Origin: Bacteroidetes Order II. bacterium | GTDB lineage: Bacteria; Bacteroidota; Rhodothermia; Rhodothermales; UBA2364 | NCBI GenBank assembly: GCA_016788705.1 | Contig: JAEUSQ010000031.1 | Span: 1-47,547, forward strand | Direction of reading: 5' to 3' | Length of the DNA stretch: 47,547 bases | Translations under genes and position numbers: made by a program | Notes under the pieces: model-generated | What the model saw: the letters and a program-made list of their open reading frames with translations, nothing else | Told to the model about the DNA's origin: nothing | Database searches by the model: none | Shown: piece after piece, positions 1 to 47,547 of the stretch | How positions within the stretch are numbered: the stretch's first letter is position 1 | Layout of the letters: every line of letters begins with the position of its first letter

Positions 1-1
1 A

Positions 2-139
2 GATATGCTTCCAGCAAGCCTGAACTTTGTCAGTGCGACCACTGCCACTGGTTCTTACGACAATGCCTCTGGCCTCTGGTCGCTCGGCAATATCGCCCCG
101 GGAACCTATACCCTGACCATTAATGTGATGGTGAACTAA
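2..139 (+). CDS. C-terminal end of a DUF11-repeat surface protein (partial)
   Basis: Only the last 45 codons are inside the window, in frame 2, ending at a TAA. The peptide contains LPASLNFVSATTATGSYD, then LWSLGNIAPGTYTLTINV. This is the typical end of a DUF11 (conserved repeat, TIGR01451) beta-sandwich module, which follows the pattern LPAGLTFVSA...GxYD...G.WxVGxLAPGxxxTLTI. Such modules occur in tandem in large secreted or surface proteins of Bacteroidota and related phyla. No sorting domain follows the last module, so the protein ends directly on the repeat. The rest of the gene lies upstream of the window. Confidence 0.75.
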   Translation, partial: DMLPASLNFVSATTATGSYDNASGLWSLGNIAPGTYTLTINVMVN

Positions 140-220
140 AAACCTCTTTCGCCGATGACGTCTTGACAAGCCATTCCTTTTCTATCTCACCATAGGGTGT
201 CGGGCATTCAGAACACTCCT

Positions 221-280
221 GCCCGCAAAAATGACAAATCCAAGCGATGGATTGATTCTATCAACGATCTATCGCTTGGA
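221..280 (-). terminator. Hairpin, probable terminator of gatA
   Basis: A perfect 10-bp inverted repeat (TCCAAGCGAT at 239-248 with ATCGCTTGGA at 271-280) lies between the converging DUF11 gene and gatA. Read on the minus strand it is followed by TTTGTCATTTTT, which suits a terminator for gatA. A second, weaker pair (CGGGCA 201-206, TGCCCG 220-225) lies beside it. Confidence 0.45.
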
Positions 281-334
281 CTGTTTATCGGCATTTGCAT
301 TGAGCATGGGTCAAGAAAACCATGCGGCCTGTCT

Positions 335-1792
335 TCAGCCCCTTAAAATATAATCCGCCGTATTCAGCAAAAGCGCTTCATCGAAAGGCCGACCTAACAT
401 TTGCAAGCCGATTGGTAAACCGTTACTATGCAATCCCACCGGAACCGAGATTCCCGGAATACCAGCCAGGTTGGCCGTAACCGTATAAATATCGTTCAGA
501 TACATGGTTAGCGGGTCTTCGGTTTGTGACCCCAAAGGAAAAGCCGTCGTTGGGGCTGTAGGCGTGACTAAAACGTCCACTTCCTCAAAGGCTCGGTCAA
601 AATCGGAACGGATGAGCCTACGGACTTGTTGTGCCTTGCCATAATAGGCATCGTAGTATCCGGCGGAAAGCACATATGTTCCCAGCATGATACGGCGCTT
701 CACCTCATCCCCAAATCCTTCGGTACGGGTTTGCGCATAAAGTCGGTTAAGCAGCGGTTCTTCATCGCCGCTTTCTTTCATTTCGGCGCGAAGGGCCTTC
801 ACGTCTGCGCGATAGCCGTACCGTACTCCATCGTATCGGGCCAAGTTAGAAGAAGCCTCGGCAGTGGTCAAGATGTAGTAGGTCGCAATGCCATACTTGG
901 AGTTGGGTAGAGAGACCGGATGAACCGTTGCGCCATTCAAAGCAAGGCGTGCCACTTCTCTCTGGATGGCCGCGTTGATTTCGGGGTCTAATCCTCCACC
1001 AAAAAATTCTGCTGGAAGGCCAATTTTCAATCCCTTCACCGAACCCGTCAACAAGTCGGGGTATGCCGGTACCTCAACAGGTGCAGAGGTGGCATCCCAT
1101 TCGTCTTGGCCCGCCATCACCGCCAAAATCCGAGCGGCATCCTCGGCAGTATGGGCAAAAACACCCATTGAGTCGAAAGAAGAGGCATAGGCCACCAAGC
1201 CACGCCGACTTACGCGGCCATAGGTGGGCTTAATGCCCAACACCCCACAATAAGCGGCAGGCTGACGGATAGAGCCGCCTGTATCGGTCCCTAAAGCTGC
1301 ATGACAAAGACCTGCTGCAACTGCCGCCGCCGACCCACCCGAAGAGCCACCAGGTACATAATCCGGATTAATCGGATTCCGAACGGGGCCAAAATAGGAG
1401 TTCTCATTGGAAGACCCCATCGCAAATTCGTCACAATTCAGTTTTCCGATAAAGATAGCCCCCGCTTCACGAAGCCGTTCAATGGCCGTGGCATCATAGA
1501 GCGAAGTAAAATCTGCCAGCATTCTGGAGGCACAGGTTACCTGTTGGTCACGGATACAAATCACGTCTTTTACGCCCAAGACCAATCCAGCCAGTGGCGG
1601 CGGATTACCTGTGGCTACGCGGGCATCTAGGGCTTCCGCCTGACGAAGGGCTCCTTCCTGATCTACAGATAAGAAGGCATTGAGCGAAGGATTTTGTTCT
1701 TCAATAGCGGCTAAAAACGACAAAACCAGTGTTCGGGAACTGGTTTCGCCCTTCAAAAGCGCGGTTTGGGCTTCCGAAAATGTACGATACAT
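335..1792 (-). CDS. gatA: Asp-tRNA(Asn)/Glu-tRNA(Gln) amidotransferase subunit A
   Basis: This is the amidase subunit of the GatCAB complex. It releases ammonia from glutamine, which is used to convert mischarged Glu-tRNA(Gln) and Asp-tRNA(Asn). The 485-residue length is normal for GatA. The amidase-signature Ser-cisSer-Lys triad is complete: Lys75 in GVKDVI, Ser150 in the glycine-serine motif VPGGSSGGSAAA, and Ser174 in GTDTGGSIRQPA. The spacing of 75 and 24 residues is what the family shows. The ATG at 1792 matches the usual N-terminus. tatA lies 48 bp upstream on the same strand, so the two are probably co-transcribed. gatB and gatC are not in the window. Confidence 0.96.
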   Translation of the reverse strand: MYRTFSEAQTALLKGETSSRTLVLSFLAAIEEQNPSLNAFLSVDQEGALRQAEALDARVATGNPPPLAGLVLGVKDVICIRDQQVTCASRMLADFTSLYDATAIERLREAGAIFIGKLNCDEFAMGSSNENSYFGPVRNPINPDYVPGGSSGGSAAAVAAGLCHAALGTDTGGSIRQPAAYCGVLGIKPTYGRVSRRGLVAYASSFDSMGVFAHTAEDAARILAVMAGQDEWDATSAPVEVPAYPDLLTGSVKGLKIGLPAEFFGGGLDPEINAAIQREVARLALNGATVHPVSLPNSKYGIATYYILTTAEASSNLARYDGVRYGYRADVKALRAEMKESGDEEPLLNRLYAQTRTEGFGDEVKRRIMLGTYVLSAGYYDAYYGKAQQVRRLIRSDFDRAFEEVDVLVTPTAPTTAFPLGSQTEDPLTMYLNDIYTVTANLAGIPGISVPVGLHSNGLPIGLQMLGRPFDEALLLNTADYILRG

Positions 1793-1840
1793 GAAAAATT
1801 AGAATGGAAATACAAACAACAAACGTACTACAATCCTCGC

Positions 1841-2131
1841 TTAAGCATTGTCTCGTGGGGTTTGGACGGATGGCGTGCGGGGCTGCGTTTGACCAACGGG
1901 CGGTTGGGGAGGCTGAATTTGCGGTGCTTGGTTGTATGGTTGCTGTTGTTGCTGATATTGGTAGTCATCCGCTTGTACATTCAGTTCGTTCTGAATATCA
2001 CGGGTGGCTTTTTTAAACTCCCCGATGCCCTTGCCTAATCCCCGAGCAATTTCGGGCAGGCGCTTGGCGCCGAAGAAAATGAAAATCACCAAGGCAATGA
2101 CAATGATTTCCGTTGATCCGATGTTACCCAT
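1841..2131 (-). CDS. tatA: Sec-independent protein translocase TatA/E-type subunit
   Basis: TatA forms the pore-like assembly of the twin-arginine export system. I chose the ATG at 2131 (96 residues), although the frame stays open upstream, because the family N-terminus begins here: MGNIGSTEIIVIALVIFIFF, one short membrane helix. It is followed by the conserved hinge FGAKRLPEIARGLGKGIGEF and an amphipathic helix. The C-terminal tail is rich in Gln and Pro and is low complexity, as is common in this group. It precedes gatA by 48 bp. A probable Tat substrate (the glycosylasparaginase at 29713) is encoded in the same window. Confidence 0.9.
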   Translation of the reverse strand: MGNIGSTEIIVIALVIFIFFGAKRLPEIARGLGKGIGEFKKATRDIQNELNVQADDYQYQQQQQPYNQAPQIQPPQPPVGQTQPRTPSVQTPRDNA

Positions 2132-2308
2132 AATTTTATTCGATAAGGTGATAATTTCTGGTGTATAAAGTGCTGGTTGTTTTTTTGCACGGCATAAAGG
2201 TACGTCAAATCCAGCGGAACTGCATGGCAATTTTTTGTGGAATGCAGTCTAACTAGATTTTTGTTCTCACGGTTCAACGTGAATTTGGTTCCGGCCAATT
2301 TCAGCCGC

Positions 2309-3523
2309 TTATTCTTCCACATAATCCAAGTCTTTGCCATAGGTTTCTTCAATCTGGAAAGTGGCGTAGAGGGCAATCATACTCACAGTCACCCCTATGA
2401 ACAAAGCGGCATATGTCATGCCTACTTTAGGATATAAAAAGGCAAAAACCCATCCCATCGGAACCAGTGCCCCCCGGACAAAATTCGGTACGGTATTAGA
2501 GACCGTTGACCGGATATTGGTGCCAAATTGCTCGGCGGCATTAGTCACAAACACAGCCCAATATCCTGCGCCCAACCCAACCAGCCAAGTAAAGAAATAG
2601 AACACCCATTGCGGGACACCGGGCCAAAGTAGGTAAACAAATATAATCCCCAGTAATGCCAACTGAAAACCGAGGATCACCCGTCTTCGCGACTTAAATA
2701 CCTGGCTTAACCAACCACTCAGAAAGTCACCAGAGGAAACACCAAAATTATAAAACACTGCCGAATTGGCAATGGTAATGACCCCCAAGACCCCACTTCC
2801 TTGCGCCAAGCGATCGGCAAATGCGATCAGAATACCAGAACAAAACCAGATGGGCAATCCAATGGCAATACACCACAGATACTTCCCTAAACGCGGCGGA
2901 CGTAAAAGCATGAGAAAGTTACCACGTGCCACGGGGGTCATCTTGGTTTTGAGAAACATGGTCGGCTCAAAAGTCCCGATCCGGAGCAATAACAGCACCA
3001 ATCCCATTGTTCCCCCCACCAAATAGTTCGTCTGCCAGTCTAAGAACCGCGAGCAAAAGGCCGCAGTAACTCCACCGAGTAGGCCAAATCCCACCACCAT
3101 CATGGTACCATACCCTCGTTTTTCTTTGGTGAGCGATTCGGAGACCAAGGTTATGCCAGCGCCCAATTCACCCGCCAAGCCAATGCCTGCCAGTAAGCGG
3201 CAAAGAGCATATGAACCATAATCCGTGACAAAAGCATTGGCGATATTGGCCACCGAATAAAGAAAAATAGAGCCAAACAGAACGGTTAGACGTCCTCGTT
3301 TGTCTCCTCCAATACCCCATAACAACCCGCCTACAAGCATCCCGGTGTTCTGCCAGCTAAATAAAGAAATCTCAGCATCTACGAGGGCTTGTCCGGCAAA
3401 CCCCAATGCCATTAAACTTTCTTTTTTTACGAGATTGTACAAAGCCATATCGTAGAGATCCACAAAATAGCCCAAAGCCGCCACAATTGTCAGACGGTTG
3501 AATACACGGTCACTTTGTTGCAT
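2309..3523 (-). CDS. Major facilitator superfamily transporter
   Basis: A 404-residue polytopic membrane protein with about 12 hydrophobic segments in two halves. Early on it has LTIVAALGYFVDLYDMALYN. Between the second and third helices it has the MFS loop motif GGLLWGIGGDKRGRLTVLFG, a G-x-x-x-D-(K/R)-x-G-(R/K)-(R/K) pattern. The acidic residue in the first helix and the overall layout resemble metabolite:proton symporters, but the substrate cannot be read from sequence. The ATG at 3523 directly precedes the first helix. It sits alone on the minus strand, 178 bp upstream of tatA. Confidence 0.85.
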   Translation of the reverse strand: MQQSDRVFNRLTIVAALGYFVDLYDMALYNLVKKESLMALGFAGQALVDAEISLFSWQNTGMLVGGLLWGIGGDKRGRLTVLFGSIFLYSVANIANAFVTDYGSYALCRLLAGIGLAGELGAGITLVSESLTKEKRGYGTMMVVGFGLLGGVTAAFCSRFLDWQTNYLVGGTMGLVLLLLRIGTFEPTMFLKTKMTPVARGNFLMLLRPPRLGKYLWCIAIGLPIWFCSGILIAFADRLAQGSGVLGVITIANSAVFYNFGVSSGDFLSGWLSQVFKSRRRVILGFQLALLGIIFVYLLWPGVPQWVFYFFTWLVGLGAGYWAVFVTNAAEQFGTNIRSTVSNTVPNFVRGALVPMGWVFAFLYPKVGMTYAALFIGVTVSMIALYATFQIEETYGKDLDYVEE

Positions 3524-3576
3524 CGGTTAGAATTTGAGTAAGGAAAGTTGTAAGATACACCTCCTCGGCACCAATT

Positions 3577-3612
3577 AAAAGAGCCGGAGACGCTCAAAGG
3601 GGCCTCCGGCTC
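3577..3612 (-). terminator. Rho-independent terminator after the VIT-VWA gene
   Basis: A perfect 9-bp stem, GAGCCGGAG (3581-3589) with CTCCGGCTC (3604-3612), is followed on the minus strand by TTTT at 3580-3577. It sits 22 bp past the stop codon of the gene ending at 3634. Confidence 0.8.
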
Positions 3613-3633
3613 GGTAATGGACGAAGCGAGACA

Positions 3634-5859
3634 TTAACGTTCAAATTTGTAAACCTGATTCCCAATCCGCACAATAGTGGTACGGTCTAAGTTTAGATAT
3701 TGGTTCACTTCCGGAGTTTGACTTCGCGTAAAAGCAAAGTATTCCTCCGTCATCAACTTAATGACTTTGGCGGTTTTTTCTTCCTCAGCCGTAATTTCGC
3801 CCTCTATCCAGTTGTTATTACGCAGGTAGAAGGTTTTTGTCCCCACTTGTTGCAACGTCTCTTTTTCTTCTTCCACCTTGGGCGGCTCGGAAGCCACTCC
3901 CCCCCTATTGCGGGCAGAAGGCATCACTGGATTACGTTTGGCCATGGGTTTATTGGTCACCACCACCGCCTGATTCATCATGTCTTGCTTGGCCGAGCGC
4001 TGGGCATTCGCATAAGCACCTGATGTCTCATTGAGGTCTTCGGTGGCAGAATAGGCACGTTGCATATTCGCCGAAGTGGCCCGCAAGTCCACGTCTTCAT
4101 CGGCCAAAAAACTGGTATAAGGGGTCAGAATGCCATGTTTTTTAGACAAACTCACCAACTCGTTTACCAATTCTTCGTTGCGGCCATTCAGGTCAATTTG
4201 GTCAATAATGGTTCCGATCCGACGTGTTGCCCAAAGTTTTTCCACATAACTATGGGCCGTGCCGTCGGAGGCTTGGGCCAAGTCTGCATCAAAGCGGAAG
4301 GTCTTTAATTCATCACCTACCTTTCCAGAGATACTCACCTTCGTTTTTCCGGACTTGTTGTAGCGGCCCACCCATACAATTTGCCCCCCTTCAAACAAGT
4401 CTGGCAGTACGCTCGGATACGAACGGTTAAGGTCGGTATGGCTCATCTCAATCCGAATGTTGGTCAGTAGAGGTGCAGTAATACCCGAATAGAACGCAGC
4501 GATTTTGGCTTCCAGATTATCTTCGAGGCTCACATACTCGCTTCTTCCGCCATTCCCATTTACCAAACGATCCAATAGCCGAGCATTGACATCCTCGCCC
4601 ACACCGAAGGCAAAAACCCGTGCCTGATGTCGGTTTCTACGGCGGGTATTTTCGGCAATTTGCATTTCGTTGGTATTACCAGCGGTTGGCAGCCCATCGG
4701 TTAGAAAAAGGACATAATTAGGCCGCTTTTCGTCTTGAATCTGCTGCATTGCTTTTTCGAGGGCACTATGAATATTGGTTCCTCCACCAGATTCTATCGC
4801 CTCGGTATAACGCAATGCTTCGCGGCGATTGTCTGCATTGTAGGGTTGCAATGCGGGCTTCCACGCACGGATGCTGTCATCATAATCCACAATATTAAAA
4901 TAATCCCCTTCGCGCAGGTTGTTCAGGACAAATTTCAGGGCTTCTTTGGCTTGTACCAATTTTTTCCCTTCCATAGAACCGGAACGGTCCAAGACAAACA
5001 AAACTGTTTTAGGCAATATCTTCCGGCTACGCGCTGTTTTTACGTCTGGCGTAGCGAGCAACATAAAATAGCCATCTTGTTGATCATCTGGACGAAAGCT
5101 CAAAACAGTCGCACCCACTTCGCCCGCCTCCGCCGTAAAGGAGAGTTTAAAGTCACGCTCGCGGCGAACATTGGTTTCCTCGAACGAGACAATGGCTTCG
5201 CGGTTAGAAGGACGGTCTATCTGCAGTTGGTCGGTTGGGCTGTAAAGGGTCTTCAAGGGTTCCGTAGAGACAATCCGTCCTTTAAAAACCACTTTCCCTA
5301 TACGACCGCCTGAAAATTTTTGTGTTCCAAATGGATAACTAAAGGAGACAACCCCTTTTTCTTTGGTACAAAGTTGGGTGTATTTAAGCGTAATGGTACG
5401 GTCTTCGCCAGGAGGAATTGGGAAAATACTGGTCTTAAACAAGCCATAGCCCGCATATTCCATCAAAGCCGGATCTTTTTTTCGGCGGACAATTTCTTCA
5501 TAAATACCACGTGCCTCCTCTTTGGGCAATAAGCGGCCAGGCATTTCTTTTCCATTGACCATTAAGGTGAAGCTTTGTACCGAGCCCCCATCTGGCAGAG
5601 GAAACAGCAGTTCCACTTCCATCACCCGATGACTTGGGTTGTGAATGGTTTGAGACACTTGGGTTTCGGCAACCTGATCCCGGAACTGCGTATTTACCAC
5701 AATAGATTTAACCTCGTATGGCCGCCAGGCGGCATCTGGCTTTACCATTGCGGCACGCGACATTGGGGCATCATTGTTTTCGATAGCAATCTGCGCCCGA
5801 GTACCCATAGGAAACGCAATGGCACATAGAATAAAAAGGTTTAGAAATGAGTTTTTCAT
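3634..5859 (-). CDS. Secreted VIT and von Willebrand factor type A domain protein
   Basis: 741 residues with a signal peptide (hydrophobic to about residue 22, ending TRAQ). An N-terminal VIT domain spans about 45-165, with the pattern TIHNPSHRVMEVELLFPLPD and later PPGEDRTITLKY. A VWA domain spans about 285-460. The metal-ion-dependent adhesion site is complete: Asp291-Ser293-Ser295 (DRSGSM), Thr361 (GGGTNI) and Asp388 (TDGLPT). This VIT-VWA layout is that of inter-alpha-trypsin inhibitor heavy chains and their bacterial relatives, which bind partners through the metal site. The C-terminal ~140 residues are charged and low complexity, then end in a short domain (TFYLRNNNWIEGE). Role unknown, probably periplasmic or surface adhesion. 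It has its own terminator. Confidence 0.88.
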   Translation of the reverse strand: MKNSFLNLFILCAIAFPMGTRAQIAIENNDAPMSRAAMVKPDAAWRPYEVKSIVVNTQFRDQVAETQVSQTIHNPSHRVMEVELLFPLPDGGSVQSFTLMVNGKEMPGRLLPKEEARGIYEEIVRRKKDPALMEYAGYGLFKTSIFPIPPGEDRTITLKYTQLCTKEKGVVSFSYPFGTQKFSGGRIGKVVFKGRIVSTEPLKTLYSPTDQLQIDRPSNREAIVSFEETNVRRERDFKLSFTAEAGEVGATVLSFRPDDQQDGYFMLLATPDVKTARSRKILPKTVLFVLDRSGSMEGKKLVQAKEALKFVLNNLREGDYFNIVDYDDSIRAWKPALQPYNADNRREALRYTEAIESGGGTNIHSALEKAMQQIQDEKRPNYVLFLTDGLPTAGNTNEMQIAENTRRRNRHQARVFAFGVGEDVNARLLDRLVNGNGGRSEYVSLEDNLEAKIAAFYSGITAPLLTNIRIEMSHTDLNRSYPSVLPDLFEGGQIVWVGRYNKSGKTKVSISGKVGDELKTFRFDADLAQASDGTAHSYVEKLWATRRIGTIIDQIDLNGRNEELVNELVSLSKKHGILTPYTSFLADEDVDLRATSANMQRAYSATEDLNETSGAYANAQRSAKQDMMNQAVVVTNKPMAKRNPVMPSARNRGGVASEPPKVEEEKETLQQVGTKTFYLRNNNWIEGEITAEEEKTAKVIKLMTEEYFAFTRSQTPEVNQYLNLDRTTIVRIGNQVYKFER

Positions 5860-5935
5860 GGCAGAAGAAGTGTTATGATGAAAAGTTACCTTCTAAGAAC
5901 GGAGGGGGCATGGTCAATATTGCCAGCCGCAAGAA

Positions 5936-5964
5936 CAAAAAACCCCGTCGGTAAAACGGGGTTT
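5936..5964 (-). terminator. Rho-independent terminator after the FmdB-like gene
   Basis: The stem AAACCCCGT (5940-5948) with ACGGGGTTT (5956-5964) is followed on the minus strand by a run of T residues (the A run before 5941). It marks the end of the 9239-5974 transcription unit. Confidence 0.82.
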
Positions 5965-5973
5965 AAGTTTGTA

Positions 5974-6192
5974 TTATGATTCGCTGGAAGAAGCAGCACT
6001 TTCGGTTTTGTTCCCACTACGGGCATAATCGGTCAGATAAAACCCGTTTCCTTTAAAGACCAATCCGGCACCAGATATTACCCGTTTTATAGGCTGCCCG
6101 GTGGTCGGACAAGATTCAAGTGCTGGTTCAGTTATGGATTGCTGAACCTCAAACGTAGTGCCATCCTCCCTTCGATATTCATAAGTAGGCAT
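5974..6192 (-). CDS. FmdB-family small protein with degenerate zinc ribbon
   Basis: 72 residues. The frame of the FmdB putative regulatory family (MPTYEYRC..CG..FE) is clear: MPTYEYRREDGTTFEVQQSI, then CPTTGQPIKRVISGAGLVF and KGNGFYLTDYARSG. The first CxxC knuckle is replaced by R-E-D-G and the second keeps only one Cys (CPTTG). A tetrahedral zinc site therefore cannot form from this chain alone. The Ser-rich tail is typical. Its start lies 28 bp after the TPR gene, so it is likely the last gene of that operon. The family function is not established. Confidence 0.82.
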   Translation of the reverse strand: MPTYEYRREDGTTFEVQQSITEPALESCPTTGQPIKRVISGAGLVFKGNGFYLTDYARSGNKTESAASSSES

Positions 6193-6220
6193 GGAAAGAA
6201 ATATTTATGTTGAACGTTCA

Positions 6221-7939
6221 TTATTTACTTTTCCCATTGGGTTTTGCGGGAGACTTACCTCCGGTGGCAGGCGCTTTTGGTACCTGAACGGTTGTCTGGA
6301 ATCCATACTGATTCAGATTCGCCAACAATTCCTTGTAGAAGGCATTGTTCGGGTCAATTTCCGTCAGATATTTATTGATGTATGCTTTGGTATTGTCTAA
6401 GTCTTTTTGTACACCGTAATACGAAATCAGGTATTTATATGCCCGCGTAAATTGTGGCTTGTACTTCGTCGGGTCGGCTTGGGCCAATTCGATAAATTTA
6501 TCAAACGAAGCCTTTGCATCACCAATTTTAAAGCCTTGCATATCTTCAGATAGCTTATTGGCGCGGTTTTGGTTGTCTTCCTGAATTTGGCGGGTATATC
6601 CTTGCCAATAAGGTGCGGCGGGCAAATCTGGACGCATTTCGGCCACTTTGCCAAAAGTGCTGTCTGCCTGGGCATATTGTTGGTTATAAAAATAGCAATA
6701 CCCCAACAAGAGGACATCTTGGTCTTTCACTTCGGCAGAGGTTTGAATTTTTTTCAGAAAGTACTGCCCTGCTTTACTCCAGTTTTTTTTCTTGAAGTAG
6801 ATACTGGCAATGGTTCCGTTCAGTTCTTTTTTCCCCTCTGGATCCAATTCCACAACTTTCTCGTAGTAGGTGGCAGCGGTAGAGTCTGCGCCTAATTTCT
6901 CATAGATCTTGGCGGTATAGTCATAATCCGAGACCAAGATTTTTTCGGGGTCTTGTTTAGGGAAGAACGTATTCATGGCATCAAGCGCTGCTTGATAGTT
7001 GCTTTTTTCGTATTGCGCATAGCCCAACAAACGCCACAAGTAGTTTTCTTCCGGATATTTTTCTACTACACCAGGAATGATCCGAATCAAGGTATCATAG
7101 TTCCGAGAAAAATAGGCCGCTTCAACATATGGACGCCAGTCCTCAAAGTTGGCAGCCCCACTGGCCACAATTTTCTCGGAAGCTTCTATGGTTCCGCTCC
7201 ATTGATTGTTGTCGTAGTATAGGTCCCGAATACGGCGCAGAGGCCCAAGAAATTTGGGGTCCAACTCATTGGCTTTTGTAAAGGAAGCAATGGCCATATC
7301 ACTATTTTTGGCCCGTTGCCAGATTTTCCCAACCTCGTAGTGTGGAATGGGGTCATTGGGGGCATATTGCATTACATATTCCCATTGTGTAACAGCTTTT
7401 CCGGCATTGTTTTGACCATCATAAGCATCTGCCAGTGCCTTATAGACCGCAGGATCGGTTTTGGCCATGCTCCGGGCCTTTTCCAGAAAGGTGAGAGCAA
7501 GCGCTGGATCTCCATGATCACCCAATAACAAGGATTCCCCAATAATGCGCATCAGCGTTGCATCTTTTTTGGCTAAACGCGCTGCCTTGTCGAGATTGGT
7601 TTTTGCCCCCGCAACATTGTTGTTCAGAATCAAAATTTGCGCAGCACCAAGTAATGCCCCCGCCGTATTCGGCGTTCCAGAAGCCAACTGCTGGAAGACA
7701 GCAATGGCGCCATCTTTGTCCCCCTGACTGAGCAAGATTTTCCCCAGTGCAAAATTGGTTGGGACATCGGCAGGCGCTGCCTGACTCAGAGACTTCAACA
7801 AGGTAATGGCCTCTTCGGCGCGGTCGTAACTTAGCAATTTTTCTGCATCGCCCAGCGATTGGGCGGGCACAGCCTGAACGGCCAGCCAGCACACAAGGAG
7901 CGTTAAAAGACTTTTCGTGAACGTATGGATCTTGCTCAT
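6221..7939 (-). CDS. Periplasmic tetratricopeptide repeat protein
   Basis: I start it at the ATG at 7939 (572 residues), because the signal peptide MSKIHTFTKSLLTLLVCWLA...VPAQ begins there. The upstream extension of the frame lacks a signal and overlaps the spacer. The mature protein is a chain of TPR units spanning about residues 30-530, for example PNDPIPHYEVGKIWQRAKNS and EKSNYQAALDAMNTFF. It ends in a lysine/proline tail. It follows the PstS-like lipoprotein gene by 58 bp. In Bacteroidota a PstS-like binding protein and a TPR protein are often encoded together near TonB/ExbBD genes, which suggests a shared envelope role. The partner Exb and TonB genes are not here. Confidence 0.85.
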   Translation of the reverse strand: MSKIHTFTKSLLTLLVCWLAVQAVPAQSLGDAEKLLSYDRAEEAITLLKSLSQAAPADVPTNFALGKILLSQGDKDGAIAVFQQLASGTPNTAGALLGAAQILILNNNVAGAKTNLDKAARLAKKDATLMRIIGESLLLGDHGDPALALTFLEKARSMAKTDPAVYKALADAYDGQNNAGKAVTQWEYVMQYAPNDPIPHYEVGKIWQRAKNSDMAIASFTKANELDPKFLGPLRRIRDLYYDNNQWSGTIEASEKIVASGAANFEDWRPYVEAAYFSRNYDTLIRIIPGVVEKYPEENYLWRLLGYAQYEKSNYQAALDAMNTFFPKQDPEKILVSDYDYTAKIYEKLGADSTAATYYEKVVELDPEGKKELNGTIASIYFKKKNWSKAGQYFLKKIQTSAEVKDQDVLLLGYCYFYNQQYAQADSTFGKVAEMRPDLPAAPYWQGYTRQIQEDNQNRANKLSEDMQGFKIGDAKASFDKFIELAQADPTKYKPQFTRAYKYLISYYGVQKDLDNTKAYINKYLTEIDPNNAFYKELLANLNQYGFQTTVQVPKAPATGGKSPAKPNGKSK

Positions 7940-7997
7940 GATGTTTATTGGGGTTGAGGATGACGGAAAATCCAAAATATACAAAGTTAAGGTTATT

Positions 7998-8936
7998 TTA
8001 GTATGGGGATTCATTTTTGGCTTTGATAAGCCTTAATGGCGCAGTTGCCGGCACTAAGCCGGACTTAAGGATGATGCGCTGTCCTTTGTCCGAAGCTGCG
8101 AAGAAGGAAAAACCTTTACCTAAGCCATTGCGGCCTTCACGGCTGATAACATGTACTTCGCGTGTTAACGGATAGTCTTTGCGTGCAATATACGCCTGAT
8201 AAGGTTTAAAGTATTCCTCTCCTTCAGACTTTGCAACGGCCACCACTTCTATTTTATTGGTAAAAGAAGGATTGGTGGGGTCGTCCAGATCACTAATCCA
8301 GTTTACGCCAATCACCCCCAGCACACCGGGGTTTTGTGAGACATAAGTTAATACATCTGAGGTCTGTTTGGTGGCAAAAATATTATCGGGTAGCTTTGCA
8401 CCGCTCGTGAACTGTTCAGATACATACCGCGCAGAGCTGGAATTGGGGTTATCAAATACAACACGCAAATCTCCCCCTTTTGCACCAACCCCACTCCAAG
8501 ACCGGACTTTACCGGAGAATATATCTCTCAGTTGCCCAATGGTTAGTTTGACTTCGCCCATCGAAGGATGGACGACAAGTGCAATGGCATCTTTTGCGAT
8601 TTTGGTCGTAATCGGTACCACCTTGATCTTTTCAAAATATTGCTTTTCCTGTGGGGTCAGTTCGCGAGAAGATACAGCCACATGGAAAGAATCACTGGCC
8701 AGAAATTTGTTCATCATTTCGGTCTCCGAGAGGTAGAGCGGGGTTACCTTGGCGTCTGGATAATCCGAATGAAAAACATCTAATTGGGTCTCAAAAATGG
8801 GTTTATAGGATTCATCTACCACAATTTTGATCTTTCCGCTGGTCATGGTGTCCAGAACGACACCACCTTTTTGGTCGGTACAACCGATAAAGGCAAGCGG
8901 GATCAGAAAAAAGAGTGTCCAACGTATGAGTTTCAT
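7998..8936 (-). CDS. PstS-like substrate-binding lipoprotein
   Basis: 312 residues from the ATG at 8936; an upstream TTG would add five residues, but the ATG gives a cleaner signal. The lipoprotein signal MKLIRWTLFFLIPLAFIGC has Cys19 as the acylated residue. The mature part is a type-2 periplasmic binding fold like phosphate-binding PstS: MTSGKIKIVVDES, LYLSETEMMNKFL, VAVSSRELTPQE, ALVVHPSM, LTIGQLRDIFSGK, and NSSSARYVSEQF near the anion pocket. Phosphate is a guess from the family; no Pst permease genes are nearby. It lies between a small membrane protein gene and a TPR protein gene on one strand. Confidence 0.85.
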   Translation of the reverse strand: MKLIRWTLFFLIPLAFIGCTDQKGGVVLDTMTSGKIKIVVDESYKPIFETQLDVFHSDYPDAKVTPLYLSETEMMNKFLASDSFHVAVSSRELTPQEKQYFEKIKVVPITTKIAKDAIALVVHPSMGEVKLTIGQLRDIFSGKVRSWSGVGAKGGDLRVVFDNPNSSSARYVSEQFTSGAKLPDNIFATKQTSDVLTYVSQNPGVLGVIGVNWISDLDDPTNPSFTNKIEVVAVAKSEGEEYFKPYQAYIARKDYPLTREVHVISREGRNGLGKGFSFFAASDKGQRIILKSGLVPATAPLRLIKAKNESPY

Positions 8937-9026
8937 CACAATCCTGTACAATTTTGGTTGCTTTATCGGCCTCTGGGCATTCCAGAACGAAATTAAGCCA
9001 GAAACGAATGCAGCCGTAATTTATTG

Positions 9027-9239
9027 TTATCGTTTTCCAAAGTCCTGATATATCCGGTACCCACGAATACAGCCATAAACAATAAACAAAGCACTCACCC
9101 AAGGTGCAATTTCAGGAGACATCATTTTTAGCTTAGGGTTAAGTACCCATACAAAAACGCCCACCCCGATATACATGGCGGTAATAAATATCCCGAAGGC
9201 CATACCGGCAAAAAATGACAATTTTTCGGACTCTTTCAT
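9027..9239 (-). CDS. Small two-helix membrane protein, unknown function
   Basis: 70 residues with two hydrophobic segments (about residues 8-32 and 43-60), joined by a short loop with NPKLKMMSPEIAPW. It ends with a basic tail (YGCIRGYRIYQDFGKR). The gene is followed after 90 bp by the PstS-like lipoprotein gene on the same strand and is probably the first gene of that four-gene unit. I do not recognise a named family. The codon-level fit, hydrophobic pattern and operon position support a real gene. Confidence 0.68.
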   Translation of the reverse strand: MKESEKLSFFAGMAFGIFITAMYIGVGVFVWVLNPKLKMMSPEIAPWVSALFIVYGCIRGYRIYQDFGKR

Positions 9240-9487
9240 GTGTAGACGGTAAAAAGCTAAATAATACGGCCATCATTGCTGGAAGCATATAAAACAAAGG
9301 AAGCGGTGGAGATTTCCTTAAAAGCATTTCGCATAAAAACGTTCCAACGCAGTTCTTGCTTTCTTTAACATTTAAGTATAAGAAAATAAAGTTAAGGAAT
9401 ATATTTATCAACCTTGACAGGTGTAAATCAAAAGCTAAATGAAGAATGTAAGACAATCCATTCAAAAGATGCCGGGGAATACCCTAC

Positions 9488-9511
9488 AAAAAAGCCCTCA
9501 TGATCGAGGGC
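9488..9511 (-). terminator. Rho-independent terminator after the proline-rich membrane protein gene
   Basis: GCCCTC (9494-9499) pairs with GAGGGC (9506-9511) around a GATCAT-type loop. On the minus strand it is followed by TTTTTT (9493-9488). It is 23 bp beyond the stop at 9535. Confidence 0.72.
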
Positions 9512-9534
9512 CGAGAAACAAAACCAACGCTTCC

Positions 9535-10569
9535 TTATCCACCTTCTCCTTCGCTATAAGGTATATCGTCCGAAGCCACATCGGCCTGCCGCCAATCTCG
9601 GACAATACTCGACGTAAAATAGAAGCCTACGATCATGCCTACGAGGTAGGTGAATTGGTCTAAGAGGGTACCTATTTGAATTTGACTACTTTCCAGGGTA
9701 TCGGTAGCGGTTTTGGCTCCGATTAATAAGAAATAGACCAAAATAAAGGACGTTGTAATGGCCTTTCTGTATTCGCCTTTGTCTAAGTCCGATGAATTTG
9801 AAAGCCGATTAGAGGCATAAAGTGTTGTGAAAAAGGCGATGACACCTGTTCCGGTGATGGCCAGTGCAAGGCTATAATAGTTGAGGGTCAGATAGGCATA
9901 TACCACGAGTGCCGCAATTCCGACAACTCCAGCCATAGAAATCATTCCGGCATAGAGCCAGCTATTTTGATTCCGCCAACCAGGATCTATGGCTTCGTTG
10001 ACGAGTTCGGCTTCGGTCTGATACACCACATTGGGCAAAGCATAGGGCTTTCCAAAAGGTCCAGAGGGGACATTTACGGGAATGGACGTTTCTGCGACGG
10101 GCGCAGTCGGATTGCCTGTGTTATAATTTACGGCATCGGGATACTCGTTCAAGTCCACATCGGGTCCTGAATTCGGAGACGGGTACGAAGGCACTGTGGT
10201 GTTTGTTGGCATAGGAGTTTCGGGTAACGCGTTTGAGGGAAAAGGAACCGGAATTTCTGAAGGCGCGACAACGGTTTGCGGGAGTTCCGGCGGGACTGGA
10301 GGAACCGTCGTGGTGAGCGAAGGAGCATCCGCGAACGTGTTAGAAGTCCAAGTATCGGGCATAAGGGGTGGCAATACCTCTTGCTGTTGTGCCTCATCCA
10401 ATGTAAGGGATTCACTTGGGCGTGGGAATAAATCCGCCAGTTCTTGGAGTGTATCTGGTGGAGCCGGAAGGGCATGTGGAGGTATGGGAGGAGGGGCCTG
10501 CTCTTCTTTTAGTGAGGCAGCCAAGGCATCCCCAAGACGATATATGGAATGGTGTACAAACTTTGCCAT
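9535..10569 (-). CDS. Proline-rich membrane protein, unknown function
   Basis: I start it at the ATG at 10569 (344 residues, MAKFVHHSIYRLGDALAASL); an in-frame extension to 10668 is possible. Residues about 25-185 are proline-, threonine- and serine-rich with no recognisable fold and are probably a disordered cytoplasmic or periplasmic arm. A short folded stretch (VVYQTEAELVNEAIDPGWR) follows. Five or so hydrophobic helices then run from about 205 to 325, ending in an acidic tail (DDIPYSEGEGG). It is transcribed divergently from the kinase-like gene at 10784 and has its own terminator. No family recognised. Confidence 0.7.
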   Translation of the reverse strand: MAKFVHHSIYRLGDALAASLKEEQAPPPIPPHALPAPPDTLQELADLFPRPSESLTLDEAQQQEVLPPLMPDTWTSNTFADAPSLTTTVPPVPPELPQTVVAPSEIPVPFPSNALPETPMPTNTTVPSYPSPNSGPDVDLNEYPDAVNYNTGNPTAPVAETSIPVNVPSGPFGKPYALPNVVYQTEAELVNEAIDPGWRNQNSWLYAGMISMAGVVGIAALVVYAYLTLNYYSLALAITGTGVIAFFTTLYASNRLSNSSDLDKGEYRKAITTSFILVYFLLIGAKTATDTLESSQIQIGTLLDQFTYLVGMIVGFYFTSSIVRDWRQADVASDDIPYSEGEGG

Positions 10570-10783
10570 GGAGGTCTGCGGGTTTTCGGATGAAGTTTGT
10601 GCTCCGAAAAATTCAGAAGGCCGGATTAATTGCCCCCATAAACTATGAAATCCCACATCAAAGAACAATCATCCAGAAAAAAACAATCTGGTAGCCTTTC
10701 TCCCTTACTTGGCAAATGGTTCAAGCGTTTGTATTTTGAACCACTGAACCACCTACCCTCTGCATTTGTTGAAAAAACGTTTT

Positions 10784-12289
10784 ATGTTCGATTCGGTTTC
10801 GGAGTTGTGGACAGATCTACCCATCTTTCTCGCTTGTACGTTGTTTTTACTGGGTTTAGTGGGAATAGGTGAATGGCTAAATGCCCGCCTACACGTTTCG
10901 GCGGAGGTGACCCGTCGGTTGATTCATGCGTTTACAGGTTTGTTTGTTACGCTTTCCCCCTTGCTTTTTGCCAGTCCATTCTGGATTTATGTATTGGCGC
11001 TTATATTTATGGTTGCCAATTTTGTCGCAATCCAACATCACTGGTTTCAGGGAATGCATGGCATCTCTCGAAAAAGTTGGGGCACCGTCACGTTTCCATT
11101 GGCACTGCTCTTTGCATTGGTCACCAGTTGGAGCCCAGATGAAGGACGGATATTTGCCATCCAATGCACGTTTTTGGTACTTTCCTTTTCCGATCCACTC
11201 GCCTCTTGGGTAGGGATGAGCGTACCGAAACCGATAGTGTATCAGGTTGGCGGTTCCAAAAAATCCGTGGCGGGGTCGGTCGCATTTGCAGTTTCTGCTT
11301 TTTTATTGGTACTGCTCGGGCTATACCTGAATGGTTTTGATTTGCGCTGGGGCTGGGATACGATCGTATTGGCCGCTTTTACATCGGCAGTTGCGGCGAC
11401 CCTTGCCGAGGCATTGGGCGGAGACGGTTGGGATAACTTTTTTATGGTTGTCGCAATTCTGACAGCCCTTGTTTTCGTGAATCATCATCATGGTTTGGCC
11501 TATTACTTGGCCTTTTCCGTATTGGTAGGAATCGGTTTTGCCTTTTTGGCTTGGCGTTTAACGTTTTTAGACCTATCGGGTGCGTTTGCGGTGGCCTTGC
11601 TTGGGATGACGGTTTTTGGGCTGGGGGAATGGAAATGGAGTTTACCCGGCCTCACGTTTTTTGTACTGTCGAGTATCTTATCCAAATTGGGTAAGAAGCG
11701 AAAAGCAGCCCTCGAAGGAAAAAACGAAAAAACTTCGCGGCGGGATGCGGGCCAAGTGTATGCTAATGGCGGGTTTGCTTGGGCGATGCTGGTGCTATAC
11801 GTGTTTTTCCAGCATGAAGCCTTTTATTGGGCTTTTGTGGCTTCGTTTGCCGCTGCCGCTGCCGACACTTGGGGGACCGAAATCGGGGGCTATTTTCAGG
11901 GGAAGACTTGGCAGTTGCCTGCGTTTCGCCCAGTGCCCCCCGGCGTTTCCGGCGGTATTTCGGTGTCTGGAACCATCGGAGCGTTTTTGGGGTCAGGGGT
12001 GGTTTGGTTGGCGGGGGCGGCCTTTTTGGGCGACGTTTGGGTCTGGAAAGGAGCCTTTGTAATCGTGGGTGCTGGTATGGTGTCCATGTTTCTGGATAGC
12101 ATCCTCGGTGGCACGGTTCAGGCGCAATATATGGATGCATCTGGTGTGGTGGTGGAACGGCGCTATAGTGGTTTGGTAGAAAACCGTCTCATTGCCGGAT
12201 ACCGTTGGGTCAATAACGACCGTGTCAATCTTGCAAATACCTTTTTAGGTGGAATATTAGGCGGTTTGTGCTATCTTGGGCTATCATGA
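10784..12289 (+). CDS. Fusion of dolichol/phytol kinase-like domain and DUF92 (VTE6-like) domain
   Basis: 501 residues from the ATG at 10784 (a TTG at 10766 would add six). The N-terminal half (about 20-240) is a polytopic SEC59/VTE5-type CTP-dependent polyprenol kinase domain: EVTRRLIHAFTGLFV, SFSDPLASWVG and AEALGGDGWDNFFM. The C-terminal half (about 250-500) is DUF92: SGAFAVALLGMTVFG, RDAGQVYANGGFAW, AAAADTWGTEIGG and GGTVQAQYMD. Plant and cyanobacterial DUF92 proteins (VTE6) phosphorylate phytyl phosphate, and VTE5 makes that phosphate from phytol. The fusion could therefore carry out both steps on an isoprenoid alcohol, giving a diphosphate. The substrate here is inferred; a non-phototroph might salvage farnesol or geranylgeraniol for quinones or carotenoids. 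Confidence 0.82.
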   Translation: MFDSVSELWTDLPIFLACTLFLLGLVGIGEWLNARLHVSAEVTRRLIHAFTGLFVTLSPLLFASPFWIYVLALIFMVANFVAIQHHWFQGMHGISRKSWGTVTFPLALLFALVTSWSPDEGRIFAIQCTFLVLSFSDPLASWVGMSVPKPIVYQVGGSKKSVAGSVAFAVSAFLLVLLGLYLNGFDLRWGWDTIVLAAFTSAVAATLAEALGGDGWDNFFMVVAILTALVFVNHHHGLAYYLAFSVLVGIGFAFLAWRLTFLDLSGAFAVALLGMTVFGLGEWKWSLPGLTFFVLSSILSKLGKKRKAALEGKNEKTSRRDAGQVYANGGFAWAMLVLYVFFQHEAFYWAFVASFAAAAADTWGTEIGGYFQGKTWQLPAFRPVPPGVSGGISVSGTIGAFLGSGVVWLAGAAFLGDVWVWKGAFVIVGAGMVSMFLDSILGGTVQAQYMDASGVVVERRYSGLVENRLIAGYRWVNNDRVNLANTFLGGILGGLCYLGLS

Positions 12290-12365
12290 GCATGTTCACC
12301 CTCATGGGGATTTATTAAACGTATTGGTGCCTTTTCACTGTTCATCATTTTAACTTGCATTCGTT

Positions 12366-13700
12366 ATGGCTTGGTACAAACAATTACATTGGCAAATTAT
12401 TCTGGGGCTGCTTCTGGGCTTGGTTTATGGTGTGGTCGCAGCCACCAATGGTTTTCAGCAATTCACTACCGATTGGATCACCCCGTTCGGTACTATTTTC
12501 ATTAACCTCCTCAAACTGATCGCTGTTCCACTGGTTTTGGCTTCCTTGATTATGGGGGTGGCTTCTCTGGCAGACATCCGGAAGTTAGGCCGTATTGGAG
12601 GGAAAACCTTGGGGCTTTATATTCTGACAACGGCCATTGCCATTGCCATTGGTCTGCTGTTTGCGAATCTTTTGCAACCAGGTCATCAGGTTCCGCCCGA
12701 AATGCGTGAATCGCTGATGGCTTCGTATGCCGACAATGTACAAACCAGCAAAGATGTTGCCGCTTCCGTGGGGCAACGCGGCCCGCTTCAAATCCTTATT
12801 GATATGGTTCCGGACAATATTTTTAAGGCCGGAGCAGACAACCGCAACATGCTTCAAATTGTCTTCTTTGCTATTTTCTTTGGGATTGGGCTTTTGCAGA
12901 TTCCCAAAGCCAAGGCCAAGCCTATATTAGATTTCTTTGACGGGCTAAATGACGTTGTAATTAGATTGGTGGACATCATCATGCTCATGGCGCCTTTGGG
13001 GGTATTTGCCCTCATGTCCAGTACCATCGTAAGTGTGGCGGGAGACGACCTCGGAAAATTACTTCAACTGCTGGGTGCTTTGGGCATCTATTGCCTAACG
13101 GTTGTAGGCGGACTCATCATCCACACGGCTGTGGTGTACCCATCCTTTTTATATGGCCTGAGCCGTTACAATATCAAAAAGTTTTTTCAGGCCATTTCCC
13201 GTGCCCAACTGGTAGGCTTTTCCACCAGTTCGAGTGGAGCCACCCTCCCGGTAACAATGGAGTGCGCCGAAGAAAAAATTGGCGCATCCAAAGAAATTTC
13301 ATCGTTTGTCTTGCCATTAGGGGCAACGATTAATATGGATGGGACAGCCCTGTATCAAGGGGTTGCAACCGTCTTTATTGCACAGGCATTAGGCATGGAC
13401 CTGAGTTTTTCCGCACAGCTGAATGTCCTATTACTTGCCGTAATGGCCTCCATTGGCACAGCAGCAGTGCCGGGAGCTGGGGTTATTATGCTCATCATCA
13501 TCTTGGAATCGGTAGGGGTTCCAAGCGCCGGAATTGCCCTCATTTTAGGGGTAGATCGGATTTTGGATATGCTTCGGACCGTAACCAACATTACGGGTGA
13601 TCTGATGGTCTGTACGGTAATTGCCAAGTCCGAGGGGCAGTTACACGAAGTAAATCCGGACCCACATGCCGATGATGTTCGCCTAACAGCAGCAGAATAA
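12366..13700 (+). CDS. Dicarboxylate/amino acid:cation symporter (DAACS family)
   Basis: 444 residues, the usual length for the GltP/DctA/GltT family of sodium- or proton-coupled glutamate/aspartate or C4-dicarboxylate carriers. Both re-entrant hairpin signatures are present: the serine-rich FSTSSSGATLPVTMEC in HP1, and LPLGATINMDGTALYQG with the NMDGT cation-binding motif in TM7. HP2 shows GTAAVPGAGVIML, and the last helix has ILGVDRILDMLRTVTNITGD. The chain starts MAWYKQLHWQIILGLLLG, a typical family start. Whether it carries glutamate or dicarboxylates cannot be settled by eye. A strong terminator follows the gene. Confidence 0.94.
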   Translation: MAWYKQLHWQIILGLLLGLVYGVVAATNGFQQFTTDWITPFGTIFINLLKLIAVPLVLASLIMGVASLADIRKLGRIGGKTLGLYILTTAIAIAIGLLFANLLQPGHQVPPEMRESLMASYADNVQTSKDVAASVGQRGPLQILIDMVPDNIFKAGADNRNMLQIVFFAIFFGIGLLQIPKAKAKPILDFFDGLNDVVIRLVDIIMLMAPLGVFALMSSTIVSVAGDDLGKLLQLLGALGIYCLTVVGGLIIHTAVVYPSFLYGLSRYNIKKFFQAISRAQLVGFSTSSSGATLPVTMECAEEKIGASKEISSFVLPLGATINMDGTALYQGVATVFIAQALGMDLSFSAQLNVLLLAVMASIGTAAVPGAGVIMLIIILESVGVPSAGIALILGVDRILDMLRTVTNITGDLMVCTVIAKSEGQLHEVNPDPHADDVRLTAAE

Positions 13701-13742
13701 TGGACCACCTCATTAATTTTTGATTCTGAACGATACTTCTGG

Positions 13743-13792
13743 GTCTTCGGGTGCGTTGTTAGAGATGTCTGCAACCCACCCGAAGACTTTTT
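13743..13792 (+). terminator. Rho-independent terminator after the symporter gene
   Basis: An 11-bp perfect stem, GTCTTCGGGTG (13743-13753) with CACCCGAAGAC (13777-13787), continues inward as GTTG/CAAC across a C-C mismatch. It is followed by TTTTT (13788-13792). Confidence 0.92.
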
Positions 13793-13804
13793 GATAACAA
13801 ACAG

Positions 13805-15322
13805 ATGCTCTTGATATACAGACGGATTTTTTTGTGGCTTTTGCTGGCCTGTACATCGGTCATGGCCCAATCTAAGCGCGATCTTCCCATCACCCACGCG
13901 CTCAAACAAGGTCGAGAAGCCTTTTTTGCCTTTCGCATCAACCAAGCCACGCAGCAATTCCGACAGGTGATCCAAAACGACAAAGACCCGGTGAACCAAG
14001 CAATGGCACAGTACCATTTATCGGCAATGGCGGTCTGGCAGTTTGGTTTTGGCCAAACAACAGCGGGGCTTAATGAATTCAAAACACAGAATGCGGCACT
14101 GAATACGGCGTTACGCTATGTGAACGATCCGTTATGGCGTCGGTTTTTGACAGCAGAGTCGGCCATGCACCGGGCCATTGTGGGGGTTTTGCGGAACGAT
14201 ATGCTTGGAGCTGCAATGTCTGGACGGGAAGCCTACAACAATTATGTATGGTGCATAGAACAAGATCCATATTTTGAAGAAGCCTATAAAGGCATGGGAT
14301 TGATGCAAGTGCTGATAGGCTCTGCACCCAGAGCCTATCAAGGGCTTCTGGGTTTTCTGGGGTATCGGGGTACAGTACAAGATGGCCTAAATCACTTAGA
14401 ACGGGCCATTAAAAAAGCTAAGTGGGTACAGGAAGAAGCCGCGATTTATTTTGCACTGAGCGACGAAATACTGAACCAAAATGAACGGAATGGCATCCAG
14501 AAGCTGAGCGAGTTGCAAAAAGCATATCCACAAAGTCCGTTATTCAATTTTTTATATGGTTATGCCCTCCGTAATAAGTTTAAGGCACGCGAGGCCCTGC
14601 CCTATTTGGAAGCCGCCGCACGATCCGGTAAAAAAAGCGAAACGGTTTCGCCTGCCATCTTTTTGTTTTATCTAGGAGAGCTCTATTTCCGGCTGAATCA
14701 ATACGACGAAGCTATTCGGGACTTTACACGGTTTACACAGGAATTTGAGGGGACAACCCTTGTTGGACAAGCATATTTCAAAATGGGTCAAGCCTTGGAA
14801 ATGGGGGGAGACCGCACAGCCGCCGTAGCGATGTACCAAAAGGTGAAAGCCGGATTTGCCTATGACATGGATGAATTTGCCCTCCGGCAGGCGGCACTGC
14901 GTATAGAAACGCCAATGACTCCTGTGGAGAAGCAATTACTACGCCTGCAAAATGCTTCGGATGCGGGCGATTATGCCTTTGTTCTCACGGAAGTGGAAAA
15001 CATTTTGTCTCAAACCACAATCTCGTCGGTCAACCTCGCAGAAGCACACTACCGAAAAGGGTTGGCCCTTCAAAAGGCTCAACGCTACGAAGAAGCGATT
15101 GTTTTTTATGCTCGGGCAGTACAAAATCCTGGAGACCCACTTGCCAAATGGGGGCCTTATAGCCAACTCTATATTGGTGAGTGCTACGAAGCCCTCCAAC
15201 AACCAGAAAATGCCATTCTTGCTTATCGGAAAGCCCTGATGTATCGGGAAAAATTTGATTATCACAAGGGCTTAGAACAACGGGCAAAAACGGCATTAAG
15301 CCGATTAAAAACGGGAAATTAA
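13805..15322 (+). CDS. Secreted tetratricopeptide repeat protein
   Basis: 505 residues with a signal peptide (MLLIYRRIFLWLLLACTSVMAQ). The chain is helical throughout, with TPR-like pairs from about residue 30 to the end. Examples are FRINQATQQFRQVIQNDKDP, ALPYLEAAARSGKKSE, YFRLNQYDEAIRDFTRFTQE and KGLALQKAQRYEEAIVFYAR. The segment ALRYVNDPLWRRFLTAESAM with the following GREAYNNYVWCIEQDPYFEE resembles a conserved N-terminal block of Bacteroidota TPR proteins whose function is not known. The gene runs head-on into the ATPase gene at 15319, and the two stop codons share a TTAA. Confidence 0.82.
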   Translation: MLLIYRRIFLWLLLACTSVMAQSKRDLPITHALKQGREAFFAFRINQATQQFRQVIQNDKDPVNQAMAQYHLSAMAVWQFGFGQTTAGLNEFKTQNAALNTALRYVNDPLWRRFLTAESAMHRAIVGVLRNDMLGAAMSGREAYNNYVWCIEQDPYFEEAYKGMGLMQVLIGSAPRAYQGLLGFLGYRGTVQDGLNHLERAIKKAKWVQEEAAIYFALSDEILNQNERNGIQKLSELQKAYPQSPLFNFLYGYALRNKFKAREALPYLEAAARSGKKSETVSPAIFLFYLGELYFRLNQYDEAIRDFTRFTQEFEGTTLVGQAYFKMGQALEMGGDRTAAVAMYQKVKAGFAYDMDEFALRQAALRIETPMTPVEKQLLRLQNASDAGDYAFVLTEVENILSQTTISSVNLAEAHYRKGLALQKAQRYEEAIVFYARAVQNPGDPLAKWGPYSQLYIGECYEALQQPENAILAYRKALMYREKFDYHKGLEQRAKTALSRLKTGN

Positions 15323-16920
15323 CGCCTACGCCCCCCTAATCCTAAGACACCCAGCAGGCCACGGGCCAATTCATTAAAGACCGTTTTGGTTACTTGTTTA
15401 CCTACGGAACTTGTCAGTACCTGCTCTACAATGGTTTTTTCGGGCTTACGCTTGGCTGTTTCGGTTTGTGCTTTTTGTTGTTGTTTTAGTTGTTCGGCTT
15501 GTGCTTTTTCCTGTTGACGCTGCAACTCGGCTTGTTGTTCGGCGAGTTGGGCTTGTTGTATTTTGGCATTGAGCATTTCATAGGCACTTTGTGGATCTAC
15601 CACCTTGTTGTATTTAGCAGCCAATTTAGATTTGGCAACCAACGCATCCAACTCCATCGGTGTCAGTACATCCATCCGTGATCCGGGCGCGCACATCAAC
15701 GTGTGTACCAAGGGGGTTGGTGTCCCTTTCGGGTTGAGTACCGTAACAAAAGCCTCTCCAATCCCCAATTCGGTTAGTTCATTTTCTACTTGATAGAATT
15801 TCGATTCCGGATAGTTTTCAGCCGCCGCTTTAATGTCTTTGCGGTCTTTGGCCGTAAAGGCACGGAGCGCGTGTTGCACCTTGAGGCCCAATTGTCCCAA
15901 AACGGCATTGGGAATATCGGCAGGGTTTTGGGTGATAAAGAAGATCCCAACACCTTTGGATCGGATCAATTTAATGATGGCTTCGATTTGATTAAGCAAA
16001 ACCTGAGAGGCTTCCGAGAACACCAAGTGGGCTTCATCTATAAAAATACACAACTTAGGTGCATCCAGATCCCCCTCTTCCGGAAAGGAGGCATACACCT
16101 CGGCCAGTAATTGTAGCATAAAAGTTGCAAACAATTTAGGCCGATCTTGCAAATCGGTAAGGCGGAGGATGTTTACCATGCCACGTCCTGTTTCAAGGTC
16201 TATCCGGCAAAGGTCATCCACCTCAAAAGACGGCTCGCCAAAAAACACTTCGGCGCCTTGTTGCTCCAATTCCAGCACTTTCCGAATAATGGTTCCAACG
16301 GTGGCAGTCGAAATGGCACCATATTCGGCGGTAATTTCGGCCTTGCCTTCTTCTGCCAGATAAGAAAGGGTTTTTTTGAAGTCTTTTAGGTCTAAAAGAG
16401 GCAATTGTTTGTCGTCGCAGTATTTGAAAACCACCGAAACGGCACCAGACTGTGTATCATTCAGCCCTAAGATTTTGGAAAATAATACTGGGCCAAATTC
16501 GGTAACGGTGGCGCGTAGCCGTGCCCCTTTTTCTCCAGAAAGGGTTAGAAATTCTACCGGATTGGCGGCTATTTTATAGGGTAATCCAATTTTTTGATGT
16601 CGTTCTAATGCGCGGGTATTGCTTGGATCGCCGCTGGCTGCAATTCCCGAAAGATCTCCCTTGATGTCCATCAACAGTACCGGAATGCCGTTTTCCGAAA
16701 GTTTTTCGGCAAAGAGTTGCAGGGTTTTGGTTTTTCCGGTTCCGGTAGCACCAGCAATCAACCCATGCCGGTTCAGCATTTTAACAGGAACGCGCACCAA
16801 GGTATTGGGCAGGCTATCCCCTTTATAGACAGCGCCGCCCAACGCAATGGTGGTTCCGGAAAACTGATACGCTGTTTGTATGGTCTGGATAAATTCTTCT
16901 TTGGTTGCCATTGGATGCAT
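15319..16920 (-). CDS. HerA/YjgR-like P-loop ATPase (DUF853)
   Basis: 533 residues. The chain matches the DUF853/helicase HerA-like family, of which E. coli YjgR is a member. Walker A is GATGTGKT at 57-64, with LLMDIKGDLSGIA after it. Other marks are FGPVLFSKILGLNDTQSG, NILRLTDLQDRPKLFATFML, Walker B LCIFIDEAHLVF, and IRSKGVGIFFITQNPADIP with the sensor Gln-Asn. From about 430 the chain becomes a Gln/Ala/Lys coiled coil, and it ends with a glycine- and arginine-rich tail (LLGVLGLGGRRR). Met4 (16911) is an alternative start. The cellular role of this family is not settled; no NurA-like nuclease gene is adjacent. Confidence 0.9.
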   Translation of the reverse strand: MHPMATKEEFIQTIQTAYQFSGTTIALGGAVYKGDSLPNTLVRVPVKMLNRHGLIAGATGTGKTKTLQLFAEKLSENGIPVLLMDIKGDLSGIAASGDPSNTRALERHQKIGLPYKIAANPVEFLTLSGEKGARLRATVTEFGPVLFSKILGLNDTQSGAVSVVFKYCDDKQLPLLDLKDFKKTLSYLAEEGKAEITAEYGAISTATVGTIIRKVLELEQQGAEVFFGEPSFEVDDLCRIDLETGRGMVNILRLTDLQDRPKLFATFMLQLLAEVYASFPEEGDLDAPKLCIFIDEAHLVFSEASQVLLNQIEAIIKLIRSKGVGIFFITQNPADIPNAVLGQLGLKVQHALRAFTAKDRKDIKAAAENYPESKFYQVENELTELGIGEAFVTVLNPKGTPTPLVHTLMCAPGSRMDVLTPMELDALVAKSKLAAKYNKVVDPQSAYEMLNAKIQQAQLAEQQAELQRQQEKAQAEQLKQQQKAQTETAKRKPEKTIVEQVLTSSVGKQVTKTVFNELARGLLGVLGLGGRRR

Positions 16921-17007
16921 GATTTGGGGTTTGCAGGTTGTATTTTCGGGAATCTAAGTCATTGCTACCATCTGCGCAACTGCGCTTTTCACGACCTTCT
17001 GTTCAGC

Positions 17008-17751
17008 ATGTTCAAAAACCTATTCTGGAGCATCGTAATCATCGGTTTTGCAGGAGCGGGGTATTATTACCTCATGAAAAATCCTGAATCGGTGTCTCAA
17101 TCCACCGACACAATGAAGAAGCCGGAAAAACCACCTTCTTCTTTTCCATCAACACCCACTCCTACAACCACCAAAAAAAGCAAGCCCTTCCGTGGATGTC
17201 CTGCCGAAGGAGCGGGCGGTGATCCATTGATGAACATTCAAAAAAACCGAGACCATACACCACAAACCTATCAGTCGGTCTCCTTCGACTGGGTGTATAA
17301 ACTTCCTACTCCGAAGGAAATCCATCGCAAAGACCGACAAAATTGGCGCTTACGCGATGTACAGTTGGTGGCCGAGTACGAACAAATGGCGGTCGCGGTA
17401 GAGGGTTTTTTGACGGATGCAAAAATTTCTGGTCCCGAAACCACCAATTGCAATGGCGTTGAAAATGAAATGCTGGACTTTCATATGTGGCTTGTTGAAA
17501 CCCGACGACGAGACCGAGCAAAATCTATTGTTGTGGAACCAACCCCGCGACTGCGTGCCCAAAACCCTGGTTGGTCGCTTACCCGTCTAAATGCCATTGC
17601 CAATACCCAAAAACGGGTTCGGATTTCCGGCTGGTTGTTTATGGATCCCGAACATCCCGAACAATTGGGAAAAATACGGGGAACGCTCTGGGAAATTCAC
17701 CCTATTATGAAAATAGAAGTGGAAGAGAACGGTAAATGGGTGAAGTTATAA
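17008..17751 (+). CDS. Membrane-anchored protein of unknown function
   Basis: I start it at the ATG at 17008 (247 residues). The frame extends upstream, but that part overlaps the divergent ATPase gene and looks non-coding. A single N-terminal helix (LFWSIVIIGFAGAGYYYLM) is followed by a Ser/Thr/Pro/Lys linker (about 28-62). A soluble domain follows with RGCPAEGAGGDPLMNIQKNR, DWVYKLPTPKEIHRKDRQNW, AVAVEGFLTDAKISGPETTN and GTLWEIHPIMKIEV. The closing RISGWLFMD...GTLWEIHPI block is conserved-looking and has an OB-fold-like beta pattern, but I cannot name a function. A small gene follows 21 bp downstream. Confidence 0.72.
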   Translation: MFKNLFWSIVIIGFAGAGYYYLMKNPESVSQSTDTMKKPEKPPSSFPSTPTPTTTKKSKPFRGCPAEGAGGDPLMNIQKNRDHTPQTYQSVSFDWVYKLPTPKEIHRKDRQNWRLRDVQLVAEYEQMAVAVEGFLTDAKISGPETTNCNGVENEMLDFHMWLVETRRRDRAKSIVVEPTPRLRAQNPGWSLTRLNAIANTQKRVRISGWLFMDPEHPEQLGKIRGTLWEIHPIMKIEVEENGKWVKL

Positions 17752-17772
17752 ACATATAAACCCTACAATGAC

Positions 17773-18093
17773 ATGCAAAAAGCCATTAAACTTATTGCAC
17801 AACTAAAACAGGTGGCCGAAACCACGCCCGACGCCATCCAATTTGCATTGGAAAACCTGTCTCAGCAGTTGTATTTGTTGAAGGTAGCCGAGTTGGACGA
17901 CGCATTCTCGTTAGCCGTCTGGGTAGTGGGCGAACAAGAGGCAACTGGCCATTTTCTGCCTATGGCTACGGTCTATCTCCAGACGTTACTTGCCCAAATC
18001 CCAGAGGTGGGAGTCCTGTCTATCACCGAAAACACCGATACCGAGGACTTTGAGCAATTGTACGAGCAATTGAACACGCTTCCTATTGTTTGA
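17773..18093 (+). CDS. Small hypothetical protein
   Basis: 106 residues, acidic, mostly helical, with no signal peptide or membrane segment. It begins MQKAIKLIAQLKQVAETTPD and ends EDFEQLYEQLNTLPIV. It begins 21 bp after the membrane-anchored protein gene and is probably co-transcribed. I do not recognise it. The amphipathic heptad-like first half suggests a helical bundle or partner-binding role. Confidence 0.6.
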   Translation: MQKAIKLIAQLKQVAETTPDAIQFALENLSQQLYLLKVAELDDAFSLAVWVVGEQEATGHFLPMATVYLQTLLAQIPEVGVLSITENTDTEDFEQLYEQLNTLPIV

Positions 18094-18118
18094 ACGAACC
18101 AACCAAGAGTAAAAAATA

Positions 18119-18150
18119 CGCGGGAACCAAGCCTAAGCCCGATTCCCGCG
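18119..18150. terminator. Inverted repeat between converging genes
   Basis: CGCGGGAA (18119-18126) pairs perfectly with TTCCCGCG (18143-18150) around a 16-nt loop, in the 100-bp gap between converging genes. It has no clean T tract on either side, so a bidirectional or Rho-assisted terminator is a guess. Confidence 0.45.
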
Positions 18151-18193
18151 CACCCTTTCCCATTATTCTTCCCAAACAGTAATCCCTAAATTT

Positions 18194-19438
18194 TTATCTC
18201 CGGAAGCGCACCCCAAAACCAAGCCGCTGGGTGCTATCTTTCCCGAATCCGATATTTGCGCCAGCCAGCAACCGGGGGGTAAACTGATATTGCAAGGCGA
18301 AGTTCATGTCTAAAATTTGTTGTGCGGGTTTTTCCGGAATCGGACGATGCCAAACCAGCGTTGGTTGTACCGAGAAACGGCTTCCAAGCCGTTGTTTATA
18401 CGTTCCGGCACAGGTCATACTTTGGGGTAAGCCCGCCAACTGTTCTATAAAGCATTGCGACAAAAAGTAGTTTCGCGGATTAACTTGAACTAAAAGGCCA
18501 CCTCCGACAATCCATTCAAAATCTTGTCTGTTTTTTAGACCAGGACGTAGCGTCACCAAAAAAGTAACGGCATTTCCGGCACGCACATTGGCATCCACTG
18601 AAACCCCATAACGGTAATCTGTTGGGCCTTTTGAACCAAAGAGGGTCAATCCGGCGCGTGTCTTTTCTGTCAGGCTTAACATCGCTCCCATACGGGCGCC
18701 CCTCCATGCATCAGTCCGATTTTCGGTTTGCACATCGCGGAAAGCGGTTGCTGTTAGGGCAAACTTACGGTTTAACTGATGGGCCACTTCGGCCACTTGT
18801 TGCTCCACATGCCGGCCCTCTGAAACCGTTAATTTCCCCGTATTGACGGTCAGGTCGGTTTTTGCGGTATATTTTAGGGCTTCTAACCCTTCCATAGCCC
18901 CCACATGATCGGGTGTTTGGGTCAATACTTCCCGATACAACCGACGGGCGGCGTCGTAGCGTAGCAATGCCCGATAAGCAAACGCAAGGCCAATTTTGGG
19001 CTCTATTTGCTCCGGATACGCGACCACCAATTCCTTAAACCGCTCTGCGGCACGTTCCGGCGTTCCTTGCCAAGCCGTCACCCAAGCCTGGCCCACCAAT
19101 GCAGGGAACAACGTGGGGTCTGCATACAATAAATCGCGATACAATGCCTGCGCTTCTGCATATTTTTTCGCCCAAGCCAAGGTGATGGCCAACTCCAGCC
19201 GTGGACTCACTTCCTGTGGAAATTGTACGGAAACCAAACGTAGGAAGCGAATGGCCGTTTCAAGGTCTTTTTGATTCCGGGCCTCGATGGCACAAGCCAC
19301 CACTTGTTGCCACTCCGCTGCGGAAAGGGTATCCGGAAGATGGTTACAGTCTATCTGAGTATGTTGCGCAACTGCGGGAGCATGATGAAGCACTAAGAAA
19401 ACGATGGTTTGGGTCAGAAAGACAATGCGGTTGCGCAT
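18194..19438 (-). CDS. TPR and outer-membrane beta-barrel protein (YaiO-like)
   Basis: 414 residues with a signal peptide ending APAVAQ. Residues about 40-190 are TPR units, for example KYAEAQALYRDLLYADPTL and RYDAARRLYREVLTQTPDHV. From about 195 the chain alternates polar and hydrophobic residues in short strands, as in an outer-membrane barrel, and it ends GFGKDSTQRLGFGVRFRR. TPR plus C-terminal barrel is the plan of YaiO-family proteins and of some exopolysaccharide-export proteins. The barrel is short (about 220 residues). No polysaccharide genes are adjacent, so the role is open. Confidence 0.76.
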   Translation of the reverse strand: MRNRIVFLTQTIVFLVLHHAPAVAQHTQIDCNHLPDTLSAAEWQQVVACAIEARNQKDLETAIRFLRLVSVQFPQEVSPRLELAITLAWAKKYAEAQALYRDLLYADPTLFPALVGQAWVTAWQGTPERAAERFKELVVAYPEQIEPKIGLAFAYRALLRYDAARRLYREVLTQTPDHVGAMEGLEALKYTAKTDLTVNTGKLTVSEGRHVEQQVAEVAHQLNRKFALTATAFRDVQTENRTDAWRGARMGAMLSLTEKTRAGLTLFGSKGPTDYRYGVSVDANVRAGNAVTFLVTLRPGLKNRQDFEWIVGGGLLVQVNPRNYFLSQCFIEQLAGLPQSMTCAGTYKQRLGSRFSVQPTLVWHRPIPEKPAQQILDMNFALQYQFTPRLLAGANIGFGKDSTQRLGFGVRFRR

Positions 19439-19452
19439 AAAAAGGTTTTGGT

Positions 19453-19716
19453 TTAGCTGTACATGGCACGAAGTACCACCAGCAGACCAATAAAGAGCAA
19501 GATAAAAATCTCTTTATAGAGAAGGGTACGCTCGTTCCACCGGTCTTCCATGATTTCCGAGTTGGCCAGTATATGACGGCTTTGGCGGTTCAGGATGGCG
19601 GCTTTGGCCTGCTGAAGGACTCCTAAGGGTTTTCTGCTCAGAACGCCGCTCAGGATATTGTTGCTCAGGGTTCGCACCTCTTTGTAATTGCTCAGAACGC
19701 TTTGGGTCGGATTCAT
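19453..19716 (-). CDS. Small tail-anchored-type membrane protein, unknown function
   Basis: 87 residues. The N-terminal 65 residues are soluble and helical (NILSGVLSRKPLGVLQQAKA, RQSRHILANSEIMEDRWNER). A single hydrophobic helix (IFILLFIGLLVVLRAMY) ends the chain. It is 14 bp upstream of the YaiO-like gene on the same strand, and the pair probably form one transcript. No named family recognised. Confidence 0.62.
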   Translation of the reverse strand: MNPTQSVLSNYKEVRTLSNNILSGVLSRKPLGVLQQAKAAILNRQSRHILANSEIMEDRWNERTLLYKEIFILLFIGLLVVLRAMYS

Positions 19717-20063
19717 TTTAGCTCACGTTTACTCTTGGAACATTTGTCCTTTGTGACGTGTGCAAAATCCCCCAAAAAAGAGGTGCAGTTCAAATTTGTT
19801 CGATCAAGCCTTTTTTCTTTTCGACGAATAAGGCTCCTTGCCAGATGAATCAGTTCTTTAGGGAAACAGTTCCCAAGTCATACGAATTATCCCATATAAT
19901 CTACCACTCATCTGTTTTACACAACCACTCAGCAAAGCCCTAAATCTAAAACGATTTTATTTTCTGAAAACATAAATGATGCATCGTATTCTGTATTCAC
20001 CTAAAAAATACTTTATTTTCTGCAAATTATGTCGTAACGTCTCAACGGCCTCTGATAGGCTTT
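19717..20063. other. Intergenic stretch without a recognisable gene
   Basis: 347 bp between the small membrane protein gene and the TonB-receptor remnant. It is more AT-rich than the flanks. No ORF with a protein-like composition, no tRNA and no clear terminator is seen. The barrel frame stays open upstream of its first Met for at least 60 bp, so part of this stretch may be decayed receptor sequence. Confidence 0.5.
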
Positions 20064-20978
20064 ATGGGACTACAAAATTATGTCGCCTTATATCGTTACA
20101 ATAATGATTCTATAGATAAGAATAACAATGCCTTAGCACCAGCCTATACCACATATTACAGTTTTGGTGTACAGCTCCACTTTTCTCCTTTTGCAACCGT
20201 TTTTGCACAAGGCTTCTTAAAACACCAAAAACAACTACCAGGCTTTCAACAACTTACGTTTGTGTTTCCATGGGGGGCAAAATGGACTCAAAATAACTTG
20301 GACGAAAAGCGGATCAAGGGTCTTGAAGCGGGTATTTTTGCACAACATCCCGCGGGCTTCTCGGTACAGGCCAATTATACCTATCTTTGGGGCGAAGAAC
20401 GTTATGGATATGGTCCGGCCCCTTCGTGGTCTCTCACAACCTTTAATGCTTCTTTAACGAAACGTATCCCTCACAACCAAGAACACCAACTGAATGCCTT
20501 GCTGAACTTCTGCCCGAAAGGAGAACAACTGCCGACGTTTCTACAAAAACGGTTTTTCAAGGGTATAGGGCTTACCGCGTTGTTTGCCTATAAAACAGGC
20601 TTGCCCTATGCAGTGGTTAACGCGCCGTTCAATCAAGTCGTTCTTACTGGGCTATTAAGTGAAGTTGTGGGAATAAGTGAGATGGCCTCCAGTTTTCGGT
20701 TAGATCTGAAAGTCGAAAAACAGCTTTATATCGGAGTCAATACAGGGCTTATGCTCTATATGGAAGTACAAAACCTACTTAACCGAGAAAACATCTTTGG
20801 GGCCTATGGCTATACAGGGCAACCGGACGAGGATGGGTTCCTAAGTTCACCAACGGGGCTGGCGTCGTATCCGGTTGGTACGATTAATCGGGATTTGTAC
20901 AAAAACATTGCATTGCCCAAGCGTACACATTATGGAATGCCTCGTTTAGGGCGGATAGGTCTGCGATTTACGTTCTAA
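20064..20978 (+). pseudogene. C-terminal remnant of a TonB-dependent outer-membrane receptor
   Basis: 304 residues with beta-barrel pattern. FSPFATVFAQGFLKHQKQLP is followed by EKRIKGLEAGIFAQHPAGFS and VQANYTYLWGEERYGYGPAP. Later it has YMEVQNLLNRENIFGAYGYT and the terminal barrel signature LGRIGLRFTF. These are the last strands of a TonB-dependent receptor, which normally runs to about 700-1000 residues with a signal peptide, carboxypeptidase-like repeat and plug. None of those parts is present upstream, and no start with a signal peptide exists. I take it to be a 5'-truncated relic. A less likely alternative is a short stand-alone barrel without an export signal, which could not reach the outer membrane. 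Confidence 0.7.
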
Positions 20979-21679
20979 GCCGTCCGGGGCGGTGGATGAG
21001 GGCCTCTTTAAGAAAGTAGCTAAAGTAGCAAAACTGGGTCATTAGCCCTATTGCATCTTGCCGCCCCCTGTTTTTTGTGAGGAAACCCGAACGGGCGGAG
21101 GCGCTGTGGTTTGTCCTGCTGTGCTGCTTGAGCGTATGTGCGGCCATTGGGTAACGGGTATAAAGCCGAGTGGGTCAAAAGAACGAGACAATGCTTTATT
21201 AAATTTAGATGACACAAAAAGCATTATCCTTAACCTATGGGCAAGCGGACAAAAAGTCCTATTTCCGAACCGGAAAGGAGCGTTTCAAAAAGTTTGCGCC
21301 CTTACTTTAGAAAATCTTATATTGTAGCGGGTAACTATACTTAGACTTCAAGTAGCCCAGAACAGCACCAACGATACAGACAAAGACAATCGTGCATGAG
21401 GTTAACATACCTGTACGTTCGCTATTAGCTGTGTGCTATCACCGAAGCCCCCAATATTGACATCTGCTTGAAGCCCCAAACATTTTTTGTCGCGCCAAAG
21501 CACATAGTAAATACAGAAAAAATAGTTTTACATATTCTGAAACACCATTATCCACTAAGCCAGCTAACCATACAGATTGTACGTAGTACCTCCCATGCCC
21601 GTTTTAACAAAAAGTACGACCGAAAGTGCTAAAAGGGTGGGTATGATTAATTGTACCTTGTATTAAAAAGATAGACAAT
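20979..21679. other. 701-bp region without a convincing gene
   Basis: This stretch has mixed composition, turning AT-rich toward the S41 gene. Only short overlapping ORFs on both strands are found, none with a protein-like profile. The longest plausible peptide is a 29-codon Lys-rich ORF (MTQKALSLTYGQADKK...) near 21209, which I do not annotate. I see no tRNA, tmRNA or terminator. It may be decayed sequence left by the events that truncated the receptor gene and brought in the AT-rich gene. Confidence 0.5.
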
Positions 21680-23115
21680 ATGACAGTAATAAGAATAATT
21701 TTTATTATAATAATTGCATTATTCGCTAAAGAGATTGTATTTTCTCAGAGTTCACCAAGGGTCAATAATAAATTACTAACCAAACAGCAAGCTATTGAAG
21801 ACTATGATGTTTTATATTCTTCACTTATAAATTACCATCCAAATCCGTTTATGTATGTTAGTGAAAGTGATTTTAAGACATATTATGAGACTCAAAAATT
21901 AAATATACCTGACAGCCTTAGCGAATTGGAGTTTAATTTTTTATCACGCCAACTCATCTCACAAATAAAATGTGGACATACGTATGCTAAGCCCTCAAAA
22001 GAATGGTACACTTCGGCAAGGGAAAAAAATGTACAATTACCCTTTGATGTCAGAAAGAAAGAAAATAGGTTATTTATTTCCAATACAACTGATGATGATT
22101 TTGAATTCAATATTAATGATGAATTAATAAGTGTTAATAATGTTAAAGTTGTGGATATTTTGCAAAAAATGTCATTAATGCAAGAAAGAGATGGTTTTAC
22201 TGAGTCTTTTAGCAATGCTTTAATTGAAAAAGATTTAGGACTTATATTTTATTTATTATGGGTATTCAATCTGAATATAATATTGAATATAAAACAAAGT
22301 TTGGTGAAATAAAAAATACAATAATTCTTCTAACAAATAAAAAATTAAAAGAAATAGAAAAGCCAAAATTGCCTTTTAATTTCAAAAAAATAATTGAAAA
22401 TAGTTGGAGTTTTTTTAGTTTTGACTCTTCTTTAAATTTAGCATATCTTAAAATTGAAAATTTTAGTTCTAAAAAAGAATTTAAAAAATATTATCAATTG
22501 GTTTTTGAATATTTGAAACAAAAAGACAATCCACAACTTATCATAGATTTAAGAGGTAATCCTGGTGGAGATTTTAGAAATGGTAATAATTTTCTAACAT
22601 ATTTAACACCTAATAAATTTGAATTAAATTTTCAAAAGCAGCAAACAGTTAAAACAGGAAATGAATATGTTAAATTAAGTAAATGGGCAAAATGGACAAA
22701 AGTTGCATTTGCTCTCAAGCCTTCAAAATATAAAGTTAAAGGAAAAACATCAGAAACGTTTATTTACAAACCAAGTAAATATCTATATAAAGGTAAAGTT
22801 AATGTCATAACAAACGGTATTACATTTTCTCAAGCCGCATTGGTTGCTGCACATTTAAATGAGTACGGAGCAGTATTTTTTGGACAGGAAACAGGTGGTG
22901 CTGAAATTGGATGTGATGGAATACTTAATTATGACCTTGTATTGCCAAACTCAAAGTTGGCAGTTACAATACCAATGTATCACGTAAAATCAAATTCAAC
23001 CAAAGGGCAGTTCGGGTATGGTATTAAACCAAATTATCCAATTTTACCAATATTGGATAATTCAATTGACAACACACTCATAGATGTGGTAAAAATATTA
23101 ACGAAGGAAAAGTGA
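21680..23115 (+). pseudogene. S41-family peptidase gene, broken by a frameshift near 22250
   Basis: Two frames together make one S41 (C-terminal-processing/tricorn-type) secreted protease. Frame one (21680-22312) has a signal peptide (ending IVFSQ) and helical N-terminal domain, for example LYSSLINYHPNPFMYVSESD. Frame two, open from 22258 to 23115, carries LIIDLRGNPGGDFRNG and the catalytic core with GITFSQAALVAAHLNEYGAV and FFGQETGGAE, where Ser follows TF. The switch is equivalent to a one-base deletion around 22250-22260 (FYLL / GIQSEYN). No slippery heptamer in the zero frame is seen, so programmed frameshifting is unlikely. Base composition is strongly AT-rich, unlike the neighbours, which suggests recent transfer. 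A sequencing indel is possible. Confidence 0.8.
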
Positions 23116-23190
23116 AAACGAAGGCACAACATCCACTCCCCCATAAAGGCGCTACCACCCAAGTCCGTAAATAAACAAGGGGCTTGGGAT

Positions 23191-23223
23191 GAACCCTTTT
23201 GTATCCGCAAGACCGAAGGCGTT
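23191..23223 (+). repeat. Repeat family, partial copy (head)
   Basis: AACCCTTTTGTATCCGCAAG followed by ACCGAAGGCGTT resembles the head of the copies at 26178 and 26899 (AACC-TTTCG--TCCGAAGAACCGCAAGGCGTT). It is degenerate and truncated after the GGCGTT. Confidence 0.5.
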
Positions 23224-23259
23224 TTGCTGGTTTGGTTAAACGTGTTTGGGGAGCATGAA

Positions 23260-23354
23260 TTCTTTCGTGTCCGTGTTAAGCGGCCAGGGCTACGCCCCCA
23301 GATTTTGAATTAAGGTGGGGTTGATAGTTAGGTCGCCAAACGGCTGGGGAAGAG
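23260..23354 (+). repeat. Repeat family, copy A (upstream of the NLR-like gene)
   Basis: It contains TTCTTTCGTGTCCG, then AGGGCTACGCCCCCAGATTT (23286 onward) continuing TGAATTAA, and the tail GTCGCCAAACGGCTGGGGAA. The core matches copy B (26114-26141) at all but one of 28 positions. It lies about 170 bp before the NLR-like start codon. Confidence 0.75.
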
Positions 23355-23473
23355 CAAAGAGATCGGTTAATCCTCATCAAGCGTCGTCTGGTTTTACCAA
23401 AGAGGGGCAGTCATGCTAAAAACGTTGTAGCAAAACAACGCGAATGATTCGATGTTGTACGGCATGCTGCTTT

Positions 23474-23500
23474 TTTGCCCCCTCCACGATTGCTATATTG
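23474..23500 (+). promoter_or_regulatory. Possible Bacteroidota-type promoter of the NLR-like gene
   Basis: TTTG (23474-23477) and TATATTG (23494-23500), 16 bp apart, resemble the TTTG / TAnnTTTG elements of Bacteroidota primary-sigma promoters, one T short in the second element. The start codon is at 23524. Confidence 0.3.
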
Positions 23501-23523
23501 GTTAAGGATAAACGACCAACTAA

Positions 23524-26070
23524 ATGGCAAGGGATAACCATAAAATTTACTCGATCCTGACGGGCTTGGGTTTTTTGGGGCTGAATATTTTTGGCGCAGA
23601 CGCGGCCCTGACAGTAAGGGACATGCTGGGTGCAGCCCTCCTGGAAGGAAGTAAAGGCCTTTTGGGTGAATTGTTTGGCGGGAGTGTAGATACGCTCATT
23701 CAGGAAAAATTGCTTGCTGATGCCGCGCAGCATCCCAACGAAATGAACCATGGTCTGCATGAAGCCTTAGGCGTAGCCATGCAGACCACCTTTCATAACC
23801 TCCATATCCTGTATCAGGAAAAAGGCTATGCCGTCCCCGAAATGGCGGAAAACCTTGCTGGTATTGCAGACCTACGGTTTGATCTGGGTTATGATGTTAC
23901 CCATGAAGTGCAGGCACAAACGGCCTTGCAGCAACGGGTAGCCAAGGTGCTGAAGTTGCATCAAAAAGCTTTAGGAGAACCCTATCTACGCTTCTTCCAC
24001 GAAACGTTTAAGACGCAGTTTGCAGTTTGTTTGGGCGAGCAGTTGAAAACCAACAACCGCGCCTGGATTGATTTTCAACGCAGCATTTATGCAAACCTGA
24101 ACGAACAAGGCCGGGAAATCTTGGCGAAGCAGGATCAGGTTTTGGTGTTATTGGAAAGCGCGGGGAATGCGGGTGTTTCGAATACAGCTTTGGATCAAAA
24201 ATTAGACGATGCCATTACCCAATTAAAAGGGGAGTGGACGGATCTTCGTGACGGAATTGAAAAGATTGGAACCCTTGCGGAAAGAATTGACCAAACCACG
24301 CAAACCACGGCTGCCCAGCTTACCGCATTAGCAGAAAAACTAAGCCCTCAGCCCCAAACGCCGTTCCGCCTCACCGCCATTCCCAAACACGATGGGAAAG
24401 TGTTCGGGCGCGATGCACAAGTGAAAAAGATACGCGAGCGCTTCCAGAAAAAACAACCCGTTCTGCTCGTGAACGGCATCGGCGGTATTGGGAAAAGTAC
24501 GGTAGCCATGCACTATTGCGCCGAGTTTGGAGATGCCTACACCCATATAGCGTGGTTGCAACTTGCCGATGCCCAATATGCGAATCCCCAAAAGGACAAA
24601 CAGGCACGCCGCAGCCTACTCAAAGCCTTTGGCGATGTTACCTTGCTGCAAAACTTGGAGCAGCCTTTGGATCACGGCTTAGACGAAGAAAAACTCTTCC
24701 AAGTGGTTTTGTCCAAACTCGGCAACTTGAAGCCCCAAGTGCTGCTCGTTTTGGATAATGCCAATGACGCAAGCGAAATTCAGCAATACAAACACGCGCT
24801 GCTTGCCACCAACGCCGACGTACTCTTTACCTCGCGCACTTCGCCCGAATTATGGCCCGAACACGACTGCCTGCGTATTGACCAACTGCCGATTGACGAA
24901 GCGTGGGAACTCTTCCGCACCTTCTATACACGGCCTGCCGACGAAACTGCAGTCAAAGCGTTTCTGGAAACCAAACTGCATTGTCATACGCTGTTGATGC
25001 AATTGGTGGCGAAAGTGGCGCAGGCCCGAAACCTGCCTTTTGCCAAGCTGGAAGCGAAATATAAAATGCTGAAAATGGCAGAACGCACCATTCAACAGCA
25101 CATCGAAACCACCTTCCAAGAACTTAGTGCATTAGACGAAGCGCCGCGCAAGGTACTGCGCAGCTTTACGCTCTTGCCGCCGAACCGCCCGATCTCGGCG
25201 GAGCTTTTGGCGCAACTTACCCAAACCGAAGAAGAAGCGACCGAAACGTACTTAGACGCGCTTGTTGCACAAGGTTGGCTCGACACCACAAGGCTCGAAG
25301 CAGGCGGCATGCTCTATGCCATTCACCCGCTCATACACGAAACCGCCACGCGCTTGTTGCCGCTTTTCCTCGAAGAAGCCACGCCCTTTGTGGAAGAAGT
25401 AGCCACGCTGATTCATTATAGCCATGTTGATCCGAAGCACAATGTATTCGAGATTGCCCAAAACCAAGACCTTGCGGAGTTTCTGCTCGCGCTTCCGATC
25501 TTACAAAACACCGATGCCCCCGAAGTTTCTTATTTGAAAGATCGCTTAGCATCTTTGTATGAATACTTTGGGCAATACAAAATTGCAGCAAAATTAGGCG
25601 AAGAAGCCTTAGACTCGGCTATCAAGCACTTTGGTCAAGACCATCCAACCGTTGCGGCTTATCAATCCAATTTAGCCACTGTGTACCGAAATCTTGGTCT
25701 TTATGCCAAAGCAGCCGGTTTATTGGAAACGGCCTTAGCCTCGGATATCAAGCACTTTGGTCAAGACCATCCAGAAGTTGCGGTGCGTCAATCCAATTTA
25801 GCGCTTGTGTACCGAGATCTTGGTCGGTATGACGAAGCAGCCGGTTTATTGGAAAGGGCGTTAGACTCGGATTTAAAGCACTTTGGTCAAGACCATCCAG
25901 AAGTTGCGGTGGATCAGAATAATTTGGCGCTTGTTTATTTTGCAACAGAACGATACGCCGAAGCGATTGTGTTGTGGGAACAGGCATTGGCAAATGTCGA
26001 GCGGAGTTTAGGTACGGCACATCCGCGTTATGAAGCGATTGCGGCGGCGTTGCAGGTTGCGCGGGCATAG
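23524..26070 (+). CDS. NLR-like STAND NTPase with NB-ARC core and C-terminal TPR repeats
   Basis: 848 residues in three parts. Residues 1-280 are a helical N-terminal region with no recognised effector motif; it contains LLGELFGGSVDTLIQEKLLA, and a coiled-coil stretch at about 220-275. Residues about 290-600 are an NB-ARC-type STAND module. It has the VFGRDAQVKKI entry motif, Walker A GIGGIGKST (318-326), Walker B VLLVLDNAND (406-415), sensor LFTSRT (434-439), DQLPIDEAWELF, and a winged-helix end with AIHPLIHETA in the place of the MHD motif. Residues about 670-840 are four kinesin-light-chain-type TPRs of 42 residues. STAND proteins are signal-triggered oligomerising switches, and bacterial ones include antiphage sensors. 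Defence is inferred from layout and accessory context, not shown. Confidence 0.88.
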   Translation: MARDNHKIYSILTGLGFLGLNIFGADAALTVRDMLGAALLEGSKGLLGELFGGSVDTLIQEKLLADAAQHPNEMNHGLHEALGVAMQTTFHNLHILYQEKGYAVPEMAENLAGIADLRFDLGYDVTHEVQAQTALQQRVAKVLKLHQKALGEPYLRFFHETFKTQFAVCLGEQLKTNNRAWIDFQRSIYANLNEQGREILAKQDQVLVLLESAGNAGVSNTALDQKLDDAITQLKGEWTDLRDGIEKIGTLAERIDQTTQTTAAQLTALAEKLSPQPQTPFRLTAIPKHDGKVFGRDAQVKKIRERFQKKQPVLLVNGIGGIGKSTVAMHYCAEFGDAYTHIAWLQLADAQYANPQKDKQARRSLLKAFGDVTLLQNLEQPLDHGLDEEKLFQVVLSKLGNLKPQVLLVLDNANDASEIQQYKHALLATNADVLFTSRTSPELWPEHDCLRIDQLPIDEAWELFRTFYTRPADETAVKAFLETKLHCHTLLMQLVAKVAQARNLPFAKLEAKYKMLKMAERTIQQHIETTFQELSALDEAPRKVLRSFTLLPPNRPISAELLAQLTQTEEEATETYLDALVAQGWLDTTRLEAGGMLYAIHPLIHETATRLLPLFLEEATPFVEEVATLIHYSHVDPKHNVFEIAQNQDLAEFLLALPILQNTDAPEVSYLKDRLASLYEYFGQYKIAAKLGEEALDSAIKHFGQDHPTVAAYQSNLATVYRNLGLYAKAAGLLETALASDIKHFGQDHPEVAVRQSNLALVYRDLGRYDEAAGLLERALDSDLKHFGQDHPEVAVDQNNLALVYFATERYAEAIVLWEQALANVERSLGTAHPRYEAIAAALQVARA
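25621..25998 (+). repeat. Tandem 126-bp repeats encoding TPR units
   Basis: Three consecutive 126-bp units (starting 25621, 25747 and 25873) are near identical at DNA level over their first half. Each contains CACTTTGGTCAAGACCATCC close to its start. They encode 42-residue TPR units of the NLR-like protein. A more diverged unit precedes them and another follows. Confidence 0.88.
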
Positions 26071-26087
26071 GGAAGAATGAAAAAAGA

Positions 26088-26180
26088 CACGAACCGCAAG
26101 GCGTTAAGATGTTAGGGCTACGCCCCCAGATTTTGGATTAACGCGTTTGGGGGTCGCGTTGCGCCAAACGGTTGGGGAAT
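26088..26180 (+). repeat. Repeat family, copy B (downstream of the NLR-like gene)
   Basis: This is the fullest copy: CACGAACCGCAAGGCGTTAA, GATGTTAGGGCTACGCCCCC, AGATTTTGGATTAACGCG, then CGTTTGG...CCAAACG, a 7-bp inverted repeat, and GTTGGGGAATAACC. It starts 18 bp after the NLR-like stop codon. Its end runs directly into the head of the next unit. Confidence 0.78.
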
Positions 26181-26214
26181 AACCTTTTCGTACTCGAAAA
26201 ACCAGAAGGCGTTT
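26178..26214 (+). repeat. Repeat family, copy B2 (head only)
   Basis: AATAACCTTTTCGTACTCGA then AAAACCAGAAGGCGTTT. It is similar to the head of copy C (26899) and in tandem with copy B. It lies 59 bp before the DUF433 start codon. Confidence 0.6.
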
Positions 26215-26272
26215 CGGAACAAAGCGCCATGAAGCACGGTTTGGTAACGCAACACTTTAAACGGCACTTTTT

Positions 26273-26503
26273 ATGCAACCGCTACAACGCATCACCATTG
26301 ATCCTGATATTTGTCATGGAAAACCCACCATTCGTGGAATGCGGTATCCTGTCGAAATGATCTTGGATTTATTGGCAGCAGGTATGACGAATGAGGAACT
26401 GATCGAAGATTATCCAGCATTAGAACCCGAAGATATACAAGCGTGTTTGATGTATGCTGCGCGTTTGTCAAAAGTAAAATCCATTTCTAAGCTGGCAGCA
26501 TGA
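26273..26503 (+). CDS. DUF433-family antitoxin
   Basis: 76 residues that match the DUF433 pattern along their whole length: RITIDPDICHGKPTIRGMRY, then PVEMILDLLAAGMTNEELI, EDYPALEPEDIQACLMYAA. DUF433 proteins are small winged-helix proteins predicted to act as antitoxins and repressors next to DUF5615 PIN-like toxins. That partner follows here: the stop codon overlaps the toxin start (ATGA at 26500-26503), which suggests coupled translation. The antitoxin reading frame is intact even though the toxin is broken. It is bordered by repeat copies B2 and C. Confidence 0.88.
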   Translation: MQPLQRITIDPDICHGKPTIRGMRYPVEMILDLLAAGMTNEELIEDYPALEPEDIQACLMYAARLSKVKSISKLAA

Positions 26504-26854
26504 AATTTATCGTAGATGCCCAACTTCCGTACAAATTGGCTTTGTTCATTCAAGAAAAAGGCTACGATTGTGTGCATACAGACGATGTTACCCAATAAAG
26601 AACGTACCAAAGACCATGAAATATGCGCTCTATCTGTTCAAGAGTCGCGCATTGTAATCTCGAAAGATGAAGATTTTTTAGATCACTATATGTTAAAAAA
26701 CATCCCACAGAAACTTTTATGGATCACAACAGGAAATATCAAGAACAAAGATTTATTGGCACTTTTTACCGCACATTTTGACATGATTTGTCAAGCCTTC
26801 CCCCATTTCAACCTCATCGAATTGAACAACGATCATCTTTATTTCCACGAATAA
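26500..26854 (+). pseudogene. DUF5615 PIN-like toxin, inactivated by a one-base insertion
   Basis: From the ATG at 26500 the frame reads MKFIVDAQLPYKLALFIQEK and on to CVHTDD, then VTQ and a stop at 26596. In the next frame the family continues as LPNKERTKDHEICALSVQES, RIVISKDEDFLDHYML, KLLWITTGNIKNKDLL, to 26854. Dropping the G at 26587 restores HTDDLPNKERT, exactly the family pattern. The first acidic residue (IVDAQLP) and the SKDEDF acidic pair of the PIN-like fold are both present, in different frames. The product is therefore probably a 32-residue dead peptide unless the base is a sequencing error. Confidence 0.85.
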
Positions 26855-26898
26855 ATTTGTTCACGATTAGGCATTTAAGGTTTATATAGCGTGTTCGC

Positions 26899-26957
26899 AA
26901 AATAACCCTTTCGCGTCCGAAGAACCGCAAGGCGTTAAGATGTTAGGGCTACGCCCC
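26899..26957 (+). repeat. Repeat family, copy C (head and core)
   Basis: AATAACCCTTTCGCGTCCGA, AGAACCGCAAGGCGTTAAG, ATGTTAGGGCTACGCCCC. Positions 26922-26957 are the same as the matching part of copy B (36 bases compared by eye). It starts 44 bp after the end of the DUF5615 frame and breaks off at the C run. Confidence 0.75.
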
Positions 26958-26996
26958 TTTAAATTGTTTCTGTGCTATACCTGCTACGAAGATAGG

Positions 26997-27030
26997 TGGG
27001 CGCTACGCCCCCAGATTTTGGATTAACGCA
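26997..27030 (+). repeat. Repeat family, copy D (core and tail start)
   Basis: GCGCTACGCCCCCAGATTTT then GGATTAACGC. It continues where copy C breaks off, after about 40 unrelated bases, so C and D look like one copy with an insertion and a duplicated CTACGCCCC. It ends just before the stop of the acyl-CoA dehydrogenase gene. Confidence 0.7.
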
Positions 27031-27050
27031 ATTCGTTTTGTTGGTTTCTG

Positions 27051-29492
27051 TCACACCCATTCGGGATCGGCGGAGGCAGAGACCATTTCTGGAATGGGCT
27101 TATCCACCCATTCGAGCCTCTCGGACAGGTTTTCTGTGGATGTGTCTAACCCAAAAGACCTACCCGAAGATACGCCTTCGGTGGATTCTAAGTTGGGTTC
27201 AAAGTTGATCGTCGAGACCGTTTTTGCGGTTTTTGGTTCTTCTTTTGGCCACGAACTTGTTGCCTCCAAAATTGGCTGAAGGATCAAATCGGTGGTTTGT
27301 TCTTCGGAGGCCAAAGGTATAGGGTTTGGGGCAGGTTGCCAAATTTGGTGATAGACCTCGGAGGTTTTGGGTGTTCGGGACTTGGGATAAGTCGTTTTTT
27401 TGGTGAACAACGTAGTTGTTTGCCACGTAGTTTTTGTGGGCGCTGGTGCAGGAATTGGTGCGATCGCTTGCGGGATTTCTACAGGGAGTTGGAGGACCTT
27501 TGGTGGATCAAGCCGAGACTCCTCGGTTGGGACTTCTGCTACAACAAGTGGGGAGTGCTGGGCTTGGCTTGTAGCGTCGGCAACCAATGGAGCATTAGAA
27601 AGGGCAAGTACGGGCGATTTTTCGGGTAGTACAAAGCCTTCGTTAGGCAAGGTATCGTTGTATTGAATAGCAGCTTTGGCAGCAAGAAGCATAGAGTGGT
27701 CTGCATTCTCGGTTAAAGATTGGATGTTTTGCTGGATTGCTTGTTCGGCCAAGTCGAAGAAATGGACAAATGCGGCCCAATCGCGGTCTAACGTAGCGCT
27801 ATGCGATGGGTGTTCCAACTGATCTTCGATCTTAGACACACATGCAGAAAGGGCAAATAAATAAATCGCATTTTCTGCCAAGCGTGCTTGAAGTGCCTGC
27901 CGCGTCACCATTTTTTCTTGGTGCACAAATCCCGTTTTTTTGACCTGATAGCTATGTTCGGGGATGAGCCTTGCCAGACGATCTGCAAAGGGACGGAGTT
28001 GGTGGTGTTTTACAGGAATTTCGGGCTTTTGTTTTCTCAATCCCAGTATCACCTCGCCCCCCAAGGGCAAGGCTGTGCGCCAAACGGTGGGTTTGAAAAA
28101 AGAAGCCGTCATCCGACGGAGGTTTTGGGCGGTTTTTTGGTTTTTTTGCCATAGAAGTCGGTCGCGAATGCCCAATAATTGCAATGAAAGTTGCTTGCTA
28201 CCATAGGCATAAATAAAGGAAAGCATCACTTCGTTGGCTCCTTCCACAATGGGGTAAATGCGGGCATCGCGCCACGCCCTTTCCAATTCGTTCTCGGTGA
28301 TGTACCCTTCTCCGCCCATGATTTGTAGGGCATCGTTCAAGATATGATTTCCCATTTCCGAGCAAAAGACCTTGGTAGCAGCGGTTTCTACCATAATATC
28401 GGGGTCTTTTCGGTCCAACATGTTGGTTGTGAGGTACAAGACGGCCTCCATGGCATAGGCACGCGCCGTCATTCGGGCAATTTTTTGCTGGATTAATTCA
28501 AAATCTGCCAAGGGGCGTTTAAATTGGTAGCGGGTTCGGCTCCACTTAATGGCTTGGTTCATCCCGCGAATGGCGGCCCCTGTCACGCCCGCCGAGAGCG
28601 TACAACGTCCGTAATTAAGACAGGAAAGCGCTACTTGAAGCCCTTTTCCTTCTTCATGGAGCAGGTTCTCGAGAGGAACTTCCACTTGGTTAAACCGAAT
28701 TCGGGCTTGCCACGTGCCTCTAACACCCGCTTTGGAGCGATTGTGTTCAAAAACTTCTACGCCACGCATATCGGGCGTAACGATTAGGGCGGTAATGGCA
28801 TCTGAACCATCAGGCTGGGATTGGCGGGCCAAGACCGTAAAAAGTCCGGCGATTGCACCGGATGTACTCCATTTTTTTTCGCCGTTTAAGACATAGACTT
28901 GTCGTTCTGCATTCCATACACACGTCGTTTCTTGGCCCCCGGCATCGCACCCCACATTGGGTTCCGACAAACAAAAGGCAGAGAGTTTCTCGCGGGCCAT
29001 CATCGGTAGATAGCGTTGTTTTTGAGACTCCGTACCATATAAAATCAATGCTTTACAACCAATGGATTGATGCGCAGAAACCACCACCGAAGTAGCGGCA
29101 CAGCGAGCGCCAATGACGGAAAGTACGCGGTTATACGCCGTTACGCCCAATCCTAAACCGCCGTATTCTTTAGGGATTGTCATCCCCATCACGCCTATTT
29201 GGAACAAGCGATCTATGCACCATTTAGGGATTTCCTCGTTCTGGTCTATTTCTTTGGCCGGATGTTCGTGGGTCATATACGCCGTAACATCGCGGAGGAG
29301 TGCGGCTAAAGTCTCTTTTTCGTAGGCATTTTCCGCTGGGTAAGGCAAAACCAAGTCCGAACGAAAACGTCCCCAAAATAGGTTCTTGATGAAGCCCATT
29401 TCGGAAGGCTCAGGCCCCATCATTTGCTCTGTCTCGCGGATCATGTCCCGGTCTTTTTTGGAAAGGTTTTGCAAGTTGGAAAGTTGACTCAT
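27051..29492 (-). CDS. Acyl-CoA dehydrogenase family protein with long C-terminal extension
   Basis: I start it at the ATG at 29492 (813 residues, MSQLSNLQNLSKKDRD). Residues about 45-440 hold the flavin-dependent acyl-CoA dehydrogenase core: GVMGMTIPKEYGGLGLGVTA, AFCLSEPNVGCDAGG, GEKKWSTSGAIAG, RYQFKRPLADFELIQ, ALQIMGGEGYITENELERAW and RDARIYPIVEGANEVM. A helical domain follows to about 580, as in longer FadE-type members. The remaining ~230 residues are Pro/Thr/Glu-rich and low complexity, ending SADPEWV, with no known domain. It oxidises an acyl-CoA to the enoyl-CoA with FAD; chain length is unknown. It stands alone, with copy D of the repeat at its 3' end. Confidence 0.88.
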   Translation of the reverse strand: MSQLSNLQNLSKKDRDMIRETEQMMGPEPSEMGFIKNLFWGRFRSDLVLPYPAENAYEKETLAALLRDVTAYMTHEHPAKEIDQNEEIPKWCIDRLFQIGVMGMTIPKEYGGLGLGVTAYNRVLSVIGARCAATSVVVSAHQSIGCKALILYGTESQKQRYLPMMAREKLSAFCLSEPNVGCDAGGQETTCVWNAERQVYVLNGEKKWSTSGAIAGLFTVLARQSQPDGSDAITALIVTPDMRGVEVFEHNRSKAGVRGTWQARIRFNQVEVPLENLLHEEGKGLQVALSCLNYGRCTLSAGVTGAAIRGMNQAIKWSRTRYQFKRPLADFELIQQKIARMTARAYAMEAVLYLTTNMLDRKDPDIMVETAATKVFCSEMGNHILNDALQIMGGEGYITENELERAWRDARIYPIVEGANEVMLSFIYAYGSKQLSLQLLGIRDRLLWQKNQKTAQNLRRMTASFFKPTVWRTALPLGGEVILGLRKQKPEIPVKHHQLRPFADRLARLIPEHSYQVKKTGFVHQEKMVTRQALQARLAENAIYLFALSACVSKIEDQLEHPSHSATLDRDWAAFVHFFDLAEQAIQQNIQSLTENADHSMLLAAKAAIQYNDTLPNEGFVLPEKSPVLALSNAPLVADATSQAQHSPLVVAEVPTEESRLDPPKVLQLPVEIPQAIAPIPAPAPTKTTWQTTTLFTKKTTYPKSRTPKTSEVYHQIWQPAPNPIPLASEEQTTDLILQPILEATSSWPKEEPKTAKTVSTINFEPNLESTEGVSSGRSFGLDTSTENLSERLEWVDKPIPEMVSASADPEWV

Positions 29493-29712
29493 ATACAGCT
29501 TCATTTGAAGAGATGTCCAAAAAATCAGCAACAAACATGCCTATTTGGTCTTTTGGAGACAAAACCATCCGAAAGGTTTAGCGTTTTTGGGGTTTCTTTC
29601 ACTTTGTTTTCATAACAATGGCGGAATTGAAAGCGGTTTATCGTATTTTAAAAATGAAAACGTGCCCGCTTGATTTTCGGGATTGATTCACCATGATTAA
29701 CGCATCAATGCA

Positions 29713-30690
29713 ATGATAGAAAAAAGAAGAGCATTTATTCAGAAATTGGCCGGATTGGGTCTTGCCTCTATAACCAATTGTAAGCCATTGGTTGCTGCTC
29801 CGGTTTCCATAAAACGTATAGGAAAGCCCGTCATTCTTTCTACATGGGATAACCAGCCCGCCAATAAGCGTGCTTGGGAAATCCTCTCGAAAGGTGGTCG
29901 TGCATTGGATGCCGTAGAACAAGGGGTGATGATTACGGAGGCGGATCCTAATGACACGAGTGTGGGATATGGGGGGTTTCCGGATCGCGACGGAAATGTG
30001 ACCCTCGATGCCTGCATTATGGACGAAAAAGGACGTTGTGGTGCGGTGGCTTGTTTGCAACACATCATGCACCCGATTCAGGTGGCGCGTTTGGTAATGG
30101 ACAAAACGCCGCATTGGATGTTGGTTGGGGATGGCGCTTTGGAGTTTGCCTTGGCCCAAGGGATGAAAAAAGAAAACTTACTCACGCCCAAAGCAGAAGC
30201 GGCATGGCGGGAATGGCTGAAAACCTCGGAATACAAACCTATTTCCCCCGAAAACCATGACACGATCGGGATGGTGGCCTTAGACCAAAATGGACAACTC
30301 TCTGGCGCTTGTACAACAAGTGGGGCGGCGTGGAAAATGAAGGGGCGGGTGGGGGATTCACCGATCATTGGTGCGGGCTTGTATGTGGATAGTGAAGTGG
30401 GGGCCGCTAGTGCCACCGGGCTTGGCGAGATGGTGGTGCGGGCGTGTGGTGCGCATACCATCATCGAGTTTATGCGTCAGGGTTTATCACCGGAGATGGC
30501 CTGTAAAAAAGCCTTAGAGCGGATTATAAGGTTGTGGCCAGAGCATAAGGGGCAACAACTGGGGTTATTGGCGATAGACAACCAAGGCAATATCGGTGGA
30601 TATGGCCTCCGCCCCGGCTACAAAATGACCGTAACCGATGATAGTGGAACCCGTGTGGTGGTTCCGAAGCATTTGTTTGAGTGGGACTAA
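29713..30690 (+). CDS. N4-(beta-N-acetylglucosaminyl)-L-asparaginase (glycosylasparaginase)
   Basis: 325 residues of an Ntn hydrolase that cleaves the GlcNAc-Asn bond or related amides. Autoprocessing would occur before Thr184 in ENHDTIGMVALD, giving an alpha and a beta chain with Thr184 as nucleophile. Other family blocks are ALDAVEQGVMITEADPNDTS, VGYGGFPDRDG, MGxxGRxGAV-like MDEKGRCGAVACLQ, and TTSGAAWKMKGRVGDSPIIG. The N-terminus EKRRAFIQKLAGLGLASI is a twin-arginine signal, so the enzyme is probably exported folded. The stop codon overlaps that of pyrF on the other strand (CTAA). Confidence 0.92.
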   Translation: MIEKRRAFIQKLAGLGLASITNCKPLVAAPVSIKRIGKPVILSTWDNQPANKRAWEILSKGGRALDAVEQGVMITEADPNDTSVGYGGFPDRDGNVTLDACIMDEKGRCGAVACLQHIMHPIQVARLVMDKTPHWMLVGDGALEFALAQGMKKENLLTPKAEAAWREWLKTSEYKPISPENHDTIGMVALDQNGQLSGACTTSGAAWKMKGRVGDSPIIGAGLYVDSEVGAASATGLGEMVVRACGAHTIIEFMRQGLSPEMACKKALERIIRLWPEHKGQQLGLLAIDNQGNIGGYGLRPGYKMTVTDDSGTRVVVPKHLFEWD

Positions 30691-31523
30691 GCCCGATAGG
30701 GCATTTGGCGGGCTAATTTTTGGGCTTCACGTGCGGCGGCTTCGGCAAAATCGCGACCAGATGCGGCATATAAAATGCCTCGGCTGGCATTGATGAGTAC
30801 CGAGCCGCCGTTTGCGGTTCCTTCGGATACGGCCAAGTGGAGGTCGCCGCCTTGTGTACCAATACCAGGAATTAAAAATGGCAAACTCGGCGCTTCCTCA
30901 CGGATAGCCCGCATGGCGTGGGCTTGGGTTGCACCCACCACCAATCCTGCCGTTCCGGGCATCTCTTTTTGCCATTGGTTTACTTTTTGGGCGACGGTCA
31001 AATAAAGGGGTTTGGCTGCTTGGTCTTGGTTCTTAATGGTTTGTTTCTCAAAGTCATCTGCTCCGCGATTCGAGGTAAGGCTCAATACAAATGCGGCTTT
31101 TCCAGCAAAGCCGAGAAACGGTAACACCGAGTCTGCTCCCATGTAGGGGGCAACGGTGAGGGCATCGCAGTCGAATTGTACCAAAAACGCTTCGGCATAT
31201 TTGCGTGCTGTATTGCCAATATCGCCCCGTTTGGCATCGGCGATCACCAATTTATCGGGTGGAATGGCCTCCAATGTTTTTTTAAAAACCGTCCAGCCTT
31301 GCACCCCCAATGCCTCGAAAAAGGCTAAATTGGGTTTAAAACTACTGGTAAAGGCTTGTGTAGCCTCGATAATAGCGGCATTAAAGTGATAAACGGCCTG
31401 TGGCAGGTCGTATCTGGCCAATAGATGTTGGGGTATTTTGTGTGGATCGGGGTCTAATCCCACACACAAGAGGCTGTTACAAGCCGTTTGTGCTTCATGT
31501 AGCTTTTCGGGAAAAGTGTGCAT
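30687..31523 (-). CDS. pyrF: Orotidine 5'-phosphate decarboxylase
   Basis: Last step of UMP synthesis (OMP to UMP and CO2). I start it at the ATG at 31523 (278 residues, MHTFPEKLHEAQTACNSLLC), because this gives the family N-terminus followed by VGLDPDPHKIP. The catalytic block is DAKRGDIGNTA with Lys98, the type-2 (longer bacterial) pattern. The phosphate-binding part is FLIPGIGTQGGD and INASRGILYA. It follows pepA by 22 bp at the end of the histidine operon. It runs into the glycosylasparaginase gene, with overlapping stop codons. Confidence 0.95.
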   Translation of the reverse strand: MHTFPEKLHEAQTACNSLLCVGLDPDPHKIPQHLLARYDLPQAVYHFNAAIIEATQAFTSSFKPNLAFFEALGVQGWTVFKKTLEAIPPDKLVIADAKRGDIGNTARKYAEAFLVQFDCDALTVAPYMGADSVLPFLGFAGKAAFVLSLTSNRGADDFEKQTIKNQDQAAKPLYLTVAQKVNQWQKEMPGTAGLVVGATQAHAMRAIREEAPSLPFLIPGIGTQGGDLHLAVSEGTANGGSVLINASRGILYAASGRDFAEAAAREAQKLARQMPYRA

Positions 31524-31545
31524 GGCGTTGTTCCTGATACACTTA

Positions 31546-32955
31546 TTAGGCTGGAGTCTCGGCCAATCGTTGGGCAAAGTCAAAAACCAAACGGGTTCCA
31601 TAACCTGTGGCATGGCGCATTTTGCCAAAAGGGCCATCGCCATAGACCGTTCCGGCCACGTCTATATGTGCCCATGCCGGATGCTGATCTGTGAAGGCTT
31701 CTAAAAATTTAGCAGCGGTAATGGCCCCCGCTGGTCTTCCTCCAAGGTTTTTGAGGTCGGCAATGTCGGATTGTATTTGCTTTTTATACACCTCCCAAAG
31801 CGGTAAGCGCCAAAGGCGGTCTCCGGAGGTTTCTCCGCTTTCGGAAAGTTGGGCGGCTAAGGCATCGTTCGGGGTGAATAATCCGGCGGCATGATACCCC
31901 AAGGCCATCACACAAGAGCCTGTAAGTGTTGCGAAATCAAGTAGATAATCGGTTTCATAATTTTTTACTAAATAGGCCAAGGCATCTGCAAGGATAAGCC
32001 GCCCCTCGGCATCGGTATCTTCTACTTCGACGGTTTTGCCATTGTATAAGGTAATCACATCGCCCGGAAGGGTGGCATTAGAACCTGTTTTGTTCTCGGT
32101 GGCAGGGATGGCCACGAGGACGCGGATGGGTAGCTTGGCGGCGGCAATGGCGCTTATCGCCGAGAGGACAATGGCCGCGCCTCCCATATCGCACTTCATC
32201 ATATACATGTTTTCACTGGGCTTGAGGTTGAGTCCGCCCGTGTCAAACGTCACCCCTTTGCCAACCAGCCCCAGCGTTTTGGTGGCATTTTCCGGCTCAT
32301 AGCGGGCAATAATAAAATGCGCCGCATGATGGCTTCCGGCATTCACCGCAACAAGGCCGCCCAATCCCATATCTTTGAGGGCATCGCCCGTATAAATTTC
32401 GGTCGTAAAGCCTGTTTTATTCGCTAATTGTAGGGCATTTCCTGCCAAATGCTTGGGTGTGAGTTGGTTCCCCGGTGCATTGATGAGGGCCATGCCAGAA
32501 AGTGTGGCTTCTGCCAAAATCTGACCAAGCGCAATAGAGGCATGGGCGGAGGCGACATCTGGTACCACCAGTTCTATGTGGGCTAAAGACTTCTTTTTGG
32601 GATCGGTTTTCCAATGTCCCAGATCGTAAAGCCCTAAGAAAATGCCTTCCGTAATGGCTTGAAGGGCACTTTTTTCTTCGATGAGGGAACCATCGGGCAT
32701 CATTATGCCAAGGTCATTCAGTTTGGTTTTGTAGGCATGGACAAATTGGCGTACCACGCGGCGAAGCGTATGAGCATCGGGTTTCTCCCCTAAACCAAGA
32801 AACCAGCCGCTATCGTTTAAATGTGAATAGCGCTGAATTTCGCCTTCTTCTGCCAAAAAATCGGCCAGAGGGCGTTGGACTTCTGAAGGAGTCTGGTCTT
32901 TGGCAATAAATCGTATGGCCTCGAAACGGGTTTGGGGCACGGGACGGAGGATCAT
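31546..32955 (-). CDS. Leucyl aminopeptidase family (M17) metallopeptidase
   Basis: 469 residues. The M17 metal and catalytic residues are all visible: Lys233 and Asp238 in VGKGVTFDTGGLNLKP, Asp256 in MMKCDMGGAA, and Asp315, Glu317 and Arg319 in EDTDAEGRLILADAL. The usual NTDAEGRL reads DTDAEGRL here, a small deviation next to the metal ligand. The C-terminal block has PAGAITAAKFLEAF and WAHIDVAGT. M17 enzymes are cytosolic hexamers that release N-terminal residues with two divalent metals. It starts 12 bp after hisIE, so it is co-transcribed with the histidine genes. Confidence 0.93.
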   Translation of the reverse strand: MILRPVPQTRFEAIRFIAKDQTPSEVQRPLADFLAEEGEIQRYSHLNDSGWFLGLGEKPDAHTLRRVVRQFVHAYKTKLNDLGIMMPDGSLIEEKSALQAITEGIFLGLYDLGHWKTDPKKKSLAHIELVVPDVASAHASIALGQILAEATLSGMALINAPGNQLTPKHLAGNALQLANKTGFTTEIYTGDALKDMGLGGLVAVNAGSHHAAHFIIARYEPENATKTLGLVGKGVTFDTGGLNLKPSENMYMMKCDMGGAAIVLSAISAIAAAKLPIRVLVAIPATENKTGSNATLPGDVITLYNGKTVEVEDTDAEGRLILADALAYLVKNYETDYLLDFATLTGSCVMALGYHAAGLFTPNDALAAQLSESGETSGDRLWRLPLWEVYKKQIQSDIADLKNLGGRPAGAITAAKFLEAFTDQHPAWAHIDVAGTVYGDGPFGKMRHATGYGTRLVFDFAQRLAETPA

Positions 32956-32967
32956 AAAGGTTGGTGG

Positions 32968-33582
32968 TTAGGAGGGTTGATGGCGTGCTTCTAAAACAGC
33001 TAAAACGTCGTCTAATGGAATTTCTTTGGCTTCGAGCAAGACTAAAAAATGGAAAAGCAGATCGGCGGCCTCGCCTCTAAACAAGTCGTCGTTCTGGTCT
33101 TTGGCCTCAATCACCAATTCGACGGCTTCCTCACCCACTTTTTGGGCAATCTTGTTGATGCCTTTCTGAAACAAGGAGGTTGTATAAGACGGGATATTGG
33201 TGGCTACTTTTCGATGGTGGATGACTCCTTCTAAATGCCTTAGAAATAATAATTTATCCATTTTATTTTTTTCTCCCCAGCAGGTATCATCGCCTGTATG
33301 ACAGGTAGGGCCAGCAGGCAATGCCTTAACGAGCAAGGTGTCTTGGTCGCAGTCCAAGTGTATTTCAATGAGCTTGAGTATATTTCCAGACTCTTCGCCT
33401 TTAGTCCAAAGTCGGTTTTTGCTCCGGCTGAAAAACGTGACGAAGCCGGAAGATAAGGTCTGTTGCACCGCTTCTTGGTTCATATAGCCCAGCATGAGTA
33501 CCTGAGCGGTCTTTGCATCTTGGATAATGGCGGGAACCAAGTCGTCGGACTTTTCAAAATCTATGTTTTCGATATTAAACAT
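32968..33582 (-). CDS. hisIE: Bifunctional phosphoribosyl-AMP cyclohydrolase / phosphoribosyl-ATP pyrophosphatase
   Basis: Second and third steps of histidine synthesis. 204 residues, normal for the fused enzyme. The N-terminal HisI part (about 1-115) has VLMLGYMNQEA, SRSKNRLWTKGEESGN and the zinc cysteines Cys78 (HLDCDQD), Cys94 and Cys101 (GPTCHTGDDTCW). The C-terminal HisE part (about 115-204) has the MazG-like helices VGEEAVELVIEA and GEAADLLFHFLVLL. The start lies 37 bp after hisF, in the tail of the hisG-pyrF operon. Confidence 0.97.
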   Translation of the reverse strand: MFNIENIDFEKSDDLVPAIIQDAKTAQVLMLGYMNQEAVQQTLSSGFVTFFSRSKNRLWTKGEESGNILKLIEIHLDCDQDTLLVKALPAGPTCHTGDDTCWGEKNKMDKLLFLRHLEGVIHHRKVATNIPSYTTSLFQKGINKIAQKVGEEAVELVIEAKDQNDDLFRGEAADLLFHFLVLLEAKEIPLDDVLAVLEARHQPS

Positions 33583-33619
33583 GGCGTGTTAACCATTTGT
33601 TTTTATGTGTGATATAGGC

Positions 33620-34375
33620 TTAAAGGCGCATCGTGATCCCGCCAGCGGCAAGAAAGGCTTTAAGCTCAGGTATTGGGATTTCGCCAAAGTGGAAAATACT
33701 GGCGGCCAAGGCGGCATCTGCGGCTCCTTCACGGAAAACATCGGTAAAGTGTTCCTTTTTCCCCGCGCCACCGGAAGCAATTACTGGAATACTCCGGTTG
33801 GTAGAGAGTAAACGGGTTAGCTCTAAGGCAAAGCCATTTTTGGTCCCGTCGTGGTCCATCGAGGTCAAAAGGATTTCGCCAGCGCCCCGTTCTTCCACCT
33901 CTTTGGCCCATTCCAAGGCGCGGCGTTCGGTGGGGGCACGTCCGCCGTGTGTATAAACCACCCAGTCGTCTTCCGATCGGCGGGCATCTATGGCCACCAC
34001 CACAAATTGTGACCCAAATTGATTGGCAATCTCTGAAACCAAATTAGGGTTGCGAACCGCCGCAGAGTTTACCGATACTTTGTCGGCGCCAGCATAAAGC
34101 AATGTGGAGGCATCACCAACTGTATTGATACCACCACCGACGGTGAAGGGGATGTTCAGGACTCGGGCCACACGCTTAACCAATGCAACTAATGTGCCTC
34201 GATTTTCGACGGTAGCGGTAATGTCCAAGAACACCAATTCGTCTGCGCCTTGTTCTACATACGCTTGCGCCAGTTCTACTGCATCTCCGGCATCGCGCAA
34301 ATCCACAAAATTGATCCCTTTTACGGTTCGTCCGTCTTTTACGTCTAAACAGGGGATGATGCGTTTGGTGAGCAT
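33620..34375 (-). CDS. hisF: Imidazole glycerol phosphate synthase, cyclase subunit
   Basis: Closes the imidazole ring using ammonia from HisH. I start it at the ATG at 34375 (251 residues), which gives the invariant beginning [20 protein letters not shown]. The frame is open upstream only because of the overlap with hisA. The two catalytic aspartates of the (beta-alpha)8 barrel are Asp11 (CLDVKDG) and Asp130 (VVAIDARR). TVGGGINT and [10 protein letters not shown] form the phosphate sites. It starts 13 bp after hisA. Confidence 0.98.
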
Positions 34376-34388
34376 ATTTGCCTTAAGG

Positions 34389-35108
34389 TTAATCAACAAA
34401 ACGGCGAAGGTCGGATAATTGGATGGTTCCTTCATAAATTGCCTTTCCGATAATCGCGCCGTGAAGCCCATTTTCGCGCAATTTTTCGAGGTCTTCGATG
34501 TGGGTAACGCCACCACTTGCAATTAGCTTAAGACCCTCACATTCCGAGAGTAGGCGCTGATAAAGTTCTAAGGAAGGCCCCCTCATTGCTCCATCTTTGG
34601 CGATGTCGGTACAGATGACGTACTGCACGCCTTCTTTTAGGTAGGATTGGATAAACGGCAACAGTGCCACCTCAGTCAGGTCTTGCCAGCCACTCACGGC
34701 CACTTTTCCATCTTTGGCATCGGCACCCAAAATAATTTTATCAGGCCCATATTCCACCAACCAATGTAGGAACAAAGCGCGGTTTTGAATGGCAATGCTT
34801 CCACCTGTAATCATAGCTGCACCCGACGAAAAGGCAATTTTTAGGTCTTCATCGGATTGAATGCCACCACCAAAATCCACGACCAAGCCAGTTTTTCCGG
34901 CGATGTTTTCCAATACTTTATGATTGATGACACGCTTTTTCCGCGCCCCATCCAAATCCACTAAGTGCAAGCGGGTAATGCCTGCACCCTCAAACATTTT
35001 GGCCACTTCGAGCGGGTCTTCGTGGTAGGTCTTTTGGCGATTGAAGTCGCCTTGTGTTAACCGAACACACTTCCCCCCAATGAGGTCTATGGCAGGTACT
35101 ATTTCCAT
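34389..35108 (-). CDS. hisA: ProFAR isomerase
   Basis: 1-(5-phosphoribosyl)-5-[(5-phosphoribosylamino)methylideneamino]imidazole-4-carboxamide isomerase, the fourth step. 239 residues of (beta-alpha)8 barrel, starting [20 protein letters not shown] with catalytic Asp8. The second catalytic Asp130 is in [15 protein letters not shown]. Phosphate loops are [12 protein letters not shown] and [12 protein letters not shown]. It starts 4 bp after hisH stops, indicating translational coupling. Confidence 0.97.
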
Positions 35109-35112
35109 GTTA

Positions 35113-35703
35113 TTACAAAGATAGGCTTAAAAAATTCTGCAAAATCATTGCGCCTACATCGCCACTCTTTTCGGGATGGAATTGTACCGCGTAGAAATTG
35201 TCGCGGTGGAGCGCGCCGCTAAAGGGCAAAACATAGTGTGTGGTGGCAATGGCTGCTGGGTGTTCCTCTGCATAAAAACTATTGTTATAATACACATAGG
35301 AGCCTTCTTTAATGCCCAAAAATAGCGGTGAATGCAAGTGATGGATGCTGTTCCAGCCGTTTTGTGGGACTTTCTCGGAGCCAGTGGGGAACTTCCGGAC
35401 GGCAACATCAAAAATACCGAGACAAGGCGTGTCGTTTTCTTCGGAGTGTTGGCACATCAGTTGGAGGCCCACACAAATGCCCAAAACGGGTTGTTTCAAG
35501 GTGGGTAGAAGGATATCTATACCGTTTTCCTGTACCGATTGCATAGAGGCGCGGGCTTCCCCGACTCCCGGAAAAATAACCCGATCGGCGGTACGAATTT
35601 CTTCGGGATCGTTTGTCCACACCGGCTCTACGCCCAGTCTGTTCAGGGCATTGACAACGGAGACAATGTTTCCGGCATTGTATTTGATGAGTGCGACTTT
35701 CAA
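35113..35703 (-). CDS. hisH: Imidazole glycerol phosphate synthase, glutaminase subunit
   Basis: Hydrolyses glutamine and channels ammonia to HisF. 196 residues of class-I amidotransferase fold. The triad is complete: Cys77 (GICVGLQLM), His176 and Glu178 (QFHPEKSG). YNAGNIVSVVNAL and the oxyanion-region FPGVGEARASM are typical. It starts 21 bp after the hisDB fusion gene. Confidence 0.97.
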   Translation of the reverse strand: MKVALIKYNAGNIVSVVNALNRLGVEPVWTNDPEEIRTADRVIFPGVGEARASMQSVQENGIDILLPTLKQPVLGICVGLQLMCQHSEENDTPCLGIFDVAVRKFPTGSEKVPQNGWNSIHHLHSPLFLGIKEGSYVYYNNSFYAEEHPAAIATTHYVLPFSGALHRDNFYAVQFHPEKSGDVGAMILQNFLSLSL

Positions 35704-35724
35704 AATAAGTATTGGTTAAACCGG

Positions 35725-37602
35725 TTAGAGTACACCTTTGGTGCTGGGTAAAATGTCCATCCGGGTAGGGTCTCGGCGGACGGCCATCCGGATGGCTTTG
35801 GCAAATGCCTTAAAAACCGACTCAATCAGGTGGTGGTCATTATCAGCCTTTGCCTGTATGTTGAGGTTGCACTTGGCGTTGTCGCAGAAAGATTTAAAAA
35901 AGTGGTACCACATCTCGGTTGGTACATCGCCCACCCGTTCGCGGGTAAAGGGGACGTCCCAGACCAACCAAGGCCGTCCGGAAAAATCAAGGGCTACTTG
36001 TGCCAATGCTTCATCCATTGGCAATAAAAAACCATATCGTTCGATGCCGCGTTTATCCCCCAGAGCCTCCCAAAACGCCGTTCCGAGGGCCAATGCGGTG
36101 TCTTCTACGGTGTGATGCTCGTCTATGTGGAGGTCGCCTCGTACCAAAACCGAGAGGTCGCAACCGCCATGCCGCGCCAATTGCTCCAACATATGGTCAA
36201 AAAAGCCCAACCCTGTGTGAAGGTCGGCTTTTCCGGTTCCGTCTAAGTTCAGGTGAATACGGATGTCCGTCTCGTTGGTGGTGCGTTGTACGTGAGCGGT
36301 TCGGTGGGTTGGTTCGGGGGCGGGTAATACCGCCAGACGGTGGGTTACGGCCCATTGGTGCGCCTCCAAGCCTTCGGCAGCCGCCATAGTCTCTACGGTA
36401 GGACCGATGTTTTGTAAACCCTCCGGCGTAAGGTGTTGAAAGGTGACTTTTCGTACAAAGGTATCTAAGGAAACCCCTGCATACATCCGTGCAGAGCCAT
36501 TGGTCGGAAGGGTATGGTTGGTTCCTGAAGCATAGTCACCCACCGATTCTGGTGTCCAATGTCCCAAAAAAACCGATCCCGCATTGGCCACTTGGTCGGC
36601 GAGGGCATATGGGTGGTCGGTGGCCAGAATCAGGTGTTCGGGTGCATAAGCATTGAGCAACTTCATTGCTTCGGCTTCGGTTTGCACTTGGATCAGCAGG
36701 CTGTTTTCCAACGAGGCGGCAGCTATTTCGCGTCGGGGCAAGGTGGCCAACTGTGCCCGCACCTCGTGTTCTATTTGTTCTATCATAGAAGCAGAGGTGG
36801 AAACGAGTAGGACTTGGCTATCGGCTCCGTGTTCTGCCTGTGAGAGGAGGTCTGCGGCCACAAACACCGGATGGGCGGTCTCGTCTGCGTAAACGGCCAC
36901 TTCCGAGGGGCCAGCAGGCATATCTATCGCCACGCCTTCTTGTTGGATCAATTGCTTGGCGGCAGTAACAAAGGCATTCCCCGGTCCCAAAATTTTATAT
37001 ACCGCAGGGATGCTTTCCGTGCCGTATCCCATGGCGGCAATGGCCTGTGCACCGCCCACTTTATACACCTGACGAATGCCAATGAGTTGGGCAGTGAACA
37101 AAATGGCCGGATGTACCGATCCATCTTTTTGCGGAGGCGTACATAAAACAACCTCCCGACAACCCGCTAATTTTGCCGGAATCCCCAGCATCAATAAGGT
37201 GGAAAACAGCGGAGCCGTCCCACCCGGAATGTATAAACCCACCTTTTCGATTGGGAGCGACTTTCGCCAGCACCGAACACCGGGCATGGTTTCTACCTCG
37301 CGCACGTTCTCGGCCTGCGACGCATGGAACTTCCGAATATTGGCGTAGGCGGTTCGGATAGCCATTTGGAGGGCCGGAGAAACCGTAGCCGTGGATGCCG
37401 CAAACTCGGTATCTTGTACCGCCAATTCCTTTAGGGTAACGCCATCGAATTGTGCCGTGAAGGCCCGAAGTGCGGCATCGCCTTGCACACGAACAGCCTC
37501 CAATATGGGTGCAACCCGGTCGGTTAATTGTCCGACCGCCAATGCAGGTCTTGACAAAAGGGAAGGCCAGTCGGTTTGCGGAGGGTGAATAATTTTTTTC
37601 AT
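35725..37602 (-). CDS. HisD-HisB fusion: histidinol dehydrogenase and IGP dehydratase
   Basis: 625 residues in one uninterrupted frame. Residues 1-428 are a full histidinol dehydrogenase: [60 protein letters not shown], and the catalytic Glu322-His323 in [12 protein letters not shown] ~10-residue linker (about 428-437) follows. Residues 437-625 are a full imidazoleglycerol-phosphate dehydratase: [32 protein letters not shown] and [18 protein letters not shown] carry the manganese-binding histidine clusters. Both halves look active. In most gene orders hisC lies between hisD and hisB. Here it is missing and the two genes are joined. The dehydrogenase does the last two steps, the dehydratase the sixth. 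It lies between hisG (22 bp) and hisH (21 bp). Confidence 0.95.
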
Positions 37603-37624
37603 GGATTTAGGGCAATACCAGACG

Positions 37625-38476
37625 TTATAAAATCATTTTCTCGATCGGAACCACCAAGATGCCTTGGGCGCCAGCAGCTTTTAGGCCCTCGATGATTTCC
37701 CAAAACTGGTCTTCTTGAATTACCGAATGAACCGAACTCCAACCCGAAAGGGCAAGTGGCAAAACCGTCGGGCTTTTCATGCCGGGCAGGAGCCGGATCA
37801 CTTCCGGCACTTGTTCGTTTGGGGCATTGAGCAGAATGTATTTAAAATTCCGCGCCCGATGCACCGACCGAATGCGGAACTTTAGTTGGTCTAATAATTC
37901 CGTTTTTTCGGATGACAACGCCGCATGGCGAATGATAACGGCTTCGGATTGTAGAATGGCTTGCACTTCTTTCAGGCCATTGCTCAATAATGTTCCGCCA
38001 GAGCTTACCAAATCGCAAATGGCATCTGCAAGCCCAATACCAGGTGCAATCTCTACCGATCCACTGATTTCATGAATGCTGGCTGAAATTCCGGCGTTTT
38101 TAAGGAAATCTTGTAACACATTGGGGTAAGAAGTGGCAATGCGCCTACCGTTCAGGGCTTCCAAGCCCGTCCATTCAAATGTCTTGGGTACCGCAATCGA
38201 AAGTCGGCAAGTGCCAAATCCTAATTTTTCCGCAATCTCTACAGGTTTCCGCGTCTCTTCTACCACATTCAGGCCCACGATGCCCAAATCAGCCGTTCCG
38301 TCTGCCACATAGCCCGGAATGTCGTCGTCACGCAAAAAAAGGATTTCTACCGGAAAATTGTGTGCCACACACCGGAGTTTATTCTTGGTATCAGGCAGGT
38401 CAATCCCGCATTCCCGGATCAGTGCTAAGGAGTCTTCACTTAAACGTCCGGATTTTTGGATGGCAAGGCGTATCAA
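37625..38476 (-). CDS. hisG: ATP phosphoribosyltransferase, long form
   Basis: First, committed step of histidine synthesis. At 283 residues it is the long (HisG-L) form with a C-terminal ACT-like regulatory domain (about 210-283), which gives histidine feedback control and needs no HisZ. Catalytic-domain marks are [38 protein letters not shown], the PRPP loop region [20 protein letters not shown], and [13 protein letters not shown]. The start appears to be TTG (38476), since no in-frame ATG is close and the sequence [12 protein letters not shown] fits the family start exactly. It is the first gene of the minus-strand operon. No His-rich leader peptide is visible in the 167 bp upstream. Confidence 0.95.
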
Positions 38477-38604
38477 GGTTTCGTTTGTGTATGGTTGATG
38501 AAAAAATAGGGGAACGCTGAACCCTAAGCCTGAACATAATCCAGAACAGTCCTCATGCTGGCGACATTCACAACATTTCCTTAGCGAAAAAAAGCCGAAG
38601 ATCT

Positions 38605-38626
38605 TATTTTGTGTAAACGCTTACAC
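38605..38626 (+). promoter_or_regulatory. LacI-family operator upstream of the GH13 gene
   Basis: GTGTAAACGCTTACAC at 38611-38626 is a near-perfect 16-bp palindrome with the central CG of LacI/CcpA/MalR-type sites. One symmetrical pair is off. It overlaps the end of TATTTTG (38605-38611), which resembles a Bacteroidota -7 element, and lies 17 bp before the ATG at 38644. This is a good position for repression by a sugar-responsive regulator. No LacI-family gene is in the window. Confidence 0.65.
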
Positions 38627-38643
38627 TTAACCCATACGGCTTT

Positions 38644-41376
38644 ATGACACGTAGTTCTATCAGCCTCGCGAAAGCCGCCGCTTTTTTCCTTGTTTTTCTT
38701 TTCTTTATGAATGCTGAAGCACAAACGCACTCCTTACCGATTTTTACGGAAGAAGTGCGACAAAATGGCTACCTGCACCAAAACGATACCACCTATTTTG
38801 TGTTCGATGCCTTGCGCTATGGACGGGAAAATGTGGAAAAAGTGGTCGTTACGGGCGCTTTTCGTGGATGGGATCAAAATATGAACGACCCGCAATGGTT
38901 GCTCAAGCCCATAAATGGCACGGGGCAACTCTGGTACCTTCCTGTTGTGAACCGTGATATGCAGACCATTCCACCCAGTTCACCTTTTAAATTCAGAATT
39001 AATGAGGGCGCTTGGCTGGATCCCTTTACGGCAGCCCCCAATGCCGAAGGTGGGAACCTGATTTTTATGAAGGGAATGACTCCGCCCGCTCTTAAAGCGA
39101 CGTTGAATAATAAACGCGCCATCTATGTAAAAGTGCAAGGAGAAGGGTTAAGCCGCCCATTAGACCCTCATAAGTGGGTCATAACCGACGTAAAAGGGCG
39201 CCTCATCCCCATTCGTGAAGTCCTACCTCTCAATGCCAACGATGCCATCCTCGTTCCTGCCGAAGACTTGAACCGCAAAAAAGTCTATTATGTGAATCTC
39301 CCTAGCCTCAAAATGAATACGTGGGCCGACTTCGAAGGTTGGTGGCGGGATCTTTATTCGGATAAACCGCTCGGCGCTACTATCCATGAGGCCAGACAAT
39401 CTACCCATTTTGGGCTATTTGCACCCCGTGCCGATGCCGTTACGCTGTTCTTGTACCGAAATGCGACCGATGAAATGCCCTATCAGAAAATTCCTATGAC
39501 CGAGGACGAAAACGGAGTCTGGGAAACCACACAAACCGGAAGCCTGAAAGGGGTTTGGTACATGTTTTGGGTTCAAGGCGTCGAAATTCCTGGCTTCCCG
39601 TCCGATCATCTGGTTAGTGATCCATATGCACGTGTACAGGATGGGTCTTTTGGCAAAAGCCGTGTTTGGCCTGCTACAAAACCTGCTTCTGTACTTAAAA
39701 AGGGCATTCCCAAGATGGAAGATGTGGTGGCCTACGAAGTGCATGTGCAAGATTTTACGACATTATTGCCCGTAGCGCCCGAACTGAGAGGTACCATACC
39801 CGCCATGATTCGGCCAGGACTGAAGAATAAAAAAGGTGCACCCATTGGCTTTGACCACCTCGTGAAGACGGGCATCAATACCGTCCATCTGATGCCGATG
39901 CAAGAATACCTCCATTATCCGGATGCTGTTTGGAAAGAGGCGTTCCAAAACGATCCCTTGATGAAGGAATTGGGGGTTTCCGAAGAAAACTACCAATGGG
40001 GCTATCGGATCACCCATTTTATGGCGATCGAAAGCAAATACCGCCAGAAAAATACCGAACCCGGAACGGAACGTGAGCAATTTCGTGATCTCGTACAGGC
40101 CTTTCATCATAAAGACATGGCGGTGATCGTAGATTTTGTATTCAACCATACCGGGGAAAATATGGAGGGCAACCATTGGGCCATGAACTTCAATGGGATT
40201 GATATGCTCTACTATTACCGAACAAAAGACTTTCGGCATATCGGAGGGTATGGGAATGAAACCAAGTCCGAAAACCGGCCTATGGTACAGCGATGGCTGA
40301 TTGATCAATGTAAAATGTTTAGAGATGAGTTCGGGGTAGATGGGATTCGGATTGACCTCGCCGGGATGACGGATGAGCAGTCGCTTTATAAAATCAAACA
40401 AGCCATGGGGCCGGATTGGATTATATACGGTGAGCCTTGGATTAGCCCGAACGATCCCGAGTTTCGTAAAAATCCGGACTGGGATTGGTATAAAGCGGAT
40501 TCACCTATTACTTACTTTCAGGATGATGCCCGAAATGCGTTTAAAGGACCCACTTCCGATCCGAACAATAAGTACACAGACCGGGGGTTTGCTGGTGGAA
40601 ATGCAACCGAAAGGGATCGCACCATGTTGGCCCTCACCAATGGATTTCCGGAAGAAGGGGACCCCAACCGAGGATTAAACTACTTGGATATTCACGATAA
40701 TTGGGCCTTGGCAGATCAGTTTGCGACCAAGGATTGGGATGGACGAAAAGGTGTGGACGAAGGGGCCTATAAAATTGCAGCCACCCTCCTTTTTACGTCT
40801 CTCGGCCCTATCGTCATTCATGGCGGAACCGAGTTCATGAGAAGCAAAGGGGCCATGCCAGACTCGCGTGGGCAGGTGATCAAGGAAACCCGAATGGGCA
40901 AGATTTATCTCAAAGGCCGGGGCGATACCTATAATGCGCTTATCCCCAATCTGTTCGTTTGGGACAATGTGGGTAAATCTCCCAAAGATGATAAGGCGTG
41001 TAATTGTGACTTTAAGGGGATGCAGGCCTATTGGGAGGGTCTTACACGATTTAGGCTTAGCGAAAAAGGGAAGGTGTTTCGGTTTGGGGGGAAAGTTCCT
41101 CCACCCAACTATTACCAATTCATCAAGCCCGAAAATCCGTACCTACTTGGATATGTTGTGAAAGCGAATGTCTTGGTCTTGGTAAATACGGCGGAAGTGG
41201 CGAATCGTTTTCAAATAGAGGCACTTCCTGCAGGAAACTGGCGATTGATTGCAGATGGCCAGCAAGTGGATTTTGTGAACGGTCTTAAAGGAGCCAGTGC
41301 AACCCTCAATGGCGGTAAGGTGCCTGAGGTCATAACCGTGCCAGCCACAACAGCGATGATTTGGGTAAAAGACTGA
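38644..41376 (+). CDS. Secreted pullulanase-like GH13 glycoside hydrolase
   Basis: 910 residues with a signal peptide (hydrophobic to FFMNAEAQ). Two N-terminal beta-sandwich modules follow: a CBM48-like one at about 50-140 with VVTGAFRGWDQNM, and a second at about 245-335 with THFGLFAPRADAVTLFLYRN. The GH13 barrel is at about 360-800: YEVHVQDFT, region I VIVDFVFNHTG (Asp497), region II DGIRIDLAG with nucleophile Asp571, region III IIYGEPW with acid/base Glu597, and region IV LDIHDNW with Asp685. Gly after the region II Leu-Ala fits pullulanases rather than alpha-amylases. The pullulanase motif YNWGYDP reads YQWGYRITHF, so specificity may differ. It probably cuts alpha-1,6 or alpha-1,4 links in glycogen-like glucans outside the cytoplasm. 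Preceded by a LacI-type operator. Confidence 0.9.
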   Translation: MTRSSISLAKAAAFFLVFLFFMNAEAQTHSLPIFTEEVRQNGYLHQNDTTYFVFDALRYGRENVEKVVVTGAFRGWDQNMNDPQWLLKPINGTGQLWYLPVVNRDMQTIPPSSPFKFRINEGAWLDPFTAAPNAEGGNLIFMKGMTPPALKATLNNKRAIYVKVQGEGLSRPLDPHKWVITDVKGRLIPIREVLPLNANDAILVPAEDLNRKKVYYVNLPSLKMNTWADFEGWWRDLYSDKPLGATIHEARQSTHFGLFAPRADAVTLFLYRNATDEMPYQKIPMTEDENGVWETTQTGSLKGVWYMFWVQGVEIPGFPSDHLVSDPYARVQDGSFGKSRVWPATKPASVLKKGIPKMEDVVAYEVHVQDFTTLLPVAPELRGTIPAMIRPGLKNKKGAPIGFDHLVKTGINTVHLMPMQEYLHYPDAVWKEAFQNDPLMKELGVSEENYQWGYRITHFMAIESKYRQKNTEPGTEREQFRDLVQAFHHKDMAVIVDFVFNHTGENMEGNHWAMNFNGIDMLYYYRTKDFRHIGGYGNETKSENRPMVQRWLIDQCKMFRDEFGVDGIRIDLAGMTDEQSLYKIKQAMGPDWIIYGEPWISPNDPEFRKNPDWDWYKADSPITYFQDDARNAFKGPTSDPNNKYTDRGFAGGNATERDRTMLALTNGFPEEGDPNRGLNYLDIHDNWALADQFATKDWDGRKGVDEGAYKIAATLLFTSLGPIVIHGGTEFMRSKGAMPDSRGQVIKETRMGKIYLKGRGDTYNALIPNLFVWDNVGKSPKDDKACNCDFKGMQAYWEGLTRFRLSEKGKVFRFGGKVPPPNYYQFIKPENPYLLGYVVKANVLVLVNTAEVANRFQIEALPAGNWRLIADGQQVDFVNGLKGASATLNGGKVPEVITVPATTAMIWVKD

Positions 41377-41396
41377 TTCCAAAAACGGAAAACAAT

Positions 41397-41428
41397 AAAG
41401 CCCCTTTGGTAAATCCGAAGGGGCTTTT
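41397..41428 (+). terminator. Rho-independent terminator after the GH13 gene
   Basis: AAAGCCCCTT (41397-41406) pairs with AAGGGGCTTT (41418-41427), then TTGTAATTTT. It is 21 bp past the stop codon. Confidence 0.9.
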
Positions 41429-41504
41429 GTAATTTTGAAACAATGGAGGGAAATAAGGAACAACTTTCAAAATGACAAAACAAATTGATTGTGGAACGCG
41501 CAAC

Positions 41505-41591
41505 TTATGCCGAATAGACGATCAGCATGAGAATCGCAACGAACCCCACGCATACGAACATGAGCCGCATGCTTTTGGTTTGTTGGGTCAT
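41505..41591 (-). CDS. Possible 28-residue single-helix membrane peptide
   Basis: From the ATG at 41591 the frame reads MTQQTKSMRLMFVCVGFVAI then LMLIVYSA and stop: a short basic N-terminus and one membrane helix with only a few trailing residues. It lies alone between the GH13 terminator and the omega-amidase gene. Small single-span proteins of this form exist, but nothing beyond the composition supports it. The 300-bp spacer otherwise holds no gene. Confidence 0.3.
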   Translation of the reverse strand: MTQQTKSMRLMFVCVGFVAILMLIVYSA

Positions 41592-41727
41592 TTTGGTTAT
41601 TAGGGAAATAGTGGGAAAGAACATTATGTGTGGGAACGGCTTGAAAGTAAAAAAACGATTTAATAAAAGCAAGTGCCTGTGGTGCGTTTTAAGAAAAAAA
41701 TACAATTTTATTTTTTCTTAAAACAAA

Positions 41728-42510
41728 TCACACAAAAATATTGAATTGGTCGGCATCCAAATGAGCAGGAAATTTATTCCGATATTCCAGAAGTGCGGTA
41801 TGAGATAAGGGATAGGTGACACTGTTCATTGTTCTACCCGCATCCCAAAGAATCTGGCCTTTGTAGTCTGAAATCAGCGAGTCTCCTTGGTATGTTTTTC
41901 CATTGCCATCAAGACCTATTCTATTAATTCCAACAACATAGGATAGGTTCTCTATGGCTCGTGCAGGCAATAGGGCACGCCAAGCCAAAGACCGCGTCGC
42001 TGGCCAGTTGGCCACATAAATTAAAAGATCGTACGCCAGCCCAAGATTTCTACTCCATACCGGAAATCGTAAATCATAACAGATTAATGGGCATATTTTC
42101 CAGCCTTTCCATTCAATAATTAATTGCTTATTTCCTGACGAATAAACCTGTTCTTCTCCAGCCATCCTGAATAAATGCCGTTTATCATATGATTGGTACC
42201 GTCCATCCGGAAAGACCCAAAAAAGGCGGTTATAAAAGTGGTTCTCATCACATACCATGAAACTGCCCGTGAGTGCAGCGTTATAGGCTTGTGCCTTGGC
42301 CTGCATCCATGCAAGGGTGGGGCCCTCTGGTGGCTCGGCATAAGGCGCTGGATTCATGGAGAATCCCGTTGTGAACATTTCTGGCAATACAATCACATCC
42401 GTGGCCGAGTCTATCCCCAAAAGGTGCTCATCCAGCATTTTCCGGTTGTTTTCCGGAGATTCCCAGTGAAGATCAGTCTGGATGGCCGATATGTATAAAC
42501 TTTCTTTCAT
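41728..42510 (-). CDS. Nitrilase-superfamily omega-amidase (YafV/Nit2-like)
   Basis: I start it at the ATG at 42510 (260 residues, MKESLYISAIQTDLHWESPE); the frame is open for nine more codons. The Glu-Lys-Cys triad is complete: Glu44 (VLPEMFTTGFSM), Lys110 (YDKRHLFRM) and Cys144 (PLICYDLRFPVW). The YDKRHLF and CYDLRFPVW motifs and the short length fit the omega-amidase group. That group hydrolyses alpha-ketoglutaramate and deaminated glutathione in metabolite repair. It is cytosolic, with no signal peptide. It is divergent from the ALDH-like gene, with about 100 bp between starts. Confidence 0.9.
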   Translation of the reverse strand: MKESLYISAIQTDLHWESPENNRKMLDEHLLGIDSATDVIVLPEMFTTGFSMNPAPYAEPPEGPTLAWMQAKAQAYNAALTGSFMVCDENHFYNRLFWVFPDGRYQSYDKRHLFRMAGEEQVYSSGNKQLIIEWKGWKICPLICYDLRFPVWSRNLGLAYDLLIYVANWPATRSLAWRALLPARAIENLSYVVGINRIGLDGNGKTYQGDSLISDYKGQILWDAGRTMNSVTYPLSHTALLEYRNKFPAHLDADQFNIFV

Positions 42511-42607
42511 AGGGGGGTGAAAAAGATGCTTGGGCATAACAATTCAGGATATTTGAAACTATGGATATTGTACCTATATTCCAAAATCAAAACCAATCAT
42601 GTAAACC

Positions 42608-43480
42608 ATGCCCCGACTTTCAGTGCCCAAGACCTATAAGATGTTAATTAATGGAGCTTATGTTCGTTCCGAACGTGGCTACGTAAGCTCCCAAACCGAT
42701 GGAACAGGCAAGGTGATTGCAACATATCCACTAGCCTCCCGCAAGGATGTACGGGAGGCGGTTGCTGCGGCCCGAAAAGCGCAGAACGGCTGGGCAAAAC
42801 GTTCGGCTTTTAACCGGAGCCAAATCCTTTTCCGGATTGCCGAAATGCTCGAAACGCGCCGTAAAGGTTTTGAGGAATCTTTGGCGCAATGGCTAAATTT
42901 TAGCGAGGAAGAGGCCGTTGTCGAACTAGATGCAGCGATTGATCGGGTTTTTTGGTATGCTGGCTGGGCCGATAAATATGCCCAAGTGTTCAGCAGTGTT
43001 AATCCTGTGGCGGCTCCTTTCTTTAACTTTACCACGCCCGAACCAACGGGGGTCGTCGCCCTCTTTGCACCTGCCTCTTCACCGCTATCCGGATTGGTCT
43101 CGGTGCTGATGCCCGTTATTCTTTCTGGTAATACGGCGGTTTTGGTTGCAGATTCGGTTTCTCCTCTTTCAGCCTTAGATTTTGCAGAGGTGATCGGCGT
43201 CAGCGATGTGCCCAATGGCGTGGTCAATATTCTTACAGGCCAACGGGAGGAACTGATCACCCCAATGGCAAATCATATGGACATAAATGCCCTTGCCGGA
43301 TTTGGCCTTTCGGCTGAGGAAGAAAAACGGATAACCGAATTGGCCGCAGCCAATATGAAACGCATCCATTTTGGAAAAGATAACGGGAAGACCGATTGGC
43401 AACAAGTGGACAACCAGTCCCTCTATGCTGTATTACCATTTGTAGAGTTCAAAACTGCTTGGCACCCCATTGGCGTATGA
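42608..43480 (+). CDS. ALDH-like protein lacking the catalytic domain
   Basis: 290 residues. The first ~240 match the NAD-binding half of aldehyde dehydrogenases: MLINGAYVRSERGYVSSQT, AVAAARKAQNGWAKRSAFNR, PEPTGVVALFAPASSPLSG, VLMPVILSGNTAVLVADSVS and DVPNGVVNILTGQREEL. The chain then skips the catalytic domain with its Cys (GQxC) and Glu (ExGG), and ends after ~45 residues with VEFKTAWHPIGV. The open frame has no sign of a premature stop, and its last codon overlaps the start of the next gene (ATGA). It therefore looks like a settled short form, as seen next to full ALDHs in some actinobacteria. Dehydrogenase activity is not expected alone; a partner ALDH may be encoded elsewhere. Confidence 0.82.
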   Translation: MPRLSVPKTYKMLINGAYVRSERGYVSSQTDGTGKVIATYPLASRKDVREAVAAARKAQNGWAKRSAFNRSQILFRIAEMLETRRKGFEESLAQWLNFSEEEAVVELDAAIDRVFWYAGWADKYAQVFSSVNPVAAPFFNFTTPEPTGVVALFAPASSPLSGLVSVLMPVILSGNTAVLVADSVSPLSALDFAEVIGVSDVPNGVVNILTGQREELITPMANHMDINALAGFGLSAEEEKRITELAAANMKRIHFGKDNGKTDWQQVDNQSLYAVLPFVEFKTAWHPIGV

Positions 43481-44808
43481 ACGCGTTTCGTGATACCTTT
43501 TTCACCAATCGCTTGTATTTGGTGCTGGGCGTTGTGGTGGTTGTTTTAATGTTGGGCCATTTTACTTTGGCTTTGGCCATTCTAGGTAGGGTGGCTTTAA
43601 TATTGGTGCTGGGTCTGGTGCTGCTGGAATCGCTTGTGTTGTACCTAAACCCAAGGCCCGTTTCTGGTGAGCGTGAACTTCCGGAGCGGTTTTCGAATGG
43701 GGATGCCAACACAATTGGTCTGGTTATACGCAACGGATATGCTTTTCGGGTGCATCTTGAGGTGATAGACGAAGTGCCTTTTCAGTTTCAAGAACGGTAT
43801 TTTAACAACCGTTTTTCATTGGCTGCCGCCGAAGAGAAGGCGTGGTCTTATACCCTTCGGCCAGTGCGTCGAGGGGTTTACCATTTTGGCATTTTGAATG
43901 TATTAGCCACCACCCGATTAGGACTAGTACAACGTCGTTTCCGGTTAGCCAAGGAAGAGAACGTAGCCGTGTACCCCTCTTTCTTGCAAATGCGGCAGTT
44001 TGAGTTATATGCCATCTCAAACCGACTCACCGAGGCTGGTGTAAAACGTATTCGGCGTATAGGACGTGCGACCAACTTTGAACAAATTCGGGCCTATGTT
44101 CCGGGTGACGAGCCTAAAACCGTAAACTGGCGGGCGACGGCAAGACGAGCAGACCTAATGGTAAACCAATACGAAGAAGAAAAAGCCCAACAGGTGTTTA
44201 GTGTATTGGATCTTGGGAGAAATATGGAAATGCCTTTTGAGGGGATGAGTTTACTCGATTATGCCATAAATGCCACATTGGTCATTTCTAATATCGCCAT
44301 GCTTAAGCAGGATAAAGCGGGCTTGGTATGTTTTTCAGATGAAAAGCCTTTGATTCTGCCAGCCGATCGGAAAAAAATCCACCTTCAACGGATCATGGAT
44401 GCACTCTATCGGCTGACAACCGATTTCAAAGAATCTGATTTTGAAAAACTTTATGCCTACGCCCGACAACACATCCATCAGCGAAGCCTTTTACTACTTT
44501 ATACCAACTTCGAGTCGCTTTCAGGCATGAAACGTCGGCTCCGGCAGTTGCAATTATTGGCCAAACAGCATCTGGTGGTGGTTATTTTTTTTGAGAATAC
44601 GGAACTGAGCGCCCTCACAGAAGCCTTGCACCAAAATGTAGAGCACATCTACATACAAACCATTGCCGAGAAAGTGGGATTCGAGAAGCGAGAAGTGGTT
44701 CGGGAATTGAAACAATATGGCATTCACACCATCCTTACCTCACCTCAAAACCTTACGGTCTCTACGATTAATAAATACCTAGAGCTAAAAGCCCGAGGCC
44801 TGATCTGA
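43477..44808 (+). CDS. DUF58 domain membrane protein
   Basis: 443 residues from the ATG at 43477, which overlaps the stop of the ALDH-like gene. Two N-terminal helices (LYLVLGVVVVVLMLGHFTLA and LVLGLVLLESLVLYL) are followed by a beta domain. The DUF58 signature follows: EFEQIRAYVPGDEPKTVNWR-type, here NFEQIRAYVPGDEPKTVNWR then ATARRADLMVNQYEEE. A VWA-like Rossmann part comes next (VFSVLDLGRNMEMPFEGMSL, LVCFSDEKPLIL). DUF58 proteins usually sit with MoxR ATPases and VWA proteins; no MoxR is encoded here. The biochemical role of DUF58 is unknown, possibly assembly or envelope stress. Confidence 0.9.
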   Translation: MNAFRDTFFTNRLYLVLGVVVVVLMLGHFTLALAILGRVALILVLGLVLLESLVLYLNPRPVSGERELPERFSNGDANTIGLVIRNGYAFRVHLEVIDEVPFQFQERYFNNRFSLAAAEEKAWSYTLRPVRRGVYHFGILNVLATTRLGLVQRRFRLAKEENVAVYPSFLQMRQFELYAISNRLTEAGVKRIRRIGRATNFEQIRAYVPGDEPKTVNWRATARRADLMVNQYEEEKAQQVFSVLDLGRNMEMPFEGMSLLDYAINATLVISNIAMLKQDKAGLVCFSDEKPLILPADRKKIHLQRIMDALYRLTTDFKESDFEKLYAYARQHIHQRSLLLLYTNFESLSGMKRRLRQLQLLAKQHLVVVIFFENTELSALTEALHQNVEHIYIQTIAEKVGFEKREVVRELKQYGIHTILTSPQNLTVSTINKYLELKARGLI

Positions 44809-44831
44809 TTTTCTAACCCTATCAAACGGAC

Positions 44832-46181
44832 ATGAAATACGCTTTATCCTTTTTGTTGTTGTTGCTGCTGTTTGGCGTTTCGAAGGCACAAACCACGCCG
44901 GGTGCCACAGCCAAAAATAAGGCTCCTTCTTCGGGAGTTGAACCTGCTACTCTAAACCGCCAGATACCCTTTAACCTCACCAATCCGAAAATGGTGGGTA
45001 TGGATGAAAGCCGATTGCAGCGTACTGATAGCCTGATCTTGCGGGAAATTGCAGCAAACCGCTTGGCGGGTGCGGTTTTATTTGTGGCACGGGAGGGGAA
45101 AACCGTTCGATACCAAGCATATGGGATGGCGGATGTAGCAGCTAAAATCCCCATGCGAGAAGATACCATCTTCCGGATTGCCTCTATGTCTAAAGCAGTG
45201 ACCACCGCCGCCATTATGATCCTGAATGAGGAAGGGAAACTCGATCTTGGTGATCCGCTTCATAAGTTTATTCCGGCATTTAAAGACATGAAAGTGGCGT
45301 ATCCCAATCCAGATAAAACAGCACCTCATAAGTTCATAACAAAACCTGCCAACCGTTCTATTACCCTGCTCCAACTCCTGACCCATACTTCTGGATTGGG
45401 TTATGGCTGGGGCGTTGGAACAGAAGCCTGGCAAGCTGCGGGGATTACGGGGTGGTTTTTTGCAGACCGTAACGAAAAAATTGGGGACGTAGTGGAAAAA
45501 ATGGCTTTGTTGCCGCTGGAAGCTCAGCCTGGTGAATCCTGGGTATATGGCTACTCTACAGATGTTTTGGGCCGAGTGGTCGAAATAGCCTCCGGTATGT
45601 CGTTAGATGAGTTTTTTGAGAAGAAGATTTTTAATCCCTTGGGTATGAAGGATAGTGGATTCTGGCTGCCTTCCAGCAAAGCCGGACGTTTTGCACCAGT
45701 CTATGGACTCTTTGATGATGGACTCCGGGTGGTGGAAGACAATGCAAATACCCAATACCTGAATGGACCAAAAAAATGTTTCTCTGGTGGTGCAGGCCTT
45801 ATTTCCACAGCACATGACTATGGACGCTTTATCTCGATGCTCCTGAATAATGGATCATTAGATGGTGTTCAGGTACTGGCACCAAAATCTGTAGAGATGA
45901 TGCGCACCAATCAGGTGGGCGACCTGTATAGCACCATTGGTTGGGGGCGAAAGCAGGGTTTTGGACTTGGATTTTGGGTGAATGAACAATCCGGAAGTGG
46001 AAACCGTATCGGAACAGCCCATGCGTATGGTTGGGGAAGTGCCTATTACCCAATCTATACCATTGATCCTAAAGAAAAACTAGTCTATGTTTTCCTTACT
46101 CAACTTATGCCTTCTGGTAATCAAAGAATCGCTGATCACTTGGGAACCCTCATCTATCAATCTGTTCTTACCTTATACTAA
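44832..46181 (+). CDS. Serine beta-lactamase-like hydrolase (S12/class C fold)
   Basis: 449 residues with a signal peptide (MKYALSFLLLLLLFGVSKAQ). The penicillin-binding-like active site is present: Ser118-x-x-Lys121 in RIASMSKAVTT, Tyr241-Ser242 in YGYSTDVLGRVVE (YxN-type motif with Thr in place of Asn), and HAYGWGSAYY near the KTG/HxG position. Other family marks are LLTHTSGLGYGW and NPLGMKDSGFWLP. Such proteins include esterases, D-amino-acid peptidases and EstB-like enzymes, so beta-lactam hydrolysis should not be assumed. It begins 23 bp after the DUF58 gene, so the three genes from 42608 probably form one operon. Confidence 0.92.
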   Translation: MKYALSFLLLLLLFGVSKAQTTPGATAKNKAPSSGVEPATLNRQIPFNLTNPKMVGMDESRLQRTDSLILREIAANRLAGAVLFVAREGKTVRYQAYGMADVAAKIPMREDTIFRIASMSKAVTTAAIMILNEEGKLDLGDPLHKFIPAFKDMKVAYPNPDKTAPHKFITKPANRSITLLQLLTHTSGLGYGWGVGTEAWQAAGITGWFFADRNEKIGDVVEKMALLPLEAQPGESWVYGYSTDVLGRVVEIASGMSLDEFFEKKIFNPLGMKDSGFWLPSSKAGRFAPVYGLFDDGLRVVEDNANTQYLNGPKKCFSGGAGLISTAHDYGRFISMLLNNGSLDGVQVLAPKSVEMMRTNQVGDLYSTIGWGRKQGFGLGFWVNEQSGSGNRIGTAHAYGWGSAYYPIYTIDPKEKLVYVFLTQLMPSGNQRIADHLGTLIYQSVLTLY

Positions 46182-46315
46182 ATGCTCCATGCAGGTGCAT
46201 TAATTTTAAGTAACCTCTTTTTTTTTTGTTGCTTTTTGATTTGTTGCTTCCTATTTTGCACATTATTAAAAAAGTGTATTTGTCACAACTTTTTTGATCT
46301 GAGCCAAATAAAGTT

Positions 46316-46337
46316 TTTGATATAACATTGTATCAAA
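46316..46337 (+). promoter_or_regulatory. Inverted repeat upstream of the cupin gene
   Basis: TTTGATA (46316-46322) and TATCAAA (46331-46337) are perfect 7-bp arms around 8 bases. This is a possible operator, 93 bp before the cupin start. No matching regulator is known in the window. Confidence 0.35.
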
Positions 46338-46350
46338 TAGTCATATCGGC

Positions 46351-46400
46351 GGAAGGGGTAGTACTCAGTTCTTGTCACCTCTATAGGGTACTGCCCTTCC
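46351..46400 (+). other. Long imperfect hairpin in the cupin leader
   Basis: GGAAGGGGTAGTAC (46351-46364) pairs with GTACTGCCCTTCC (46388-46400), with one bulge and one G-T pair. The loop is 23 nt. It lies 29 bp before the cupin start. It could be a leader structure or a terminator-like element; no riboswitch consensus is recognised. Confidence 0.45.
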
Positions 46401-46429
46401 ACGATAGTTTTTATAGGGTTAATATCTAT

Positions 46430-46750
46430 ATGCCTTTTTTTCCTAAAAGTGCTCAAACCTCCATAAACCCTTTTACCGGATACGATGGAAAAATGGTGCA
46501 TGGTGCTCGTATGTCTATGGTTTTGTGGGAAGTGGGACCACTTGCGGAAGTTCCTTTACATACCCACGAACATGAGCAAATTGGTGTTTGCCTGGAAGGC
46601 ACATTTGTCTTTCGGTTGGGCGATGAAGAGAGGGAGATGGGTCCTGGTGATATGGTGGTGATTCCTTCGCATGTACCACATGGAGGATATGCACGCGTTG
46701 CTTGTACCTTTCTGGATGTTTTTTCACCAGCGCGTCATGAGTATGGCTGA
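46430..46750 (+). CDS. Cupin-domain protein
   Basis: 106 residues from the ATG at 46430; the frame continues upstream, but that part covers the structured leader and has no cupin match. This is a single double-stranded beta-helix. Motif 1 is PLHTHEHEQIGVCLEGTFVF with two His and a Glu in metal-ligand positions. Motif 2 is GPGDMVVIPSHVPHGG with the last His. The start MPFFPKSAQTSINPFTGYDG and the LWEVGPLAEV strand are usual for small metal-binding cupins. The function cannot be told from sequence. It is monocistronic, with its own leader. Confidence 0.85.
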   Translation: MPFFPKSAQTSINPFTGYDGKMVHGARMSMVLWEVGPLAEVPLHTHEHEQIGVCLEGTFVFRLGDEEREMGPGDMVVIPSHVPHGGYARVACTFLDVFSPARHEYG

Positions 46751-46783
46751 AATATGAAACAATGGAAAAGGTGAAGTCAGGGG

Positions 46784-46813
46784 TTGACACAAGGCGCTTT
46801 TCCACATTATCTT
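46784..46813 (+). promoter_or_regulatory. Promoter of the tRNA-tuf cluster
   Basis: TTGACA (46784-46789) and TATCTT (46808-46813), 18 bp apart, are close to a classical sigma-70-type promoter. They end 18 bp before the first tRNA. Such strong elements are common for stable-RNA genes. Confidence 0.6.
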
Positions 46814-46831
46814 AAAGTCCTTTTAAAAAAT

Positions 46832-46904
46832 GCTGGCATAGCTCAGTTGGTAGAGCAGCTGATTTGTAATCAGCAGGTCATCGGTTCGAGTCCGATTGCC
46901 AGCT
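46832..46904 (+). tRNA. tRNA-Thr(TGT)
   Basis: 73 nt. The acceptor stem GCTGGCA/TGCCAGC is perfect, and the discriminator is T. The D-arm is AGCTCAGTTGGTAGAGC. The anticodon stem GCTGA/TCAGC encloses loop TTTGTAA with anticodon TGT. The T-loop is GGTTCGAGTCC. CCA is not encoded. First of four tRNAs ahead of tuf. Confidence 0.97.
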
Positions 46905-46932
46905 CCCCTTTTAAAGGTGTTCATTAAATTAT

Positions 46933-47014
46933 GGGCGGATACCCAAGTGGCCAACGGGGGCAGACTGTAAATCTGCTAGCTAAGCTTTCGGAGGTTCGAA
47001 TCCTTCTCCGCCCA
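46933..47014 (+). tRNA. tRNA-Tyr(GTA)
   Basis: 82 nt, class II with a long variable arm (CTAGCTAAGCTTTCGG region). The acceptor stem GGGCGGA/TCCGCCC is perfect, with discriminator A. The anticodon stem GCAGA/TCTGC encloses CTGTAAA, anticodon GTA. T-arm GAGGTTCGAATCCTTC. Confidence 0.97.
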
Positions 47015-47031
47015 CGTGTTTATTTTTATAA

Positions 47032-47104
47032 GCGGAAGTAGCTCAGTTGGTAGAGCGTCAGCCTTCCAAGCTGAATGTCGCGGGTTCGAATCCCGTCTTC
47101 CGCT
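47032..47104 (+). tRNA. tRNA-Gly(TCC)
   Basis: 73 nt. Acceptor GCGGAAG/CTTCCGC, discriminator T. The anticodon stem TCAGC/GCTGA encloses CTTCCAA, anticodon TCC. T-arm CGGGTTCGAATCCCG. Confidence 0.97.
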
Positions 47105-47114
47105 CCAAAAATAA

Positions 47115-47186
<72 letters not shown>

Positions 47187-47189
47187 CTT

Positions 47190-47224
47190 AGGTATAGCAG
47201 GAAATTTTCTTGCTATACCTTTTG
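47190..47224 (+). terminator. Terminator-like hairpin between the tRNA cluster and tuf
   Basis: AGGTATAGCA (47190-47199) pairs perfectly with TGCTATACCT (47211-47220) around 11 nt, followed by TTTTG TGTG. It starts 3 bases after the last tRNA. It may terminate most tRNA transcripts or act as a processing or attenuation point before tuf. Confidence 0.65.
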
Positions 47225-47268
47225 TGTGTTAATGAACATAAATTCCAATATTTAAAAGATTTCCAGCT

Positions 47269-47547
47269 ATGGCAAAAGAGACTTTTGTACGCTCCAAACC
47301 GCACGTGAACGTTGGTACGATTGGTCACGTTGACCACGGTAAGACGACGCTTACGGCAGCAATCACGACGGTATTGGCGAAGCACACGCCGGGCATTCAG
47401 GTCCGCTCTTTCGACTCGATTGACAATGCTCCGGAAGAGCGTGAGCGTGGTATCACGATTGCGACGGCGCACGTGGAATACGAGACGGCGAATCGTCACT
47501 ATGCGCACGTTGACTGCCCTGGTCACGCGGACTATGTTAAGAACATG
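47269..47547 (+). CDS. tuf: Elongation factor Tu (N-terminal part, cut by the window end)
   Basis: 93 codons of the GTPase that delivers aminoacyl-tRNA to the ribosome. It begins [20 protein letters not shown]. The G1 loop GHVDHGKT is complete. The switch I effector region is [20 protein letters not shown], and G3 is [12 protein letters not shown] at the window edge. The [20 protein letters not shown] start is universal in bacteria. Downstream of the Thr-Tyr-Gly-Thr tRNA cluster, it occupies the place of tufB in E. coli. Confidence 0.99.

Follow-up and report, generated by a model that had tools for sequence, protein, structure and literature searches.

We describe a single gene in the window (the whole stretch of 47,547 nucleotides that was analysed) whose product is predicted to be a CTP-dependent prenol and prenyl-phosphate kinase, and which would probably carry out both steps of isoprenoid-alcohol salvage in one polypeptide. 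The gene encodes a candidate membrane protein with two tandem kinase-like halves. In this scheme the N-terminal half would phosphorylate a short prenol with CTP as the donor, and the C-terminal half, of the VTE6 type, would attach a second phosphate, yielding a prenyl diphosphate for the prenyltransferases of the cell; the prenol may come from the breakdown of GGPP or FPP, or from outside. The kinase chemistry, CTP as the donor and the order of the steps are what we infer for the fused protein. Fusions of this kind are already known from archaea, and the bacterial members are added here.

Results

The fused protein

The gene lies on the forward strand (10784..12289) and is an open frame of 501 codons (501 residues) from the ATG at 10784 to the stop, with an in-frame TTG 18 bases 5' of the ATG. 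AlphaFold2, run on the whole protein with a 46-row alignment, gave a model with a mean pLDDT of 92.7 and a pTM of 0.91, a bundle of approximately 16 predicted helices. Searches of solved structures by sequence, both with the protein and with the alignment, found no credible relative, and Foldseek returned nothing for the whole model at E 0.001. The sequence-only reading had divided the protein into two domains. This division is upheld: the C-half is DUF92, and the N-half is tied by profile and fold comparisons to kinase-like paralogues and to CdsA.

The C-terminal half is a DUF92 domain

Residues 248–498 (11525..12277, forward strand) form a DUF92 / COG1836 / VTE6-type domain, according to PF01940, a separate structural model and VIA-align. 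Pfam places PF01940 (DUF92) at residues 249–489 with 202 bits against a cut-off of 27.5 (E 1.4e-59), confirming the earlier assignment of this half. The NCBIfam model TIGR00297, a hypothetical equivalog within DUF92, scores 103.8 bits and falls short of its cut-off of 205.85. VTE6 is, we take it, also a member of PF01940.

The C-half folded alone gave a pLDDT of 90.7. Its best VIA-align row is CarS (5guf, Z 6.0, rmsd 3.9, 123 aligned residues), followed by CdsA (4q2g, Z 5.4; 4q2e, Z 5.2), with the first unrelated row at Z 4.7; by the tool's standards, Z values of this size are low. Foldseek found nothing for the C-half model at E 0.001. An hhalign comparison with CdsA reached a probability of 26%, pairing D361-T362 with the DT of CdsA and a glycine-serine loop with SPKKTWEG. 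The lysine in the turn of CdsA and of the N-half has no counterpart in the C-half.

The N-terminal half is probably of the dolichol/phytol-kinase type

Residues 10–246 (10811..11521, forward strand) are dolichol/phytol-kinase-like with a probable CTP-transferase fold, as judged from profile searches, hhalign and VIA-align. Pfam and NCBIfam gave no match to this half at E 1, and the cut-off of PF01148 (CTP_transf_1) was not reached. Each of 46 relatives was also scanned singly; DUF92 and TIGR00297 were the only models to recur in all of them, and none recurred for the N-half. Thus the domain search proposed for each half succeeded for the C-half and came back empty for the N-half.

The family connection was made by profile instead. 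A profile built from 26 N-halves had matches at E 0.01 in 198 of the 296 genomes sampled from the phylum, among both fused and standalone proteins; the standalone proteins, of ∼ 225–250 residues, come from other genomes and match at E 1e-16 to 1e-45, with further ones weaker. Three of the eight N-type proteins scanned by Pfam, all of them standalone, match PF01148 weakly (E 1.1e-4, 0.017 and 0.041), the best at 22.6 bits, just short of the cut-off of 24. Within the genome that holds the window, the next matches of the profile behind the fused gene are a frame of 205 codons on contig C34 (E 6e-5) and CdsA (E 4e-4).

An hhalign comparison of the N-half with 35 CdsA sequences gave probabilities of 76% (local) and 79% (global). 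In the alignment the D of DTAAYY falls opposite D137, the SPKKTWEG segment opposite K160, the E of DLVES opposite E209 and a D of LDRLD opposite D217. Ten unrelated neighbourhood families, two of them clear membrane proteins, served as controls; against them the N-half never exceeded 0.72%, and the C-half never exceeded 1.7%. With the whole model, the best VIA-align row was CdsA (4q2e_B, Z 8.8, rmsd 4.1, 168 aligned residues, model residues 24–236). Both this value and the 6.0 of the C-half are modest, and helical bundles can match by chance in such a range. The N-half is probably of the dolichol/phytol-kinase type, its SEC59/VTE5 link running via the standalone paralogues that touch PF01148. 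The proposed likeness to VTE5/SEC59 stands on these paralogues, on the profile and fold matches to CdsA and on the motif residues described below, but drew no Pfam or NCBIfam match.

Each half is thus similar to CTP-transferases at the level of profile and fold, modestly so for the C-half. Direct homology of the two halves was considered and set aside, as hhalign of the N-half against the C-half was negative (probability 0.1–0.3%). Within the one model both halves show the same order of elements: a helix ending near a D, a short β hairpin with a glycine-containing turn, two helices, and then D-N (N-half) or N-D-x-V-N (C-half) opening a helix. A shared fold is suggested by this order together with the separate matches of the halves to CdsA and CarS, and the protein looks like two distant members of the CTP-transferase fold in tandem.

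Conserved residues and one-sided wear

The motif of SEC59/VTE5 (COG0170) kinases, as we take it to be, reads D ... K(S/T)xxG ... E ... DN. All its residues (D137, K160, G164, E209, D217 and N218) are present in the window protein and in 55–59 of 59 fused rows. D137 (11192..11194), which corresponds to the D of DTAAYY in the genome's CdsA, is a D in 57/59 fused and 24/24 standalone N-type rows. In K160-S161-V-A-G164 (11261..11275), equivalent to SPKKTWEG of CdsA, K160 is kept in 55/59 and G164 in 59/59 fused rows; the counts for E209, D217 and N218 (11408..11437) are 57/59, 58/59 and 58/59. The sequence-only reading had named a lack of conserved CTP-binding residues in the N-half as grounds for its rejection; residues of this type are there and nearly invariant, which speaks for that reading.

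In the C-half, D361 and E366 of D361-T-W-G-T-E366 (11864..11881) and D438 of D438-S439 (12095..12100) occur in 59/59 fused and 14/14 DUF92-alone rows. N478 and N482 of N478-D-R-V-N482 (12215..12229), a segment placed by the helix order of the model as D217-N218 is in the N-half, occur in 59/59 fused rows. All six segments are on the forward strand. Across the 59 fused rows D361, E366, D438, N478 and N482 are therefore invariant, whereas the N-half positions vary in a few.

The same tendency appears among 72 distinct genes, i.e. the 75 rows of the alignment minus one row of each of the same-gene pairs L058/L013, L066/L050 and L081/L022 (removed by hand). The C-half core is intact in 72/72, and the N-half core is broken or unrecognizable in 5/72 (L050, L072, L196, L198 and L199), a figure that is not a population rate since 13 of the 75 rows were taken partly for their weak N-half scores. 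The proteins of genomes G085 and G095 (L198 and L199) are DUF92 proteins of fused length whose N-terminal 250 residues are missed by the N-half profile at E 10.

The reverse state also exists. In L133–L136 (family f15) and in L138 the N-half motifs are intact and those of DUF92 are missing from the C-part. At its start the f15 C-part is still DUF92-like (hhalign 84%); the start of the L138 C-part, taken alone, reaches 1.4%. L138 and the f15 proteins are related over most of their length. One genome, G052, holds both a fused gene with a broken N-half (L072) and a gene with an intact N-half (L138). This pairing is only suggestive. That decay of the N-half is always accompanied by an L138-type replacement was considered and rejected: G052 fits, but its congener G048, whose N-half is broken, lacks a gene of the L138 type. 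In G044 the N-half is intact. We have met no earlier description of this uneven wear of the two sites.

Distribution and history of the fusion

DUF92 occurs in 177 of the 296 genomes of the phylum sample, which is uneven, a large share coming from one family (f27). Among the matches listed (150 DUF92 places), 107 lie in frames with at least 484 codons, and the frames of the other 43 have 234–294 codons (hand count); two of these short frames are probably broken. Among 40 relatives, the window's own genome included, 24 match, and in 16 of these a single piece spans both halves (hand count). The fused arrangement is common in the phylum. Twenty genomes were searched with the N-half profile and five gave no match, all five having DUF92; thus the two steps would not be obligatorily linked.

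A tree of 73 C-halves, 59 from fused and 14 from DUF92-alone rows, shows the alone state scattered among the fused, requiring nine changes compared with a shuffled mean of 13.0, and at least five of the nine are forced by starred branches. One of the rows counted as alone (L020) is truncated by a contig end and does not belong with them, and the count is nine with or without it; two short pieces of L149 were left out of this tree. In a tree of 89 N-type rows, a branch with support 93/86 sets the 59 fused N-halves apart together with one extra row, in which an N-half is joined to a C-part that lacks the DUF92 motifs. Distances between N-halves and between C-halves of the 59 fused proteins correlate with r 0.87, a value that none of 500 permutations reached. 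The correlation and the single-branch grouping of the N-halves argue that the halves were inherited together.

Fused and DUF92-only genes also occupy the same gene slots in related genomes. In one slot, with the same neighbours, L074, L075, L077, L079 and L080 are fused and L084, L085, L086 and L087 are DUF92-only; in another, L070 and L078 are fused and L082 is DUF92-only. Most simply, the halves were fused once in this sample and the N-half was then lost repeatedly; more than one fusion is less likely.

Among plasmid records there was a single DUF92 relative, and a standalone N-type protein had no relative there; no relative was found on viral contigs. The plasmid relative (L149, 8001-8672 of a Thermomicrobium roseum megaplasmid) has no gene in the PLSDB table and adjoins a chlorite dismutase family gene.

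Gene neighbourhood

The gene is followed on the same strand by a sodium:dicarboxylate symporter family gene (12366..13700, forward strand, PF00375, E 1.2e-124), which we count as a conserved neighbour and not as part of the enzyme. In the window the symporter is followed by a TPR protein, both on the strand of the kinase gene (12366-15322). In 9 of the 43 neighbourhood rows, counting the window and also the DUF92-only L090, a member of the symporter family lies 3' of the kinase gene in the same orientation. An operon logic was looked for and rejected: no isoprenoid gene recurs within ∼ 5 kb in the 43 rows, where names were given partly by eye. The frequent neighbours are the symporter, TPR proteins and, by eye, TonB/TolQ-like genes. 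Gene calls in these neighbourhoods are crude (longest frame first), and the kinase frame was displaced in clustering at four loci. A few genomes of the order (L058, L060, L061, G007, G012 and G023) have CdsA at a distance of ∼ 4–7 kb from the DUF92 gene, and in L058, L060 and L061 it is ∼ 5–6 kb from the fused gene; the window shows no such placement.

Divergent from the kinase gene is a gene for a 377-residue protein (9535-10668, reverse strand) without a Pfam match, with a proline-rich N-terminal half and, by eye, membrane helices; the cluster of this protein also adjoins the kinase gene in the relative L051. Elsewhere in the window, the reverse strand carries histidinol dehydrogenase and imidazoleglycerol-phosphate dehydratase, two histidine-pathway enzymes, in one frame of 625 residues (35725-37602), and a protein with VIT and von Willebrand A domains (3634-5859), an inter-α-trypsin-inhibitor-like arrangement in a bacterium.

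Genome context and likely substrate

The genome has no match to Photo_RC (PF00124), which is consistent, for PF00124-type reaction centres, with the organism being a likely non-phototroph as first supposed. It encodes four UbiA-type proteins. Two of them score over the cut-offs for heme o synthase and MenA; the other two resemble a GGGP geranylgeranyltransferase and a decaprenyl-phosphate phosphoribosyltransferase, with scores below or near the cut-offs. None of the four is best assigned to homogentisate phytyltransferase or chlorophyll synthase. PcrB (GGGP synthase) is present over its cut-off, as is a phytoene/squalene synthase-family protein over its Pfam cut-off. Since these likely users take GGPP, FPP or longer chains and nothing is linked to phytyl diphosphate, geranylgeraniol or farnesol is favoured, and is more likely than phytol to be the usual substrate.

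Discussion

The closest known system is archaeal. A SEC59–DUF92 fusion was described in 2015 (arCOG02245, e.g. Mbar_A3310 of Methanosarcina barkeri), and that paper relates archaeal DUF92 to pfam01148 by HHpred (97.57%), its authors inferring a relation to CTP-transferases and a kinase step in isoprenoid synthesis (PMC5898192). The domain order is the same, a dolichol-kinase-like N-domain followed by a DUF92 C-domain. In archaea uppS is given as a conserved neighbour (PMC5898192), whereas the neighbour clusters examined for the bacterial family hold no recurring isoprenoid gene. Titles and abstracts, among which few subscription papers are covered, yielded no description of a bacterial fusion of the SEC59–DUF92 type.

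The two-step logic proposed here is that of VTE5 (phytol kinase) and VTE6 (phytyl-phosphate kinase, COG1836). These plant proteins have been characterized as two separate enzymes, and VTE5, FOLK and VTE6 prefer CTP, according to PMC9782597; here both halves are in one polypeptide, in a genome without PF00124-type genes. VTE6 has been suggested to phosphorylate phytol itself too (PMC5694494), and COG1836 was tabled in 2011 under 'phytol-phosphate metabolism' (PMC3223725). A likeness by activity is offered by Sulfolobus, for which geranylgeraniol kinase and GGP kinase activities, the same two as proposed for the fused protein, were reported in 1996 (by a title cited in PMC9385802). A prenol kinase of the malaria parasite was reported in 2024 (PMC10849223).

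The natural variation in the family bears on which half matters most. The main conserved job could be that of the C-half, re-phosphorylating prenyl monophosphates in GGPP/FPP repair, with the prenol kinase half an optional accessory. The intact C-half motifs in all 72 genes, five of them with failed N-halves, are what this would predict, and DUF92-only genes share slots with fused ones and are scattered among them on the C-half tree; we nevertheless think it unlikely, as both halves are intact in most fused genes and the reverse group (L133–L136, L138) keeps the N-half motifs on a C-part lacking those of DUF92. The close co-inheritance of the halves (r 0.87) favours consecutive steps. It thereby speaks against an N-half that recycles long-chain polyprenol or diacylglycerol, in carrier-lipid or phospholipid metabolism, beside a C-half with a separate job. 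Dolichol-kinase-like proteins do fall within the N-half family, and CdsA lies near the DUF92 gene in the few genomes noted above. Undecaprenyl-diphosphate phosphatase would undo a second phosphate on a carrier polyprenol, and we regard this arrangement as very improbable.

We consider it very improbable that one or both halves are cytidylyltransferases, forming CDP-lipids in the manner of CdsA or CarS, for example for GGPP-derived ether lipids. CdsA and CarS (4q2e, 4q2g, 5guf), which make CDP-lipids, are the best fold matches of both halves (CarS and CdsA for the C-half, CdsA for the N-half), and their D, K, E and D positions align in the N-half, which itself does not match PF01148; PcrB and the GGGP geranylgeranyltransferase-like protein hint at ether lipids. 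Yet the genome has a separate CdsA, and the turn lysine shared by CdsA and the N-half is missing from the C-half. VTE6, the characterized relative of DUF92, is described as a kinase (PMC9782597), and archaeal CdsA-type enzymes occur beside DUF92 proteins (PMC5898192). We therefore keep to the reading as a two-step kinase. We speculate, tentatively and as a possibility short of likely, that two copies of the CTP-transferase fold were joined and their sites diverged, that the alcohol-kinase half decays in some lineages, which always retain the phosphate-kinase half, and the reverse happens in others, with the steps perhaps split between the G052 paralogues, and that the lasting function in the phylum is prenyl-phosphate repair while alcohol salvage is optional.

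In a 2022 review the farnesol/geranylgeraniol salvage pathway is called 'missing', with few kinases identified and the salvage genes known from plants and cyanobacteria only; the salvage kinase activities are not naturally found in E. coli (PMC9782597). If the family described here does carry out both steps, a large bacterial phylum would supply single-gene enzymes for assays in E. coli, and the natural half-dead variants would separate the two steps. It would also account for the presence of a 'vitamin E' gene in non-phototrophs.
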